DNA of 64,000 nucleotides from Enterococcus haemoperoxidus ATCC BAA-382. Lineage in GTDB: Bacteria; Bacillota; Bacilli; Lactobacillales; Enterococcaceae. How positions within the stretch are numbered: position 1 is the stretch's first letter; each line of letters opens with the position of its first letter. The notes beneath the pieces are model-generated. The model searched no databases and had not been told where the DNA came from. It saw nothing but the letters and a program-made list of their open reading frames with translations. Of this stretch, positions 1-64,000 are shown one piece after another. Position numbers and translations under genes: made by a program. Where the stretch lies: contig NZ_KE136479.1 in the NCBI RefSeq assembly GCF_000407165.1, positions 1,809,464-1,873,463 of the forward strand, read 5' to 3'.

Positions 1-791
1 GCAGGTAAAACAAAATGACCAACAAATGCATCATGGTGGTAAACATCAAAAGAAGAACCTTGCGTTGTTCTTTTGATATTCTTAGCCTGAATATCATCAT
101 CCTCTGCTAAACCATAATAGTAAATCGGTACATCCGTTTCTAGCATACGCAAATATTTATCATCCCCATATGCAAAAATTCCTTTTTTAACTTGTTTTGC
201 CATTTTCTGGAACGCAGAGAATACGTCTTCTATACTCTTAAAGTAATCAGGATGATCAAAATCGATATTCGTCATGATTGCATAATCTGGAGAATAAGCA
301 AGAAAATGACGGCGATATTCACAAGCCTCAAAAGCAAAAAACTCAGCATTAGGGTCGCCATGTCCTGTACCATCACCAATCAGGTAACTGGTTGGCGCAA
401 TTCCTGTTAAGATATGAGAAAGTAATCCTGTTGTACTTGTTTTCCCATGAGAGCCAGTTACTGCGATGCTTGTATACGGTTGGATAAAACGGCTAATGAA
501 ATCATGATATCGAATGATTTCCGCACCCAATTCTTTGGCACGAACTAATTCTTCATGTGTATCTGGAAATGCATTTCCTGCAATAATAATCATATCTTTC
601 GTAATATTGTCAGCATTGAAAGGTAAAATTGTAATACCAGATTTTTCTAAATCACGTTGTGTAAAGAAGTATTCTTCCACATCTGAACCTTGCACCTGAT
701 ACCCTTTTTCAAATAAAACTAACGCTAATGAACTCATCCCAGAACCTTTTATCCCAACAAAATGATGTAACTTATTCTCTAAATTGCTCAT
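1..791 (-). CDS. murC: UDP-N-acetylmuramate--L-alanine ligase (partial)
   Basis: Cytoplasmic Mur ligase that adds L-alanine to UDP-MurNAc in peptidoglycan precursor synthesis. About 263 N-terminal codons are visible; the C-terminal part lies beyond the left edge. The N-terminal nucleotide-binding region includes the [14 protein letters not shown] motif. The ATP-binding P-loop [10 protein letters not shown] follows near residue 115, and the NIDFDHPDY segment typical of MurC is seen near the cut. The start is an ATG preceded by a purine-rich GAAGAGGAT. The order of domains and motifs leaves little doubt about the family. It has its own promoter upstream, and a terminator separates it from the next gene upstream. 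Confidence 0.96.
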
Positions 792-861
792 TCTAATCCT
801 CTTCTCTTAAAATCTATATAAAACGTAGCTTTTTTAAACACTTTTCAACAGTACGAAACCC

Positions 862-890
862 ATTATCGTATAAAAATATGAAATAATCAA
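862..890 (-). promoter_or_regulatory. Predicted sigma-A promoter of murC
   Basis: On the minus strand TTGATT (885-890) and GATAAT (862-867) are separated by 17 bases, about 70 bases upstream of the murC start. The rest of the 792-1119 gap shows no coding potential apart from the terminator at its right end. Confidence 0.5.
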
Positions 891-1081
891 CTAAAAAAAC
901 AGCGAATCCACTAGTTTTAACTTGTATAACAGACTTTAACCGTTATTTATTTTCTTCATCACTGATTATATACTCATTCATCAACTATCATTGTGTGCCA
1001 TACTAATTCTACCTCTTTACTGGCTGGAAGATTAAATTACCTTTTGGTCCCTGTGCCTGATACTTACATCACAGTAAAAAG

Positions 1082-1112
1082 CTGAGACAAAACCAATTTG
1101 GCTTTGTCTCAG
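1082..1112 (-). terminator. Rho-independent terminator after the disordered-protein gene
   Basis: Perfect arms CTGAGACAAA / TTTGTCTCAG are followed on the minus strand by a short T run. The hairpin begins 8 bases after the stop codon of the 1120-2019 gene and isolates it from murC. Confidence 0.85.
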
Positions 1113-1119
1113 AAATTTT

Positions 1120-2019
1120 TTACTTAAAATACTTGCTATTTTCTAGCTCCATGCTTGAATCTTCAATAATTCCACTTAGAGATTTATCTAAGATCCCACG
1201 TTTTTTTTCTTGCTCAGCTTCTGCTACTTTTTGACCATAAGCTGTCTGACTTTTCGCATTCTGTTTTGCCGTCTTAAGCTCTTTTCTAGAACGCGGTAAT
1301 GTATGGCTAATATCTTCTTCTTTACCAAAACGCTCCATATCAGGTTTGATTTGTTGATATTGACGTCTTGTCACAGGAATTTCAGGTGATCCTTTAGGGA
1401 TATTGAACTTTTGAACCGTTGGGTCTTCATTCCCTTTCACTTGAAATGCTGCCGGTTCATCGTCAAAAAGTAAATACGAATTTTGATCCTTTTTCATCGC
1501 TTCAGCTAATTCTTCTTCTGTCAAAGCAGGAGCTTTTTCTTCTGGAATGACAGAAGCTGGAATATATTTCGGAACAAAATAGGAACGGGTATCATATGTA
1601 AAATCTTTTGAAAACGCCGCTTTATTTTTACTAGAAGATGGCTGTGAACCAAAACCATAAGAACTTCTTTTAGGCATATTGCCAAACAGATTGTTTTTTT
1701 GCTTTGGAGAAGTTGGTTTATTATGCGTCATCATATAATTCGGTAAATTAGATTTATGACGGGCTAATTCTGCTACTTGTTCTTGACTATGTGAAACATG
1801 TTGGTTGTTGGTTTGTGTTGGTTGTTTGTGCAACACTGGCTGAACACTTATCGGATCGATTACTGGTGCACTTTGTTGTGGTTGTGATGTTGTTTTAGAG
1901 AGCATTGGATCTTCTTGAAACAATGTTCGTTTATTTTCAGAAACTAATTTCACGCCTAAGTCATCGTCATAAGCTGGAAAACGAAAATGTTTTCTTTTAA
2001 TTTGAGTTGGGTTTTCCAT
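1120..2019 (-). CDS. Hypothetical protein, largely disordered
   Basis: No family recognised. The 299-residue product is hydrophilic, rich in Q, S, P, K and E, with no membrane segment, signal peptide or catalytic motif. A short N-terminal patch (KRKHFRFPAYDDD) and a middle patch (TYDTRSYFVPKYIPASVIPE) look like conserved linear motifs in an otherwise low-complexity chain, and the C-terminal third is charged and probably helical. The chosen ATG is the second in frame: AAAGGA is 9 bases before it, whereas the first ATG abuts the AAAGGA. The gene has its own promoter and terminator. In Bacillus the DNA translocase gene sftA sits next to murC; this protein has no ATPase domain, so any link is speculative. 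Confidence 0.7.
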   Translation of the reverse strand: MENPTQIKRKHFRFPAYDDDLGVKLVSENKRTLFQEDPMLSKTTSQPQQSAPVIDPISVQPVLHKQPTQTNNQHVSHSQEQVAELARHKSNLPNYMMTHNKPTSPKQKNNLFGNMPKRSSYGFGSQPSSSKNKAAFSKDFTYDTRSYFVPKYIPASVIPEEKAPALTEEELAEAMKKDQNSYLLFDDEPAAFQVKGNEDPTVQKFNIPKGSPEIPVTRRQYQQIKPDMERFGKEEDISHTLPRSRKELKTAKQNAKSQTAYGQKVAEAEQEKKRGILDKSLSGIIEDSSMELENSKYFK

Positions 2020-2050
2020 TCGAGTCATTCCTTTATTCTACTTTCTGTCA

Positions 2051-2079
2051 ATTTTACCACAAAATAGTGGAATTCTAAA
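2051..2079 (-). promoter_or_regulatory. Predicted promoter of the disordered-protein gene
   Basis: Minus-strand TTTAGA (2074-2079) and TAAAAT (2051-2056) with a 17-base spacer, about 30 bases before the start codon. The spacer carries a small CCAC/GTGG inverted repeat. Confidence 0.55.
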
Positions 2080-2147
2080 CAAATTACCTTACTTTTTCTT
2101 TTTTCTTATTGTAATTTTATTTGAACGTTTCATTTTCTATAAAAATT

Positions 2148-2184
2148 AGTCGCTGAAACAAAGTCTAAGCTTCGTTCAACGACT
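2148..2184 (-). terminator. Terminator after asnS
   Basis: Arms AGTCGCTGAA / TTCAACGACT form a long hairpin 17 bases after the asnS stop; the minus strand continues with an AATTTTTA tail. Confidence 0.75.
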
Positions 2185-2200
2185 AACTGATTAACAATTT

Positions 2201-3499
2201 CTATGGGTAAATACGGTTTAATAAACGTGGGAACGGACTTGCTTCACGAACATGCTCAATTCCAGCTAACCATGTAACAGTACGCTCTAAACCTAGCCCA
2301 AAGCCTGAATGTGGAACAGAACCATAACGACGTAAATCTAAATACCAAGAATATTCTTTTTCATCTAGATTGTGGTTACGAATTTGTTCTAATAAGTAAT
2401 CATGATCGATGGCTCTTTCAGAACCCCCGATAATTTCACCGTAACCTTCTGGCGCAATCATATCTGCACAAATTACAACATCATCACGAGTAGGATGTGG
2501 TTTCATGTAGAAAGCTTTGATTGCTTTTGGATAGTTTAAAATAAAGACTGGACGGTCAAATGAGTTGGCAATAAATGTTTCATGTGGTGAACCAAAATCA
2601 TCGCCCCATTCAATATCATCAAAGCCATTTTTCTTCAATAACTCTACAGCTTCATCATAAGAGATACGTGGGAATGGTAATTGCGTATATTTTTTCAAGA
2701 CTTCTCGATCACGTTCTAACACATCTAACGCATGATCACAATTGTCTAATACGCTTTGAACAAGAAACGCTACGTATTGTTCTTGCACTTCTAAACTTTC
2801 TTCTTGGTGCATAAAGGCCATTTCAGGTTCGATCATCCAAAATTCAATCAAATGACGACGTGTTTTTGATTTTTCCGCTCTAAAGGTTGGGCCAAATGAG
2901 AATACTTTCCCAAATGCTAAAGCCGCAGCTTCCATGTATAATTGACCACTTTGAGATAAATAAGCTTTTTGATCAAAATAATTTGTTTCAAATAAATCAG
3001 TTGTCCCTTCTGCTGTACTTGCAGTTAGGATTGGTGGGTCGATTTTAACAAAGTTGTTGTTATTGAAAAATTCATATGTTGCGCGAATGATTTCGTTACG
3101 AATTTGCATGATTGCATGCTGACGAGACGAACGTAACCATAAGTGACGATGATCCATCAAAAAGTCTGTTCCGTGCTCTTTTGGTGTAATTGGATACTCA
3201 TGGCTTTCACCAATGACTTCGATTCCTGTTACACCGATTTCATAACCAAATTTTGAACGGCTATCTTCTCTGATTTCACCAGTGATCCAAACTGAAGTTT
3301 CTTGAGTTAAGCTTTTCGCTAATTGAAAGACTTCTTCTGGGACTTCACTTTTTACTACAATTCCTTGAAAATAAGCTGTTCCATCACGTAACTGTAGAAA
3401 CGCAATTTTTCCACTTGAACGTTTGTTAGCGATCCAAGCCCCTATTTTTACTGTTTCCCCTACATGATTCTTTGAATCAATAATTTGAATTTGTTCCAC
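2201..3499 (-). CDS. asnS: Asparaginyl-tRNA synthetase
   Basis: Charges tRNA-Asn with asparagine in the cytoplasm. The N-terminal OB-fold anticodon-binding domain occupies about residues 10-100 ([15 protein letters not shown]). The class II catalytic core follows, with motif 2 ([21 protein letters not shown]) and motif 3 ([13 protein letters not shown]) near the C terminus. The longest frame starts at an ATG 18 bases upstream, but GGAGAG lies inside that extension, 6 bases before a GTG. I therefore call the GTG at 3499, giving 432 residues, close to the usual Bacillus length. It is the last gene of the block dinG-ypmB-aspB-asnS, 49 bases behind aspB, in the same order as in Bacillus subtilis. 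Confidence 0.95.
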
Positions 3500-3548
3500 G
3501 ATCGTCTCTCCATTCATTTATTCTTTTACCTATCCCGAATTAAGTGTT

Positions 3549-4739
3549 TTATTTAATTGATTTCTTCTCAATAAATGCTTTGATACGTTTTACAGCTTCT
3601 TTTAATGTATCTAAATCTGTTGCATAGCTGATTCGAACATGTTCCGGCGCTCCAAATCCAGCGCCTGTAACAAGTGCTACTTGCGCTTCCGCTAATAAAT
3701 CATCTACCCAGTTGGTGACATCTGTATAGCCACACATCGTCAACGTTTCTTTGATATTTGGAAACAGATAAAACGCACCATGCGGTTTTTCCAATTTAAA
3801 TCCAGGTAATGCAGCAAATAACGGATAAATCTCATTTAAACGCGCTTCAAATGCTTGTCTCATGATTTCAACTGTTTCTTGTTCACCACTCAATGCTTCG
3901 ATTGCTGCATATTGGCTGACAGCCGTAGGATTACTTGTTGATTGCGATGCAATATCATTCATCGCTGAAATAATTGTTTCATCGCCAACCGCATACCCAA
4001 TACGCCAGCCTGTCATCGCATAACTTTTAGAAACACCATTGATAATGATTGTTTGTTTCTGTATAGCTTTAGACAAAGTAGCAATTGGTGTAAAGGTGGC
4101 TCCATTATAAACCAGTCTGCCATATATATCATCCGATACGATTAAGATATCATGAAGCACAGCCCACTCACCGATTTTACGTAATTCTGTTTCAGAATAA
4201 ATCATTCCCGTTGGATTAGAAGGTGAATTTAAAATCAATAATTTCGTTTTATCTGTTCTTGCTTTTTCTAATTGCTCCACAGTTACTTTAAACTCTTTTT
4301 CCTGAGCACACGAGATAAAGATGGGCACGCCCTCGGCTAATTTAACTTGTTCCCCGTAACTTACCCAGTAAGGTACTGGAATGATCACTTCATCATTTGG
4401 ATTTAATATCGCTTGAAACAATAGATACAACGCGAATTTAGCGCCATCCGTTACAATCACATTTTTTGCCTCATAACTCAGGTGATAGTAGGATTCGATA
4501 TAGTTTACAACAGCCTCACGTATTTCTTTTATGCCAGCAGAAGGTGTATAATAGCTCGCTTTACCACTTTCGATTGCTTGAATTGCAGCTTGTTGAATAT
4601 TTTTAGGTGTAGTAAAATCTGGTTCTCCTACAGTTAAACTTAAAACATCTTTACCTGCAGCTTTTAGCGCATTGGCTTTAGCTGACGCGGCTAACGTAAC
4701 AGAAGGTTCTAATTTTTGTGCTCGATTCGATATCTCCAT
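3549..4739 (-). CDS. aspB: Pyridoxal-phosphate aspartate aminotransferase (class I/II)
   Basis: PLP-dependent transaminase interconverting aspartate and oxaloacetate with glutamate/2-oxoglutarate; placement before asnS suggests an aspartate/asparagine role. The 396-residue protein has the AspB-type N terminus, the LNSPSNPTG motif near residue 170, the DDIYG segment that contacts the cofactor, and the Schiff-base lysine in NGVSKSYAMTGWRIGY near residue 240. The C-terminal substrate-binding arginine is in EHVRISYAT. It is translated behind the YpmB-like gene after a 170-base gap in which I see no riboswitch or T-box. The exact amino-acid specificity cannot be fixed from sequence. Confidence 0.9.
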   Translation of the reverse strand: MEISNRAQKLEPSVTLAASAKANALKAAGKDVLSLTVGEPDFTTPKNIQQAAIQAIESGKASYYTPSAGIKEIREAVVNYIESYYHLSYEAKNVIVTDGAKFALYLLFQAILNPNDEVIIPVPYWVSYGEQVKLAEGVPIFISCAQEKEFKVTVEQLEKARTDKTKLLILNSPSNPTGMIYSETELRKIGEWAVLHDILIVSDDIYGRLVYNGATFTPIATLSKAIQKQTIIINGVSKSYAMTGWRIGYAVGDETIISAMNDIASQSTSNPTAVSQYAAIEALSGEQETVEIMRQAFEARLNEIYPLFAALPGFKLEKPHGAFYLFPNIKETLTMCGYTDVTNWVDDLLAEAQVALVTGAGFGAPEHVRISYATDLDTLKEAVKRIKAFIEKKSIK

Positions 4740-4910
4740 ATTATCGCTCCATTCATTTTTTATCAGATGTTTTAATCATGAAGCTCTTCCATTTTAGAAG
4801 TAGATAAGATGTGGTCTACCTTCGTTCAACATTTATCCCTGCTTCATTAAATAACTATCTATTATTGTAATTGTTTGTTTTATTCCTAAGAAACTTGCAA
4901 AAACGTCTCG

Positions 4911-5417
4911 TCAGACATTTTTAATAATCATGATTTCTTCTGCTTTTTCAAATGACAATAGATAATAATTTAATGATCCATCCTCATTTTTGGTAACAAC
5001 TTCCCAAGTGGGTTTATCCTTGTATAATCCTAAGCTGATTTTTTGAATACGTTTTTCTTTATAGTCTGTTTCCATGATCTGGCGGATGTGCCCTTCTTCC
5101 ACCCCATCTTTTTGATTTAAAACAGTCACTTTATCACCTGATTTCGGAATGATCACAGCTAAGTTTTCGCCTTTATCATCTTTCCCAGTCACACTAAAGT
5201 ATGTATCTTTTCTGGTAAACCAATAAAAGTTATCGACTGTTTCTAGGTGTGCATATTTTTTTGCGATTGCCGTAGCTTCTTTTTTCGCTTGTGTTCTTGG
5301 ATGAGTTGAGCGAATATAGGAAATAGTAATCATGACAATGATCACTAATAAAACCGCAATTACACTTACTAGGATCTTGGTTTTTCTTGCTTCATTTTGA
5401 TCTTCTTGTTCTTGCAA
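4911..5417 (-). CDS. YpmB-like DUF5590 membrane-anchored protein
   Basis: Small protein with one N-terminal transmembrane helix (about residues 13-33, ILVSVIAVLLVIIVMITIS) and an extracytoplasmic domain of about 130 residues. Position between dinG and aspB matches Bacillus ypmB, and the PepSY-like DUF5590 layout fits; the function of the family is unknown. The longest frame begins at a TTG at 5435 with no ribosome binding site. A second TTG at 5417 has GGAAAGG 9 bases upstream. A promoter with an extended -10 ends so close to 5435 that only the second start leaves room for ribosome binding. I call 5417 but the upstream start is possible. Confidence 0.75.
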   Translation of the reverse strand: MQEQEDQNEARKTKILVSVIAVLLVIIVMITISYIRSTHPRTQAKKEATAIAKKYAHLETVDNFYWFTRKDTYFSVTGKDDKGENLAVIIPKSGDKVTVLNQKDGVEEGHIRQIMETDYKEKRIQKISLGLYKDKPTWEVVTKNEDGSLNYYLLSFEKAEEIMIIKNV

Positions 5418-5449
5418 TTTTCTCGCCCTTTCCAAACTTACTGGCTACC

Positions 5450-5458
5450 ATTATAGCA
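5450..5458 (-). promoter_or_regulatory. Extended -10 promoter before the YpmB-like gene
   Basis: Minus-strand TGCTATAAT is a perfect extended -10 element (TGnTATAAT) in the dinG-ypmB gap; no good -35 is visible. It suggests that ypmB-aspB-asnS can be transcribed independently of dinG. Confidence 0.45.
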
Positions 5459-5493
5459 GAAAATCAGTTTGATTTAATAGATAGTAGCCAAAT

Positions 5494-8262
5494 TTATTTA
5501 TTTAAAAATTCTTTTAGCTCTGACGTTATTTCTACTATTGATTCTTCTTTCACCACTAAATCTTTCGGCAAAGCTTTTAACATACGCTTACCATACTTAG
5601 CTGTCACCAAACGCCTGTCCAAAACAACTAGAGCGCCTTTATCCCCATCAGAACGAATTAAACGCCCCAATGCTTGACGCAAACGTAATGCAGCTTTAGG
5701 CAAAGCCTCGTGAGTAAAGGGGTTGATTCCTTTTTCTTCAAGGTAGTCATAACGTGCTTTGACAAAAGGTCGCTTTGGATTTTCAAATGGTAGACGTGTC
5801 ACGATCAACAGCGATAATGCTTCTCCAGGCAAATCGACACCTTCCCAAAAGCTATCAGCACCTAATAAGATACTATTTTTTGAATGAGCGAAACGTTTTA
5901 AAATTTTTTCTCGACTCCCACTGATTCCTTGAGCTAAAAGCTCTCTTCCTTCATTTAAATATTGCGGATGTAAACGGTAATAAACACTGGATAATATCTC
6001 ATGTGATGTGAATAAAACCAAGATGGAACGATCTTGTTCTTGTGACAATTCTTGAATCACAGACGCAATGTAAGCCGAAAATTCTGCAGCATTTGCCTGA
6101 CTGATCGCAATAGCTTCTGTTGGAATGTACAAGCGAGCATTTTGTTCATAGTCATAAGGATCAGGTAACGTTTTAAACAAAGCATCCGACAAGCCTAATT
6201 TATTAGGCAAATACTTCTTATCGTTCCCGAACTTCAACGTTCCACCCGTGTATAAAATCCGCTGATAGCGATCATACCAAATCGTCTCAGGCAAAATACT
6301 CGCCTCTAAATCATTGATTGCAAGTAACCCGTATCCTTGAGGCGTGGTACTGTATTCTTTGATCCAGCGAGGATGCCATTCATTAACATAAATATCAAAA
6401 CATTCATATAGAAATTCAATCCGCTCAAAGAATTGCAATAGACTAACAAATATAATCCGCTCTGATGCTGTATACTTTTCCAACTCATCAACAATTGACT
6501 GCCGTAATCTATTTTGGATTTCCTGCATTTCAGTTAAAAGGATTTCAATCTTTTGAATCGAAGTCTCTCCATTCAATGATAAATGATCAAAAATTGGCTT
6601 AGTCAATAACGTCGCTTCCAAATTCGGTTGCTTATCGTTTTTAAAGAGTTGACTTATTTCATAAAACAAATCACTAAATTCTTCTACTAAATCATTCAGT
6701 GCTTTAGAATAAATCCGTAACAAACGTTGTTCTTGTGTTTCTGATTTAAAAATTTGATTCACTTGATCAAATAGCTGATCTTCTTCTAGATAAAGATTTG
6801 CCTGCTTTTTAAAAGCAGCATAATTAAATTGACGATTTGCAATCTTCCCAGCTATATCGGGTAGATGATGTGCTTCATCAATGATCAGATACGAACTTTT
6901 AGGTAAAAGTGGCACTTCTCTAAGTGTTTCTTGTGCCAAAAATGCATGATTGACGATCAATACATTGCTTTGTTTGACTTTTTTATAGAGAAAACGCACA
7001 AAATCTTCTTGATACAAGGAATCTTGATCAGATAAAAAATCGATTCCTCTATGGGCAACATCACGCCAAAAGATGTGGTTAAAATTCGTTAATTGAAGTT
7101 CATCAAGATCCCCTGTCTCTGTTTCCACAAGCCAAACCAAAACGCCCATTTGATACAATGCATATTGTTTTTGCTGTATCGGATTTTTCAGTGTCGCTTT
7201 AAATCGTTGTAAATCGATATAATGACGATGACTCTTAATGATTACAGCTTGAATTGGTTTAGGGCAAAGCTGATTTGCTAAGGGAATATCTTTTTCTGTT
7301 AATTGATTTTGCAAAACGATCGAGACAGTACTGATAATGACTGGATTATCTGGTGTTGCTAAATAGCTTAGTGGAAATAAATATCCTAGCGTTTTTCCTG
7401 TTCCTGTCGCAGCTTCAATAAATAAATTTTTATTTTCATCCTTCGTAAAATGATCATAAACTAAATTCATCATCCGGCTTTGCTCTGAACGATAGCTGAT
7501 TTTATCTGCAAAAATTTTTTCTTTGGCTTTTTTCTTTTGCGGAAAACTCGGTTTTCCATATAACTTTTCTTCATAAAGCGGAACTTCTTTTCTTCTCAAA
7601 GCAATGCCAGATACGACATGCTGTTCTACTGCTAATGGCTGAATATCCTGCTTCATTTCTTCGTATATATGATGGATATAAGAACTCGTATCCATTCCTG
7701 TCTGCTGACTTAAACGATCGATTGCTTCCATCGTAATCAACGGCAAACGGCGCATTTTCGCTTCGATCAATAACAAAAGTTCGGCCGTTACCTGCGCATC
7801 ACTATCTGCTTGATGAGGATTATCATGAATCAAACCTAAACTTTCAGATAAGTCGCCTAAACGAAAACTTTTTTCTGTCGGTAAAAATATCTGAGCTAAT
7901 TCAACTGTGTCAATTCCGGGAATCTTCAATTTAGGCGTGCCGCAGCGAAGCAATTCTTGGGTTAAAAAGGAATAATCAAAATAGATATTATGTGCAACAA
8001 AAACGGTATCTGCTAGCAAATTATAAATCGTAAGTGCTACATCCTCAAAATAAGGTGCTTTTTGTACACGAGAATTACTAATACCGGTAAGCTGCTGGAT
8101 CTGCTTGGAGATAGCCTGATTAGGATTGATATCAGTCGCAAAACGGGAAATGATTTTTCCTTCTTGGATCAATACACAGCCGAATTGAATAATCCGGTCA
8201 ACCAATGGATCGGTCCCAGTTGTTTCTAAATCAACTACTGCGTATGTCTGCTTATTTTTCAT
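5494..8262 (-). CDS. dinG: DinG-family helicase with N-terminal 3'-5' exonuclease domain
   Basis: Large (922 residues) DNA repair/helicase protein of the Gram-positive DinG type. Residues 1-170 form a DEDD exonuclease domain like DnaQ/PolC (VVDLETTGTDP, VAHNIYFDYSFL, NPHQADSDAQVT). From about 250 on is an XPD-like superfamily 2 helicase: Walker A EAATGTGKT, DEAHH box near residue 470, and C-terminal motifs GADSFWEGVDLPG and ALGRLIRS. The iron-sulphur cysteine cluster of E. coli DinG is not evident, as usual for this subfamily. The role in lagging-strand or damage processing is inferred from the family. It heads the dinG-ypmB-aspB-asnS block. Confidence 0.93.
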   Translation of the reverse strand: MKNKQTYAVVDLETTGTDPLVDRIIQFGCVLIQEGKIISRFATDINPNQAISKQIQQLTGISNSRVQKAPYFEDVALTIYNLLADTVFVAHNIYFDYSFLTQELLRCGTPKLKIPGIDTVELAQIFLPTEKSFRLGDLSESLGLIHDNPHQADSDAQVTAELLLLIEAKMRRLPLITMEAIDRLSQQTGMDTSSYIHHIYEEMKQDIQPLAVEQHVVSGIALRRKEVPLYEEKLYGKPSFPQKKKAKEKIFADKISYRSEQSRMMNLVYDHFTKDENKNLFIEAATGTGKTLGYLFPLSYLATPDNPVIISTVSIVLQNQLTEKDIPLANQLCPKPIQAVIIKSHRHYIDLQRFKATLKNPIQQKQYALYQMGVLVWLVETETGDLDELQLTNFNHIFWRDVAHRGIDFLSDQDSLYQEDFVRFLYKKVKQSNVLIVNHAFLAQETLREVPLLPKSSYLIIDEAHHLPDIAGKIANRQFNYAAFKKQANLYLEEDQLFDQVNQIFKSETQEQRLLRIYSKALNDLVEEFSDLFYEISQLFKNDKQPNLEATLLTKPIFDHLSLNGETSIQKIEILLTEMQEIQNRLRQSIVDELEKYTASERIIFVSLLQFFERIEFLYECFDIYVNEWHPRWIKEYSTTPQGYGLLAINDLEASILPETIWYDRYQRILYTGGTLKFGNDKKYLPNKLGLSDALFKTLPDPYDYEQNARLYIPTEAIAISQANAAEFSAYIASVIQELSQEQDRSILVLFTSHEILSSVYYRLHPQYLNEGRELLAQGISGSREKILKRFAHSKNSILLGADSFWEGVDLPGEALSLLIVTRLPFENPKRPFVKARYDYLEEKGINPFTHEALPKAALRLRQALGRLIRSDGDKGALVVLDRRLVTAKYGKRMLKALPKDLVVKEESIVEITSELKEFLNK

Positions 8263-8506
8263 GGACTTCCCCGCCTTTCCTCTATCCTTGAAAATTATAC
8301 TACAAAATCAACTTTTTTTTTAGTGTTAGTTTGAAAGGTTTTGGGGTGAGGATGATTTAGGTGTTTTTTTGTGGTGTTATTATACTGAATGTGTTGGACA
8401 TTTAATTCATTTTTCTACTTGTTTTAGTGCTTTAGCACTTAGAATTTGATATGATCGAAGTGCAACGTAGTAACAACTTTTTTCTCGCCATTTATTCAAA
8501 TTTAGA

Positions 8507-8544
8507 GCGCGAAACAAAACGGATCTTTCGTTTTGTCTCACGCA
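8507..8544. repeat. Imperfect hairpin, possible terminator or dispersed repeat
   Basis: Arms GAAACAAAACG and CGTTTTGTCTC surround a short loop. The same GAGACAAAA core forms the terminator at 1082-1112, so this may be a relocated terminator-like repeat. It lies in the 8263-8909 gap, which otherwise holds no intact gene. A short AGTGCTTTAGCACT palindrome is also present near 8430. Confidence 0.4.
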
Positions 8545-8684
8545 CTTGTTTTCTATGGTTTATATTTTTTGGCAATCTAATACTCTGAGCAATCGAAATT
8601 CCTTCAAAACAGTTTTTGTTTCTTTATCAACATGACTAATTTGAATAGTCGTATCAGATTATTACATTCAATTGTCTTAAATTT

Positions 8685-8893
8685 TTAGTTACTTTTCTTG
8701 GCAGCTACATACTTTTCACGAGCATCTATTAATCTTGTCTCATCGTTGGGCATGCTTTTTTTATATCATTGGCAGTAATAAAAAAATAGTTGCTACAATT
8801 TCTATAGGAAATGCAAGTAGACTTATGAATCCAAAAGCGACGATATCATTCCCACCAGTTGACATTCCGATAATCATTAATATTAGTAGATAC
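8685..8893 (-). pseudogene. Possible remnant of a small membrane protein
   Basis: On the minus strand a hydrophobic frame (including GGNDIVAFGFISLLAFPIEI) of about 40 codons ends at a stop. In another frame it is followed directly by MPNDETRLIDAREKYVAAKK, ending near 8685. Runs of 7 T and 7 A at the join could mark a frameshift that split one gene of a single hydrophobic segment plus charged tail. No good start or ribosome binding site is present. No family was recognised, and chance open frames cannot be excluded. Confidence 0.3.
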
Positions 8894-8909
8894 TAAATCA
8901 ACTAACTTT

Positions 8910-9413
8910 TTATAGCTCATCTAAAAAAAGTTGAATCTGTTTTTTATTTTTTAAAACTATTACTTTCTTAGTTTTTGGTACAGTTTGTAATATTCTTAGA
9001 ATATCAATTCTTTGTCTGTTAGGAAAATTCCAAACCCACTTTAAAAAGCTTAAATCAAACTTCTCTGGACAATTATTTTGCATATCAGGTCTGGTTATCC
9101 CGTTATATTTTTTTACTCTTTTTAAAATCTGATAAATACAAACGAATCTATTTCTATCTAAAAATATTATAGTATCTGCCGCTTTCATTCTAATATCCAG
9201 TGTTCCGCCGTAATTTCCGTCAATAATCCATGAAGGCTTCATGATTAGATTATTTTGTATTTCATTTTGGTACTCTCTATCTGTCATTTCCCAGTTAGGC
9301 TTCCAAAGTAGTTTATCTAAATGAAAAACTTCAATATCTAATTTTTCGCCTAGTTTAAGTGATAATGTCGACTTCCCAGCTCCACTTGAGCCAATTAAAA
9401 TAATCTTTTTCAT
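8910..9413 (-). CDS. P-loop nucleoside kinase-like protein (FlaR / topology-modulation type)
   Basis: A 167-residue cytoplasmic ATPase with Walker A GSSGAGKST at residues 9-17, the HLDKLLWKPNW segment, and the WIIDGNY motif typical of the adenylate-kinase-like proteins annotated as DNA topology modulation protein FlaR. The true substrate of the family is not established. The longest frame starts 15 bases upstream but that extension overlaps GGAGGGG; the ATG at 9413 sits 8 bases after it. It stands alone in an accessory stretch between two decayed genes, so recent acquisition is possible. Confidence 0.8.
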   Translation of the reverse strand: MKKIILIGSSGAGKSTLSLKLGEKLDIEVFHLDKLLWKPNWEMTDREYQNEIQNNLIMKPSWIIDGNYGGTLDIRMKAADTIIFLDRNRFVCIYQILKRVKKYNGITRPDMQNNCPEKFDLSFLKWVWNFPNRQRIDILRILQTVPKTKKVIVLKNKKQIQLFLDEL

Positions 9414-9510
9414 GAATATCCCCTCCAATGAAATTTTTCGGAAATTTCATTATAACACCTAAAAATCAACTTGGTATAGTCCTAATTTATGTTTTGTTGA
9501 CTTCAAAGTA

Positions 9511-9553
9511 AATGAGTTCGATTTTAACGTATATTGTCAAAATCGAACTCATT
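9511..9553. terminator. Strong perfect hairpin
   Basis: Perfect 15-base arms AATGAGTTCGATTTT / AAAATCGAACTCATT around a 13-base loop. T-rich tails are weak on both strands. It lies between the VOC remnant and the kinase gene and probably ended the former gene at 9580. Confidence 0.6.
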
Positions 9554-9579
9554 ATTCCTATTATACATAAAGCCATCTT

Positions 9580-9692
9580 TTATCTTAGTTGATACGTATC
9601 TTCTGTCAACGTAACATTGAGTTTCTGAATGTAAAATTCGATTGCTTCATCATACTCATCAACTACTGATGCTATAGGGGCTATAGATTGTC
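9580..9692 (-). pseudogene. Remnant of a VOC/glyoxalase-family gene
   Basis: A minus-strand frame of 37 codons reads SIAPIASVVDEYDEAIEFY and continues with a QKLN segment. This is the start of a vicinal-oxygen-chelate (glyoxalase/bleomycin-resistance) protein, in which I-x-V-x-D-Y-D-E-A-I-x-F-Y opens the first beta-alpha-beta unit. There is no start codon or ribosome binding site, and a stop follows after TEDTYQLR, so only the first quarter of the fold survives. Confidence 0.55.
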
Positions 9693-9763
9693 TCTAAAAA
9701 ATGCCTTTATTATTTTACTGTTTCGATTCTAAATCCAAGATCATCCTTACTTTATTCACAAAT

Positions 9764-10483
9764 TTATTTCGATTTTTTATTAGAATTTTGTACCGCATTA
9801 AACAGCGTTTTAAATTGTCCTTTAAATGTCATCGTTTGTTCAAAGATATCTTCACCATCATTTAACATTTTTACCGTTATCCAACCTAGTGTTTCTGTAA
9901 TTGTGCTTGCAACCGTAGCATTAATAGCAGCACCAGCAACAGTTCCAACTGCAGGAATAAACTTTAGTATGTTTCCAACCGCACTTTTCCCAAGACCGAC
10001 AACGACAATTTCCTTCCCTAAACTCTTACCCATACTTTCAGACCACGATTGTCCAAATATTTTATGTAAACGAGCCATCATAGTTAATTGAATCGGAACA
10101 AGTAGAAAGGCGTCTGAAAAAGGAATAGGCGAGCAACCTACAATAGCCGCTGTTAAGGATGCAGCATGAACCGTTTTATGACATTTTTTCCGCGTATCTT
10201 CGTCCACACCTTCCAAAAATTCATCAAAAACACTATCAAATTGACTTTTACTTTTATCCAGAACTTTTTCCGCACGCTCTTTTGATTTCCCGTAACTATT
10301 AAGAATAATTGAGGATGTTTTTTCAGGAAATTTTTTTATTACTTCAGAGAAAAATGATTCAAATTCTTTTTCATCCGCTTTACTATCCACATTTACAATT
10401 TCTTTAAGCTGTTCACTTTTCGTTACTTTATTTAGGTTAGATTTTTTTTCATCTGCAGTTTTTTTCTTAAACATTTTCTTCAT
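9764..10483 (-). CDS. DUF697-containing protein
   Basis: A 239-residue protein. The first 85 residues are lysine-rich and polar. The C-terminal 130 residues form a DUF697-like hydrophobic helical region (HAASLTAAIVGCSPIPFSDA, then GKSAVGNILKFIPAVGTVAG). In other proteins this region follows a small GTPase domain; here the GTPase is absent, so this is a stand-alone version. It probably associates with membrane. The start at 10483 is preceded by GGAGG with 8 bases spacing; a GTG 15 bases upstream overlaps that site. It is monocistronic. Function unknown. Confidence 0.75.
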   Translation of the reverse strand: MKKMFKKKTADEKKSNLNKVTKSEQLKEIVNVDSKADEKEFESFFSEVIKKFPEKTSSIILNSYGKSKERAEKVLDKSKSQFDSVFDEFLEGVDEDTRKKCHKTVHAASLTAAIVGCSPIPFSDAFLLVPIQLTMMARLHKIFGQSWSESMGKSLGKEIVVVGLGKSAVGNILKFIPAVGTVAGAAINATVASTITETLGWITVKMLNDGEDIFEQTMTFKGQFKTLFNAVQNSNKKSK

Positions 10484-10638
10484 GCTATTTACCTCCACTA
10501 TGATTAACTATTATAGGCTATATGTATCTTTCAAATATTTTTTTCAATGATATACTTACTCTAATCATACATTAGAAATCATATTTAACCAATCAACAAC
10601 ACTTTGGTTGAGGTACATAATTTACCTATACAAAAAAT

Positions 10639-10675
10639 AGACTAGAGCAAAACTTATACAGTTTTACCCTAGTCT
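10639..10675 (-). terminator. Terminator after the 505-residue protein gene
   Basis: Arms AGACTAGAGCAAAACT / AGTTTTACCCTAGTCT, with an ATTTTTTG tail on the minus strand, 36 bases past the stop. Confidence 0.8.
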
Positions 10676-10710
10676 ATTAAAATTCAATTCACTATACTCT
10701 AGCCTACTAA

Positions 10711-12228
10711 CTACTTTTCAATCGGCATCATACTTAGGTTTTTCATATATTGATCCATTAAGATGTAGCCTTCCAAACGACGTAAAAGATCAACTGAGCA
10801 GCGGACTTTTTTACCAAATAAAGAACGGCTATACGCTATTCCCCGCATTTCTTGTAGAAATTCATCTAAAGAAGAGACTAACCCTCCACAGCTTAAACGT
10901 CCGCAAATCAAGACATCTTCCTTGCGCTGTCTCAATACTTGTCCCCATGAATAGTTTAAATACTCAGCTTGACTGATCTGAGCGAGTAATTCAGAGCGTA
11001 AAATTCTTTTCTTTTGGGCTGCATTTTTCTTCGTCCCTAAACGCATACGTTTGTTCATGAAACACAAGTAGATTTCGTCTTCCAAGTTTTCCATTTCACT
11101 CTTTGAAAAATTTGGTATTTTTGACGGTGCTTCCAGAGCTTTACTTGCTTTTAGTTGTTTAGAAAAGCGCGGCCAATTACTCGGAGTTGCTTTTTGTGTT
11201 TTTCCTTTTTTGAATACTAACAAATCAAGATCTAATGGGTGAGACTTTGGTATCTCTTGCGTTGTTTCTTTTTTTACCTTAGGCTCAATTGTGTCCTTAA
11301 TTTTTTCTACCTTCACTTGCTTACGTTTCAATTTCATTGAAGTACGTTCTGTTTTTGCTTGTTCATTATTTTCTGGCTTTTGGATTGACGAAGTTATAGG
11401 TTCTTCTTCTACTGGGAAATCTTCTTGAACTGGTTTTTCCGCCAATTCTTTCTCCGACTTTTTTTCTGCTTCTTCTCCTACAACTTCCTTTAGTTCTACA
11501 AATTCTGAGGAATCAGTTTCCGCAATGGCTGACTTATCAACAAGTTCGACTTCAACATCAACAGATTCATCTAGGTCAGAGTATTGTTTCTTTTCAGATT
11601 TATTCTCTTCAACCACTAATGGCTGCGCTCTTTTAAGATGAATCGTTTGAATACTTCTTGAAATGATCGGATCACTTTTAGCCGTATACATCTCAATTTT
11701 ACCTTGATTGATCGTATCCGTTAAATCCGTAATCATTTTGCGTAGACGAAAAATCTCATTCGACGTTTCAAGCATTTGCTTCATCATCCCCTGTACTTCT
11801 CCAGAGTTCAATGTTGGCTCGCCTTTATAGACTAAAGATCGTTCATTCTTTTCAAGAGCGATTTGTTCAAACCATTGCTTTAAGTTCATACGAAGTTCTC
11901 TTCTAGTTGGTTCAAAACTTCCCATCAGTAATGTATAATACATGATTTCAGTTTCAACATACATATAAATCTTTTTAACTACTAATTCTTCAAATTCTTC
12001 TGTTGCATCCCAGCTATCACAGATTGCATCAAAAAAAGCTTCGCCTTCCGCTAAATTTTGATAATCTTTTGCTAGATTTAACTTTCGAACTAAATAAAAT
12101 GAATAAGGGGTATCTACATTATCGGCGTAAATCTCACGGCCAAGATAATCGGGATCAACATCTTTACAAAGGTAGGTTGATCTTTCTTCTTTTTCTGATT
12201 GACGTTGTCGCTTACTAATCGTTCTCAC
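10711..12228 (-). CDS. Hypothetical protein with two conserved-looking ends and a charged linker
   Basis: Not recognised. The product is 505 residues. Residues 1-170 look folded and helical, with many aromatic residues (YLVRKLNLAKDYQNLAEGEA). Residues 190-390 are an E/K/P-rich low-complexity linker. The last 115 residues form a basic C-terminal domain with two cysteines (ICGRLSCGGL) and a helix-rich end. No signal peptide or membrane segment. The start is a GTG with GAGG only two bases away, which is tight; no better start exists before residue 89. It is monocistronic with its own terminator. The N-terminal acidic and C-terminal basic domains suggest a scaffold or nucleic-acid-binding role, which is only a guess. 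Confidence 0.7.
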   Translation of the reverse strand: MRTISKRQRQSEKEERSTYLCKDVDPDYLGREIYADNVDTPYSFYLVRKLNLAKDYQNLAEGEAFFDAICDSWDATEEFEELVVKKIYMYVETEIMYYTLLMGSFEPTRRELRMNLKQWFEQIALEKNERSLVYKGEPTLNSGEVQGMMKQMLETSNEIFRLRKMITDLTDTINQGKIEMYTAKSDPIISRSIQTIHLKRAQPLVVEENKSEKKQYSDLDESVDVEVELVDKSAIAETDSSEFVELKEVVGEEAEKKSEKELAEKPVQEDFPVEEEPITSSIQKPENNEQAKTERTSMKLKRKQVKVEKIKDTIEPKVKKETTQEIPKSHPLDLDLLVFKKGKTQKATPSNWPRFSKQLKASKALEAPSKIPNFSKSEMENLEDEIYLCFMNKRMRLGTKKNAAQKKRILRSELLAQISQAEYLNYSWGQVLRQRKEDVLICGRLSCGGLVSSLDEFLQEMRGIAYSRSLFGKKVRCSVDLLRRLEGYILMDQYMKNLSMMPIEK

Positions 12229-12481
12229 TTCCTCAATTTTTTTCCTGAATAAATCGTATCATTTTTTTTTAAAAAAGAACAGGCTTCTATTTCATTATAC
12301 CGATAAAAAGGAAAGAATGTTCTCATTTTTTTACAAATATATGAAATTAAAAGAAAAATAAGTCAAATAAGAACCATTAAACTTGCAATAGTTTAAATAA
12401 ACCAAGCGTTTCATTATAGCCTTATTATCCTCAAAATTCGTGAATAAAGATCGTTCTAATCTTTTAAAAATAAATAAAAAA

Positions 12482-12516
12482 AGAGGAAAATACTCACTTA
12501 CTGAGTATTGCCCTCT
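12482..12516 (-). terminator. Terminator after the amino-acid permease gene
   Basis: Arms AGAGGAAAATACTCA / TGAGTATTGCCCTCT, followed on the minus strand by CTTTTTTTATTT, immediately after the permease stop. The 12229-12481 stretch upstream shows nothing else. Confidence 0.85.
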
Positions 12517-12523
12517 CTTCTTC

Positions 12524-13966
12524 TTAATTTATTTGTGCTTTCTTTTTATCACGACGAGCTAAAGCAGGTAGAATCATACCTAATAGAATCAACACAACTG
12601 GTGTGATAATATTAGAAGCTAATTGGAAGAACCATGCTTTAGGATCTGCTGCAAAATCAACTTTTGGCACCATTCCTAAAATACAAGCGAATGCTGTGAA
12701 TAAGAAACACCATAGTCCAAAGCCAAAGGCAATTTTAGGATTTTTAATAAATTTGTATTCCGATGAATAATTTTTATACGCTTTATTCAACATCATATAT
12801 GCAAAGAATACCCATAGATAACGCATTGGCATCACAACAGAATTTAGGTTAGTCAACCATTTCACGAGTTCTTTGATATTGTCGATACCAAACATCGGTA
12901 ATACGATGATGATACTAACTAAAATACCTGTTAACAAATAACCATTAACTAACGTTCCTTTTTTACTTCTCTTACGTAATGCTGCTGGAACGTAATCTGG
13001 ATCTGCATCCGCTAAAAGAATTTGTAGGGGTGCATCGATTGAGAAGGCTAAAGCTGAAATTTGTCCGATACCGTTTGTGATCGCATAAATGATCATCAGT
13101 AAGTTACCAACACCATAATACTCACCTAACAATTGGAAGGCAGTATAAGCACCATTGGCCATTAAATCTTCTGGAATATTATTACTTGCAAATAACATCC
13201 CCATTGCAAATGAACCCAATACAGCGGAAACACCCACCATTGCAGCTAAGAAAATCATTCCTTTGGGAAATTCTTTAGCTGGATTTCTCATTGAGTTTAC
13301 ATATGGCGAAATTTTTTCAGCTCCACCAACAGCAAACACCAACATGGAAACCGTCGTAAAGTAGCTAAAATCAAATTTAGGGATATACGTACTAAGCTTG
13401 TCCATATGAGGTGTAGCGAATTCAACAGTCGAATTCATCATTGGCGCACCAATTGCTAATAAGATAAACAACATGGACATGGCAAAAATCGCAGTTCCTG
13501 CCATTCCACCAATGACTTTTAGGGTCATCAATCCCTTAGTAGATAGTAATAAGAAAATCAAGAAAATAGCTAAAGATATCAAGGTAATTCCTACAACTGA
13601 GAAATTATTTACAATATCACCATTGCCTTGGATTGCCCAGCCAAAAGCAATCAGAACTAATTGAGGCTTTTGAGCTAAATACGGGATATGTACGACCCAA
13701 TACGTCCATGCAGCATAATATGCCAAACGCTTTGTACTCGTATTTTGAACCCACGAACTAACTCCGCCGCTGCTATCTTTAAATGTTGAACCAAGTTGTC
13801 CTACGATCAATGCGTAGGGAATAAAATATAAGACCAAAATCAAAACCCATGATGTTACAACTGAGATTCCTTGTTGTGCATAGTTATTCACGACATTACC
13901 TAAGCCCCAAACCATGTTAAAGGCAATCAGACCAACGGTAAACCATCGCATTTGCTTTTGTTCCAT
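12524..13966 (-). CDS. APC-superfamily amino-acid permease
   Basis: Integral membrane transporter of 480 residues with about 12 hydrophobic segments. The first helix reads WFTVGLIAFNMVWGLGNVVN, with the helix-1 glycines used in substrate binding by the family. A conserved loop AEKISPYVNSMRNPAKEFPK follows transmembrane segment 6. It is closest in feel to the glutamate/GABA-antiporter-like branch, but substrate cannot be assigned. The chosen ATG at 13966 has AGGAG 7 bases upstream; an ATG 18 bases earlier overlaps that site. Transcribed alone, with a strong terminator. Confidence 0.85.
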   Translation of the reverse strand: MEQKQMRWFTVGLIAFNMVWGLGNVVNNYAQQGISVVTSWVLILVLYFIPYALIVGQLGSTFKDSSGGVSSWVQNTSTKRLAYYAAWTYWVVHIPYLAQKPQLVLIAFGWAIQGNGDIVNNFSVVGITLISLAIFLIFLLLSTKGLMTLKVIGGMAGTAIFAMSMLFILLAIGAPMMNSTVEFATPHMDKLSTYIPKFDFSYFTTVSMLVFAVGGAEKISPYVNSMRNPAKEFPKGMIFLAAMVGVSAVLGSFAMGMLFASNNIPEDLMANGAYTAFQLLGEYYGVGNLLMIIYAITNGIGQISALAFSIDAPLQILLADADPDYVPAALRKRSKKGTLVNGYLLTGILVSIIIVLPMFGIDNIKELVKWLTNLNSVVMPMRYLWVFFAYMMLNKAYKNYSSEYKFIKNPKIAFGFGLWCFLFTAFACILGMVPKVDFAADPKAWFFQLASNIITPVVLILLGMILPALARRDKKKAQIN

Positions 13967-14138
13967 CAAAACACTCCTAATCATAATTAAGTATAAAATA
14001 TCTTTTTAATCATAATCATTTTTAAGAGTTTAAACAAGCTTTCACATGCATAAATATTGATTTTATCAGCAATTTATTAGATAAAAAACGAGAACGCCCA
14101 TGTCCTCTAATAAATTATTCCTCTTTCTAAAACAAAGA

Positions 14139-14172
14139 AGACCAAAACCTTGATAAAACAAAGTTCTAGTCT
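14139..14172 (-). terminator. Terminator of the GntR/ABC operon
   Basis: Imperfect arms AGACCAAAACCTTG / CAAAGTTCTAGTCT, about 60 bases past the last permease gene; the minus-strand tail is T-rich. Confidence 0.55.
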
Positions 14173-14234
14173 CCATCGTTATTTTATATTCCCTCTATAT
14201 TTTCTCATTAACATTAGAATATGGCTATTAAGAA

Positions 14235-15047
14235 TCAGCTTAACGAAACATCCCGCTTTTTAAATAATAGCTGCATCACAAGATAGATAATCATACTATA
14301 CACCAAAATCCCACCAGCCATTTGCCAAAAATTCAAGTAACCCGGATAATTGCTCACAGCGTCAGTATTTTCCATGACTGTATTTTTGATATTCAGCATA
14401 TTGAACGGATTCCATTTCAGCCATTGATGCTTTGAGATTACAACATTCAAAAATGAATTAATAATGCTACTTCCAAATAAAACACCTAGCCCAACACCCA
14501 CAGCTAAACTCTGTGAACGTACTGCAGCTGAGATAAATAATGTAATTGTGATATACAATAAAATCAATAACAGATTAGCTCCAGCATATGCACCAGCAAC
14601 AGTTAAAGCATTCCAACCATGATAACCTTTCACAACAGCTAAAGGAGACTGAGCGCTTAACAATAAATTTGCGGAAACAAGGCTGCTAATATACAAAATC
14701 ACTGTTCCAAGTACACTATAAATCAAACAAGCAACAAACTTTGAAAATAAAATTTGGCTTCTGGTAAAGGGTCGGATCAGTAAAAACTTGATTGTTCCCC
14801 GACTAAATTCTTCTGCAACGATCGAAGCCGCAACTACTACTACGAATAAATTGAGAAATGAAGTCATTTCAGTCAAACTCGCAAATAAATCATTTGCTTT
14901 CATCATAATATCTCCACTTGGAGACTTGGCCGTTGATCTTACTAACAATGTGATCGCAAAGGTCATTACTACTAACATGATCCACATGATCCAAGAAGAT
15001 TTTTTCTTGATCAGTTTTAACCATTCATTTTTTATCAACACGCTCAT
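14235..15047 (-). CDS. ABC-2 type transporter permease
   Basis: Membrane partner of the ATPase encoded just upstream. The 270-residue protein has six hydrophobic segments: the first near residues 20-40 (WIMWIMLVVMTFAITLLV), then a cluster of five from 65 to the C terminus. The cytoplasmic motif EEFSRGTIKFLLIRPFTRSQ is characteristic of ABC-2 permeases such as the bacitracin-type and YhcI-type exporters. The ATG at 15047 follows GGAGG located at the end of the ATPase gene, with stop and start one base apart, implying translational coupling. It is the last gene of the GntR operon. Substrate unknown; export of a peptide or lipid-active compound is plausible. Confidence 0.85.
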   Translation of the reverse strand: MSVLIKNEWLKLIKKKSSWIMWIMLVVMTFAITLLVRSTAKSPSGDIMMKANDLFASLTEMTSFLNLFVVVVAASIVAEEFSRGTIKFLLIRPFTRSQILFSKFVACLIYSVLGTVILYISSLVSANLLLSAQSPLAVVKGYHGWNALTVAGAYAGANLLLILLYITITLFISAAVRSQSLAVGVGLGVLFGSSIINSFLNVVISKHQWLKWNPFNMLNIKNTVMENTDAVSNYPGYLNFWQMAGGILVYSMIIYLVMQLLFKKRDVSLS

Positions 15048-15048
15048 G

Positions 15049-15963
15049 TTATAATCCTCCATCTTCTGTCCAACGTAGGAAATTCTCCTCTAGAGAATCC
15101 ACGTGTACTTTTAACTCTTTGATTCCAATACCTTTATCTACCAATTGTTTGACTAAAACTGTTCTAGTATCTTCTAGTAATTCGATCTTTAAATAGTTTC
15201 CATCGACATTCACGCTATATTCTTGCTCTTTTAAGAAGCTTAGGGCAGCTTGTTGCTGATCAGTTTCTAACAATAAAATCAGTTTGTTTTCATCTTCTTG
15301 GTTATTCATCGGTCCAACATAGGTAATTTCTCCTTTTTGAACGATCACTAAATCATCGCATAACAATTCCATATCACTTAATTGATGGCTTGAAATCAGC
15401 ACACCGACCCCTTGATTTTTCAACGCCTGGATCATTTCCCGAAACTCGCGCATGCCTTTTGGATCCAAGCCATTCATCGGTTCATCCAAAAGCAGCAAAT
15501 CTGGTTGATGTAATATAGCTTGCGCTACACCCAATCTTTGACGCATGCCTAAAGAGTAAGTTTTGACCTTTTGATCAATGTTATTTTCAAGATGAACACT
15601 GTGAATCACCTGAATTAATTCATCATCTGTAATTGGTTTGGGTGACATCCTAACATACTGTTTTAAATTTTCCATCCCCGTCATATAGTTATAAAATTCA
15701 GGATTTTCAACAATTGCACCGACGTGAGCCATTGCTTCTTTAAAGTTTGTAGAAAGTGATTGACCGTCGATTTGAATCGATCCTGCATCATGACTCATTA
15801 GCCCTACTAACATCCGAATAATCGTTGTTTTCCCTGCTCCATTAGGTCCTAATAAACCAGTTACTTTCCCACTTTTAACATTAAATGAAGCATCTTTAAT
15901 AATTGTTTTTTTGCCGACACTTTTTGAAATATTTTTTACTTCTAATACTTGTTTATTTTCCAT
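15049..15963 (-). CDS. ABC transporter ATP-binding protein (bacitracin-exporter-like)
   Basis: A 304-residue ATPase of the DrrA/BcrA group. Walker A GPNGAGKTT is near residue 40, signature YSLGMRQRL near 137, Walker B LLLLDEPMNGLD near 160, and the H-loop SSHQ near 193. An additional C-terminal domain of about 85 residues follows, as in BcrA-like proteins. It pairs with the permease directly downstream. It is the fifth gene of the operon and starts 3 bases after the preceding membrane gene. The second ATPase in this operon makes this a two-transporter cluster. Confidence 0.88.
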   Translation of the reverse strand: MENKQVLEVKNISKSVGKKTIIKDASFNVKSGKVTGLLGPNGAGKTTIIRMLVGLMSHDAGSIQIDGQSLSTNFKEAMAHVGAIVENPEFYNYMTGMENLKQYVRMSPKPITDDELIQVIHSVHLENNIDQKVKTYSLGMRQRLGVAQAILHQPDLLLLDEPMNGLDPKGMREFREMIQALKNQGVGVLISSHQLSDMELLCDDLVIVQKGEITYVGPMNNQEDENKLILLLETDQQQAALSFLKEQEYSVNVDGNYLKIELLEDTRTVLVKQLVDKGIGIKELKVHVDSLEENFLRWTEDGGL

Positions 15964-15966
15964 GAT

Positions 15967-16698
15967 TTACCTTCTTTCTGCTTCAATATATTTCTTCAAA
16001 ATAAAAATACTAACCACACAGCTAATCACAAGTAAAAATCCATCAAAAATTAGATCTTCTAAATACAACGGAACATACCCTACAGTAATTTTAAACTGAT
16101 GACTATCAATAAATGCGATTTTTTTGTAACCATTTAATAGTTGATCGCTGACGATGACTTCTGCCGCAAACAAAAATAGAAAGAGTACATATTTTGATAC
16201 TCTTTGCAATCTAACAGGCGCATTCATGCTAATCAGACTGCTTAATAAATAGACAAACTGGACATAAATTGATGTAGAAAAGAAAAAATAACTGGCAATC
16301 AAAAGATGTTTCCAATACTCTTGAAAATTTGCCATATCTGCTTGTTTATCCAAAATAAAAACTAACCCGACAAGACACAAATAGTAACAAAACATGAAGA
16401 ATATGGTTGTAATCCAGCTAAAGAGAATATTACTAAAATAAAATTTTGCTTCACTGATTGGTAGTAAACGATACTGACTTTTTTTCCAAACTTTGATTTG
16501 TCGATACATTTCCCAGATAAAATGAGCGAATAGAAAGAAAAACACCATAATCAATACAAATTGAGCAATTCCTTGAAAATGCATTTGTTGAAATCCTACT
16601 TTATAAATCATAAAACCACTGAGAAGTAGAAATGAAAAACTACTAAACATCCAAAACAAACGGCTCTCTTTCCTATATTCATTCCATAACTGCCACAT
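15967..16698 (-). CDS. ABC-transporter-associated membrane protein
   Basis: A 243-residue membrane protein with about six hydrophobic segments. It is paralogous to the neighbouring gene at 16699: both have a first helix pair, then a conserved YRLLPIS motif before the third helix (KSQYRLLPISEAKFYF here). It is most likely one of two permease subunits working with the first ATPase of the operon. It starts directly at the stop of the preceding gene. No named family was recognised beyond this pattern. Confidence 0.75.
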   Translation of the reverse strand: MWQLWNEYRKESRLFWMFSSFSFLLLSGFMIYKVGFQQMHFQGIAQFVLIMVFFFLFAHFIWEMYRQIKVWKKSQYRLLPISEAKFYFSNILFSWITTIFFMFCYYLCLVGLVFILDKQADMANFQEYWKHLLIASYFFFSTSIYVQFVYLLSSLISMNAPVRLQRVSKYVLFLFLFAAEVIVSDQLLNGYKKIAFIDSHQFKITVGYVPLYLEDLIFDGFLLVISCVVSIFILKKYIEAERR

Positions 16699-17400
16699 TT
16701 ATTTATCCCCCGCTTCCACATACCGATTAATTAGCCAGATGCTTAGGTTAAAATAAAGACAAGCCGTTACTAATTGCAACATTACTCGAAAATAGATTTC
16801 TTGCTTCAGACCAAAAGTATTCCGCACAAGCCCTTTTAAGATGCCCAAGTCAAATCCTGAAAAATGATCCATTAAAATCATAAAGACTATAAATAATAAG
16901 ATTTCAACTATCCAACGAAATCTCTTTTGGATAAACTGCTTACTCGCAGAGTAAATAAAAATTAAAAATTGTACCACTAAAAATAAAACGACTATATCAA
17001 CAATTGCAGCCACTCCCTCGATCCACGTTGTGCATAGATCAAATGGTATATTAATTATCGTATAATTTACCACCACTCCAATAAACGCATTTCCTATGAA
17101 AAAAACAAATCCCACGATCGTACTGAAAATAACGTTATAAAAATACAGTTTTCCTGTACTAATTGGCAGTAATCGATAGTCAGTTTCCCGAAAAAATTGA
17201 TAAATGCGATTAGATTCTAGTACAAAAAAGAGCAGCAAAAAAATCATGATCGAAAAAGCTAAAAATGCTGCACTAAAATCAGTCGATTGTTGCTTGACGT
17301 TATATACATTTACAAGCCCTAAGAAGATTGTCAAAAGACACGTAACACTATAAACTAAAATAAGTGTCTTTGAGAAAAATAACCGAAATAGCTTAATCAT
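16699..17400 (-). CDS. ABC-transporter-associated membrane protein
   Basis: A 233-residue protein with about six hydrophobic segments and the motif FFRETDYRLLPIS near residue 75, shared with its downstream paralogue. Its ATG overlaps the TGA of the ATPase gene by four bases (ATGA), a sign of coupling. The pair probably forms a heterodimeric permease for that ATPase, as in YtrA-type operons. Substrate unknown. Confidence 0.75.
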   Translation of the reverse strand: MIKLFRLFFSKTLILVYSVTCLLTIFLGLVNVYNVKQQSTDFSAAFLAFSIMIFLLLFFVLESNRIYQFFRETDYRLLPISTGKLYFYNVIFSTIVGFVFFIGNAFIGVVVNYTIINIPFDLCTTWIEGVAAIVDIVVLFLVVQFLIFIYSASKQFIQKRFRWIVEILLFIVFMILMDHFSGFDLGILKGLVRNTFGLKQEIYFRVMLQLVTACLYFNLSIWLINRYVEAGDK

Positions 17401-18095
17401 ATTTCGTACACCTCTCGATACAAATCTTCTAAGTCTTTATGTTTTACTTCTTTGATTGTTTCTAAAGATTCATGAAGTATGATCTGACCATCACGTAAAA
17501 ACATTACTTCATCAATAATATTTTCAATTTCTCTTAACTGATGCGTAGTGATAATGATGGTACTTTCTTCGTCAAACCACTGCAACAATGATTGTATGAT
17601 TTTTTCTCTTGATAATAAATCTACTCCGCTCAATGGTTCATCTAATAAATATAATTTTGCTTTTCTAGCCAACGTCATACTTAAAGCAAATTTTTCTGTA
17701 TTTCCTTTTGACAAGTTCCCTATTTTTTCTGACTCACTCAAATTCATAAATCGCAATAATTCGTAAGCTCTTCGCTTATCAAAATCTGAGTAAAAACGTG
17801 CATAAAATGAAATGACCTCTTCTATTTGCACGTTAGATTGAAAATTATTCTGATCTTCTAAATAAGCCACAAAAGACTTCGTTTTTGTCCCAACGACACA
17901 GTTATCAATTAAAATCTGACCTTTCCAATTCAAAGCTAAACCAGAAAGCAAGCGCATGATCGTTGTTTTTCCAGAGCCATTCTCCCCAATCAGTGCAATG
18001 ATTTTTCCTGATGAAACAGAAAAATTCAACTGATTAAAAATTTGTTTCCTTCCCTTACGATAACTCAATTGTTCAATCTTAACTAATTCCTTCAT
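17397..18095 (-). CDS. ABC transporter ATP-binding protein (YtrB-like)
   Basis: A 232-residue ATPase: Walker A GENGSGKTT near residue 37, a degenerate signature NLSKGNTEK near 128, Walker B KLYLLDEPLSGVD near 145, and H-loop TTHQ. The signature lacks the usual SGGQ order, as is common in the YtrB branch that works with GntR regulators. It is the second gene of the operon, two bases after the regulator. It is likely to energise the two paralogous membrane proteins downstream. Confidence 0.87.
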   Translation of the reverse strand: MKELVKIEQLSYRKGRKQIFNQLNFSVSSGKIIALIGENGSGKTTIMRLLSGLALNWKGQILIDNCVVGTKTKSFVAYLEDQNNFQSNVQIEEVISFYARFYSDFDKRRAYELLRFMNLSESEKIGNLSKGNTEKFALSMTLARKAKLYLLDEPLSGVDLLSREKIIQSLLQWFDEESTIIITTHQLREIENIIDEVMFLRDGQIILHESLETIKEVKHKDLEDLYREVYEI

Positions 18096-18097
18096 GG

Positions 18098-18460
18098 TTA
18101 TTTCTTCCTTTCAATATACTCTCCCAATAACTGTTTAGCTTGTTCATCTGCCCAACCAAATTTTTTCATTTCTGCTAAAAAATTTTCGATTACTTGGCCA
18201 ACTGCCTGGTTTTGTAATTGAGCAATTTTTTCAGTATCTTCTGTTACGAAACGACCTAATCCACGTTTAGAAAATAAAATATCCTCACGCTCTAATTCTT
18301 GCAACGCACGTTGAACGGTATTTGGATTTGTAGCTAACTCGACCGCCATCTCTCTTACAGCTTTAACTTTATCTCCCGGCTCAAGCTTTCCAGAAACGAT
18401 CTGCTGAATGATAAAGTCCATAATTTGTAAATAAATCGGCCGATCTGTATGGAAATCCAT
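18098..18460 (-). CDS. GntR-family regulator, YtrA subfamily
   Basis: A 120-residue repressor with an N-terminal winged helix (IYLQIMDFIIQQIVSGKLEP, then NPNTVQRALQELEREDILFS) and only a short C-terminal dimerisation tail. This is the YtrA-type architecture of regulators that control ABC-exporter operons, often induced by cell-wall-active compounds. It is the first gene of the operon. The palindrome ACTAGTGT-N14-ACACTAGT overlapping the promoter just upstream is its probable binding site, giving autoregulation. Confidence 0.9.
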   Translation of the reverse strand: MDFHTDRPIYLQIMDFIIQQIVSGKLEPGDKVKAVREMAVELATNPNTVQRALQELEREDILFSKRGLGRFVTEDTEKIAQLQNQAVGQVIENFLAEMKKFGWADEQAKQLLGEYIERKK

Positions 18461-18489
18461 GACTCTACCTCCAATTGATTTTAACCTTC

Positions 18490-18535
18490 ACTAGTGTTCT
18501 AGTTAAATAGTACACTAGTCGTGAAAAAAGTTCAA
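18490..18535 (-). promoter_or_regulatory. Promoter and palindromic operator of the GntR/ABC operon
   Basis: Minus-strand TTGAAC (18530-18535) and TACTAT (18507-18512) are spaced by 17 bases. The inverted repeat ACTAGTGT (18490-18497) / ACACTAGT (18512-18519) spans the -10 element and the start region, ideal for repression by the GntR protein. Confidence 0.75.
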
Positions 18536-18574
18536 TAATTTTTTTTGCAAAAAGTCTGTACTCGAAAAAGAAAA

Positions 18575-18610
18575 AACTCTATGAAATGATCTTGAACATT
18601 CCATAGAGTT
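18575..18610 (-). terminator. Terminator after katA
   Basis: Arms AACTCTATG / CCATAGAGTT with TTTTTTCTTTTT following on the minus strand. Confidence 0.8.
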
Positions 18611-18650
18611 ATATTACTCTATTCTATTTTTCTAAAAGACATACCTAAAA

Positions 18651-20093
18651 CTATTGAATTTCTTCTATTGGTATATTTAAAGCTTCAGCGATTCTGGAGC
18701 CATAATCTTTATCCGCTTGATAGAATTGTTTGATTTCAAGAACTTGAATTTCTCGATTATCCACTTGACCTAAATTGTTTTTGATTGTTTGAACTAAGCG
18801 TTCTTTTTCATCTTCTGGAATCAAACGATAAAGATCACCTGCTTGAGAATAATGGTCTTCACCATATTCATAAGTTGCTGCCTGTCCTTCTACATCAAAT
18901 GGCGTAATCGCTGCAGATTCGTCTTGGACTGGTCCACCTTGACTATTCGGTTCATAATTAACTGCCCCACCTGGATTATTTCCTTGCATAAAACCATCTC
19001 GTTCATAATTATTAACCTCATTAATTGGTTTATTGACAGGCAATTGATCATAATTAACGCCTAAGCGATAGCGCGCTGCATCTTTATAGGCAAATAATCT
19101 TCCTTGCAATAACTTATCAGGTGACACTTCTACCCCAGGCACCAAGTTAGCTGGTGAAAAAGCAATTTCCTCAACATCTGTAAAATAATTTTGAGGGTTT
19201 TCATTCAATGTCATCTTACCCACTTCGATCAACGGATAATCCTTTTGTGAAACAACTTTGGTTACATCAAATAAATCATATTTATAGTTTAAACCTTCTT
19301 CATAAGGAATAATTTGCACACAAAGTGTCCATGAAGGAAAGTCACCGGTTTCAATCGCTTGAAATAATTCATCTGTTAAATAATCCGTATTTTCAGATGC
19401 AATCTGTGCAGCAACATCATCCGTTAAATTTTTCACCCCTTGGTTTGTTCTAAAGTGATACTTCACCCAAAAAGCTTCTCCTTGATTATTGACCCATTTA
19501 AACGTGTGGCTGCCGTAACCATGCATCGTACGATAACTTGCTGGAATTCCTCGATCAGCCATCAAAATTGTTACTTGGTGTACAGATTCTGGTGAGTGAG
19601 CCCAAAAATCCCATTGCATATAAGGATCGCGTAAATGTGTTTTTGGATCACGTTTTTGAGAATGGATAAAATCTGGAAATTTCAAAGCATCATTGACAAA
19701 AAATACCGGCGTATTATTGCCTACAATATCATAATTCCCTTCTTCCGTATAAAACTTGACTGCAAAACCTCTGACATCACGATACGTATCGATATACCCT
19801 GATTCACCTGCTACTTGAGAAAAGCGAATCGCTACTCTTGTCTTTTTACCTACACCATTAAAAAGTCCGGCTTTTGTATACATACTCATATCATTAGTAA
19901 GCTCAAATTCGCCAAAAGCACCAGCTCCTTTAGCGTGAACAACTCTTTCAGGAATTCTTTCGCGGTTGAAATGAGCTAACTTTTCTAAAAGATGAACATC
20001 TTGGATCAATACTGGCCCTCTTTTACCAGCAGTTTGTGAGTGTTGATTATTGGCTACTGGTTGTCCTTCGCTTGTCGTAATTTTTTTACTCAT
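18651..20093 (-). CDS. katA: Haem catalase
   Basis: Monofunctional small-subunit catalase that splits hydrogen peroxide; 480 residues, the normal clade 3 length. Visible signatures are the distal histidine region [20 protein letters not shown] near residue 45, the [16 protein letters not shown] segment near 120, and the proximal haem ligand region [17 protein letters not shown] with the axial tyrosine near residue 335. Enterococci do not make haem, so the enzyme is expected to be active only when haem is supplied. It is monocistronic, with a promoter overlapped by a possible PerR site. Confidence 0.96.
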
Positions 20094-20126
20094 ATTTTCA
20101 CCTTCCTATATATATTCTTTACATAT

Positions 20127-20157
20127 CAATAATAACTCTAATAAAGAGATTGTACAA
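20127..20157 (-). promoter_or_regulatory. katA promoter with a possible PerR box
   Basis: Minus-strand TTGTAC (20152-20157) and TATTAT (20129-20134), 17-base spacer. TTAGAGTTATTATTG (20127-20141) overlaps the -10 and resembles the Per box consensus TTATAATNATTATAA at 11 of 15 positions. Confidence 0.5.
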
Positions 20158-20164
20158 ATAAAAA

Positions 20165-20196
20165 AGAACCCCACGATACATGTTTCGTTGGGTTCT
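20165..20196 (-). terminator. Terminator after the UPF0104 gene
   Basis: Arms AGAACCCCACGA / TTTCGTTGGGTTCT with a minus-strand TTTTTTATTTG tail, 20 bases past the stop. Confidence 0.8.
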
Positions 20197-20215
20197 TCAA
20201 AAATATTCTTCTTAC

Positions 20216-21253
20216 TTATACTTCTTTTTTCTCTTCTCTAACCGCATGAAGTCCTAATTTTATCTCTCGTCTTTTTTGAACCAAGACATAAATAAAACCA
20301 ATCAAAAATGGTAAAACAAAACTACCAAAACGATATAGCAGCAGTGATGAGACTGCATCAACAGTTCCCACTAACGGTTTAAATAGTAATAAATAAACAA
20401 ATTCAAACGGACCAATTCCTGCTGGAGTCGGAAATACACCAGACAAAATAACGGAAAAACTGGTAAAGGAAAGGACTAAAAGAAAATCGATATTCGGATG
20501 GTTTTCAACCAATACAACATATGGAATCACATACCAAAAAAGTAACTTTGCTACATTCCAACCAAATATGCGAATCATGGCTGAACGATCTTTTGTAATT
20601 GTCTGAACAGTTTCTCTTAACGAATAAATTTGCAAATTGCATTTATCTACCCAATCCCGTAATTTTTTCCGCTTAAAGTGCTTATTGGTCCAGCTTATTA
20701 ACATCACTTGAAGGTTGATACTACTTGAAAGAATCAGTAACGAAAATATAATTGCAAACGTCAATCCGACACCCACTAAAATAAAAGGAATCATTTTGGG
20801 TGCACGCTCATAAAATAAAGAAAATTGGAAAATCAACCCAAGTACTGATAAAAAAATAACAGCAACTTTATACATGATCATATGCAATGCTGTTACGCCA
20901 ACTCCTTGGGAAACCGCTAGTCCTTTTTTCTTATAAAAATAAATTTCAGAAAGCAATGTCCCTGTTCCAAATGAAATGACACGATAAAAGGCAACATAGC
21001 AAGAAGTAAAAAAACCATCTTTTGTGGTGAAATCTTTCTGAAAATAAGAAGCAATTTCTTTAATAGAACGCCCTTCAACGATTTGGTAAACAACGCCTAA
21101 CAAAATAACTAGAGCGACAACGATCCAACTTGTTTCCATTAATTGCGCAAATATATCGCTTAGAGAATTATCCATCACATAGATGATCACCGCAATAAAA
21201 ATGGCCAACAAGCCGATATTTAGGAAAACTTTTGTTTTAGAATTGCTTTTCAT
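20216..21253 (-). CDS. Lysylphosphatidylglycerol-synthase TM-region / UPF0104 family protein
   Basis: A 345-residue integral membrane protein with about eight hydrophobic segments, homologous to the flippase half of MprF (UPF0104, YbhN-like). The family signature GTGTLLSEIYFYKKKGL is near residue 97 and FPTPAGIGPFEFVYLLLF near residue 275. It lacks the soluble aminoacyl-transferase domain of full MprF, so lipid lysinylation is unlikely. A role in lipid or polyprenyl movement is inferred from the family. It stands 30 bases downstream of the DUF1294 gene and may be co-transcribed with it. Confidence 0.85.
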   Translation of the reverse strand: MKSNSKTKVFLNIGLLAIFIAVIIYVMDNSLSDIFAQLMETSWIVVALVILLGVVYQIVEGRSIKEIASYFQKDFTTKDGFFTSCYVAFYRVISFGTGTLLSEIYFYKKKGLAVSQGVGVTALHMIMYKVAVIFLSVLGLIFQFSLFYERAPKMIPFILVGVGLTFAIIFSLLILSSSINLQVMLISWTNKHFKRKKLRDWVDKCNLQIYSLRETVQTITKDRSAMIRIFGWNVAKLLFWYVIPYVVLVENHPNIDFLLVLSFTSFSVILSGVFPTPAGIGPFEFVYLLLFKPLVGTVDAVSSLLLYRFGSFVLPFLIGFIYVLVQKRREIKLGLHAVREEKKEV

Positions 21254-21283
21254 AGTTTCTCCCCACTAAATTTGAATTCACGA

Positions 21284-21562
21284 TTATTTTTTATAACTAA
21301 AACAAATAATTGCAATAGCCACAAGTGTACCAAAAATAAAGAAAAAATAAAAGCGCAATTTTCTCGTTTTATGATGAAAAAGTTGCTGAGCTAGCAAACC
21401 GCCAATCCCTCCTCCGATCACTCCTATGAATAGAAGGTCGAATTCTGGTATTCGCCACTTTCCCCTTTTAGCTCGCTGTTTATCAAGATACATCATAATA
21501 AATTCAACTAAATTTACAATGAGTAAATAAACCCACGGCAAATGTTTCAACAAACCTGTCAT
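21284..21562 (-). CDS. DUF1294 membrane protein
   Basis: A 92-residue protein with three hydrophobic segments (PWVYLLIVNLVEFIMMYLD; LLFIGVIGGGIGGLLAQQLF; FYFFFIFGTLVAIAIICF). The charged KQRAKRGKWRIPE motif after the first helix and the HHKTRK motif before the third are diagnostic of DUF1294. Function unknown. GGAGG is placed 7 bases before the ATG. Confidence 0.85.
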   Translation of the reverse strand: MTGLLKHLPWVYLLIVNLVEFIMMYLDKQRAKRGKWRIPEFDLLFIGVIGGGIGGLLAQQLFHHKTRKLRFYFFFIFGTLVAIAIICFSYKK

Positions 21563-21657
21563 ACCTCTTCCTCCAAAATCTTTCTCTTATCTTAATAGAA
21601 TACCTTGAAAGAACAAGGGCTGTAAAGTTAATTCAATAATTTTAGAAAATCTTGATT

Positions 21658-22566
21658 CTATGATTCCGGTACAAAAACAGTCAGACCATGCTTGACTACA
21701 TTCATTTGAATTGGTAAATCTTCACTTGGATCACCATCCACGCGTGTTCCAACTTTTTTTTCATTCATACTTTTAATCCTTATTTCGGCTGCCGTCATAT
21801 ACTTGATATCAGGAAGTTCATAAATTTTTCCTAGAATAATTTTAGGTAGATAAAATGCTAATTTAAAAAAGTTTAATTTCGGTAAAATAGTTAAATGAAA
21901 CAACCCGTCATCTGGAGAAGCTGAATCATCAAAATTCGTATAACCGCCAACAGAATTCGTCATGGTCACGGTAACTAACTGAGTTTTTCCTTGCCATTGC
22001 TCTTTTTCTGTTTTGATATCTAAGCGGTAACGTTTTTTCTTAGCAAGCAATTTGAAAAAGTTCTTCACAAAAATAAGCTTGCCATATTTTTGTTTATCTT
22101 CTTGGCTGATTCGAGCCGCAGTATCTGCTAAAATACCGATTGTCATTGTGCTAACAATCACTTTTTGGTTGATCATACCATAATCGATTTTCCTAGTAAC
22201 ACCACCTAAAATCACATCTGCAGCTGCTTCAAATTTCATAGGGATTCCTAAAACTCTCGCCATGTTATTAACGGTTCCACCTGGCAATAAGCCAACTTTT
22301 AGATGAGGTAATTCTTCTTTGAAATCTTCAACATTATGGTTGATCGTACCATCCCCGCCAATAAAAATCAGGGTATCGATAGCTTCAGCCTTTGCTTTTT
22401 CAACCGTTTTTTTACTATCACAATCTGGACCAACTTGTTCTAATAGAAAATGTGTATCTGTTTGGCCATGATTTTTTGCATACTCTACAAACTGTTCTGC
22501 TAATTCTCTCCCTTTGTCTTTACCCGATGTTTCATTAAAAAGAATCATTACATTTTCCATTATCAT
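21658..22566 (-). CDS. Diacylglycerol/lipid kinase family protein
   Basis: Soluble lipid kinase of the DagK/YegS type; 302 residues. The N-terminal NAD-kinase-like fold has FIGGDGTINHNVE near residue 68 and LLPGGTVNNMARVLG near 94. The C-terminal beta-sandwich has TNSVGGYTNFDD and DDGLFHLTIL, and ends with the RVDGDP motif. It may phosphorylate diacylglycerol or a related lipid. An upstream frame start at 22596 overlaps the AAGG of the binding site; the ATG at 22566 is spaced correctly. Another ATG two codons later is possible. One copy of a dispersed element ends just before this ribosome binding site. Confidence 0.88.
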   Translation of the reverse strand: MIMENVMILFNETSGKDKGRELAEQFVEYAKNHGQTDTHFLLEQVGPDCDSKKTVEKAKAEAIDTLIFIGGDGTINHNVEDFKEELPHLKVGLLPGGTVNNMARVLGIPMKFEAAADVILGGVTRKIDYGMINQKVIVSTMTIGILADTAARISQEDKQKYGKLIFVKNFFKLLAKKKRYRLDIKTEKEQWQGKTQLVTVTMTNSVGGYTNFDDSASPDDGLFHLTILPKLNFFKLAFYLPKIILGKIYELPDIKYMTAAEIRIKSMNEKKVGTRVDGDPSEDLPIQMNVVKHGLTVFVPES

Positions 22567-22580
22567 CACATTTCCTTCCA

Positions 22581-22624
22581 ATTTAAAAGTGAGCACGCTC
22601 GTCTAGCTTTGACAGAAAAACAGG
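22581..22624 (-). repeat. Dispersed upstream element, copy 1 (3' half only)
   Basis: The minus strand reads CTGTTTTTCTGTCAAAGCTA, then an AC-GAGC-like block and CTTTTAAATT, ending at the ribosome binding site of the lipid kinase gene. The same ordered blocks occur before ytoI and citZ. The matching 5' arm is absent here. Confidence 0.55.
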
Positions 22625-22642
22625 AAGTAAGTCACTACCTGT
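22620..22642 (-). terminator. Hairpin with T tail upstream of the lipid kinase gene
   Basis: Arms ACAGG-AGT / ACT-CCTGT, followed on the minus strand by TTTTCTG. It probably ends the trmK-nif3-pepT transcript, about 50 bases past pepT. Confidence 0.65.
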
Positions 22643-22694
22643 AACTTTACTCCCTATTTTAAAATTTTACTATTATTATAACTAGTCACAATCG

Positions 22695-23924
22695 TTACTT
22701 AGCGTTAGATTCTGCAATTTTTACAATAACATCCGTTGCTTTTTCCATAGCTTGTAATGAAACAAACTCAAAGCGACCATGCATATTTTCGCCACCAGCG
22801 AAAATATTTGGCGTTGGAATACCTAGATAAGAAATCTTAGATCCATCTGTTCCGCCACGTACAGGCTCGATCAAAGGTTCGATGTCAAGTTCAATCATCG
22901 CATTTTTCGCTAATTCAATAATACTCATATCTTTTTCGATCACTTCACCCATATTGTAATATTGATCAAATAAATCGATTTTAACTCGTTCTTGATCAAA
23001 TGGTTGGTTGATGATTTCTTGAATTTTAAGAATCAACGCTTTGCGGGCTTCAAATTTCTCACGATCATGGTCACGAATAATGTACGTCATTTTCGCTTCT
23101 TCCGGAGTACCACTCATTTGTGCTAAATGGAAAAATCCTTCATAACCATCTGTTTTTTCGGGTACTTCATTTTGCGGTAATTGATTCTGAAAATCAATTG
23201 CCAATTGTATGGCATTGATCATTGTATCTTTGGCTGTTCCAGGATGGACATTTTTCCCTTGAATCGTTACTTCAGCTTGCGCCGCGTTGAATGTCTCATA
23301 TTGTAACTCGCCCACTGGACCGCCATCCATTGTATAAGCAAAATCAACGTTAAATTGTTCTACGTCAAATTTATCCGCGCCAACACCAATTTCTTCATCA
23401 GGGCCAAAAGCGACACGAATCGTTCCATGTTTGATCGATGGATTTTTGATCAAAATTTCCATAGCTGTCATGATTTCAGCGATACCAGATTTATCATCTG
23501 CACCTAAAAGTGTTGTGCCATCTGTTGTGATCAACGTTTGATTAGCATAGTTTTTTAGATTAGGAAAATCAGTTGTATTTAATGTGAATTTTCCTTCTTT
23601 ATCTAGTTTGATCGTTGATTCACCGTCGTAATTTTCAATGATTTGTGGATTGACATTAATGGCATTGAAATCTGCCGTATCCATATGAGCAATAAACCCA
23701 ATTGAACGTACTTCTTTGTCTATGTTGCTTGGCAAAGTAGCAATCACAAAACCATTTGTTTCGTTATACACAACATCGGTCATACCGATTTCTTCCAACT
23801 CTTTTTTCAACGTTTGTGCAAAAGCAACTTGGGTTTGCGTTGAAGGGGTCGTTTCACTTTTAGGATTAGAGCGTGTTTCTGTTTTTACATAGCGTAAAAA
23901 ACGCGGTAATAAATTCTCATACAT
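22695..23924 (-). CDS. pepT: Peptidase T (tripeptide aminopeptidase)
   Basis: Zinc-dependent M20 exopeptidase that removes the N-terminal residue of tripeptides taken up by the cell. Metal ligands and active-site motifs are visible: [10 protein letters not shown] near residue 77, [12 protein letters not shown] near 140, and [15 protein letters not shown] near 175. A C-terminal [19 protein letters not shown] block follows. The ATG at 23924 follows AAGG by 11 bases, and an in-frame start 21 bases upstream lies over this site; the result is 409 residues, the normal length. It lies 22 bases behind the Nif3-like gene in one operon. Confidence 0.94.
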
Positions 23925-23946
23925 TGTTCGGTTCCTTCTTTCCACA

Positions 23947-25065
23947 TTATCTAAATTTAAACGGATTCGTATTTACCTCAGATTCGATAAATTCTATGTC
24001 CCAATTATAATCTTTTTTCCACTGATTGAATAGTTCGACCAACTTAGGTTTGCATAATTGTTCGATATAATGCCCTGGATCGATCACAGACAAGCCTTCT
24101 GTCAACATATCATGTCCTGTATGATAATAGACGTCTCCTGTGATATAGACATCTGCTTGTTTTTTAATGGCATCGCGGAAAAATTTTTCACCACTGCCCC
24201 CGCAAATTGCAACGCGCTGAATCATTTTTGTTTCATCTTCCGCGACAATTCGCAAACCCTCTAAATCGAATACTTTTTTTATGGTAGAGACAAACTCATT
24301 TAAAGGTAGAGCTTGTTTTAAATGGCCAACTCGTCCTAAACCATATTCTTTAGTTATGTTTTCTATTGGATACATATCATAGGCTGGTTCTTCATACGGA
24401 TGTGCTGTTAACATTGCTTTGATTACTTTTGTTTCGATCGTTTCTGGAAAAATCACTTCGATTTTTGCTTCTTGAACAGTTTCTTCTTTGCCGACCACAC
24501 CAAGGGTTGGATTAGCCCCAGTAACGGGTGTAAATCTGCCTGTTCCAATCAATGAATAACTTGTATTTGCATAATCCCCTTGAAGTCCGGCCCCTGCTTG
24601 ACCTAACACTTTGCGCATCTTCGCTGCATCTTCTACAGGAACAAAAACAGCTAATTTTTTATAGCCAACAGTATGGGTTTTGGTTAAATAAGTCGTATCT
24701 TCTATCCCTAAAAGTTCACAAAACCAATCATTTAATCCATTGTCTATAATATCCATATTGGTATGTGCTGCAAAAACGGCGATATCATGCTTCAATAAGT
24801 CCGCATACATTTTCGTTTGTAAATCATCTGTATCTAAGCGTTTCACTGGTCTAAAGATAGGCGGGTGTTTTGCAATGATCAAGTCAACTTGCTTTTCGAT
24901 AGCTTCGGCCACTACTTCTGGACGTACATCCAATGTTACTAAAACTCGATTTAGTTTTTTATTCAATGTACCGATGTGTAACCCGACAGGATCTCCTACT
25001 TCTGCGAGCCACTGGGGACAATAAGCTTCAAAACGTTCAATAAATACATTGCCATCAAGACTCAT
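23947..25065 (-). CDS. Nif3-like dinuclear metal centre hexameric protein (YqfO)
   Basis: A 372-residue member of the NIF3/DUF34 family. Metal-binding motifs are IAKHPPIF near residue 65, AAHTNMDI near 100, and the C-terminal [11 protein letters not shown] and DPGHYIEQ. Between the two Nif3 halves lies the PII/CutA-like insert found in Gram-positive YqfO proteins (residues about 130-230). Recent work on the family suggests metal-related or cyclohydrolase-like roles, but the function here is unproven. Its ATG overlaps the end of trmK by 11 bases, and its GGAGG lies inside trmK. Confidence 0.9.
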
Positions 25066-25765
25066 TTGATAAAACCTCCTTGATCTCAGTGATTTCTTTT
25101 TCTATTTGTTGGATTCTCACTTGCTGATCACCAGAAGCTTTGGCTAGTTGCGCTAAAATAGTTTCACGTTGTTTTAGTTCACCCTGCCACTTTTTTTGAA
25201 AAATAGAAGACTGTTTTTTTAGTAAAACGGGCCCGAAAAGACGCTCTTTTTCAGAATAAGCAACTCTTACTTCTTGCCTACAAGCTACGATAATTTCATA
25301 GATTTTATTATTTTCTTCTAAAATATCTTCATCGATAATTGTATAACCATGAACTGTCAACCAATCACGCAATGGCTTTTCACCAATGTTTGGTTGTAAA
25401 ACTAAGCGTTCATTGCCTTGCAGTCGTTGGTTCGTCCAACCAGCTTCCAAAATATCACGAATCAAAACACCACCCATGCCGCAAATAGTGACAGCCGTGA
25501 TTTTATCTGCTTCTTCTACAGCATCTAAGCCGTCTGCTAAGCGCACAGTGATTTGATTATTCAGTCCATTTTTTTGCACTTGTTTTTTGGCAGCTTCGAA
25601 AGGCCCAGATACGACTTCTCCAGCTACCGCAAAAGCAACCTTTTTTTGTAAAACTAATGCTACAGGCAAATACGCATGGTCAGAACCGATATCTGCTAAA
25701 CGGCTTTGTTCAGGGACTAGTTCTCCCACACGTGCTAAACGTTTTGATAATTGATTTTCATTCAT
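25055..25765 (-). CDS. trmK: tRNA (adenine(22)-N1)-methyltransferase
   Basis: SAM-dependent enzyme that methylates A22 in bacterial tRNAs. The 236-residue protein shows the SAM-binding motif LADIGSDHAYLPVALV near residue 24, the catalytic-region sequence AVTICGMGGVLIRDIL near 93, and the LVLQPNIGEKPLRDWL segment that defines the TrmK/YqfN family. The C-terminal coiled helices (residues 165-235) are also typical. First gene of the trmK-nif3-pepT operon; the trmK-nif3 pair is conserved in Firmicutes, although rpoD, often upstream, is absent here. Confidence 0.92.
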   Translation of the reverse strand: MNENQLSKRLARVGELVPEQSRLADIGSDHAYLPVALVLQKKVAFAVAGEVVSGPFEAAKKQVQKNGLNNQITVRLADGLDAVEEADKITAVTICGMGGVLIRDILEAGWTNQRLQGNERLVLQPNIGEKPLRDWLTVHGYTIIDEDILEENNKIYEIIVACRQEVRVAYSEKERLFGPVLLKKQSSIFQKKWQGELKQRETILAQLAKASGDQQVRIQQIEKEITEIKEVLSNES

Positions 25766-25926
25766 TCGACATATTCCTCCGTGGCTATTATACCATTGAA
25801 AAATGAGGTTGAAAACTTTGAAAGATGGAATTTATTCTTTTATAAAACGAAAATAGCGGACAAAAATCCAAAGTTCTGTCTTTTACAGAAAAATGATTGA
25901 TGCTTAGTAATCGACTTTACAAAATT

Positions 25927-25967
25927 CCCCCTTTAAAGTTAGTTGTTCACTCTGACTCTAAAAGGGA
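25927..25967 (-). terminator. Terminator after the MutS2-like gene
   Basis: Arms CCCCCTTTAAAGT / ACTCTAAAAGGG, about 80 bases past the stop codon, with AATTTTG following on the minus strand. Confidence 0.6.
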
Positions 25968-26045
25968 GACTGTTTTGATTTTTTTATTTAACGATCTATT
26001 ACAATGAGTATACGGTCAAAAAGCAGTTGGACTCACTAAAACTAG

Positions 26046-27962
26046 TTAATTATTATCCTCTATCATTTCTTTCTCTTGTCTTTTCTGCATTTCTTTTCTT
26101 AAATTCTTATGGGCTTTTTTAGAGCCTCTTTCAAGATCTCGTTGTCTCTTGCGTTCATGATAATTGTCAAACAAGGAATCTAAATCATAATTTTTTGGAT
26201 ACAAGTCTTTTGCGCGCCGCTCTAATTTTAATTGGCGCTTATGAACGGTTATTTTTTCGTTTTCAAAGTAGATTACGACATCATCTGTCATTTCTATCAA
26301 CTCATATATTAAAGCAATTTTCTTTTTCTCCGTCCAAAAAACTCGATCTCCTTTTTCATAGGCTGGAAAAATCGTTTGCTCTTTTTGTTTTTTGACTTTT
26401 TGAAAAGATCCTTCTTTTTTCGTTGAATAGTTGCGATCATGTAAATAGTTTTGGGCAAGTTTAACAACTTGTTCATCTAGATTCATCTTGTTAGCGATCC
26501 AAAAAGCGTTACTTTCACCTGTTTTTCCTAAAACCAATTGATATTTAGGCATTAAGTTCTCTGAATCAAACGCCATCGCAGCAGTTAGAAAATCTTCATG
26601 TTGCTCGGAAAAACGTTTGATTTCTCCATAGTGGGTTGTCGTTATAAGAATACTACCCTTTTTGTAAAAAGCTTCCATGATCGCAATCGCTAATGCTGCA
26701 CCTTCATTAGGTTCGGTTCCACTACCGATTTCATCGAGCAAAATCAAGCTATTTTGTTTTGTTTTAGCAAGAATTTCGGAGATGTTATGCATGTGTCCTG
26801 AGAAAGTACTTAAAGCATTCTCAATACTTTGCTGATCCCCGATATCAACGAAAATCTGATCAAAAATAGCGATGTTCGTACCGGCATCTGCCATAATTTG
26901 GACACCAATCATCGTTTGCAAACAAATCAAGCCCACTGTTTTTAACACAACCGTTTTCCCACCCGCATTAGGTCCGGTAATCGTCAGGCCGCGGTATTCC
27001 TTTCCTAGCGACAGATTCAAGGGAACTGCCTTATCAGCTAATAAAGTATGTTTCACGTTAACAAATTCAATGATTCCTTCTTGATTGATTGCAGGTTCGA
27101 TTCCGTTGATTTCTCTACTGTATTTCGCTTTAGCAAAGATCATGTCATATTGTGCAACTACTTCTAAATTTGATTGGATCGAGATCATTTGCTCTGCAAT
27201 CAACCCCGTCAGTGAAGATAGAATTTGATAAACTTCTGTCGCTTCCTCCATTTTCAGCTGATATAATTTATCATTTAGTTTCGCGACTGTTGTCGGCTCA
27301 ACAAAAACAGTCGTTCCCTTCGAAGAAGCATCTATGACGGTTCCTGAGATTTGGTTTTTATATGTTGCTTTGATCGGTATGGTGTAACGGTCGTTTTTCT
27401 TAACAACAATTGATTCTTGAATTTTCGGTTTATTTTGCACGTTTCGAAGAAATGAATGTAATTTCAGTTCAATTTCTTTTTCACACTCTTGAATAGCACG
27501 ACGGATTTTACGAAGTTCACGACTCGCATCATTCTCCACTTGATTGTTTCGAATGACTTGATAGATTTCATCTTCAATATCAGAAAAGAGCAGCAATGAT
27601 TCACTGTATCTAGCTAAAAGTGGCGCGATAAATTGATTTTTTTGCATAAAGGATTGGATCAAACGACTACTTCTAAGAAAATCTGCATAGCCGACTAATT
27701 CATTTGGCTCTAAAATAAACCCTTTTTCAACTTGATTTGTTAAATGTTCAATATTGTTTAATCCCATAAATGGAACATGTAGATTTGCTAGTAGCAAGGC
27801 TTTTGCTTCTGCTGTTTCTTGTAGACGCTTTTTAACCACGTCTAAGCGACTACTTGGCTGTAAACGTTTGATTTGCTCTTTTCCGTAGTAACTGATCGCG
27901 TAAGTCATTAGTTTTTCTTTGATCATATTAAATTGTGTTTTATCATAGGTTTCTTGATTCAT
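26046..27962 (-). CDS. MutS2-like ATPase without Smr domain
   Basis: A 638-residue MutS-family protein. It begins with the core/lever helices (residues 1-280) carrying YTIPIKATYKNQISGTVID. The ATPase follows: Walker A GPNAGGKT near residue 330, Walker B LILLDEIGSGTEPNEGAAL near 408, and a TTHYGEIKRF motif. The C terminus is a lysine-rich coiled tail; the Smr nuclease domain and full length (about 780 residues) of canonical MutS2 are missing. MutS2 of Bacillus acts on recombination and on collided ribosomes; this shorter paralogue has no assigned function. The ATG at 27962 follows GGAG; an upstream open frame of 40 codons runs through the leader hairpins and is rejected. Confidence 0.88.
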   Translation of the reverse strand: MNQETYDKTQFNMIKEKLMTYAISYYGKEQIKRLQPSSRLDVVKKRLQETAEAKALLLANLHVPFMGLNNIEHLTNQVEKGFILEPNELVGYADFLRSSRLIQSFMQKNQFIAPLLARYSESLLLFSDIEDEIYQVIRNNQVENDASRELRKIRRAIQECEKEIELKLHSFLRNVQNKPKIQESIVVKKNDRYTIPIKATYKNQISGTVIDASSKGTTVFVEPTTVAKLNDKLYQLKMEEATEVYQILSSLTGLIAEQMISIQSNLEVVAQYDMIFAKAKYSREINGIEPAINQEGIIEFVNVKHTLLADKAVPLNLSLGKEYRGLTITGPNAGGKTVVLKTVGLICLQTMIGVQIMADAGTNIAIFDQIFVDIGDQQSIENALSTFSGHMHNISEILAKTKQNSLILLDEIGSGTEPNEGAALAIAIMEAFYKKGSILITTTHYGEIKRFSEQHEDFLTAAMAFDSENLMPKYQLVLGKTGESNAFWIANKMNLDEQVVKLAQNYLHDRNYSTKKEGSFQKVKKQKEQTIFPAYEKGDRVFWTEKKKIALIYELIEMTDDVVIYFENEKITVHKRQLKLERRAKDLYPKNYDLDSLFDNYHERKRQRDLERGSKKAHKNLRKEMQKRQEKEMIEDNN

Positions 27963-27963
27963 T

Positions 27964-27991
27964 GGTATCTCCTTTTCTTTTAAGAGATACC
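27964..27991 (-). promoter_or_regulatory. Ribosome-binding-site-sequestering hairpin
   Basis: The minus strand carries GGTATCTC and GAGATACC, perfect 8-base arms around a 12-base loop. The second arm includes the GGAGA Shine-Dalgarno sequence of the MutS2-like gene. GATAGGTATC at its 5' side can instead pair with GATACCTATC about 150 nt upstream in the same leader (at 28141-28150), which would free the site. Confidence 0.6.
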
Positions 27992-28054
27992 TATCTTCTT
28001 TTGAATAGACCAAAGAAATTCCTTCTAGCTGCGTATAGATTGGGAAAACAAAAA

Positions 28055-28079
28055 AGGGACGAAGTGTCCCTTCATCCCT
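28055..28079 (-). terminator. Attenuator terminator inside the MutS2-like gene leader
   Basis: Minus-strand arms AGGGATGAAG / CTTCGTCCCT with a five-base loop, followed by TTTTTTGTTTT. It lies between the promoter at 28281-28309 and the start codon, 93 bases before the gene, so transcription must read through it. Confidence 0.8.
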
Positions 28080-28280
28080 CACTAATTAATAAATAAAGAT
28101 AGATATACAGCAGTCTATCAGGTATTTTTTTATGAGTTAAGATAGGTATCAACATAGGTATGCTAAAGAAGCCATCAAAAAATGGTTATTTATTCTTCAG
28201 CTATTCATTTCCTTTAGTTAGATACTTACACTCACAAAAACACCTCTATGGCTTTCTTTGGCTATTCATTTCTCGCTAAA

Positions 28281-28309
28281 AGTATAACCTGTTTTTTTTA
28301 TAACGTCAA
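28281..28309 (-). promoter_or_regulatory. Promoter of the MutS2-like gene
   Basis: Minus-strand TTGACG (28304-28309) and TATACT (28281-28286), exact 17-base spacer. It defines a leader of about 310 nt before the coding region. Confidence 0.75.
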
Positions 28310-28344
28310 TCGTAATTTTAAAATGATATTTTTTCACCTACGAT

Positions 28345-29784
28345 TTAAGAGGATTGAACCATCTTTTGATATAGTTCCATGTATAATCGACTTGATTTTT
28401 CCCAACTAAAATCTTTTCTCATCGCTTTTTTCATCAATTGAGTCCATGTGTTCTGATCATTCCAATACAGATCAATCGCCATGTTTGTGCTATACAACAA
28501 GTAATAGGAACTAAAATCAGAAAAGCCAAAGCCTGTTCCTGTCTTTGTTACTGGATCAAAGGATATTACAGTATCTTTCAAGCCGCCAACTTCATGGATG
28601 ATCGGCAAGGTCCCGTAACGCATTGCAATCATTTGTGACAATCCGCATGGTTCTGTAGCAGATGGCATCATGAATAGATCAGAACCAGCATAAATCAGTT
28701 GCGCCAAGTCAACATCAAACGTAATTTTCGCTTTAAATTTAGTTGGATAATGCTCTGAAAAAGAGTTGAACGAATTTTCAATTCCAGGATCGCCAGTTCC
28801 AAGTAGTACCAGTTGAACATCTTTTTCCAAAAGTTTCGCTAAATCATCTAAAATCAGATGAAAACCTTTTTGAAACGTTAAACGACTGACGATCCCGATC
28901 AGCGGAACATCGGCCCGAATAGGCAAAGCCATTTTTGTTTGCAACGCTTCTTTATTTTTCTTTTTCCCTACTAGATTGTGTATCGAAAAATTTTCAGGAA
29001 TTGATTTATCTGTCTCTGGATCATTCATCTCATAATCGATCCCATTTAAAATACCGCTTAACTTCTCTTGTTCTAATCGTAAAACGCCATCTAGACCAAA
29101 ACCAAATTCAGGTGTTTTTATTTCTTCTGCATAAGATGGGCTCACTGTATTCACTTGATCTGCATATAAAATCCCCGTCTTCAAGTAATTGACGCCATCC
29201 CCAAAACGGGCAGCTCCATCATAATAACGATCGAATTCCATTCCGAAAAAGTCTGCCAATAAATCCTGACTATAGGATCCTTGAAATTCAATATTATGAA
29301 TCGTCAACACCGTCTTGATTGAACGGTATGCTTCGATCCATTGATATTTCTCTTTTAATAAAAAAGGAATCATCGCTGTGTGGAAATCATTAACATGGAT
29401 AACATCAGGTAGTAAATCGATTTTCTCCAACATCTCAATGATAGCTAAAGAGAAGAAGGCAAAACGTTCTCCGTCATCATCATACCCATAAAGGTTTTCA
29501 CGATCAAAATAATACGAATTCTCAATAAAATAATAGGCCACATCGTTCATAACTAAACGCTTAACACCACAATATTGATGCCGCCAGCCAACATCAACAT
29601 AAAAATTAATTAGCTCTTCACATTGTTCTTTAAAGCGTTCAGGCATCTTAGTAAAATAAGGCAAAACAACAGAAAGTTTTGCCCCTTTTTTAACTAATTC
29701 TTTGGGCAATGCACCTGCTACATCTCCTAAACCACCAGTTTTAAAAAATGGTGCGCATTCAGCGGCTGCATATAATACCTTCAT
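28345..29784 (-). CDS. glgA: Glycogen synthase (ADP-glucose)
   Basis: GT5 glycosyltransferase that extends alpha-1,4-glucan from ADP-glucose. It has the N-terminal KTGGLGDVAGALP motif, HVNDFHTA near residue 120, the FQKGFHLI region near 305, and the C-terminal PSATEPCGLSQMIAMRYGTL block that binds the sugar nucleotide. It is 479 residues, normal for the family. The ATG at 29784 overlaps the TGA of glgD, with GGGGG 9 bases upstream. It is the last gene of glgB-glgC-glgD-glgA; no glycogen phosphorylase gene follows. Confidence 0.95.
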   Translation of the reverse strand: MKVLYAAAECAPFFKTGGLGDVAGALPKELVKKGAKLSVVLPYFTKMPERFKEQCEELINFYVDVGWRHQYCGVKRLVMNDVAYYFIENSYYFDRENLYGYDDDGERFAFFSLAIIEMLEKIDLLPDVIHVNDFHTAMIPFLLKEKYQWIEAYRSIKTVLTIHNIEFQGSYSQDLLADFFGMEFDRYYDGAARFGDGVNYLKTGILYADQVNTVSPSYAEEIKTPEFGFGLDGVLRLEQEKLSGILNGIDYEMNDPETDKSIPENFSIHNLVGKKKNKEALQTKMALPIRADVPLIGIVSRLTFQKGFHLILDDLAKLLEKDVQLVLLGTGDPGIENSFNSFSEHYPTKFKAKITFDVDLAQLIYAGSDLFMMPSATEPCGLSQMIAMRYGTLPIIHEVGGLKDTVISFDPVTKTGTGFGFSDFSSYYLLYSTNMAIDLYWNDQNTWTQLMKKAMRKDFSWEKSSRLYMELYQKMVQSS

Positions 29785-30935
29785 CACTCATTTCCCCCAA
29801 TAACATCTGTTTCAACTATCTGATTTTTCTGAATCACGACAGGATGTTTTGCTGTGCCAGAAATTTTCACACCAGCCTTGACTGTGACATTTTTATCTAA
29901 TATAGCGTATTCGATTACTGTATCTTCTTCTATTTGAGCGTTGGACATCACGATTGTTCGCTTCACTTTGGCTCCTTTTTTAATGATCGTTCTTCTTGAA
30001 ATCAAACTGCTATCCAAGCTTCCTTCAATAATACAACCAGTCGCACATTGACTATTTTTCACACTGGAATCCTCTGAATAATAAGTAGGTACTTCGTTTT
30101 TACGTTTTGTGTAAATTTTCTGTTTTGTATACATTAAAGCATTGAATTTTTTTGCATCGAGCATATCCATGTTGGCTTGATAGTATGAAGCAACATCATC
30201 TATATTACTTAAATAGCCTGTATACTCATAGGCTGTCGTCTGAGTTTCTGCCATTCTTTCACCTAAAAATTCAATCAAGTTTGTCGAACTATCATTTTTT
30301 TGACCGATTATTAATTGTTCGATCAACCACTTCGTTTGAACAATGAAGATATCCATAGAAAGGTTCAATCGTTCTCCTTTTTCTAAAACTTGGTCAAAAG
30401 CTTGAATGGTTTCTACATTACCCGTTTTATCGACTTGAATGATTCGATTATCTGCTGATAGTTTTTCCGATTCCATCCGTTTGTACACCATAGTCATTTT
30501 GTTTTTTTGTTTTTGATGTGTTTTCAAAACAGCTCGTAAGTCAATGGCACAAAGCATGTTACTACCCAAGAAAACCGTATATTCAGACTCCGATTTTTCA
30601 AGATAATCGATGATTGCAGAATAATAAGGTAACCCTTGTGCTTTTTGCTTTAAGAAATCTTGGTAGAAATAGACAAAATAGCTGTTTTTCAACGAATCTA
30701 AATTCCATTCTTTACCGCCGCCGATATGATCAAAAACAGAACGAGTTCCTCTATCGTTGAATATCATAAAAATTGAATTGATATTCGCATTGGCAATACT
30801 TGAAAGAGGAAAATCAATCAATCGATATTTACAATCAAAAGGCAGGGTATCTAAAGGTCGCTCTTCAGTTAATGGTAATAATCCTTGAAACTCTGATACA
30901 TTCCCTAAAATCGCACACATTTTTTTAGTCCTCAT
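29784..30935 (-). CDS. glgD: Glucose-1-phosphate adenylyltransferase, GlgD subunit
   Basis: Non-catalytic or regulatory partner of GlgC in Firmicutes glycogen synthesis; 383 residues. It keeps the nucleotidyltransferase fold ([20 protein letters not shown]) and the C-terminal left-handed beta-helix ([20 protein letters not shown]). The GGxGTRL loop of GlgC is replaced near the N terminus by [14 protein letters not shown], explaining the loss of catalysis. The start at 30935 aligns MRTKK with the MRTEM of GlgC; an ATG at 30920, four bases past the glgC stop, is an alternative. The 5' end overlaps glgC. Confidence 0.93.
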
Positions 30936-32067
30936 CGCTTTGCACCCCTATCACTTCAGAATAGCCAATCACTTCAATATCATTTTCTCTATAAACTACG
31001 GCATTGTCCCCAATGATCGCGTTCTCACCGATAATCGCATTTTTGATTTTAACATTTTTCCCAATTGTCGCACCTGGCATGATCACACTACTTTCAATCG
31101 TTGAACCAACCTTAACCTGAACATCCGTTGAAAGAATACTGTCTATGACCGTACCTGCTACATAACAGCCGTCAACGACTAATGAATTGCTAACAGAGGC
31201 GGTTTCTGTAATAAAATGAGGCGGAGAAATGGTATTTTTTGAAAACATGCGCCAACTTTTATCCCGCATATGCAGTTCATTTTCCAAACTGATAAATTCC
31301 ATATTGGCTTCCCACAAAGACTCAATCGTTCCAACATCTTTCCAATAACCATCAAAGTGATAAGCATAAACATTTTCACCAGCCTCCAAGTAAGAAGGAA
31401 TGACATGTTTTCCGAAATCAAGCATTTGTCCGTCTTTTGAATAGTTGTTCAACAAGACATTTCGCAGACGTCCCCAATTAAAAATATAAATCCCCATCGA
31501 AGCCAAGTCGCTCTTTGGTTCTGCTGGTTTTTCATCAAACTCGATGATTCGATTATTTTCATCTGTATTCATGATCCCAAAACGAGAAGCTTCTTTAAGT
31601 GGCACTTCAATAACCGCCACGGTCAATGAAGCATTGTTTGCAATATGTTCTTCCAGCATCTCTTCATAATTCATTTTATAAATATGGTCTCCAGATAAAA
31701 TCAATACATATTGCGGGTCCATTTGATCGATATAGGAAATATTTTGATAAATAGCGTGAGCGGTTCCTTCAAACCATTTTTCACCATCTGAACTAGAATA
31801 AGGTTGCAAAATCGTGACACCAGAATCAATACCATCTAAGCCCCAACTTGCTCCATTTCCAATATGATTATTTAACGCAAGTGGCTGATATTGAGTTACG
31901 ACTCCAACATTTTTGATGCCTGAATTAATACAATTACTTAACGTAAAATCAATAATTCGATATCTTCCCCCAAAAGGCACAGCAGGTTTAGCGATCTTCT
32001 TCGTTAGCTTTCCTAGACGTGTTCCTTGTCCTCCGGCTAAAATCATTGCAAGCATTTCTGTTCTCAT
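30925..32067 (-). CDS. glgC: Glucose-1-phosphate adenylyltransferase
   Basis: Catalytic subunit making ADP-glucose from glucose-1-phosphate and ATP. Residues 8-30 carry the nucleotide-binding [20 protein letters not shown] sequence. DHIYKMNY is near residue 125, and the substrate-binding [12 protein letters not shown] lies near 185. The C terminus is a hexapeptide beta-helix ([20 protein letters not shown]). Length 380 is typical. Right before the start is a small GGGTG/CACCC hairpin and no clear Shine-Dalgarno sequence; translation may be weak or coupled. Confidence 0.95.
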
Positions 32068-32173
32068 CTACTACGGGTGAAATTCCACCCTGCCCCCTTT
32101 CAAAAATTCATCTTTTTTCTAAAATTAAGGATTTGACTATTTAACTTTTTTAAATTGATTTTCGTTCTTTTAT

Positions 32174-34051
32174 TCACGTATCAATAATTTTTGGCTTTAA
32201 AATAATAGCTCCTAGAGAAGGTACAATGGTCTGGATTTGATAATCAAATTGTTTAAAAGACTCTTTTCTCGTTACGCTTATTTGATTTGATTCAGTCCAA
32301 GTACCGCCAAATTCTTGCATCTCAGTATTTAGTACTTCCTCATAGATTCCAGAAAACGGTACACCGATTACAAAATTTTGCCTTTCTATTGGGGAAAAAT
32401 TCAGGATAATAATCAAAAAATCCTTCTCATCCTTCCCTTTTCGAATAAAACTTAATACGGTTTCTTGATTATTATCGGCATCGATAATTTCAATCGTTTC
32501 AGACACATGATCTAATTCCCACAAGGCTTTTTCCTTTTTATAAAACCGATTAAGTGTTTTGATAAAATGCTGCATGCTAAAGTTCATCACATCGTCGAGG
32601 TCGATCCATTCCAAGCTTTCATTTGACTTCCACTCTAAAAATTGTCCCCATTCACATCCCATAAACAGAAGCTTCTTACCAGGATGAGTCATCAAATAGA
32701 CATATAGATTACGAAGTTGAGCGAATTGCTTGTACCGATCTCCCCACATTTTATGCATCAAACTTCTTTTTCCATGCACGACCTCGTCGTGAGACAATGG
32801 TAAAATGTACTTTTCATTCATCATATACATAAACGAAAAGGTAAGAAGGCGAAAATTATATTTCCGAAACGCAGCATCCATTTCATAAAAACGTAGTGTA
32901 TCGTTCATCCAGCCTAAATTCCATTTGTAATCAAAACCTAAAGCCCCACTTTCAACACTTCCAGTTATTTTAGTTTCTGACGAACTTTCTTCGGCTATCA
33001 TGATTACATCTGGATGAGTCTGTTTGATAACGGCATTTAGTTTCTGTAAAAAGTAAAAACCATCCCAATTACGATTGCCTCCCTCTTGATTCCAAACCCT
33101 AGGTCCCTCGTCATAATCAAGATAAAGCATATTCGAAACAGCATCTACGCGTATACCATCAACATGAAATGTTTCTATCCAATACAAAGCACTGGAAATC
33201 AGAAAACTCTGAACTTGGGGTTTGCTTAAATCAAAATTAAGCGCTCCCCAACGAATATTCTCCGCACGAACTGGATCATCATACTCAAATTGCGACGTTC
33301 CGTCGTAATAAGCTAACGCATCATCATTAATACAAAAATGTCCAGGTACCCAATCAATCAAAACCCCGATATCGTTCATATGACAGGCTTCCACAAAATC
33401 TTGAAACTCAGCTGGTGTACCATAATACGAACTTAATGCAAAATAACCGATCAACTGGTAGCCCCAAGACTCTCCCAAAGGATGCTCCATCAAAGGCATA
33501 AACTCAATATGAGAAAAACCCATTTCTTTCACATAAGGAATCAGTGTGTCTTTTAACTGTTTAAAGGTATAAGGCGTTCCATCCTCTTCACATCGCCAAG
33601 AACTTGCATGAACTTCATAAATATTTAATGGTTGTTTGAAATAATCCTTCTTCTTTCGCCGCCATTGTTCATCAAGCCACTTCTTTTCAGGTATTGTATA
33701 CATTATTGATGCATTATTCGGTCGTTTCTCGAATAAATTAGCAAAAGGATCAACCTTATAAATTTCTCTGCCATCTGCTTGTTTTACTAAATATTTATAT
33801 AAATCGCCTTCTTTTGGTATCGAGGTAAAAATTTCCCAGACCTCACTTGATTCCTCTTTTTTCATAGGCAAAGATTGATCCCAGCCATTAAAATCTCCTA
33901 CTAGCCAAATTTTTTGTGCATTAGGCGCCCACACTCTAAAAACAAACCCATTTTGATTTCCCCGAACAATTGGGTGAGAACCAAAATATTGTTGACTATA
34001 AAAATTTTCACCATTTTTGAACTGTTCTAACTTATTTTTTTCATTAGACAT
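32174..34051 (-). CDS. glgB: 1,4-alpha-glucan branching enzyme
   Basis: GH13 enzyme forming alpha-1,6 branches in glycogen. A CBM48 domain (residues 25-130, [20 protein letters not shown]) precedes the barrel. The four GH13 regions are visible: [19 protein letters not shown] with the catalytic Asp, MIAEESS with the acid Glu, and [10 protein letters not shown]. About 625 residues, the short form without the extra N1 domain. The ATG at 34051 lies 7 bases after GGAG; an earlier ATG overlaps this site. It is the first gene of the operon, behind a terminator-like hairpin in its leader. Confidence 0.94.
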
Positions 34052-34095
34052 CTGATTGCTCCTCTCCTTGGTCATCCATTTAAAATAGATAAAAA

Positions 34096-34160
34096 AGTTT
34101 CAGAAAGCAGCTTTTTCTTTCCTAATTTTCAAAAGAAAGCACAATAAAGTTTCTGAAACT
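34096..34160 (-). terminator. Terminator-like hairpin in the glgB leader
   Basis: Perfect 11-base arms AGTTTCAGAAA / TTTCTGAAACT, followed on the minus strand by TTTTTTATC and, 36 bases later, the glgB start. No gene ends upstream on this strand, so it is a candidate attenuator. The rest of 34161-34406 is AT-rich with no supported gene. Confidence 0.65.
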
Positions 34161-34406
34161 AACGCTAAATTTAGGATTTTACATTTAAAAAAAGAGCTAT
34201 TCTTCTAACTATTACACATTAAAAGGGAGTGAGTAATGATACATTAAATCTAACAACAATCTGAAAAAAAAGAAAGAAATATCCCTCTGATAAACAAGAA
34301 TATAGAAACCCTCCTTCTTTATTTCAATGCGAATAGGCAGAGAAAGAAAGCCGTTCTTAACTTTTTAGATACTATTTTCAATTTTTATAGTATTCGATCG
34401 TAGTTT

Positions 34407-34435
34407 TTTACATTCGTTCCTTTTAGTGATATATT
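34407..34435 (+). promoter_or_regulatory. Promoter of the SDR gene
   Basis: TTTACA (34407-34412) and TATATT (34430-34435) with a 17-base spacer, about 40 bases before the start codon. Confidence 0.65.
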
Positions 34436-34475
34436 CATATCAATAAGATACAATAATCAAAAAGGAGGATTAACT

Positions 34476-35222
34476 ATGAATATTTCGTTTGAAGGTAAAG
34501 TCGTTATCGTAACTGGATCAACATCAGGAATCGGTGCAGCAACGGCCGAAGCATTTGCTAAAGCTGGCGCAGATGTTATCGTTTGTGGACGTAGAGAAGA
34601 TAAAGGAACAGTAGTAGTAGAAAAAATCAAGGAAAATGGTGGAAAAGCAGTCTTTATTCAAACAGATGTAAGTGATGATTCTAGTATGGATCATTTAGTT
34701 GAGGAAGTTGTCAAAAAATATGGAAAAATTGATGTGCTTGTTAATAATGCTGGTGTTTATAAATCTTTTGCTTTTGAGCAGATCGACATGGAAAAAGAAT
34801 ATGAAGAAGTATTTACAATAAATGTAAGAAGTTATATTTATTTATCCAAATTAGTCTTAAAATACATGTTGAAGCAAAAATCAGGGAATATAATCAATAT
34901 CTCTTCGGTTGGAGCGTTAAATGGCGGTCCAGGTATTGCTACCTATTGTGCATCAAAAGGAGCAATTTTGCAATTGACCCGTTCAATGGCCAAAGAATTC
35001 GGTAGCCGTGGCATTCGGGTAAATAGTATTTTACCTGGTTTGATCCATACAGAGATGATGCCAGAAGGTGGGCCGATGGATCAAATCATTGACAACATGA
35101 TTCCATTAAAACGAGCTGGTGAAAGTCAAGAAATTGCTCATCCGATCCTTTTTATTTGCAGTCAATATGCTTCTTTTATCAACGGTGCATCGATTGTGAT
35201 TGATGGCGGTCAGAGTGCTTAG
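34476..35222 (+). CDS. SDR-family NAD(P)-dependent oxidoreductase
   Basis: A 248-residue classical short-chain dehydrogenase. It has the cofactor motif TGSTSGIGAA near residue 13, NNAG near 89, the catalytic serine in NISSVGALNG near 140, and the YCASK tyrosine-lysine pair near 154. A C-terminal GASIVIDGGQSA tail is also present. The residue after the second beta strand is RRE (VCGRREDK), favouring NADP. Glucose dehydrogenase or 3-oxoacyl reductase names would both be guesses. It is a single gene, divergent from glgB, with AAGGAGG before the ATG and a strong terminator. Confidence 0.88.
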   Translation: MNISFEGKVVIVTGSTSGIGAATAEAFAKAGADVIVCGRREDKGTVVVEKIKENGGKAVFIQTDVSDDSSMDHLVEEVVKKYGKIDVLVNNAGVYKSFAFEQIDMEKEYEEVFTINVRSYIYLSKLVLKYMLKQKSGNIINISSVGALNGGPGIATYCASKGAILQLTRSMAKEFGSRGIRVNSILPGLIHTEMMPEGGPMDQIIDNMIPLKRAGESQEIAHPILFICSQYASFINGASIVIDGGQSA

Positions 35223-35231
35223 TATGTAAAT

Positions 35232-35272
35232 AAAGAGAAGAACAATACCACGGAGGACTTGTTCTTCTCTTT
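35232..35272. terminator. Bidirectional terminator between the SDR gene and alaS
   Basis: Perfect arms AAAGAGAAGAACAA / TTGTTCTTCTCTTT with T-rich flanks; serves two convergent genes. Confidence 0.9.
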
Positions 35273-35285
35273 TTCAATTTTATAA

Positions 35286-37925
35286 TTAGTTGGCTAACCA
35301 GTTCCCTACTTCATTCAACGCATCAAGGATGCCCGCTGGATTTTTACCGCCAGCTTGCGCCATATCTGGACGACCGCCACCACCACCGCCAACTTTCGGT
35401 GCGATTGTTTTGATTAAGTCACCGGCTTTTAGACCTTTTTCGTTTGCTGCCTTAGACATCGCTGCTAACAAGCTGACTTTGTCCTCTTGCGCTGTTGCTA
35501 AAACTAAGACATCTGACAATTCTTTTTGCTTCCATTGATCTGCTAATTGACGTAATTGATTCATATCTTTTACGTTAACTTGTGCTGCAATGTATGTTGT
35601 GCCATTGACTTCTTTAATGTCTTTGAAAATGTCTCCTGCTTGTTGGTTTGCTAATTTTCCAGCAAGTTGTTCATTTTCTTTCTGTAGATCACGTAATTGT
35701 TGTTGTAATTGTTCTGTTTTTGACACAACTTCTTTCAATTGAGGAGATTTAACAATTCCTGCAATTGCTTTTAATTGTTTTTCCTCTTCATTCATAAGCT
35801 CATACGCTTCTTTACTTGTAACAGCTTCGATCCGGCGTACCCCTGCACCGATTCCTGATTCAGAAACGATTTTGAAAATACCGATATCTTCTGTATTTGT
35901 TACATGGGTTCCACCACAAAGTTCAATCGAGTAACCGCCGATATTGACAACACGGACTTCTTTACCGTATTTTTCACCAAATAGAGCCATAGCGCCCATA
36001 TTTTTTGCTGTATTGATATCTGTTTCAACTGTTTCAACTGGAATAGCTTCCCAGATTTTTTCATTGACGATTGCTTCCATTTGAACTAACTCTTCTGGTG
36101 TAACTTGACCAAAATGAGTGAAGTCAAAACGTAAGTGTCCTGGAGCAACTAACGAACCTGCTTGATTCGCATGATCTCCTAAAATATCTTTCAATGCACG
36201 ATGTAATAAATGAGTTGCTGTATGATTTTTCAAGATACGATTGCGCATTTTTTCATCGACATGTAGTTCGTATGTTGCACCTTCAACAAGTTTTCCTGTC
36301 ACTTGAACCGTGTGTAAAAATTGGCCATTTGGTGCTTTTAAGACATTTTCTACATGGGCTACGATTGTCCCATTTTGATCTTTGATCGTTCCCTGATCGG
36401 CAACTTGTCCACCCATTTCTGCATAAAAAGGAGTTTCAGCAAAAATCAATTGTGCTGTACCTTCTGAAAGTTCACTAAGGATTTCTTCGTCTTTTAAAAT
36501 GATTAGAAGCTTGCTTGTAGCTTCTAAGTTACTATAACCGACAAATGTACTTTCAACTTTAATATCTGTCAAAACAGCTGATTGAACACCCATAGATGTG
36601 GCTTTACTTCGAGCTGAACGAGCACGTTCTCTTTGGGCTTCCATTTCTTTTTCAAAACCTGCATGATCGACTTTTAAGCCTGAATCTTCTGCGACTTCTT
36701 CTGTTAATTCAACAGGGAAACCATACGTATCATATAATTTGAAGATCTCTTTCCCATCCAAAATAGCTTCATTGGCCGCTTTCACTTTCGCGATCAATTC
36801 ATTTAAAATATCTAGGCCTTCATTGATTGTTTCATGGAAACGTTCTTCTTCCGTACGGACTACTTTTTCGATAAATTCTTTTTGTTGTAGGACTTCTGGA
36901 TAATAACTAACCATCACTTCTCCAACAACTGGAACTAGTTTGTATAAGAAAGCTTCGTTGATTCCTAATTTTTTCCCATGCATAACCGCACGACGTAATA
37001 AACGACGCAACACATAACCACGGCCTTCATTTGAAGGTAACGCGCCATCACCGATTGCAAATGATAATGCACGAATATGGTCTGCAATGACTTTAAATGA
37101 AATATCTGTTTGCGCTGATTGGCCATATGTTACTTGTCCACTTAATTTTTCTACTGCATGAATGATTGGCATAAATAAATCTGTTTCAAAGTTGGTCGGT
37201 GCATTTTGAACGATGGAAACCATACGCTCTAAGCCCATGCCCGTATCAATATTTTTATGTGGTAGTGGCTCGTAGGTATCATCGGCTTGGTGGTTAAACT
37301 CAGAAAATACTAAGTTCCAAATTTCTAAATAACGTTCATTTTCGCCACCAGGATAATTTTCTGGATCATCTTCTGCAACATCGTTAAATGACTCACCACG
37401 ATCATAGAAAATTTCTGAATCTGGACCACAAGGACCCGCACCAATATCCCAAAAGTTGTCTTCGATATCAATAATATGATCCATTGATAAACCAACTTCT
37501 TCGTGCCAGATGCGTTTTGCTTCCGTATCTTTTGGGTAAACTGTTACATATAATTTTTCAGGGTCAAAGGCCATCCATTCAGGAGACGTTAAAAACTCCC
37601 ACGCCCAGTGGATCGCTTCATTTTTAAAGTAATCACCAATCGAAAAGTTTCCTAACATTTCAAACATCGTATGGTGACGAGCTGTTTTTCCAACGTTTTC
37701 AATATCATTGGTACGGATCGATTTTTGAGCATTTGTGATTCTTGGATTTTCCGGCACTACTGAACCGTCAAAATATTTTTTTAATGTGGCAACACCTGAG
37801 TTGATCCACAATAAGGTTGGGTCATTCACAGGAACTAAGGAAGCACTTGGCTCCACAGAATGTCCTTTTGATTTAAAAAAGTCTAAATACATTTGACGAA
37901 CTTGACTACTTGAGAGTTGTTTCAT
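35286..37925 (-). CDS. alaS: Alanyl-tRNA synthetase
   Basis: Charges tRNA-Ala; 879 residues with all standard domains. The class II catalytic core is at the N terminus ([25 protein letters not shown]). The editing domain includes the zinc-binding [11 protein letters not shown] near residue 565 and CGGTHV near 665. The C-Ala domain ends in a glycine-rich [15 protein letters not shown] stretch. The gene is preceded by a T-box leader that senses uncharged tRNA-Ala, with a consensus promoter. Confidence 0.97.
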
Positions 37926-37978
37926 TGTTCGATTCCTACTTTCTAAAATAATTTATTGATCGATGATTTTGTGCAACA

Positions 37979-38209
37979 AAAAAGCGGCATTCATTGCACA
38001 CAAGGACGACAAATCGCGGTACCACCTTGTTTGCAATGAAGTCGCTTGACATACATTCATTACCTCTTAAACTCTATAACGCAGAGTCGCGTTGATATTT
38101 CTATCAAAAATTAAATTAAAGGGAGCAATTACGTTTTTGCGTTATTCTTCTTTCAGCAATAAAGAACTTTCTGTAAACACTCTAAAACGAATCATATCCT
38201 TTAGTTTCC
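37979..38209 (-). promoter_or_regulatory. T-box leader of alaS
   Basis: The minus-strand leader contains the diagnostic T-box AAGGTGGTACCGCG (38015-38028). The terminator hairpin (37984-38045) has long arms TTCATTGCAAACAAGG / CCTTGTGTGCAATGAA and ends in TTTTTTG. A GCTGAAAGAAG segment near 38150 matches the conserved stem I apex. An alanine specifier codon is expected but I could not place it confidently. Confidence 0.93.
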
Positions 38210-38215
38210 CTACAA

Positions 38216-38244
38216 ATTATAAGGAAAGATCGAAAAAAAGTCAA
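38216..38244 (-). promoter_or_regulatory. Promoter of the alaS T-box transcript
   Basis: Minus-strand TTGACT (38239-38244) and TATAAT (38216-38221), exact 17-base spacer. Confidence 0.85.
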
Positions 38245-38253
38245 TGCTTTCAG

Positions 38254-39360
38254 TTAACTTTCAATTTTAATGACTTTTCTATAGAGATACTCTTTGGGGC
38301 TTAATTTTTTATCTGCTGATATCATATGATTTGAACAGAAGTAGGTTGATAGTGGCAGCATCTTTTCAATTACTGTCTCTTTTTCTGCTAATTGATTGAT
38401 CAACTTGCTTTTCGCCGAATCATTAGTCAATTCAAAATGATTTTGCTGTGTATCAATCACTAGCCCAAACATATTCGCGCCGTCCATTTTGCTTTTAATT
38501 TGACGTCCCGATTGATTATCTTGAATCAACAATTCGTTTCCCCAGCGAAATAAACGCCGAGTTCCCCCGCCTACAGCAAACTCCCACTGATCTTCAGACA
38601 ACAAATCAAATCCTTGCCTTTTAACTGCATGTTTTAATTCTTCATGCGTAAAATGATTATGGCTATATACAAAATAGTAATCTGATTCAGGTAAAAATTC
38701 TAAATAACATTCATTTTCCACTAATAACGATTTTGGAAAAGTCCACGCAAAACTTTGTTCAGCGGATAATTTAGGAAAGAGCTGTTCACAGATGATCTCT
38801 TCATATTGGGAAAATTGTTCTACTTCTCCTTCGAATGTTCCAGTTATCGTATCGAATATTCCTAAAAACTCAGTTCCCGCAGGTAATGCATATTTTTGAA
38901 CGAACATTGCAGGAATTGCTACTTTTCTTAAATCCGTCGTATGGTCGTTTATGTATCCAGAAATTCCTTCTAATGAAGTTAAATCATATTGACTCTCTTC
39001 TTCTAGCCATTTAGATACAGGTAAAATGGTTTCATTTGTTAAGGTTGTTTTGAATGTATTCTTCTCCAAATCTGCTACATCAAATCCTAATAGTTCATGT
39101 GAACGTAATCCTTCTGTCCCTAAATCCCAACCCAAGATTGCTTCGCTATTTCCTGGAATAAACACAAATAATTCGCCATCAAACTCCAATTCAAACGTAC
39201 GACACTTGATTCCATAAAGTTCAAAATTCACTAAGTGAATCGTACCGACTTCAACAGTCGGCGGAACAAAATACATCAGCAATTGATGCACAAGCTCTTC
39301 CTTTTCTGGATCTTTCAACTTCTTCCAATTTGCCCATTCAACTTGTTCAAATAGGTCCAC
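38254..39360 (-). CDS. Hypothetical protein with FGE-sulfatase-like C-terminal segment
   Basis: A 368-residue soluble protein. The first 230 residues match nothing I recognise. From about residue 255 it reads LLSEDQWEFAVGGGTRRLFR followed by WGNE, and ANMFGL about 25 residues later. This is strongly reminiscent of the formylglycine-generating-enzyme/SUMF1 fold, where LPTEAEWEYAARGG, YPWGN and a FGL motif occur in this order. The copper-binding cysteines of true FGE are not seen, so it is likely to be a binding or structural relative. It is divergent from the GNAT gene and lies just upstream of the alaS promoter; no operon partner is visible. Confidence 0.6.
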   Translation of the reverse strand: MDLFEQVEWANWKKLKDPEKEELVHQLLMYFVPPTVEVGTIHLVNFELYGIKCRTFELEFDGELFVFIPGNSEAILGWDLGTEGLRSHELLGFDVADLEKNTFKTTLTNETILPVSKWLEEESQYDLTSLEGISGYINDHTTDLRKVAIPAMFVQKYALPAGTEFLGIFDTITGTFEGEVEQFSQYEEIICEQLFPKLSAEQSFAWTFPKSLLVENECYLEFLPESDYYFVYSHNHFTHEELKHAVKRQGFDLLSEDQWEFAVGGGTRRLFRWGNELLIQDNQSGRQIKSKMDGANMFGLVIDTQQNHFELTNDSAKSKLINQLAEKETVIEKMLPLSTYFCSNHMISADKKLSPKEYLYRKVIKIES

Positions 39361-39454
39361 AACATAGCCTCCTCGTGTGTTTCAAACATATCTGTTATCA
39401 TTAAGTATACCATTGAATGATTCATTCATTAAGAAAATTATCTGGAGGTTCAAA

Positions 39455-39889
39455 ATGCACATACATTTTGGAAATGAACGTTGGAATCAAGCTGCAGCAT
39501 TTGCTTTACGTTATGATGTTTTTGTTATAGAACAAGGTATTTCATTGCAAGACGAATTTGATGAATTGGATACTTTAACTCGCGATTACTTTGTAGTGTA
39601 TGAAGGAACACTTGCTGTTGCAACTATTCGCTATCAAAAGAAAGATCATATTACGATTCAACCCGATCGCTTCTGTGTTCGAAAGAATTATCGTGGTAAA
39701 GGTATCGGGAAAAACTTACTTTTACACTTAGAAGATAAAGCATTGAAAGATGGGTATAAATTTAGTCTTTTATCCGCAGAAAAAACGGCTCTATCTTTTT
39801 ACAAATCCTTAAAATACTCTATAAACTCTGAAGAATACTTAGAAGATGGCATTATTTGCGTAGAAATGATCAAAAAATTAAGCAGCTAA
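39455..39889 (+). CDS. GNAT-family N-acetyltransferase
   Basis: A 144-residue acyltransferase. The N terminus has the RYDVFVIEQGI segment near residue 19, and the acetyl-CoA-binding motif A is VRKNYRGKGIGKNLL near residue 76. A C-terminal SLLSAEKTALSFYKSLKY follows, as in the ElaA-like/YjcF-like group. Substrate unknown. The ATG at 39455 has TGGAGG 8 bases upstream; the longer open frame from 39377 has no such site. It shares a terminator with the convergent helicase gene. Confidence 0.87.
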   Translation: MHIHFGNERWNQAAAFALRYDVFVIEQGISLQDEFDELDTLTRDYFVVYEGTLAVATIRYQKKDHITIQPDRFCVRKNYRGKGIGKNLLLHLEDKALKDGYKFSLLSAEKTALSFYKSLKYSINSEEYLEDGIICVEMIKKLSS

Positions 39890-39914
39890 GATGAATTTTT
39901 TCATCTTGCTGCTT
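39880..39914. terminator. Bidirectional terminator
   Basis: Arms AAGCAGCTAAGATGAA / TTCATCTTGCTGCTT overlap the end of the GNAT gene and precede the helicase stop on the other strand. Confidence 0.85.
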
Positions 39915-39918
39915 CATT

Positions 39919-41271
39919 TTATTTATAACTATTCTTTTTAGACTTCTTCGCTGTTCGAGTTTGTTGACGACGTTCAACTTTACGTTTTTGCTTGTTACTA
40001 GCTGAAATTGCCCACTCGATTTTTTTCTTATAACCTGGCTTGATTTTTTTCTTTTTCTTTTTCACCAAACCAATCAATGTCGGATCTTCCAACGCATCTT
40101 TTGTTTTTTCACGTTTAGTCCGACGATTACGATCGTAAGTATCGATCAACTCACCGTTTTTGATTTCTTTTGGTTGAAACTTAATACCTAGCTGTTCAAC
40201 TTCAGAAATTGCTTCTTCATCAGCTGGCGAATACAACGTGATCGCTGTTCCATCTAGACCATTTCTTCCAGTTCTTCCCACACGATGAATGAAGAAATCC
40301 AAATCACTTGGCACTTCTGCATTGATAACATGAGAAACACCTTCAATGTCGATTCCTCGTGCAGCTAAGTCCGTTGCAACCACATATTGAAATTCAAGAT
40401 CTTGCACTTGGCGCATCACACGTTTGCGTTCTCTAGGAGAAATATCCCCATGGATTTTGGCGACTTTCAATCCTTGATCTTTTAAATAATCAGTAATTTC
40501 ATCCACACGTTGTTTTGTATTGGCAAAAACAATCACTAGATAAGGATGACCAATTGTCAACAATTGGTAAATCAGACGATTTTTATCTTTTCCTTTAGTA
40601 GAAATCAACCAATTATCAATCGTTTCTGAAATAATATTTTTTGGTTGGATATGCTCAATAATTGGATTTTCCATATATTTCTTCAGGAAAGGTTTTAATT
40701 TTTCTGGAATCGTTGCTGAGAAAACTAACATTTGTAGTTTATCAGGCAACCGTCCAGCAATCTGATCTACCTCTTCTAAGAATCCCATGTCCAATGTCAT
40801 ATCCGCTTCATCGACTACAAATGCAAAAGCGGTATGTGCTTTTAATGCTTGTTCATTCATCAAATCTAAAATTCGACCTGGTGTTCCAATAACCACATGA
40901 GGTTGTTGATGTTTTAATTTTGCGATTTGACGTTGTTTGTCCGTACCACCAACGAAATTCGTTACACGAATTTCAGGTTGACTGAATTTTGCGATCTGAA
41001 TCGCTTCTTGATAAATTTGATTCGCTAATTCACGACTGGGTGCCGTAATCAAGATTTGTACCTCATCTAATTGAGGGTTAACTTTATTCATCAATGGTAA
41101 TAAAAATGTATGGGTCTTGCCGCTTCCTGTTTGGGATTGACCGATGACACTTTTGCCTTTTTTAATCACTGGGATCAATTTTTCTTGTACTTCTGTTGGT
41201 TGTTCAAACCCTTTATCTGCTAGTGCTTCCATGATAAAATCGTTGAACTGAAATTGTTTAAATGAACTCAT
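39919..41271 (-). CDS. DEAD-box ATP-dependent RNA helicase (CshB-like)
   Basis: A 450-residue RNA helicase. The Q motif region is FMEALADKGFEQPTEVQ, written here as FIMEALADKGFEQPTEVQEK. Walker A is SQTGSGKTH near residue 46. The usual DEAD is DEAD in VVDEADMTLD near 152, SAT is near 185, and HRVGRTGRNG is near 330. The basic C-terminal tail (KKKKKKIKPGYKKK and the final 40 residues) resembles CshB, active in ribosome assembly and RNA turnover in the cold. Its own transcription unit. Confidence 0.9.
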   Translation of the reverse strand: MSSFKQFQFNDFIMEALADKGFEQPTEVQEKLIPVIKKGKSVIGQSQTGSGKTHTFLLPLMNKVNPQLDEVQILITAPSRELANQIYQEAIQIAKFSQPEIRVTNFVGGTDKQRQIAKLKHQQPHVVIGTPGRILDLMNEQALKAHTAFAFVVDEADMTLDMGFLEEVDQIAGRLPDKLQMLVFSATIPEKLKPFLKKYMENPIIEHIQPKNIISETIDNWLISTKGKDKNRLIYQLLTIGHPYLVIVFANTKQRVDEITDYLKDQGLKVAKIHGDISPRERKRVMRQVQDLEFQYVVATDLAARGIDIEGVSHVINAEVPSDLDFFIHRVGRTGRNGLDGTAITLYSPADEEAISEVEQLGIKFQPKEIKNGELIDTYDRNRRTKREKTKDALEDPTLIGLVKKKKKKIKPGYKKKIEWAISASNKQKRKVERRQQTRTAKKSKKNSYK

Positions 41272-41337
41272 TTACCTCACCTCTTTCAAACTTGTTGTGT
41301 AAGTCCTCATGCATTATACCACAAAAACTGCAAATCC

Positions 41338-42513
41338 TTATTGATTTTCTGTATTTTTCTCTCTTTTTATCGTACTGATCGTATAGGTATGGCTTGCTTT
41401 TTCGTAAAATAATCGACGTTTTTTCCTAATCAACACATAGAAAACATTGATGAAAAACAGTAATAATAAAAATGAACACAATAGAAATAGCATAAAACTC
41501 ACAAGTTGCAACATACGATTATTAGAATTTATCAAATCAGCAGAGCTAGTCATATACAAACTAATCAAACCATAAACAAAATACAAATAACCATAGCGAA
41601 TGAACAACGCTCTAAATCGAATTTTTTCATGCCCTTTTTCCACAACTTGAATACGCACAATTTTCTTGCCAATTGTTTCACCATTCGTCATTTTTGGCAG
41701 CAACATAAACACTAAGAATACCATAATAAAGAACCATAGACGTTCTTCTAGCACTGGATATCCTGCAAACCATTGTTTATACTCTGGAATTAAATTTAGA
41801 AGAAACATCACAATTGTTTGAACGATCGAAATCACAAACCAATCGATCAAAAAAGCAACGAACCGCCTAAACAAACTAACCGACTGTCCTTTTTCATAAG
41901 CAGCTTCATCCAACTCGTCTCTTGTTGGAAATAAAAAGGTCAACATCGGTGTAATCGCATAACCGACAATTCCACCAAACGTATTATTGATCAAATCATT
42001 TACATCTGCTAAACGATAAGGCCTAGGATAAATAAAATACAAGCCGCTCAACTGTGTCAGCTCAAAAAATAATGACAATAAAAAACTAGCTAGAACAACT
42101 TTTTTAAATGAAAGCTTATAATAATAGCGTAAATACACCCCAAATGGCACTAGCAATAGAATATTGAATACGGGTTCCAGAACAACTCCCTGTCTAAGAG
42201 CTGGAACAAAGGTACTTGGATCATGAATATTCAATACTGTATCCTGTAAAAAACGACTGATAAAATAAAAGGGCCGCAATTCTAAATATTGACTGGTATA
42301 TTGCGCTACCTCAGCGCGTGGAGGTAATGGTAAAATAACCAAAAAATAAGCACAGAGTAAATAGAAAACAAATGAATATAAAATAAGCGCCCGTCTAAAT
42401 AAAAAAGTACCGTATTTCCGATATTCACGAATAACAAGAATAAATGAAATGGCAAAAGCTAAAAATGGAAATACAATCAAGGCTGTTTTGATTGGTGCAG
42501 CGTATACTGACAT
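41338..42513 (-). CDS. VanZ-family / RDD-domain fusion membrane protein
   Basis: A 391-residue integral membrane protein. Residues 1-200 form a VanZ-like domain (LPLPPRAEV, then VFNILLLVPFGVYLRYYYKL and DVNDLINNTFGGIVGY). Residues 215-375 form an RDD domain starting at LFRRFVAFLIDWFVISIVQT, with NGETIGKKIVRIQVV as its second signature. VanZ confers low-level teicoplanin resistance in Tn1546, but most chromosomal VanZ-domain proteins have unknown roles. The fusion order VanZ then RDD is complete, without frame disruption. It lies between the helicase gene and a small divergent membrane gene. Confidence 0.85.
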   Translation of the reverse strand: MSVYAAPIKTALIVFPFLAFAISFILVIREYRKYGTFLFRRALILYSFVFYLLCAYFLVILPLPPRAEVAQYTSQYLELRPFYFISRFLQDTVLNIHDPSTFVPALRQGVVLEPVFNILLLVPFGVYLRYYYKLSFKKVVLASFLLSLFFELTQLSGLYFIYPRPYRLADVNDLINNTFGGIVGYAITPMLTFLFPTRDELDEAAYEKGQSVSLFRRFVAFLIDWFVISIVQTIVMFLLNLIPEYKQWFAGYPVLEERLWFFIMVFLVFMLLPKMTNGETIGKKIVRIQVVEKGHEKIRFRALFIRYGYLYFVYGLISLYMTSSADLINSNNRMLQLVSFMLFLLCSFLLLLFFINVFYVLIRKKRRLFYEKASHTYTISTIKREKNTENQ

Positions 42514-42598
42514 AAAACAATCCCCCTTCTACTTTAGTTTAGTAAAAAATAGGCACTTTGTCATTTAAGATAGTCACTCCTTTAGCAAAAAATATATT

Positions 42599-42626
42599 TT
42601 GCAAATCAGAAAAATTGCAGTATGAT
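42599..42626 (+). promoter_or_regulatory. Promoter of the small membrane protein gene
   Basis: TTGCAA (42599-42604) and TATGAT (42621-42626) with a 16-base spacer; the start codon is 70 bases downstream. Confidence 0.5.
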
Positions 42627-42696
42627 TGAATTGTAGAGCTTCAACAACAAATTTCTTAATGATTATACAGCAACTTTTAAATACGGAGGTTTTATT

Positions 42697-43029
42697 ATGT
42701 TAAATCCATACTTTGCTTTTGGTGTTCCCATTTTTCTACTCTTTTTATATATCGTATTTGCGCTTATTCGAAGAAAAAGCAGTCTTAATTATATCGGTTT
42801 CGTCCTTTTATTGATTGCTACATTTATGATGACATTTAGTTTCCAAGTATTACAAGGCTTATGGACTTTGGAAGAAAGTCATGCTACTGAACAACTAGAA
42901 AAATTGGGCTATGCGCCAGAAATACTGTGGATTCCACTTATTTTAGGTGCAGTGTTGGCAATTCTTAATCTTTGGAGAGGTGTGAAGAGAATTAAATCCT
43001 TTCGTGAAACAACCGATCTAAAAAAATAA
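42697..43029 (+). CDS. Hypothetical three-TM membrane protein
   Basis: A 110-residue protein with three hydrophobic segments: residues 5-23 (FAFGVPIFLLFLYIVFALI), 31-52, and 74-93 (ILWIPLILGAVLAILNLW). A basic C-terminal tail follows. No family recognised. ACGGAGG lies 10 bases before the ATG, and a dedicated promoter and terminator indicate a real, single-gene unit. Confidence 0.75.
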   Translation: MLNPYFAFGVPIFLLFLYIVFALIRRKSSLNYIGFVLLLIATFMMTFSFQVLQGLWTLEESHATEQLEKLGYAPEILWIPLILGAVLAILNLWRGVKRIKSFRETTDLKK

Positions 43030-43093
43030 ACATCCGAAGACTAGTTGCAAAACTACCGCATATTTGGAAGTCTGCCTGCTATTCTTCAGATGT
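43030..43093 (+). terminator. Terminator after the small membrane protein gene
   Basis: Arms ACATCCGAAGA / TCTTCAGATGT starting right at the stop codon, with a TTTTTTCC tail. Confidence 0.7.
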
Positions 43094-43141
43094 TTTTTTC
43101 CTCTATTTTAGGAGAAGTGTGTTAACTAATCACTTATTCTT

Positions 43142-46100
43142 TTAGTGTAAAAAGTAAATATTTGGATTATCCTCTTCTAAAGATGAACTATATCCTGGTC
43201 GTAAATAAACTCCTCTAGAATCTGCAAATAAATCCAACATTTGCTTTTCATCCAGAATACAATACCCATAATTGACGTATTTCAAATTTTTCATGAGACG
43301 AATAGCCTCAATATCATCGAAAAGTGTAAATTCAAGATTTAATCTCTCTAGATTTGTTAAATTCCGCAGAAAAGTACTATCTTGTGGTCTTTCTTCATTA
43401 GAGAAATAAATACCATGTAGTTCTAATTCTTTTAGCTGTGTAAGATTACCTAATGCACTCATATCTAATTGTTTAGCTTCAGCATTATCTATTGTTAAAG
43501 AGAGTTGTGTTAGGTTGGTTAATCCTCCCAACGTTGCAAAATTATTTGTATCATCTACACTTTCAATTATTAATTTTTCTAAAGAATTCATATTTTGTAA
43601 AAAAGTAAGATCTTTGATAACGGCATTATCGTTCCTAATTGTCAGTTTTTTCAAATGAGGTAGTTTAGATAGTGTCTCCCACTTTGCATCCCTAGATAAT
43701 ACTGTTAATTCTTTAAGATTTTCCAAATGTGATAACACAGAAAAATCTATTTTATTATCCCCACTCCCAAAAGACAAGGTATATAAGTTTTCCATGTTTT
43801 TAAAAATTTCTAAAGATTCAGAGTTAGTCAAATAACATTCTTTGATTGATAATTTCTCTATGTTAGACAACTGTTTTAAATAAGTTACACTTTCTTCGGT
43901 AGATTCTGATATAGAAACTACTAATTCTTTTAAATTAGGAATCGTTTGCAATTGTTTTAATGCTTTGGGTTCAGTAAAATAGAAACTATCAATTTTTTCT
44001 AAGTGTCCATTTTTTGCTAAGGTAGAAATGACCGATACATCAATATAACCACTATTACTATGGGTTTGACCGTCTGGAGAGTAGTATTTAATTACGTTTA
44101 AATTCGTCATTTTCTCTAGATAAGATATATCCTTATCATCAAGATATTCGGCATATAAAGTCTTAATTTTAGATAAATCTAGATCCACTTTTGAAAAAGT
44201 ATTTGAAACTTCACTAACTCCTAAACTATTTAGTTTCGGTAATTGATTAATTAAAGTGAGATTATCAATTGTTTCATATGAAAGGTTATATGGTAAGATT
44301 AATTCTTCTAACCCATTAAATAATTCTATTCCTTTTAGGTTCTCTATCTTCTTACTGTACCCTATTGGGAAGTAAAGAAGATAGTCATACTTGTAATCTG
44401 AATCACTAATAGCTGAGATACCTTGATCATATCTCATATCTAATCTTTTTACTTTATTTAAACGATTTTCAGTTACTTTATCTGTAAGCATCAAATCTAA
44501 ATTGTAGCCAACTATTTTGGCTAAATTCTGATCTTCAAACCATTCAGAAAGTATTTTTTCTATGGTAACATCAATTTTACAACTAGCACTTTCCCTACCA
44601 TCTTCTGTCTCAACTTTGATTGTTGCTTCACCTTTGGCTTTCGCTGTGACAATCCCGTTTTGATCAACTGTTGCTATCGCTTCATTTGAAGAGCTCCACA
44701 TTACTTTCTTATTCGTTGCATTAGCAGGCGTGACCTCTGCATTTAATTGTTTGGTCTCTCCCACTAGCAATTCTTTATTTTTAAGGTCAATCGTCACTCC
44801 TGTAACAGAAATTGGATCATCCACAAAAGAAACGCTCATGCTTTCATTTGGTTCAGACTTAACAATCATATTATAATTCGCATAATCTCCACTCGCTACT
44901 TTTGTTGACGGAACTGTTGTTTTGTACATTGTATTTTGTTGTGGCTTATCATGACCACCCGTTCCTTTATAGTAGAAACCGTCATAATTATTCGTTGCAT
45001 AATATCTAGGCTCATTTAATTTTGAATAACCTAAAATTCCTTCATCCGCCTCTTTCATCGTCACAAGTTGTGAGGTAGGTGATGTATTGGTTGAGAATGT
45101 CTCATTGATGTGATAAACTCCGATTCCTCCTGAAGCAACAATTGGCTTTGTACCATGTTCTTTAGAATAAATAACCGTTTTTAAAGATTCATCAAAACCC
45201 ACTAATTGACGATTTTCAATTAAAAAATATTCTTGTGGATTCGCTGTATTCACTCGATAGACATTAAAATCTGGTGTACTAATATGATTGACAGCAACTG
45301 TTTGTTCTTTATCAACAACTTTAGGTTCAACAACGCCTAACATTACTTTAGAGTAGGCATCTAAATTCGTCGGCGTTGCCCCAGCTTCTTCTCCTTGAAG
45401 ATGCGCCCATGATCCACTAGCCATCAAACTATATTGCCCCAGTCCATCTCCATCGGATACTTCCACATATTTACCATCATGCTCAATAATCGTTCTTTCT
45501 GAGTTGTACAAATCTGGTAATCTTAGATCATGACCAAATTCATGTGCAACCAAACCTAACTCTGACTGATATTCATATTGCTTAGCGGGATCGCTATTTT
45601 TTTTGACCATCGTTTCACCAAATAATGTATAATTGTTTAATTTGATACCATCAACTGTTGGATAGCCAATTGGCCTTCCTTGAAAACTCCCCTTATGGCC
45701 CCATACGCTTTCAATCTTATTTATACTTGATGCTTCATAACCTGCAAAGATGCCCATTATATGCATTTCATTTTGTTCAATAATTCCATTTTTGTTTTGG
45801 TCATATTCTGCTATATCTACATAATCATTCAGTTTCTCTATCGCTTCTTTTAAAGCCGGTCTAGCTAAATCAAATTTATTGCCAGCTTTCGGATGTTCTC
45901 TATTCAATTGGATCCGAACGACCCCATCCTGTTTTCCGGTTTTCTTTTTCACAGGTTTAAGATCAATCATCTCTTTTGTTGCTTCTTTGTAATAAGTAGA
46001 TAAACTTTTTTCCGTTTGCGAGAACACTCGTTTTTCCCAATCAGCCTCAGAATAGTTCAGCTTTGTATCACTAAATTCAACTAAAACAACTAAAAGTGGC

Positions 46101-46501
46101 TGGTCTTTATTCCATTTTTGGATTGACTTTGCGTTTCTTGCTATTGTTTCTTCCGATTTTTGTGGTTTTAATTTCCCAATTTCTTTACTATCTAAAGCCT
46201 CAGAAGGACGCTCGTCAATCAGGTATTTATTCTTTGAGGGTATAGTTTGCTTTGTTTCATTATCAAACAAACTATAGTACCAGTATCCATCATTTGATAA
46301 TTCAATCACATCACCTGTTTTATTCGCCAATGTGTAGCTAAGATATTCATCCCCAATAATCTGAGCTTCAAATTGTTGACCTGTTGGTTGCTGATAACTT
46401 CCAATTTCAGTATCTGACGGTGCAGCATCTGAATGAATACCTAACGCAAACACTGCCCCTGTCATTCCTATCCCAACTCCAAATTTACTTTTCCATTTCA
46501 T
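43142..46501 (-). CDS. Secreted M6-type metalloprotease with Big2 and leucine-rich-repeat regions
   Basis: A 1119-residue exported protein. A signal peptide covers residues 1-27 (KFGVGIGMTGAVFALGIHS). The peptidase domain has zinc motif HEFGH at about 320-324 with downstream DLRLPDLY, and a Met-turn-like YSLMASGSW near 360, matching M6 (immune inhibitor A-like) peptidases. An EF-hand-like loop DQNKNGIIEQNE lies near 235. A bacterial Ig-like (Big2) domain spans about 568-645 (VTGVTIDLKNKELLVGETKQ). From about 650 to the end are irregular leucine-rich repeats (LTNLTQLSLTIDN, NLTNLERLNLEFT). There is no LPXTG, so it is released or held non-covalently. AAGGAG is 9 bases before the chosen ATG. Confidence 0.88.
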   Translation of the reverse strand: MKWKSKFGVGIGMTGAVFALGIHSDAAPSDTEIGSYQQPTGQQFEAQIIGDEYLSYTLANKTGDVIELSNDGYWYYSLFDNETKQTIPSKNKYLIDERPSEALDSKEIGKLKPQKSEETIARNAKSIQKWNKDQPLLVVLVEFSDTKLNYSEADWEKRVFSQTEKSLSTYYKEATKEMIDLKPVKKKTGKQDGVVRIQLNREHPKAGNKFDLARPALKEAIEKLNDYVDIAEYDQNKNGIIEQNEMHIMGIFAGYEASSINKIESVWGHKGSFQGRPIGYPTVDGIKLNNYTLFGETMVKKNSDPAKQYEYQSELGLVAHEFGHDLRLPDLYNSERTIIEHDGKYVEVSDGDGLGQYSLMASGSWAHLQGEEAGATPTNLDAYSKVMLGVVEPKVVDKEQTVAVNHISTPDFNVYRVNTANPQEYFLIENRQLVGFDESLKTVIYSKEHGTKPIVASGGIGVYHINETFSTNTSPTSQLVTMKEADEGILGYSKLNEPRYYATNNYDGFYYKGTGGHDKPQQNTMYKTTVPSTKVASGDYANYNMIVKSEPNESMSVSFVDDPISVTGVTIDLKNKELLVGETKQLNAEVTPANATNKKVMWSSSNEAIATVDQNGIVTAKAKGEATIKVETEDGRESASCKIDVTIEKILSEWFEDQNLAKIVGYNLDLMLTDKVTENRLNKVKRLDMRYDQGISAISDSDYKYDYLLYFPIGYSKKIENLKGIELFNGLEELILPYNLSYETIDNLTLINQLPKLNSLGVSEVSNTFSKVDLDLSKIKTLYAEYLDDKDISYLEKMTNLNVIKYYSPDGQTHSNSGYIDVSVISTLAKNGHLEKIDSFYFTEPKALKQLQTIPNLKELVVSISESTEESVTYLKQLSNIEKLSIKECYLTNSESLEIFKNMENLYTLSFGSGDNKIDFSVLSHLENLKELTVLSRDAKWETLSKLPHLKKLTIRNDNAVIKDLTFLQNMNSLEKLIIESVDDTNNFATLGGLTNLTQLSLTIDNAEAKQLDMSALGNLTQLKELELHGIYFSNEERPQDSTFLRNLTNLERLNLEFTLFDDIEAIRLMKNLKYVNYGYCILDEKQMLDLFADSRGVYLRPGYSSSLEEDNPNIYFLH

Positions 46502-46729
46502 AGTATGCAACTCCTTCATAATTTTATAAAGCTAAATAACTTTGATATAACAAGATAAATAGGGAACAAATATAGATCAACGATTCATCTTATTATGTTT
46601 AATTCTAACTTAAGGATATAGATAAATCTACATAAATATGTTATTTATTTTATTTTGAATAAGATTTGTTATAGTTTTTATTGTATTTTAAATATATTTT
46701 TTATTTATTCAGTTTTACATTCAAAAATA
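46502..46729. other. AT-rich intergenic stretch
   Basis: The upstream region of the M6 protease gene is very AT-rich. I see no open frame with a ribosome binding site, no clear consensus promoter and no repeat. Two hairpins follow to its right. Confidence 0.4.
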
Positions 46730-46776
46730 AGAGCCTTATTCTTATCAAATTAAAATTATAATAGAATAAGGTCTCT
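46730..46776 (-). terminator. Second terminator-like hairpin after phnA
   Basis: Arms AGAGCCTTATTCT / AGAATAAGGTCTCT around an AT-rich loop, with TTATTTTTG on the minus strand. No gene ends near it apart from phnA, which already has a terminator. Confidence 0.55.
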
Positions 46777-46865
46777 CTTCATGACTAAACTAAATATATT
46801 GTGGTTTATTTGGAATTATACTAATTTAGTATGCTCGAACAACTTTTTCAAAATTACACAAAAAA

Positions 46866-46896
46866 CCGAGTATTAGATTTCACATCTAATACTCGG
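46866..46896 (-). terminator. Terminator after phnA
   Basis: Perfect arms CCGAGTATTAGAT / ATCTAATACTCGG with a five-base loop and minus-strand TTTTTTG tail. Confidence 0.9.
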
Positions 46897-46931
46897 CTAA
46901 AATTTATAAAATAAAACAACTCTTTTATCCT

Positions 46932-47276
46932 CTAATTCTTCTTCACAAATTCAGATTTCAATTTCATCGGACCAAAGCCCTCAACTTTACAATCAATATT
47001 ATGACCATCTGCGGCATCAGCCACTAAACGAATGCCTTTAACTTTCGTTCCTTGTTTGATTGCACCACTTGCCCCTTTGACTTTTAGATCTTTGATAACT
47101 GTCACATTATCACCATCAGCTAACTCATTGCCATTTGAATCTTTGATAACAGCCGCTGTGTCTTCTGCTGCATCTGTTGGTGACCATTCATGTGCACATT
47201 CAGGACAAATTATCATGCCACGATCCTCGTAAGTGTATGTTGAGCCACATTCAGGGCAACTTGGTAAATTTTCCAT
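46932..47276 (-). CDS. phnA: PhnA/YjdM-family zinc-ribbon protein
   Basis: A 114-residue cytoplasmic protein with an N-terminal zinc ribbon ([20 protein letters not shown], two CPEC/CPEC pairs) and a C-terminal PhnA domain ([20 protein letters not shown]). Although first named for alkylphosphonate use, the E. coli relative is not part of the C-P lyase and its function is unclear. No phosphonate genes are nearby. AGGAGAG stands 10 bases before the ATG; single gene with a strong terminator. Confidence 0.9.
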
Positions 47277-47393
47277 TTAACTTAAACTCTCCTTCATTGT
47301 ATCGTTCTCTTTTAAAGTGTTATACTTCATTCTATCGCACTTCTAAATGAAAGAAAAGAACTATTATCTTTACAAATAGTAAATAAAATCGGT

Positions 47394-48236
47394 TTATTTA
47401 CTTTCTTTCCCTTTTTCTACATAAGAAAGATCATTTACACTATCGATCGTATACTTACCGTCTTTATATGTTACTTTTGATACACTGGCATTTTTCAATC
47501 CACCATCTGGCAAGTCCGCATTTGCATCTAATTCACCTAACAAAGTAATAATACTCATTCCATGAGATACGACTAATACATTGTTTGCACCTTCTTTTTC
47601 AGCATCTTTCACAATATCATCTAATCCAGCTGTTAAACGGGCAACAATTGTTTTGCTGTCTTCTGCAGGCCAATTTACGCCTTCTTCAACATTTTTCTTA
47701 TCTAGCTCAGATAATACATCAGCAAACTCGATGATTCCTTTATAAAAACCGACTTCTTTCATCCATTCATTGTATTCTTCATACGTTTTGCCTTGTTCTT
47801 TTGCTACTGCTGTCAGCATTTCTTCATTCATCAAGCCTTCATACGTACCAAAATTATATTCTCTTAAACGTTTATCTTTCGTCATTTCTTTTGTTAATTT
47901 TTCTTGCCCATTATTTTTTAAGACTAATTCAGCAGTTTCGATTGCTCGTCCACTGTCACTTGTCACTACTTTATCAAATGTAACATCAGATAGTCCTTTA
48001 CCTAATTGTTCCGCTACTTCAACGCCTGCTGGAGTTAATGGTGCATCGATCCAACCTTGAGAACGATCGACAGTGTTCAACATCGTTTTACCATGACGAG
48101 CAAGATAAATCACGACTTCTGAATTGTCTTTTACTTTCGTGTCAGCTTTTTTTTCTTCTTTGGCATCTCCATTCCCACACCCAACTAAAACCATTGATAA
48201 TAACGCCATACCAACAAACATTTTTTTTAATTTCAT
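47394..48236 (-). CDS. Histidine-phosphatase-family lipoprotein
   Basis: A 280-residue exported protein. Its signal peptide ends in the lipobox LVGC (cysteine at residue 20), so it is anchored to the outer face of the membrane. The phosphatase domain starts with LARHGKTMLNT (RHG motif) near residue 46. It continues with SDSGRAIETAEL and carries the second catalytic histidine in VVSHGMSI near 225. Phosphoglycerate-mutase-like names are common for the family, but surface location suggests a scavenging phosphatase. GGAGG precedes the ATG. Confidence 0.88.
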   Translation of the reverse strand: MKLKKMFVGMALLSMVLVGCGNGDAKEEKKADTKVKDNSEVVIYLARHGKTMLNTVDRSQGWIDAPLTPAGVEVAEQLGKGLSDVTFDKVVTSDSGRAIETAELVLKNNGQEKLTKEMTKDKRLREYNFGTYEGLMNEEMLTAVAKEQGKTYEEYNEWMKEVGFYKGIIEFADVLSELDKKNVEEGVNWPAEDSKTIVARLTAGLDDIVKDAEKEGANNVLVVSHGMSIITLLGELDANADLPDGGLKNASVSKVTYKDGKYTIDSVNDLSYVEKGKESK

Positions 48237-48311
48237 AACATTTTCTCCTCCGTGCTATTCCTTATTTTTTGTTAAACAGTCACTAGATATTTTTGTTTTT
48301 AAAAAAGGAAA

Positions 48312-48355
48312 AAACCTAATTACACCAAATAAAATTATTTGGTACAATCAGGTTT
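48312..48355 (-). terminator. Terminator after nrnA
   Basis: Arms AAACCTAATTACACCAAATA / TTTGGTACAATCAGGTTT with few mismatches, followed on the minus strand by TTTTTTCCTTTTTT. Confidence 0.85.
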
Positions 48356-48438
48356 AGCTTGTCTTAAACAATCACTATCCGCTATTTAACTAGTTTTAGT
48401 ATAACGGATGTCATCACGAATGTAAATGCTTTCAGTTG

Positions 48439-49389
48439 TTATTTTTTATATTCTTTGCATAACTGCTGAATCTCACTATAAATTTCATTGATTTCTTTTT
48501 GATTCTTAGCATTAGCTCCACTAGCTAACGGATGACCACCACCATGATGTTTTTTTGCCAGCTCGTTGATCACTGGTCCTTTTGAGCGCAACCGTACGCG
48601 ATAATACCCTTCCGGCTGTTCCACAAAAATTCCCCATGCTAAAACTTCATCGATCACACCAGGTAAAGAAACGATTGCAGCCGTCTCTGAATCAACGATC
48701 CCGTATTCATTAAGTAACGATTGAGGTAACATGATCTTAGCCGCCCCCTGATCATCTACTTCAATATTTTGATAAACATAGCCAGCTAATTTAGCAACAC
48801 TCATTGGAATTTGTTCTAATTCACGATTTAGTTCTGCAGCGTTAAAATCATACGTCATTAACTCCGCTGCTACTTCTAGCGTATGAGACGTTGTTGATGG
48901 ATATAAAAATCGACCTGTATCACCAATGATTCCAGCATAAAGTAAACGAGCGGCATTGTTACTCATGATCAGTTCATCTTGATTAAGATGATAGAAATCA
49001 GCAATAATTTCACTACAACTGCTCGCTTTTGGATTGACCCAGACTATGTCGCCATATGGATCATCATTAGGATGATGATCGATTTTGATCAACTCAGCTC
49101 CTAAATTGTAATCATCCCCGCTTATTCTAGGAGAATTAGCTGTGTCAGTGACAATCACTAAAGCATTTTGATACGTCTCATCAGACACTTCATCCATCTC
49201 TGCTAAAAATTCCAAGCCTTCGACAGAACCGCCTGCCTGAAAAATTTTCTTTTCTGGAAAACTCGCTCTCAAAATTTCTGCTAAACCAACTTGTGAACCG
49301 ATTGCATCTGGATCTGGTCGCTGATGACGATGAATAATGATTGTTTGATATGCTTTAATTTTTGTTAAAATATCTTTTGCAACATCCAT
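48439..49389 (-). CDS. nrnA: Bifunctional oligoribonuclease / pAp phosphatase
   Basis: DHH/DHHA1-family phosphoesterase that degrades short oligoribonucleotides (including pGpG from c-di-GMP-type turnover) and dephosphorylates pAp. All DHH motifs are present: HRHQRPDPDAIGSQ near residue 22, VTDTANSP near 88, and the DHH in KIDHHPNDDPYG near 110. The DHHA1 signature GGGHPLASGA lies near 285. 316 residues, normal. It follows ytoI by 13 bases, the same pair as in Bacillus. Confidence 0.94.
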   Translation of the reverse strand: MDVAKDILTKIKAYQTIIIHRHQRPDPDAIGSQVGLAEILRASFPEKKIFQAGGSVEGLEFLAEMDEVSDETYQNALVIVTDTANSPRISGDDYNLGAELIKIDHHPNDDPYGDIVWVNPKASSCSEIIADFYHLNQDELIMSNNAARLLYAGIIGDTGRFLYPSTTSHTLEVAAELMTYDFNAAELNRELEQIPMSVAKLAGYVYQNIEVDDQGAAKIMLPQSLLNEYGIVDSETAAIVSLPGVIDEVLAWGIFVEQPEGYYRVRLRSKGPVINELAKKHHGGGHPLASGANAKNQKEINEIYSEIQQLCKEYKK

Positions 49390-49402
49390 GTTTTACTTCC
49401 TC

Positions 49403-50725
49403 CTAGGTCCGCTCCATTACTTGACAAACAACGATTGCTTTTGCCACAAGCGCATTCTCTAAATAAACTTCAATATCCAATTTAGCCGAACGTCGCCCGA
49501 TTTCTAAGATTCTTGGTCGGATATCTAGTTCGCTTTCCAATTGAATCAAACGCAGATAGTGCAAACTCATTTGTTCGATCAGCACATTTCTTCTTTGATT
49601 TGTAATCATTGTACGTTGTGTTACATTTGCAATAATCTCGCTTAATACACCAAAAGAGATTGTTCCTACACTGTTGACCATTTGTGGTGCAACCGAAAAC
49701 TTGAATTGAGGTTCATTCGCCTTACTACTCCCTTCAACAGGCATTACTTCACCAGAAATTTGGTCTGAAATCGTATCAGCAATTTGCGGTTGCCGTTGAA
49801 CCAACTGCATCGCCTTCATCACATCTTGTCTAGAAACAAAACCAACTAAAGACAAATCATCTTCAACAACTGGCATTACTTCCAAACCATCCCAAATCAT
49901 TTGGTGACTAACACTGGCCACACTCATCATTTTTTTCACAACAATCGGATCTTTTGTCATGACTTTGTCCATCGTTAACGTTTCCGTTTTACCTAAGACA
50001 TCTTTCGCTGTGACGATCCCCACTAGACGCAAGCTTTTATTTACTACAGGAAAACGTGAATGATGGGTTTTCTCAGAAAGTTTTTGGTAGTCCGCAATTG
50101 TATTTGTTGAAAATAGATAATTTGTTTTTTCTAAAGTCGTGTAAATATCACTGACCAACATAATATCTTTTTTAATCAATTGATCGCTCAATGCTCGATT
50201 GATCATCGTTGCAACTGTAAACGTATCATACGTTGTTCTTAATACAGGCATATCTAATTCATCTGCTAACTCAGCGATTTCGACTTCCGTATCAAATCCA
50301 CCAGTGATCAAAACAGCTGCTCCATTTTCTAAGGCCAATTTCTGAACACCTTGCCGATTCCCTACAATCATCAGCGAACCTGGTGTGATATATCTTGTCA
50401 TTGCGTTTTCAGTCATCGCACCAATCACAAATTTGTTTAAGACCTTATCTAACCCAGCTGCCCCTCCTAAAACATCGCCTTCGATGATCCGAACTACTTC
50501 GCCAAATGTTAGTTTTTCAATATGTTTTTTTAATTTTCGTTCGATCCGAATCGTTCCGACCCGCTGAATCGTTGAAACTAGACCAATATTTTCAGCGTCT
50601 TTAATCGCCCGATAAGCTGTCCCTTCACTGACACCCAGATTTTTGGCGATACTTCTAACAGAAATACGATCACCAATCGGCAATCCTTCAATATATTTTA
50701 ATATTTGATCATGTTTCGTAGCCAT
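49403..50725 (-). CDS. YtoI-like regulator: HTH, DRTGG, CBS pair, hotdog
   Basis: A 440-residue multidomain protein. Residues 1-65 form a winged helix (SVRSIAKNLGVSEGTAYRAI). Residues 70-180 are a DRTGG-like domain (ITGGFDTEVEIAELADELDM). Next is a CBS pair (residues 185-305; KTHHSRFPVVNKSLRLVGIV and MPVVEDDLSLVGFVSRQDV). The C terminus is a hotdog-fold domain from about 330. The architecture equals Bacillus YtoI, whose ligand and targets are not established; adenine-nucleotide sensing is likely from CBS. The start follows AAGGAGG; the longest frame, 12 codons longer, runs over the binding site and into a dispersed repeat. Confidence 0.88.
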   Translation of the reverse strand: MATKHDQILKYIEGLPIGDRISVRSIAKNLGVSEGTAYRAIKDAENIGLVSTIQRVGTIRIERKLKKHIEKLTFGEVVRIIEGDVLGGAAGLDKVLNKFVIGAMTENAMTRYITPGSLMIVGNRQGVQKLALENGAAVLITGGFDTEVEIAELADELDMPVLRTTYDTFTVATMINRALSDQLIKKDIMLVSDIYTTLEKTNYLFSTNTIADYQKLSEKTHHSRFPVVNKSLRLVGIVTAKDVLGKTETLTMDKVMTKDPIVVKKMMSVASVSHQMIWDGLEVMPVVEDDLSLVGFVSRQDVMKAMQLVQRQPQIADTISDQISGEVMPVEGSSKANEPQFKFSVAPQMVNSVGTISFGVLSEIIANVTQRTMITNQRRNVLIEQMSLHYLRLIQLESELDIRPRILEIGRRSAKLDIEVYLENALVAKAIVVCQVMERT

Positions 50726-50741
50726 AATATCCTCCTTATTT

Positions 50742-50853
50742 AAAAAGCGTATTGGGTTCATTAAGCTCTGACAGAAAAATAGGTAAAAATGATTGAGGTG
50801 TTTTTGCCTTATTTATTTTTTATCTTTCTTCCAAAGAGCTATCCCGCGAAGCT
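50742..50853 (-). repeat. Dispersed palindromic element, copy 2 (before ytoI)
   Basis: About 112 bp of imperfect long inverted repeat. The minus strand begins AGCTTCGCGGGATAGCTCTT and ends TTTCTGTCAGAGC, then CCCAATACGCTTTT just before the ytoI ribosome binding site. A smaller hairpin (AAGGCAAAAA / TTTTTACCT) lies in the centre. Copies occur before citZ and, halved, before the lipid kinase gene. The remainder of 50854-51199 is AT-rich with no gene. Confidence 0.65.
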
Positions 50854-51199
50854 GGAATTAGAAATCTATAATATTATTCTATTTTCAGTCAGCATTAATT
50901 ATTCATAGTTACTTATAAAAATCAGACCAATTTTTAGTACTCGATCTGTCTCAATTCACTATCATCCTCTATTAGAACAGATATAACTTCTATAAAGATT
51001 GACCTTACTTAAAAAGTATAACAAAAAAATTCATATTTTAGTACAGTTATTCATTTTTTATTGTAACAGAAGTTAAAAATAAACGAACAGAATATCATTT
51101 CCCATTATGAAAGCTTCCACAAAGTTCTGGAAATTGACTAAACAATTGATCCTTGCAACCAAAAATAAATTCTTTCCCACTAATTTTATTATTATTTTA

Positions 51200-51229
51200 C
51201 TGACATTTTTTTTAAAAATGGAGTATCAT
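51200..51229 (+). promoter_or_regulatory. Predicted promoter of the MFS exporter gene
   Basis: CTGACA (51200-51205) and TATCAT (51224-51229) with an 18-base spacer, 40 bases before the start codon. Confidence 0.45.
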
Positions 51230-51268
51230 AGAAAACGAATTGTTTACATATTTTAAGGAGATGGATAG

Positions 51269-52705
51269 ATGGAATCTGTTAATAGTTTTCAAGAAAATAC
51301 AGAAGTACAAAAAAATCGCTGGTGGATTTTGGTTTCGGTAGCTATGTTTACTTTCATGTCCACATTAGATGCCAGCATCGTTAATATAGCGTTGCCCACA
51401 ATTTCTAAAGATATGAATGTCCCGATGAACCAATCAGAATGGATCGTTTCGATTTATTTAATGATCGTCTGCGCTTGTTTATTGCTTTTTGGTAAAATAG
51501 GGGATAGTTTTGGTAAAATCAAAGTTTATCGAATCGGTACTGTGATCTTTACAATAGGTTCATTGTTATGTGGTTTTAATCAGTCTTTAGCATTTCTTTT
51601 ATTTGCACGGGTCGTACAAGGTATTGGCTCAAGCATGACAATGGCAACAAACTCTGGAATCATCACTGAAGTGTTTCCGTTTAAAGAGCGAGGTCGAGCA
51701 TTGGGGTCCATCGGAGCTTTTGTTTCTTTAGGCTCAATTGCGGGACCAGGAATTGGCGGATTGATTCTTTCTCAATTCTCATGGCCTTATATTTTTTGGA
51801 TCAACGTTCCAGTTGGAATCATCACGATTTTGATTGGTGAGAAATTCTTACCAAAAGATATTATTAAAAGTGGTAAAAAAGTGGATATGCTCGGCTTTGG
51901 TTTATTCGCGTTATTCATTATGACATTCTTTGGCGGTATCTTTATTGGGCAAGAAGTCGGGTTTGATGCTGTCTTATCGTTAGTATTGTTTGCATTGGCA
52001 TTGCTTTCTTTCATTATTTTTATTAGAGTAGAAAAACGTGTGAGTCAACCATTGATTACTTTTTCGATTTTTAAAAACAAGGTCTTTACGATGAGCTTGA
52101 TCACAGCAGTCTTAATTTTTTCATCTAACTTTTTTGTGAATGTTGTGATTCCGTTTTATTTGCAGAATGCCCGTGGTTTACCAGCAAGTAAAGCTGGACT
52201 TTTAATGATGGTCTTTCCTTTATTGATGGTAGTAGGTTCTCCAATAAGTGGATTTTTAACAGATAAAATCGGTACAAAACTTTTAACCTTATCTGGATTG
52301 ATTTTGCTTTCGGTCACGTCTTTGATGTATATGTTTTTGAATCAAGGCACTCCTCTTTGGTATTATATTTTAGCGACTGGTATCATGGGATTGGGTAATG
52401 CGCTTTTTCAATCCCCCAATAATACAACTGTTATGAGTAGTGTCGCTAAAGAAGATTTAGGTGTAGCTGGAAGTATGAACTCCTTTGCTCGTAATGTAGG
52501 GATGGTTCTGGGAATTGCATTAGCTACGACGATTTTATATAACGCAATGAGTGCTGTTTACGGTCAGCGTGTGACGACATTTATAACTGAACGACCTGAT
52601 ATTTTTATTTTTGGGATGAGAATAACTTTCTTAGGCTCGTTTATTTTATGTTTAACAGCTTTAGGTTTAACTCTATTTCGTTCATTCCAATCTAGAAGAA
52701 AATAA
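51269..52705 (+). CDS. MFS multidrug exporter, DHA2 (14-TM) family
   Basis: A 478-residue drug:proton antiporter of the EmrB/QacA type with about 14 hydrophobic segments. Motif D1-like SLDASIVNIALPTIS is near residue 35 (here TLDASIVNIALPTIS). Motif A is GKIGDSFGKIKVYRIG near 75, and the antiporter motif C is GSIAGPGIGG near 160. Substrates cannot be predicted. No TetR- or MarR-type regulator is adjacent. AAGGAG is 8 bases before the ATG. Confidence 0.9.
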   Translation: MESVNSFQENTEVQKNRWWILVSVAMFTFMSTLDASIVNIALPTISKDMNVPMNQSEWIVSIYLMIVCACLLLFGKIGDSFGKIKVYRIGTVIFTIGSLLCGFNQSLAFLLFARVVQGIGSSMTMATNSGIITEVFPFKERGRALGSIGAFVSLGSIAGPGIGGLILSQFSWPYIFWINVPVGIITILIGEKFLPKDIIKSGKKVDMLGFGLFALFIMTFFGGIFIGQEVGFDAVLSLVLFALALLSFIIFIRVEKRVSQPLITFSIFKNKVFTMSLITAVLIFSSNFFVNVVIPFYLQNARGLPASKAGLLMMVFPLLMVVGSPISGFLTDKIGTKLLTLSGLILLSVTSLMYMFLNQGTPLWYYILATGIMGLGNALFQSPNNTTVMSSVAKEDLGVAGSMNSFARNVGMVLGIALATTILYNAMSAVYGQRVTTFITERPDIFIFGMRITFLGSFILCLTALGLTLFRSFQSRRK

Positions 52706-52718
52706 ATACACTAAAAAA

Positions 52719-52755
52719 ATGAAACTGCGGCAGAAAAACCTGCGCTCAGTTTCAT
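52719..52755 (+). terminator. Terminator after the MFS gene
   Basis: Arms ATGAAACTG / CAGTTTCAT with an inner GC-rich stem and a TTTTTT tail; may serve both strands since A-rich sequence precedes it. Confidence 0.85.
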
Positions 52756-52786
52756 TTTTTTAATTAAGCAACATGAATAGCTAGCA

Positions 52787-53176
52787 TTATTCATCTTCTT
52801 TTCCATTTTTGATATTCTTGATAAAATTTTCAAATAATTCAGTTCCAATCCCCATCTTTTTATAATTTTCAAGAATTGATTTTAATTCCATTAGTAGATA
52901 GCCGACATACAACACATAAATCAGTCCTACCCCTGCTCCACCTGGAATCAATGGTGCTAAGGGAATAAAAAACATTAGCAGCACCATACTTGCTACTTTT
53001 CGCAATATCCCATTAATACCTACTTTACTTAAAAAATGAATGTTAGGATTGATTTTTGCGGCTAAGCTGCCACTTAAAAAATCAATGATCATCGCAACGC
53101 AAATCAATGTTAAAACGTAAATTGCTTTATGATCTGCATCTACTAAAAAACGATCTAAATACTCAAACATTTTCAT
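52787..53176 (-). CDS. Phage holin (toxin-secretion/phage lysis type)
   Basis: A 129-residue membrane protein of the holin 4 (phi-Cp/TcdE) family. It has hydrophobic segments at about 18-37 (AIYVLTLICVAMIIDFLSGS), 58-72 and 76-98 (IPGGAGVGLIYVLYVGYLL), with a charged C-terminal tail ending KNGKEDE. In phages it opens the membrane for the endolysin; no endolysin gene is adjacent here. AAAGGTGG lies 5 bases before the ATG at 53176. Together with ArpU and the repressor region it appears to be part of a decayed prophage. Confidence 0.85.
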   Translation of the reverse strand: MKMFEYLDRFLVDADHKAIYVLTLICVAMIIDFLSGSLAAKINPNIHFLSKVGINGILRKVASMVLLMFFIPLAPLIPGGAGVGLIYVLYVGYLLMELKSILENYKKMGIGTELFENFIKNIKNGKEDE

Positions 53177-53342
53177 AACTACCACCTTTTTTATTTTTTC
53201 ATTATTTACTTTTCAACTTTGTCCGTCAGTTCAAACTAAATGTCTTTTCTTCTCTTATGTTGAACACTCTTTAACTAACGGCATAACTGTAGTTTACTAG
53301 AATTATGGTTGTTTAAACTTGCGAATTCCTCCCATAATTGTG

Positions 53343-53762
53343 TCACTTTTCTATCAATAGTTTCCCACTCTCATAAGACTCTGCAAATCGAATCATCGCT
53401 TTTTCCAGTTCTCTATAAAATTTACTCTCACTCACGTGATATTTCATATAAATTGCGATGTTTGTTGTAAAATTCCGATCCATGTACTTATCGTATAATA
53501 GCTGTCTATCATATGTATCCAGCTGATTCATAGCTTCTGTTATTTTTGCTAATTCAACTTCGGCCAAATATTTCCGATCTACTATCTTCTCTGTTTTACG
53601 AGAAAATTCGCTATCGTTATTTTTCATTTCAAATATATAAGCAGTCGTTACCTTTGGTGAATGTTTTTCTCCAGCAATTCGTACTAAAGAACGGTATGAG
53701 TTTAATACATCATGAACTTTTTTCTTTGTTTTCTTTCGATCGATTTCGGGAAATAATAGCAT
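53343..53762 (-). CDS. ArpU-family phage late regulator
   Basis: A 139-residue helical DNA-binding protein of the ArpU/RinA-like sigma-factor-related group. The N-terminal basic helix is KKTKKKVHDVLNSYRSLVRI. The C-terminal region YMKYHVSESKFYRELEKAMI near residue 107 acts as the helix-turn-helix. In siphophages it sits at the end of the early region before terminase and activates late genes. Here the next gene downstream is the holin, with 166 bp in between and no structural genes. Confidence 0.88.
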   Translation of the reverse strand: MLLFPEIDRKKTKKKVHDVLNSYRSLVRIAGEKHSPKVTTAYIFEMKNNDSEFSRKTEKIVDRKYLAEVELAKITEAMNQLDTYDRQLLYDKYMDRNFTTNIAIYMKYHVSESKFYRELEKAMIRFAESYESGKLLIEK

Positions 53763-53924
53763 CTTTTACCCTCTCCTCTACTTATTAGTATAATCCGCAT
53801 ATTTTTCTATATAAATAACTTGACTCTGATAAAATCTTTATAAACGGTAGGATCAAAAGCATTCCCTTCGAAAATAAATACTTCTGTTACAGCCTCGTTT
53901 TAGGACTTTATTTTTTTTGCGCAC

Positions 53925-53942
53925 TTACGTATTACTCATCAT
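53925..53942 (-). pseudogene. Five-codon stub after a good ribosome binding site
   Basis: On the minus strand AAAGGAGT is followed by ATGATGAGTAATACGTAA, which encodes only MMSNT. It lies downstream of the strong leftward phage promoter, where the first early gene (Cro-like) should be. It is probably what a deletion left behind, though a chance ribosome binding site is possible. Confidence 0.3.
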
Positions 53943-53970
53943 TTTTGACTCCTTTCTTTTAATTGTTCCT

Positions 53971-53992
53971 ATATTAGTTAATTAACTAATAT
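53971..53992. promoter_or_regulatory. 22-bp perfect palindrome
   Basis: ATATTAGTTAA-TTAACTAATAT is a perfect inverted repeat in the leftward region between the phage promoter and ArpU. It is followed on the plus strand by TTGACT-17-TATCAT, a promoter-like pair. A regulator-binding site is plausible. Confidence 0.5.
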
Positions 53993-54130
53993 GGAATAAA
54001 ATTGTTGACTAAAATTAGCATTTACGCTATCATTTGAGTATAGTTAAATAAGCTTCATTCTAATTCCGCTGCTTTCCTATTTTAGAAATTGACTGCTAGA
54101 ATGGCTTTGCCTAACTATTTACTGATAAAT

Positions 54131-54196
54131 TAGCTTATAAGAACATTTTAATAGCTTAAAAGCTAATTGTCAACTAAAAATAGCTTTTAAGCTAAT
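54131..54196. promoter_or_regulatory. Divergent phage switch: two promoters and three operators
   Basis: Leftward promoter: minus-strand TTGACA (54168-54173), 17 bases, TAAAAT (54145-54150). Rightward promoter for the repressor: TTGTCA (54167-54172), 18 bases, GCTAAT (54191-54196). The -35 elements overlap. Operators are TAGCTTAAAAGCTA (54152-54165) inside the leftward spacer, its exact inverse TAGCTTTTAAGCTA (54181-54194) over the rightward -10, and a half-conserved TAGCTTATAAG at 54131. Confidence 0.8.
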
Positions 54197-54231
54197 GTTT
54201 TTTTCATTAAGCTTATGAAAGGTTGAAAAAC

Positions 54232-54609
54232 ATGAGTTTAACGTACAGAATTAAAGAACTTGCAGAGAAGAAAAAAGTTACTTTTGCCGAAATAGAACGA
54301 AGCACAGGTATTTCAAATGGACAAATTCGTCGCTGGGATACATCTTCTCCTAAGATAGAAAATATCCAAAAAGTAGCTGATTATTTTGATGTTTCTACTG
54401 ACTATTTATTAGGAAGATCAGAAATACCTTCTATTAATGAAACAGATCAAGAAGAAAATCTTTCTTCTCAAATCATGTTTCGAATGAACACAGAAGGCTT
54501 ATCTGAAAATGAAGTAGATGAACTGAAAGATGAAGTGGATCGTTTTCTTCGCTTCAGGAGAGCTGAAATTGAACGTGAACGAGAATTAAAACAAGACGAC
54601 AAGGCGTGA
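54232..54609 (+). CDS. CI-like XRE-family repressor
   Basis: A 125-residue phage-type repressor. The N-terminal helix-turn-helix is VTFAEIERSTGISNGQIRRW, followed by VADYFDVSTDYLLGR. The C-terminal region is a short acidic helix rather than a peptidase-type LexA domain, so induction would depend on the ImmA protease encoded 7 bases downstream. The ATG at 54232 has AAAGG 9 bases upstream; a TTG three codons earlier overlaps this spacing. Palindromic TAGCTT/AAGCTA sites upstream are the probable operators. Confidence 0.88.
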   Translation: MSLTYRIKELAEKKKVTFAEIERSTGISNGQIRRWDTSSPKIENIQKVADYFDVSTDYLLGRSEIPSINETDQEENLSSQIMFRMNTEGLSENEVDELKDEVDRFLRFRRAEIERERELKQDDKA

Positions 54610-54616
54610 TTATTGG

Positions 54617-55294
54617 ATGACAGAGCAAATTGATGAATATCTTAGTTTTTCAGACAGAATAAACGATTATATCTCGGCGTTGATGGTCGCAAATAATATC
54701 GGTTATGAAAATTACGACTGTTCTTATCTTTGGGATTTCGTAAAATCTAAGGGAGTTTCAATGCGCAGTTTTCCATTTGATGGTATCGCAAGAGATCGTA
54801 TTTCAGGTATGATCGTTAAAGACTCTTTAGAGACAACGATTGGCTATAATCAAAATATGAGTGAAAAAAGAAAAAACTTTACAATCAGTCATGAAATCAC
54901 TCATTATTTATTTCATATGACTGAAAGTGACACAATTTTTACTGATACAGACCGCAGTCTACACTATTCATATAATGAAGTACTTCAGGAATTTCAAGCA
55001 AATATTGGGGCTTCTGCGATTCTTGTGCCTGATGTTGTTTTCTTTCGTTTTTTAAAAGAGGGATGGAATTTATCGCAACTATCAAATCATTTTGGCATAT
55101 CGGAAAGTGCCCTTTATGTTCGTTTGATTCATACGATGCAGGCTAATTTTGGTGTTTCTTATATTGCTGCTAAAACAAATGCGGATGCTATTCGGTATAA
55201 ATTTAGTGGTAAGGGCCAACATGCGGCCGTTGAGTTGGGTACAAATTTAGAATCACGGTTATTTAGAACGAATCGGTTTATTGAAGCATTGTGA
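54617..55294 (+). CDS. ImmA/IrrE-family metallopeptidase
   Basis: A 225-residue COG2856 protease expected to cleave the adjacent repressor during phage or ICE induction, as ImmA cleaves ImmR in ICEBs1. The zinc motif HEITH is in FTISHEITHYLFHM near residue 92, and a downstream glutamate is in NEVLQEFQANIGASAILVP near 120. Length is at the longer end of phage versions. It is translated directly after the repressor and ends in a strong terminator; no integrase follows. Confidence 0.87.
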   Translation: MTEQIDEYLSFSDRINDYISALMVANNIGYENYDCSYLWDFVKSKGVSMRSFPFDGIARDRISGMIVKDSLETTIGYNQNMSEKRKNFTISHEITHYLFHMTESDTIFTDTDRSLHYSYNEVLQEFQANIGASAILVPDVVFFRFLKEGWNLSQLSNHFGISESALYVRLIHTMQANFGVSYIAAKTNADAIRYKFSGKGQHAAVELGTNLESRLFRTNRFIEAL

Positions 55295-55307
55295 TAACAA
55301 TAAAAGA

Positions 55308-55351
55308 GCATGAAACTCATCATCGAAAATAATTGATGTGTGTTTCATGCT
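55308..55351 (+). terminator. Terminator after the repressor-ImmA unit
   Basis: Arms AGCATGAAAC / GTTTCATGCT with an additional CATC/GATG inner pair and a TTTTTT tail. Confidence 0.85.
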
Positions 55352-55387
55352 TTTTTAGCGTAATTATCTGTGTTTTTAAATAAAAAA

Positions 55388-55412
55388 CCACCACGACCGT
55401 CGTCTGTGGTGG
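55388..55412 (-). terminator. Orphan hairpin oriented for the minus strand
   Basis: Arms CCACCACGAC / GTCTGTGGTGG around CGTC, followed on the minus strand by TTTTTTATTT. No minus-strand gene ends here, so it may be left from a lost gene. Confidence 0.6.
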
Positions 55413-55421
55413 AAATGAAGG

Positions 55422-55562
55422 TTGTTATTTACTCTTGGTAGGAGTAAGTATGAAAAACCAATTCGGGATAATTGGCATGAAGACATATTAGCATCTCTAT
55501 TTAAAATAAAAATGAATCCCTATTTTGTATTTCATAAAAAAACTATGAGGAATTACTCATAG
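55422..55562 (+). other. Unassigned 46-codon open frame, possible gene fragment
   Basis: A TTG-initiated frame encodes a protein-like sequence including YEKPIRDNWHEDILASLFKI and then a basic end. A weak GAAGG is immediately before the TTG. No family is recognised. Position right after the phage immunity unit suggests a remnant. The rest of the 55563-55840 gap shows no further coding signal. Confidence 0.25.
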
Positions 55563-55840
55563 AATAACTTTTTACGTTTTTCTTTCGTTTACATTCTTCC
55601 AAACCATATTAGTTCCAACATTTTTATGCCTGTGCTACACTTTTATTAGTACAAAAGAAATGTTACCGATGTATTATTTAGCTTTATGGGCCAGACTCAT
55701 TCAGCTTTTAATTATATCTAGCTGCACAAATCACTCCTCAGGAAATATGTACACTGTTAATAAAACAAAAAACGGTTCTATACTAATTTTCTAAAGGATT
55801 AACTGATTTGTTCCGCTTTAAAATTTAGGAGGAATGTATT

Positions 55841-56971
55841 ATGTTAGATCAAGAAAAAGACAATTTGACTGTTCTATTCTCTGACGAAGTTCAAGGTCCC
55901 TTTGTAACATTTATTCTAAATACCCATGTCGCTCACCAAGATGTCGAAAAAGATTCTTTAGCATTTAAAAATTTTGCTAAAGCTGCTAAAGTCCGCTTCG
56001 AGAAAAAATATACCGATTTAACTTGGGCACCCTTCCAAGAAAAAATCGATGCTTTACTAGCTGATTCATCCTTTTGGCGTAATGCAACCAAAAGTGTATC
56101 TATCATTATTAGTGAAAAAGACATCTTTATCCATCGATTAAATGTCTCCGTTGACAATCAATATTATGTTGACGATCGACCTTATCTCCTAGGCATCATC
56201 AAAAATAATCAATTTAATTATCGCTATTATTTAATGGCATTGAATCGTGACTCTATGCAACTTTATTTAGTAGAAAATGATCGAGTAAAAGCAGTCGAGC
56301 TACCTGCCGACGCCCCAACTGATCTTGTTGGCGCTCTAGGTGATGAGCTAACTGGCGGTAGTATGAACTATTCTATCCAAGGTGGAACTGGCTACAATGG
56401 CTCTTCAAAAGAAGGTGTTGCCTATCACGGTGTCAATACCAAAGATGAAGAAGTAAAAATCGACTGGACTAACTACTATCAAGCAATCGATAATTACTTA
56501 AAAGACACATTTGTAAACTCTGACAACTTACCAATTCGCTTGTACGCTTTACCAGAAAACCAAACATTATTTAAAAAAATTGCGAAAAATCCCTATTTAG
56601 TAGCGGATGCTTCTGTTCCACTTTCTCCTGCACAAGTTTCTTTTAAGGATATTGAAAAAGGAGCCCATAAAATCAACCAAGAATTAGAAACAATCGAAAC
56701 AACGGCTTATAATCAATTGCTAGACAAAAAATTTGTCGATCAACTTGTTGATATCGTTCCTGCATCTAATGAAGGAAAAGTCTCTCATTTCTTTATTTCT
56801 ACAGCTAATTTTGTTAATGAAACAACTGACATGTCGACAGAAGAATTTGATCGACGTAAAGTTTTAAATAAAGTAACAGATAATGTGCTTAGAACTGGTG
56901 GGAAAGTTTTTGTTTTAGATCAAAAAGCTGCACCTGATGAAAAAACATTATTAGCTGTGCTACGTTATTAA
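55841..56971 (+). CDS. baeRF-type (bacterial eRF1-like) protein
   Basis: A 376-residue cytoplasmic protein resembling the bacterial archaeo-eukaryotic release factor families (family 6-like). The N-terminal domain (residues 1-130) opens with LTVLFSDEVQGPFVTFILNT. A middle domain (140-270) starts with YYLMALNRDSMQLYLVENDR, the typical RNase-H-like eRF1 domain 2 entry. A C-terminal L7Ae-like domain ends in ILRTGGKVFVLDQ-type sequence (NVLRTGGKVFVLDQKAAP). The glycine-rich loop has GGS and GGT but no GGQ, so peptide release by the usual mechanism is unlikely. Family functions are unproven; ribosome rescue or RNA surveillance are proposals. AGGAGG precedes the ATG. Confidence 0.75.
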   Translation: MLDQEKDNLTVLFSDEVQGPFVTFILNTHVAHQDVEKDSLAFKNFAKAAKVRFEKKYTDLTWAPFQEKIDALLADSSFWRNATKSVSIIISEKDIFIHRLNVSVDNQYYVDDRPYLLGIIKNNQFNYRYYLMALNRDSMQLYLVENDRVKAVELPADAPTDLVGALGDELTGGSMNYSIQGGTGYNGSSKEGVAYHGVNTKDEEVKIDWTNYYQAIDNYLKDTFVNSDNLPIRLYALPENQTLFKKIAKNPYLVADASVPLSPAQVSFKDIEKGAHKINQELETIETTAYNQLLDKKFVDQLVDIVPASNEGKVSHFFISTANFVNETTDMSTEEFDRRKVLNKVTDNVLRTGGKVFVLDQKAAPDEKTLLAVLRY

Positions 56972-56985
56972 ACGCTGAAATGGAC

Positions 56986-57019
56986 AAGAGCCACTCAACA
57001 GAAATGTTGAGTGGCTCTT
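56986..57019 (+). terminator. Terminator after the baeRF gene
   Basis: Perfect 15-base arms AAGAGCCACTCAACA / TGTTGAGTGGCTCTT with a GAAA loop. Confidence 0.9.
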
Positions 57020-57126
57020 TAATTAAGTTGATTAAATATTTTTTTAGCTATAAAACCATGTAAAAACTATCTATTAGTAAGGATAACCTTATTCTCATCT
57101 AAACAATCTGAACCCTTCCTACTTTC

Positions 57127-57167
57127 AAATCTATGCAGCTCCAAGGCTGCGCCTTCGGAATAGATTT
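57127..57167. repeat. REP-like nested palindrome
   Basis: Outer arms AAATCTAT / ATAGATTT enclose an inner GC-rich hairpin CCAAGG-CTGCG-CCTTCGG, in an otherwise AT-rich gap. There is no T tail and the nearest gene already has a terminator, so a mobile or repetitive hairpin is more likely than a terminator. Confidence 0.5.
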
Positions 57168-57315
57168 CTACGATATAACTCTATCATTACTTTCATATTT
57201 AACGCTCAATACTCCTATACTATAACAGAAATAAGTTTTTTTTGACAATTAATCTTCATTTCTTAACAAATTTTTATTTTTCAAAGAGATATCACTAGCC
57301 AAATGGTCCTAAATA

Positions 57316-57324
57316 TGCTATATT
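57316..57324 (+). promoter_or_regulatory. Extended -10 promoter of the cold-shock gene
   Basis: TGCTATATT (extended -10) with TAGCCA 17 bases upstream of TATATT as a weak -35. It implies a 5' untranslated region of about 110 nt, the length usual for cspA-type thermosensing leaders. Confidence 0.55.
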
Positions 57325-57440
57325 AAGAGTGTAGTTTTTGTTCGGTAATATATGTGTAGCTGTTTCAAATAAACATCTTCCACATTTTCACCTTTCAAGT
57401 AATTGCAAAATATGTGTATATCACAAGGAGGATTTTTATT

Positions 57441-57641
57441 ATGGAAACAGGTACAGTAAAATGGTTTAACTCAGACAAAGGTTTTGGATTTATCACTGCA
57501 GAAAACGGTAACGATGTATTCGTACATTTCTCAGCTATCCAAGGCGACGGATTCAAAACTTTAGAAGAAGGTCAAGCAGTGACTTTCGACGTTGAAGAAG
57601 GCCAACGTGGTCCTCAAGCTACTAACGTTAACAAAGCATAA
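57441..57641 (+). CDS. Cold-shock protein (CspA family)
   Basis: A 66-residue single-stranded nucleic-acid-binding OB-fold protein. RNP1 is KGFGFI at residues 13-18 and RNP2 is VFVHF at 25-29; the C terminus is [11 protein letters not shown]. It acts as an RNA chaperone in the cytoplasm. The ATG follows AAGGAGG by 9 bases; a longer frame from 57414 runs through the leader and is rejected. It has a long leader and a strong terminator. Confidence 0.96.
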
Positions 57642-57665
57642 TTAACTTAACATTAGTAAATCCAA

Positions 57666-57689
57666 ACCCTGACGATTAGTCGTCAGGGT
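57666..57689 (+). terminator. Terminator after the cold-shock gene
   Basis: Perfect arms ACCCTGACG / CGTCAGGGT followed by TTTTTAT. Confidence 0.9.
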
Positions 57690-57700
57690 TTTTTATAACA

Positions 57701-57742
57701 AAAAATCGAGTTCAGAATAAACTTATTCTGAACTCGATTTTT
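57701..57742 (-). terminator. Terminator after icd
   Basis: Perfect 20-base arms beginning AAAAATCGAGTTCAGAATAA; the right arm reaches into the icd stop codon. Confidence 0.88.
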
Positions 57743-59018
57743 ATTTACTTCCAATAAGCTTAACTAACTCTTCTCCAAATCCCGAACAACTCAATAAAGT
57801 GGCGCCTTCCATTTGATCTGCGAAATCTTTTGTCACAGTTTTATTTCCTAAAGCTTCTTCAATGCTTTGCGTAATCAATTGGCTAACTTCATCCCAACCT
57901 AAATAATCAAACATTAATACACCAGACAATAGTAATGATGATGGGTTCAATTGATTCAAGCCAGCAAATTCAGGTGCCGTTCCATGAGTTGCCTCGAAAA
58001 TCCCATGCCCTGTTTCCAAGTTTAAGTTTGCGCCTGGGGCAATTCCAATGCCACCAACTTGGGCAGCTAAGGCATCAGATATATAATCCCCATTTAAATT
58101 CAAGGTGGCAATCACATCATAATTTTCTGGATGCAGTAAAATTTCTTGTAAAAAAATGTCTGCAATCCGATCTTTTATAATCAATTTCCCCGCTGTTTCG
58201 GCTTCCGCTAACCGTTGATCAGCAACCGCTCTTCCGGACTTTTCTTTAATTTCTAAATATGTTTTCCAAGTGAATACTTTGTCTCCGAATTCACTTTCAG
58301 CCAAAGCATAGCCCCAGTTTTTGAAACCACCTTCTGTAAATTTCATGATATTTCCTTTATGAACTAACGTAACTGATTTTCGCTTATTTTTTAATGCGTG
58401 TTCAATTGCCCCTCGAACTAAACGCTCTGTCCCTTCTTTAGAAACAGGCTTGATCCCGATCGCCGATGATTCCGGGAAACGAATCTTATTGACACCAAAC
58501 TCTGTTTTTAAATACGTAATCAGTTTTTCTGCTTCAGGACTTTTCGCTGGAAATTCGATTCCTGCATAAATATCTTCCGTATTTTCTCTAAAAATCATCA
58601 TATCTGTTTTTTCCGGATGCTTTAATGGTGAAGGAACGCCTGGGAAATAACGAACGGGTCGATAACAAACATATAAATCTAATTCTTGCCGCAATGCCAC
58701 ATTCAATGAACGAAAGCCTCCGCCAATTGGGGTGGTCAACGGACCTTTTATCGCTACAAGATGGGTTTTGATCAACTCCAATGTTTTATCTGGTAACCAG
58801 CTTCCTGTTTCATTAAACGCTTTCTCTCCAGCTAAAACTTCTTGCCAAATCACTTTTCGTGTTCCTTTATAAGCTTTGTTTACAGCTGCATCAAATACAT
58901 TCTTAGCTGCCTGCCAAATTTCTGGTCCTATACCGTCACCTTCAATATAAGGAATAATTGGGTAGTCAGGAACAACTAATTTTCCATTATCCAACACAAC
59001 TTTCTTCCCATCTTTCAT
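57741..59018 (-). CDS. icd: Isocitrate dehydrogenase, probably NAD-dependent
   Basis: Oxidative decarboxylation of isocitrate to 2-oxoglutarate. 425 residues, E. coli-like homodimer type. The phosphate/substrate loop is [12 protein letters not shown] at residues 99-110, catalytic YAGIEF near 151, the active-site lysine in [12 protein letters not shown] near 221, and metal-binding aspartates in [10 protein letters not shown] near 311. The coenzyme segment is HGTAPEFAG, where E. coli has HGTAPKYAG, and further on [10 protein letters not shown] replaces TVTYDFERLM. All four residues that bind the NADP 2'-phosphate are changed (to E350, F351, K397, D401), which favours NAD. Its ATG overlaps the citZ TGA. 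Confidence 0.94.
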
Positions 59019-60160
59019 GCTTCCATGCCTCCCGAATGTAATGTAGTGTTCAAGTTACTATATTTTAATTGCTTAGGACCAATATAATGTGAGCGAGGTC
59101 GAATTAGACAATCTTCTTTCTTTTGTTCGTCAATATGACCTAACCAACCAGAAACCCGACTCATTGCAAAGATCAACGTAAATAAATCACTGTCAATATC
59201 CAAACAATGGTACACCGTAGCAGAATAAAAGTCGACGTTTGGGATCAATCCTTTTGTCTCTTTTAAATATCGCTCAACTTGGCAAGATAAAAAATACCAT
59301 TGTTCTTTTTGAGTGATTGCCGTTAGCTCTTTTGCTAATTTTTTTAGATGTTTTTTTCTCGGATCTTCAGTCTTATATACACGATGACCAAAGCCCATGA
59401 CTTTTTCTTTACGATCTAATTTTTGATTTAAATAGTCTGCTACATTTAGATGTTCAGAATCTATTTCTTTTAACATATCAAAGACTTTTTCGTTAGCACC
59501 GCCATGAAGCGGCCCTTTTAAAGAACCAATCGCAGCAGTAATACATGAATACACGTCTGACAATGTAGAAGCGCAGACTCGAGCCGTAAAAGTGCTTGCA
59601 TTTAAATCATGATCTGCATGTAAAACTAACGCTTGATTCATTGCCGCTACTTGCACTTGATCCGCTTCAACTCCAGTCAACATATAGAGAAAATTTGCCG
59701 CTATTGATAAATCATTTCGCGGAGGAATTGGATCCAGTCCTTTTCTCAAACGTGCATATGCTGCAATGATCGTCGGCATTTTTGCTTGCAAAGAAATACT
59801 CTGCTGATAGGCTGATCGTTCATCTGTCGCTTCTGCATTTGGATCAAAAACACCTAATAATGAAATCGTTGACCGCAACACACTCATCGGATGAAGATTT
59901 TGGCGTGTTTGTATTTTTAAACATGTAATGATCGTATCAGATATCGGCATTTGTGCAGATAATTCTTGTTTGAATTTTATTAACTGTTGTTTCGTCGGTA
60001 TCTTTAAATACCATAATAGATAAATCACTTCTTCAAATTGAACATTTTCAGCAACTAAATCATCAATATTAAAGCCTGCAAAAAGCAGTTGATTTTCTAC
60101 GATCGAACTGATTTTTGTTTCAGAAACGACTACGCCTTCTAAACCTTTGTGAATCTCCAT
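59015..60160 (-). CDS. citZ: Citrate synthase
   Basis: Condenses oxaloacetate and acetyl-CoA to citrate. 381 residues, the small dimeric Gram-positive type. Catalytic residues are the histidine in LHGGANEKV near residue 220, the second histidine in [15 protein letters not shown] near 260, and the aspartate in [12 protein letters not shown] near 310. [16 protein letters not shown] near 180 is the family signature. Positioned between acnA and icd, it ends in a four-base overlap with icd, so the two are probably translated together. A copy of the dispersed palindromic element separates it from acnA. Confidence 0.95.
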
Positions 60161-60180
60161 CCAAGTTCCTCCTTAATTTA

Positions 60181-60292
60181 AAAGCGTAGCGGGCTCATTT
60201 AGCCTTGACTGAAAAGTAGGAAATTAGATTTTTGAGACTTTTCATTACAAGCCTATTTTATCTTTTTTTCAGAAAGGTTAGCCCGCAAAGCT
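60181..60292 (-). repeat. Dispersed palindromic element, copy 3 (before citZ)
   Basis: 112 bp between acnA and citZ. The minus strand begins AGCTTTGCGGGCTAACCTTT and ends with TTTCAGTCAAGGCTAAATGA then GCCCGCTACGCTTT, directly before the citZ ribosome binding site. GCGGGCT and AGCCCGC pair, and TTTCTGAAAA pairs with CTTTTCAG, giving a long imperfect hairpin within the operon. Confidence 0.7.
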
Positions 60293-60352
60293 AGAGAGAA
60301 GTATGATAACAACCTTCATGTCGTTTTATCTTCTATTTTTTCTTAACTCAAA

Positions 60353-63058
60353 TTAACGTTGAAGTTTCTTACGAATCACCATTGGCAAAATGCCTCCATG
60401 CTGATAATACGTAATATCAACAGCCGAATCAAAACGAAGGATCGTTTCAAATTGAATAGTTTCTCCGTTCGATTTCGTTGCGGTAACAACCACAGTATCC
60501 AAAATTCCTTTTGTTTCGTCGATAGCAATATCAAATAACTCAGTTCCTGTTAGTCCTAAGCTATCTGCATCATCCCCTGATTTAAATTGCAATGGTAAAA
60601 CACCCATCATCACTAAATTAGAGCGATGGATCCGTTCGTAACTTTTAGCGATCACAGCCTCGACGCCTAAAAGCTGTACACCTTTAGCTGCCCAGTCTCT
60701 GGATGAGCCCATCCCATAATCATCGCCCGCTAAAATGATAAGTTTGGTTCCCTGTTTTTGGTAGTTCATCGCAGCATCATAAATCGTCATCTTTTCTTGT
60801 GTTGGCGTAAAAATGGTATATCCGCCTTCTACATCTGGAACTAGTTGATTGCGAATCCGAATATTAGCTAGTGTTCCTCTCATCATAACCTCATGGTGAC
60901 CACGTCTGGCACCATAAGAGTTAAATTCACGAACTGGCACACCTCGCTCTATCAGATAGTGACCTGCTGGACTATTTTTTTGAATGCTTCCTGCTGGTGA
61001 AATATGATCGGTTGTAACTGAATCGCCAAATTTTGCCAACACCGCTAATTGTTTTAACGGCTTTCGAGGTTCTCTTTCTTTTGTCATACCAGTGAAGTAT
61101 GGTGGATTTGCAATATAAGTTGACTCCTCTTCCCAACCATATAATGGTTCATCATCTGTTTGAATGCTATTCCATTCTGCATTATCACTAAAAACTCGTG
61201 CATATTCTTGTTGGTAAAGTTCTGGTGTAACACATTCATCAATCAATGCTTGAATTTCATCTCTAGAAGGCCATAAATCATTAAAGTAAATGGGAATACC
61301 ATTTTCACCGATTCCAATTGGCTCATTGAGTACATCAATATCGACCGTTCCAGCTAATGCATATAAAACAACAAGTGGCGGTGAAGCTAAATAATTGGCT
61401 TTAACTAAAGGATGAATACGCCCTTCAAAGTTACGGTTTCCACTTAAAACACCTGCGGTTAAGAGATCATTTTCTTTGATAGCTGCTTCGACTTCAGGTT
61501 TTAGTGCACCTGAATTACCAATACACGTTGTACAGCCATAGCCAACTAAATGAAAACCTAATTGCTCTAAATAAGGCAATAAGCCCGCTTTTTCTAAATA
61601 CGCTGTCACAACTTTTGAGCCTGGTGCTAGTGAGGTTTTTACATAGTTTGGTACATTCAACCCAAGTAATGCAGCCTTTTTAGCTACTAATCCTGCACTT
61701 AACATAACAAACGGATTCGAGGTATTGGTACATGAAGTAATCGCCGCAATCGTAACTGCTCCGGGCTTTAATTGCTGCTGAACACCTTCTAAATCGAATG
61801 TCACGCTCTCTTGCTGTTTTTCGGAAAGTCCAAATCCTTGTAAGCCAACTGGTGCTTGCACAGCTTGTTCAAAAGCTATTTTCATTTTTGATAAAGGAAT
61901 CAAATCCTGTGGTCTTTTGGGTCCTGCTAAGTTTGCTTCGATCATACTTAGATCGATTTCGATCACTTTTGTATAATTAGGTTCTTGATCGTTTATCGGA
62001 TCATAAAACAATTGGTTTTCTTTCAAATAGTACTCTGTTACCGCTACTGCTTCATCTTCCCTTCCCGTTAGTCGTAAATAACGAATCGTTTCATCATCTA
62101 CAGGGAAAAATCCGCATGTAGCACCATATTCTGGTGCCATATTTGCTACAGTCGCTCGATCAGCTAAACTTAGATTAACTAAACCTGCACCAAAAAATTC
62201 AACGAATTTTCCAACAACTTTTTGTTGTCTTAAAACCTGCGTAACTTTTAGTGCTAAATCTGTTGCTGTTGCACCTTGCGATAACTCATTGATAAAACGG
62301 ACACCGACCACTTCTGGAATAGGAAAATAAGATGGCTCGCCAAGCATACTAGCTTCAGCCTCGATTCCACCAACACCCCAGCCTAAAACGCCTAATGCGT
62401 TGACCATTGTTGTATGAGAATCGGTCCCAACTAGAGTATCCGGATATACTAATATGGTATCGTCTTCTAATTTTTTTTGCGTTACAACGGATGCTAAATA
62501 TTCAATATTGACTTGATGAACGATTCCTGTTGCAGGAGGGACGACACGATAATTATCAAAAACTTTTTGTGCCCAACTTAAAAAACGGTAACGTTCTTGA
62601 TTTCGCTGAAACTCCATTTTCATATTTAACTGTAGCGCTTGTTTCACTCCAGCAACATCAACTTGTACAGAGTGATCAACAACTAAGTCTACGGGTACCT
62701 CTGGATTGATTTTAGTAGGATCTCCTCCAAAATCGGCTATTGTTTTTCGTAAAGAGGCTAAATCAACGATTGCTGGAACACCAGTAAAATCTTGAAGGAT
62801 CACTCGAGCAGGTTTGAATGGAACTTCCCCTACATTTGGCTGATTTGGAGACCATTTAGCTAATTGATCAATATGCTCTTTTGTGATCCCATTATGATTT
62901 ATCTGTCTCAACAACGATTCTAATAACACACGAATACTATATGGCAATTTATTTATGTAGTGCTGCTTAGAACTTTCCAATGATGAAAGTGCATAATAAT
63001 AATATTTTTGATGATTCATTTCAAAATACGTTTTTGCTGTTTGTGTTTTGGTTGTCAA
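60353..63058 (-). CDS. acnA: Aconitate hydratase
   Basis: Isomerises citrate to isocitrate through an iron-sulphur cluster; about 901 residues, AcnA/IRP1 type. Iron-sulphur ligands are the cysteine in [10 protein letters not shown] near residue 440 and the pair in [12 protein letters not shown] near 505. Other signatures are [20 protein letters not shown] near 208 and the C-terminal swivel sequence [16 protein letters not shown] near 775. AGGAGG lies 1 base before an ATG at 63064 and 7 bases before a TTG at 63058; the TTG is better spaced. It is first in acnA-citZ-icd, the oxidative arm from acetyl-CoA to 2-oxoglutarate. Confidence 0.95.
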
Positions 63059-63113
63059 AATCATCCCTCCTTGATTTAATCATTTTTGATACCGTCAATG
63101 CTATATTGCCGCA

Positions 63114-63142
63114 ATTATACCTACATAATTAGGAAATGTAAA
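63114..63142 (-). promoter_or_regulatory. Promoter of acnA-citZ-icd
   Basis: Minus-strand TTTACA (63137-63142) and TATAAT (63114-63119), exact 17-base spacer, about 55 bases before the start. No clear CcpC- or CodY-type operator was found by eye. Confidence 0.75.
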
Positions 63143-64000
63143 TATATCGAATTGGAAATCAAGTTACATTAACTAACACGTTTGAGTTATATATATGTAA
63201 GGTTATAAACGTCTATATAAAGGGATTTTTTCTGATAAAAAAATTTATCCCCGATTAAAATTAGTTGTTACACATATTTTATACATCTTATTTTAATCTT
63301 AATGCAATTGTTTTATTTTTAAAATACAGATAACATTTAACCGGAAATTACTTACTGATTTAAGGGCGTTTTTTTAGTTATTTACCGTTTTCATGTTAGT
63401 TGAATTTTTATTTTTCTACGAATAGCTAGTATGCTCTTTGGTATAAAAAATATTCGGAAAGAAATTCATCCTGCTGCCCAAAATCTATATGTGATTATAG
63501 GCTTTATCAAACTTTAACGACTATACTGTTGCTAGATTATAATTTGTACCGCTAGATTCATATCTATATGCTCATCTATTGCGGTTTTTATTCTATAAGT
63601 TAAAATTCTTCATCAGTTACTTTTTCACGTTGTTTCTATTTCTGATATTGAACAGTTTTTTTGACTCAACTGCCCTCTTTATAATTTTATAAATCTTTTC
63701 TTTTATTTCTATGTTCTTCCTCCAAAAGCCTTTCTATCTGTATTGATTGTCCACTCTGTGATTAAACATTTCATAAAATCCAGCACTGAAAAAGATCCAG
63801 GTAAGAGTAAGTAGCGAACACCAAATCTTTTATAAAAGATTTATGTTAGTACAGGACTGTATACTCCATTTAGATAAACTTACATATTGACTAAATCAAT
63901 CTGATTTTCATTTATTCGTCCTGTATCATCAATAGCTTATATTTTGAAGCTTTTTAATAGAATTAACTATAAAATTATCTAAACTTCTCAATGTGAAATA
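63143..64000. other. AT-rich stretch without an assignable gene
   Basis: No open frame with a ribosome binding site is visible. A minus-strand frame near 63709-63843 reads YKRFGVRYLLLPGSFSVLDF and continues to a stop, looking somewhat protein-like but without a start; it may be a fragment. A 20-bp perfect palindrome AAATCTTTTATAAAAGATTT lies at 63823-63842. The region may hold the upstream sequence of a gene beyond the window. Confidence 0.3.

What the first reader, a model, noticed from the sequence alone, without database searches (positions are those of the whole stretch)
27963..28309. Structured regulatory leader before a MutS2-like gene
A consensus promoter (TTGACG-17-TATACT) is followed by about 310 nt before the start codon. 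Seen in the sequence are: a strong terminator (AGGGATGAAG/CTTCGTCCCT then TTTTTT); an 8-bp hairpin sequestering the Shine-Dalgarno sequence; a 10-nt segment GATACCTATC that can pair with GATAGGTATC and open that hairpin; and an upstream GCCAAAGAAAGCCAT that can compete with GCTGAAGAATAAATAACCAT for ATGGCTTCTTTAGC. Two layers of control with alternative pairings are typical of riboswitches and antibiotic-responsive attenuators. It is not a T-box (no GGTGGTACC). If the protein acts on ribosomes, the leader could sense translation stress; that is inference.
Basis: partly seen in the sequence, partly recalled or inferred. Interest (0 to 1): 0.72.

Follow-up and report, generated by a model that had tools for sequence, protein, structure and literature searches.

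The report
Stall-sensing leader before ribosome-rescue gene
A tiny leader peptide and a folding RNA switch sit in front of a shortened MutS2 gene, and the same arrangement in many related bacteria suggests that jammed ribosomes, probably jammed by antibiotics, switch on a protein that may pull them apart.

Summary
The leader is real. It lies on the minus strand before a 638-aa MutS2 paralogue without the Smr domain. The uORF's 3' end can pair with GATACCTATC (segment 2), which can instead pair with GATAGGTATC (segment 3); segment 3 otherwise hides the gene's Shine-Dalgarno. A terminator lies between. Among 41 related genomes, 27 of 29 short paralogues carry the uORF. A covariance model finds the leader in 84 of 395 genomes of the order, mostly before MutS2-like genes, but also before an RsgA-RNHCP GTPase, Mef-like transporters and BpsA-SpeD enzymes. 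In a protein-led survey 21 of 21 closer short paralogues have an M-S uORF, against 13.4% of shuffles, with serine written AGT, TCT or TCC. Best reading: a ribosome-stalling attenuator of the vmlR/hflXr kind, new in peptide, RNA and target. The inducer is probably an antibiotic; this is not shown. Folding supports Shine-Dalgarno release in most leaders, but not in the window's own with the standard mask, and does not explain antitermination. Nothing supports a riboswitch.

The parts
28281..28309 (-). Promoter TTGACG-17-TATACT
   Evidence: 10 of 12; promoter of 9 of 12 or better before 74 of 100 related leaders
28241..28246 (-). Shine-Dalgarno GAGGTG of the uORF, five Ts before its start
   Evidence: Sequence; conserved in A1
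28218..28235 (-). uORF GTG AGT GTA AGT ATC TAA (MSVSI*)
   Evidence: 27 of 29 short paralogues in 41 genomes have a relative of it; codon pattern
28221..28225 (-). Segment 1: GTATC at the uORF 3' end, pairs with segment 2
   Evidence: Fold; helix 1 of A3
28162..28201 (-). Hairpin P2 between segments 1 and 2
   Evidence: RNAalifold on A1; 8 of 8 pairs with double changes on A3
28141..28150 (-). Segment 2: GATACCTATC
28045..28079 (-). Intrinsic terminator: stem 28079-28055 and T tract to 28045
   Evidence: terminator found in 90 of 100 related leaders, 5.1% of 1000 shuffles
27986..27995 (-). Segment 3: GATAGGTATC, pairs with segment 2 or, by GGTATCTC (27991-27984), with segment 4
   Evidence: 2:3 pairing beats shuffles in 83 of 98 leaders, 23 of 29 genera
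27964..27972 (-). Segment 4: GGAGATACC with the gene's Shine-Dalgarno
   Evidence: Fold
26046..27962 (-). MutS2 paralogue without Smr domain (638 aa, P0001)
   Evidence: TIGR01069 556 bits, cut-off 400; MutS_V, no Smr; model matches ribosome-bound MutS2 7qv3

Best explanation
A ribosome-stalling attenuator. Transcription starts after the 28309-28281 promoter and a ribosome translates the uORF MSVSI*. If it finishes and leaves, segment 1 pairs with segment 2, the terminator stops most transcripts, and in those that read through segment 3 hides the Shine-Dalgarno (segment 4). If it stalls on the uORF, segment 1 is covered, segment 2 is free to pair with segment 3, the Shine-Dalgarno is released and the Smr-less MutS2 is made; stalling should also favour readthrough of the terminator by a step not worked out here. 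The protein probably splits stalled ribosomes, as B. subtilis MutS2 does, and so gives tolerance to a ribosome inhibitor. Shown by sequence: uORF, terminator, alternative pairings, their conservation. Inferred: translation of the uORF, stalling, inducer, readthrough, protein activity. Weak lead on the inducer: with Val3 in the P site, Ser2 stands at the penultimate position that favours stalling by phenicols and oxazolidinones.
For: uORF before 27 of 29 short paralogues in a protein-led set and an M-S uORF before 21 of 21 closer ones in a second set, shuffles 13.4%. Serine 2 is AGT, but TCT in L185 and TCC in L186 and TCG in L176; codon 3 is Val in 41 of 47 distinct six-codon uORFs with all four Val codons while codon 4 takes 15 residues. 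Terminator in 90 of 100 leaders. 2:3 pairing beats shuffles in 83 of 98 leaders and 23 of 29 genera. Helix 1:2 and P2: 12 of 15 pairs with double changes. With the uORF covered, P(2:3) rises from 0.12 to 0.58 and SD access from 0.415 to 0.516; control mask 0.413. Other genes behind the leader act on the ribosome or resemble drug pumps. MutS2 splits stalled ribosomes and its loss sensitises to chloramphenicol, tetracycline and erythromycin (PMC10897456, passages). Same arrangement in vmlR and hflXr (passages).
Against: No transcript, ribosome or drug data. The window's own leader hardly switches with the standard mask (P(2:3) 0.04; 0.67 only with a wider mask, and its SD stays closed). The terminator is barely weakened (0.935 to 0.886) and segment 2 pairs with its 5' arm better than chance in only 22 of 89. 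The 1:2 pairing beats shuffles in only 50 of 98. A3 is fitted to the model, and leaders are related, so counts are not independent. In the R1/R2 sets Ser2 is partly forced, because the models and my search pattern contain AGTG; the pattern forces Ser. Two short paralogues have another ORF (L028, L029) and six have M-x-x-x-V-L-N* (L200-L205). Deleting Smr strongly reduces MutS2 binding to ribosomes, so an Smr-less copy may work otherwise.
Confidence: 0.72

Rival explanations
1. The uORF senses general slowing of translation (lack of charged tRNA for Ser, Val or Ile, collisions, slow termination) and not a drug; the MutS2 paralogue is a general rescue factor.
For: The targets include a GTPase of ribosome maturation and polyamine enzymes, not only pump-like genes; Ile6 in 35 of 47 six-codon uORFs stands before the stop.
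Against: Only one codon each of Ser, Val and Ile, no run of one amino acid; codons after Val3 vary and L180 has only MSV*; no amino-acid biosynthesis gene behind the leader in the loci examined.
Confidence: 0.2
2. A metabolite- or ion-binding riboswitch.
For: Alternative pairings, terminator and hidden SD are also riboswitch traits; some targets are polyamine enzymes.
Against: No Rfam family reaches its threshold; the best conserved stretch is a uORF whose codon choices vary as a coding sequence does; in the distant clade the pairing sequence is wholly different while the layout stays.
Confidence: 0.03
3. No switch: the terminator ends the glg operon and the hairpins are passive.
For: glgA ends at 28345 on the same strand; equilibrium folding shows hardly any switch in this one leader.
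Against: The terminator lies behind the leader's own promoter, and promoter, uORF, segment 2, terminator and segment 3 recur in this order in many genera, before MutS2-like and other genes.
Confidence: 0.05

Closest known systems
hflXr/rli80 of Listeria monocytogenes (PMC6310831, passages seen)
   Same: A copy of a ribosome-splitting factor, beside a housekeeping one, behind a uORF and terminator; induced by lincomycin and erythromycin
   Different: HflX GTPase, 14-aa uORF with RLR motif, transcription attenuation only; here MutS2-type ATPase, MSVSI uORF, plus a hidden SD
vmlR leader of Bacillus subtilis (PMC9226507, passages seen)
   Same: Short uORF in an anti-antiterminator hairpin, then terminator, then SD-hiding hairpin: transcription and translation attenuation together
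   Different: uORF MIN; ABC-F target; other RNA sequence
cplR and lsaA leaders (PMC10201436, passages seen)
   Same: Very short conserved uORFs (MR[I/M], MAGN) before ribosome-acting resistance ATPases
   Different: Other peptides and RNA; ABC-F targets
MutS2 of Bacillus subtilis (PMC10897456, passages seen)
   Different: The paralogue lacks Smr and the MSSS match and has its own conserved tail

Membership tests
uORF-dependent antibiotic attenuators (erm/vmlR type) | Conserved uORF with Shine-Dalgarno upstream of the gene | tested here: met
   translation itself not shown
uORF-dependent antibiotic attenuators (erm/vmlR type) | Mutually exclusive pairings linking the uORF to SD access | tested here: met
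   Met for the set; the window's own leader hardly switches in the folding model
uORF-dependent antibiotic attenuators (erm/vmlR type) | Terminator opened when the ribosome stalls | tested here: inconclusive
   Terminator present in 90 of 100 leaders; opening not seen at equilibrium
uORF-dependent antibiotic attenuators (erm/vmlR type) | Drug-dependent stalling and a resistance phenotype | not testable with these tools
   Needs bench work
HflXr | HflX GTPase with RLR leader peptide | tested here: not met
   Protein is MutS2-type; uORF is MSVSI. It works like it in layout, it is not one
Known riboswitches and T-boxes | Match to the family's covariance model | tested here: not met
   No Rfam family at its threshold in the leader
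MutS2 (housekeeping type) | MutS2-type ATPase | tested here: met
   TIGR01069 above cut-off, MutS_V in 17 of 17
MutS2 (housekeeping type) | Smr domain | tested here: not met
   0 of 17 short paralogues; present in the same genome's other MutS2
MutS2 (housekeeping type) | KOW/SH3-like domain | tested here: inconclusive
   No MSSS match in 17, but five strands at 540-582 in the model

The most novel reading that the evidence does not exclude
Met-Ser-Val at the start of a 3-8-codon uORF is a specific stall signal, read at the peptide level, that marks a leader-controlled ribosome-stress regulon in Bacilli and some Clostridia. Its main member is a dedicated Smr-less MutS2 that splits drug-stalled ribosomes without needing a collision; others are an RsgA-RNHCP GTPase, Mef-like pumps, a BpsA-SpeD polyamine enzyme and an acetyltransferase. 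It would be a second family of inducible ribosome splitters after HflXr.
Probability: 0.5. Interest if true: 0.85.

Novelty: new variant of a known kind. Interest (0 to 1): 0.72.

Why it matters
It points to a widespread class of candidate intrinsic tolerance genes that I did not find described, with a leader whose inducer can be found directly with a reporter. It would show that two unrelated housekeeping ribosome splitters, HflX and MutS2, were each copied and put behind a stall-sensing uORF. One leader before several genes lets unknown genes be proposed as ribosome-protection genes by association. A tripeptide kept across serine codon families could define a new stalling context.

Tried and rejected
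Riboswitch or T-box: no Rfam family at threshold (best permissive E-value 1.3, far below the gathering score).

Upstream competitor pairing: not kept in relatives.

RNAalifold on the 26-row alignment predicted only P2, not helix 1:2, whose letters hardly vary there; helix 1:2 was written in by hand for R1 and judged on the wider A3.

Antitermination by segment 2 on the terminator's 5' arm: weak (22 of 89).

Plasmids: tblastn of the protein gave 76 records, each under 60% identity. One leader only, that of L073, was searched as DNA: one record, a Klebsiella plasmid, which I take for contamination without proof. Phages and viral contigs were not searched.

Literature: ten searches. No paper holds MutS2 with uORF and ribosom-; MutS2 with leader peptide, antibiotic and attenuation gave one review, seen in the listing only; peptide strings gave nothing relevant. 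The library holds open-licence PMC papers and no preprints, so absence from print is not proven. E. faecium mutS2 falls in an asrR mutant (PMC3410868, passages); which mutS2 is meant cannot be told.

Structure search: below the MutS2 chains come MutS and Msh proteins; residues beyond 480 were barely tested.

Dropped rows: L123 as probably false (no short uORF, inside an open frame); ten antisense matches by a stricter threshold and shorter source list (98 sources). Nine of 109 loci had no MutS2-like gene and were left out of the 100 leaders. Two of 100 (L070, L090) had no located segment 2; 8 of 100 were left out (these two and long leaders). One search used 91 leaders.

A note of mine (entry 5) says that L176 has no R1/R2 hit; this was not tested.

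Full report
Place. The finding covers 27963-28309; the leader is on the minus strand between glgA, whose ORF ends at 28345, and a MutS2-like gene, 27962-26046. Promoter, terminator, SD-hiding hairpin and 10-nt complement are there; the leader folds far better than shuffles (z -4.96). The genus is Enterococcus: the closest paralogues, 92% identical, lie in G002 and G007, whose contig lengths equal those of E. ureasiticus and E. crotali records.

The missed centre. GAGGTG (28246-28241) and five Ts precede GTG AGT GTA AGT ATC TAA (28235-28218), a uORF for MSVSI. It was seen by laying side by side the upstream regions of the orthologues in 41 genomes. By length 29 of these genomes have a short paralogue (two split between frames); 27 have this uORF: MSVSI in most of the window's near kin, and MSVSV, MSVLGI, MSVVGI, MSVSGI, MSVASI, MSGVCI or MSVVIS in others. 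L028 and L029 have another short ORF, MMLIVF (by eye).

A family of leaders. Alignment A1 (26 leaders) gave covariance model R1. It hits 84 of 395 genomes of the order and 9 of 299 of the class, 6 of these outside the order. Of 94 loci examined, 84 have a MutS2-like gene as the next long ORF; in one more, L064, it lies further on. Model R2, from 98 leaders found with R1, hits 89 of 395 genomes of the order and 3 of 398 of the phylum, so the element is mainly one of this order. A DNA pattern gave 35 stretches in named genomes, 35 of 35 followed by an ORF similar to P0001: many enterococci (E. ureasiticus, caccae, moraviensis, durans, villorum, thailandicus, pallens and others), Alkalibacterium, Marinilactibacillus, Pediococcus acidilactici, and Ohessyouella blattaphilus of the Clostridia.

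Other genes behind it. Ten places have another gene. Three proteins were scanned: L086 is an RsgA GTPase with an RNHCP domain; L111 an MFS transporter whose best named relative is Mef(A), 257 bits against a cut-off of 675; L113 a BpsA_C-AdoMet decarboxylase fusion. By similarity L115 goes with L111, and L116, L120, L121, L122 and L165 with L113 (by eye; BLAST for L165). L172, named an acetyltransferase by eye, is the least sure. Seven of the ten uORFs start at TTG or GTG and read, for example, MSVIISN, MSSVTVSI, MSSVVVSI (by eye).

Selection on the peptide. Of 62 distinct uORFs, the 47 with six codons have Ser2 in 47, Val3 in 41 with all four Val codons, Gly5 in 29, Ile6 in 35, and 15 residues at codon 4. 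Ser2 is AGT throughout, but model and search pattern contain AGTG, so this set cannot test Ser2. A protein-led survey of 220 genomes of the class is fairer: of 21 closer short paralogues (L179-L199; 20 show the RGSKK tail), 21 have an SD-preceded M-S uORF, against 13.4% of 2700 shuffled regions. Six of these genomes were already R1 hits. Serine is TCT in L185 (MSEVGMS) and TCC in L186 (MSVVGIN); L180 has only MSV*; ten genomes of one genus have MSEVVSA. A Paenibacillus plasmid gene has MSVNVLN with serine TCG, Acetoanaerobium MSVIVLL. Six more distant paralogues (L200-L205, 6 of 6) and Cytobacillus have M-x-x-x-V-L-N* whose end pairs over 9-12 bases with GTTAAGAAC further on. So the layout outlives its RNA sequence, and M-S is kept across serine codon families; M-L-G in the distant clade shows that it is not universal.

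Pairings. On A3 (98 rows, 97 distinct, fitted to the model) 12 of 15 pairs show double changes; 93.1% of cells pair, 83.5% after shuffling, 21.7-53.2% when slid. Segment 2 with 3 reaches p<=0.05 in 83 of 98 leaders, segment 1 with 2 in 50 of 98, segment 2 with the terminator's 5' arm in 22 of 89. By genus (91 leaders) 23 of 29 pass for 2:3, and in 28 of 29 at least half of the leaders have a terminator. Among 72 distinct 2:3 duplexes, chosen as the best for each leader, positions 7-10 of segment 2 carry three or four Watson-Crick types each. A terminator was found in 90 of 100 leaders, 5.1% of 1000 shuffles, with different stems in different clades.

Folding test. With the ribosome's footprint kept unpaired, P(2:3) rises from 0.12 to 0.58 (up by more than 0.1 in 72 of 92) and SD access from 0.415 to 0.516 (43 up, 2 down by more than 0.05); a control mask gives 0.413. 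Against the reading: the terminator stem hardly weakens (0.935 to 0.886; by more than 0.1 in 11 of 83), and the window's own leader stays at P(2:3) 0.04, reaching 0.67 only with a wider mask and with its SD still closed. Kinetics were not modelled.

The protein. P0001 scores 556 bits on TIGR01069 (cut-off 400) and has MutS_V. None of 17 aligned orthologues matches Smr or MSSS; the genome's other MutS2 has both. Walker motifs and a C-terminal pattern (LYP..YD...LF.....RK...D..RG.KKA) are invariant in the 17. The model (mean pLDDT 84.7) matches ribosome-bound MutS2 7qv3. B. subtilis MutS2 splits stalled ribosomes; its ATPase matters most for erythromycin tolerance, Smr and KOW mutants are only modestly sensitive, yet loss of Smr strongly reduces ribosome binding (PMC10897456, passages). 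A copy that kept the motor and lost the collision sensor fits work on drug-stalled ribosomes; this is inference.

Inducer. Chloramphenicol and linezolid stall best with Ala, less with Ser or Thr, at the penultimate position (PMC8987054, passages); with Val3 in the P site Ser2 is there. Ser is the weaker residue; other drugs remain open.

Verdict. A ribosome-stalling attenuator, new in peptide, RNA and target, of a known kind; ten searches of the library found no report of it.

Noticed in passing
window 57307-57694 (+): Rfam cspA thermoregulator at 95.7 bits, above its threshold of 78.
   Followed up: no
L028, L029 (family f9), upstream of the short MutS2: A different short ORF, ATG ATG CTA ATT GTA TTT TAG (MMLIVF*), followed by a hairpin: perhaps an independent leader.
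   Followed up: partly
L175, L176, L200-L205: A second leader type with M-x-x-x-V-L-N* and a GTTCTTAAC/GTTAAGAAC helix before more distant short MutS2 genes.
   Followed up: partly
L016 (G009), L019 (G010): The short MutS2 gene is split between two frames while the leader is intact.
   Followed up: no
G391: L084, L115, L172: One genome has three matches to the leader, before a MutS2-like, a Mef-like and an acetyltransferase-like gene.
   Followed up: partly
L027, between terminator and gene: A run of near-repeats around CTTAGAGGTGCAGTACAAGG lengthens this leader.
   Followed up: no
CP069368.1 (L177): A record called a Klebsiella plasmid holds an Enterococcus-like leader (74% identity); contamination suspected.
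   Followed up: no
L166, L167, L169, L170: An ATG AGT GAA frame (MSELFE...) overlaps the TTG-started M-S uORF in another frame.
   Followed up: no
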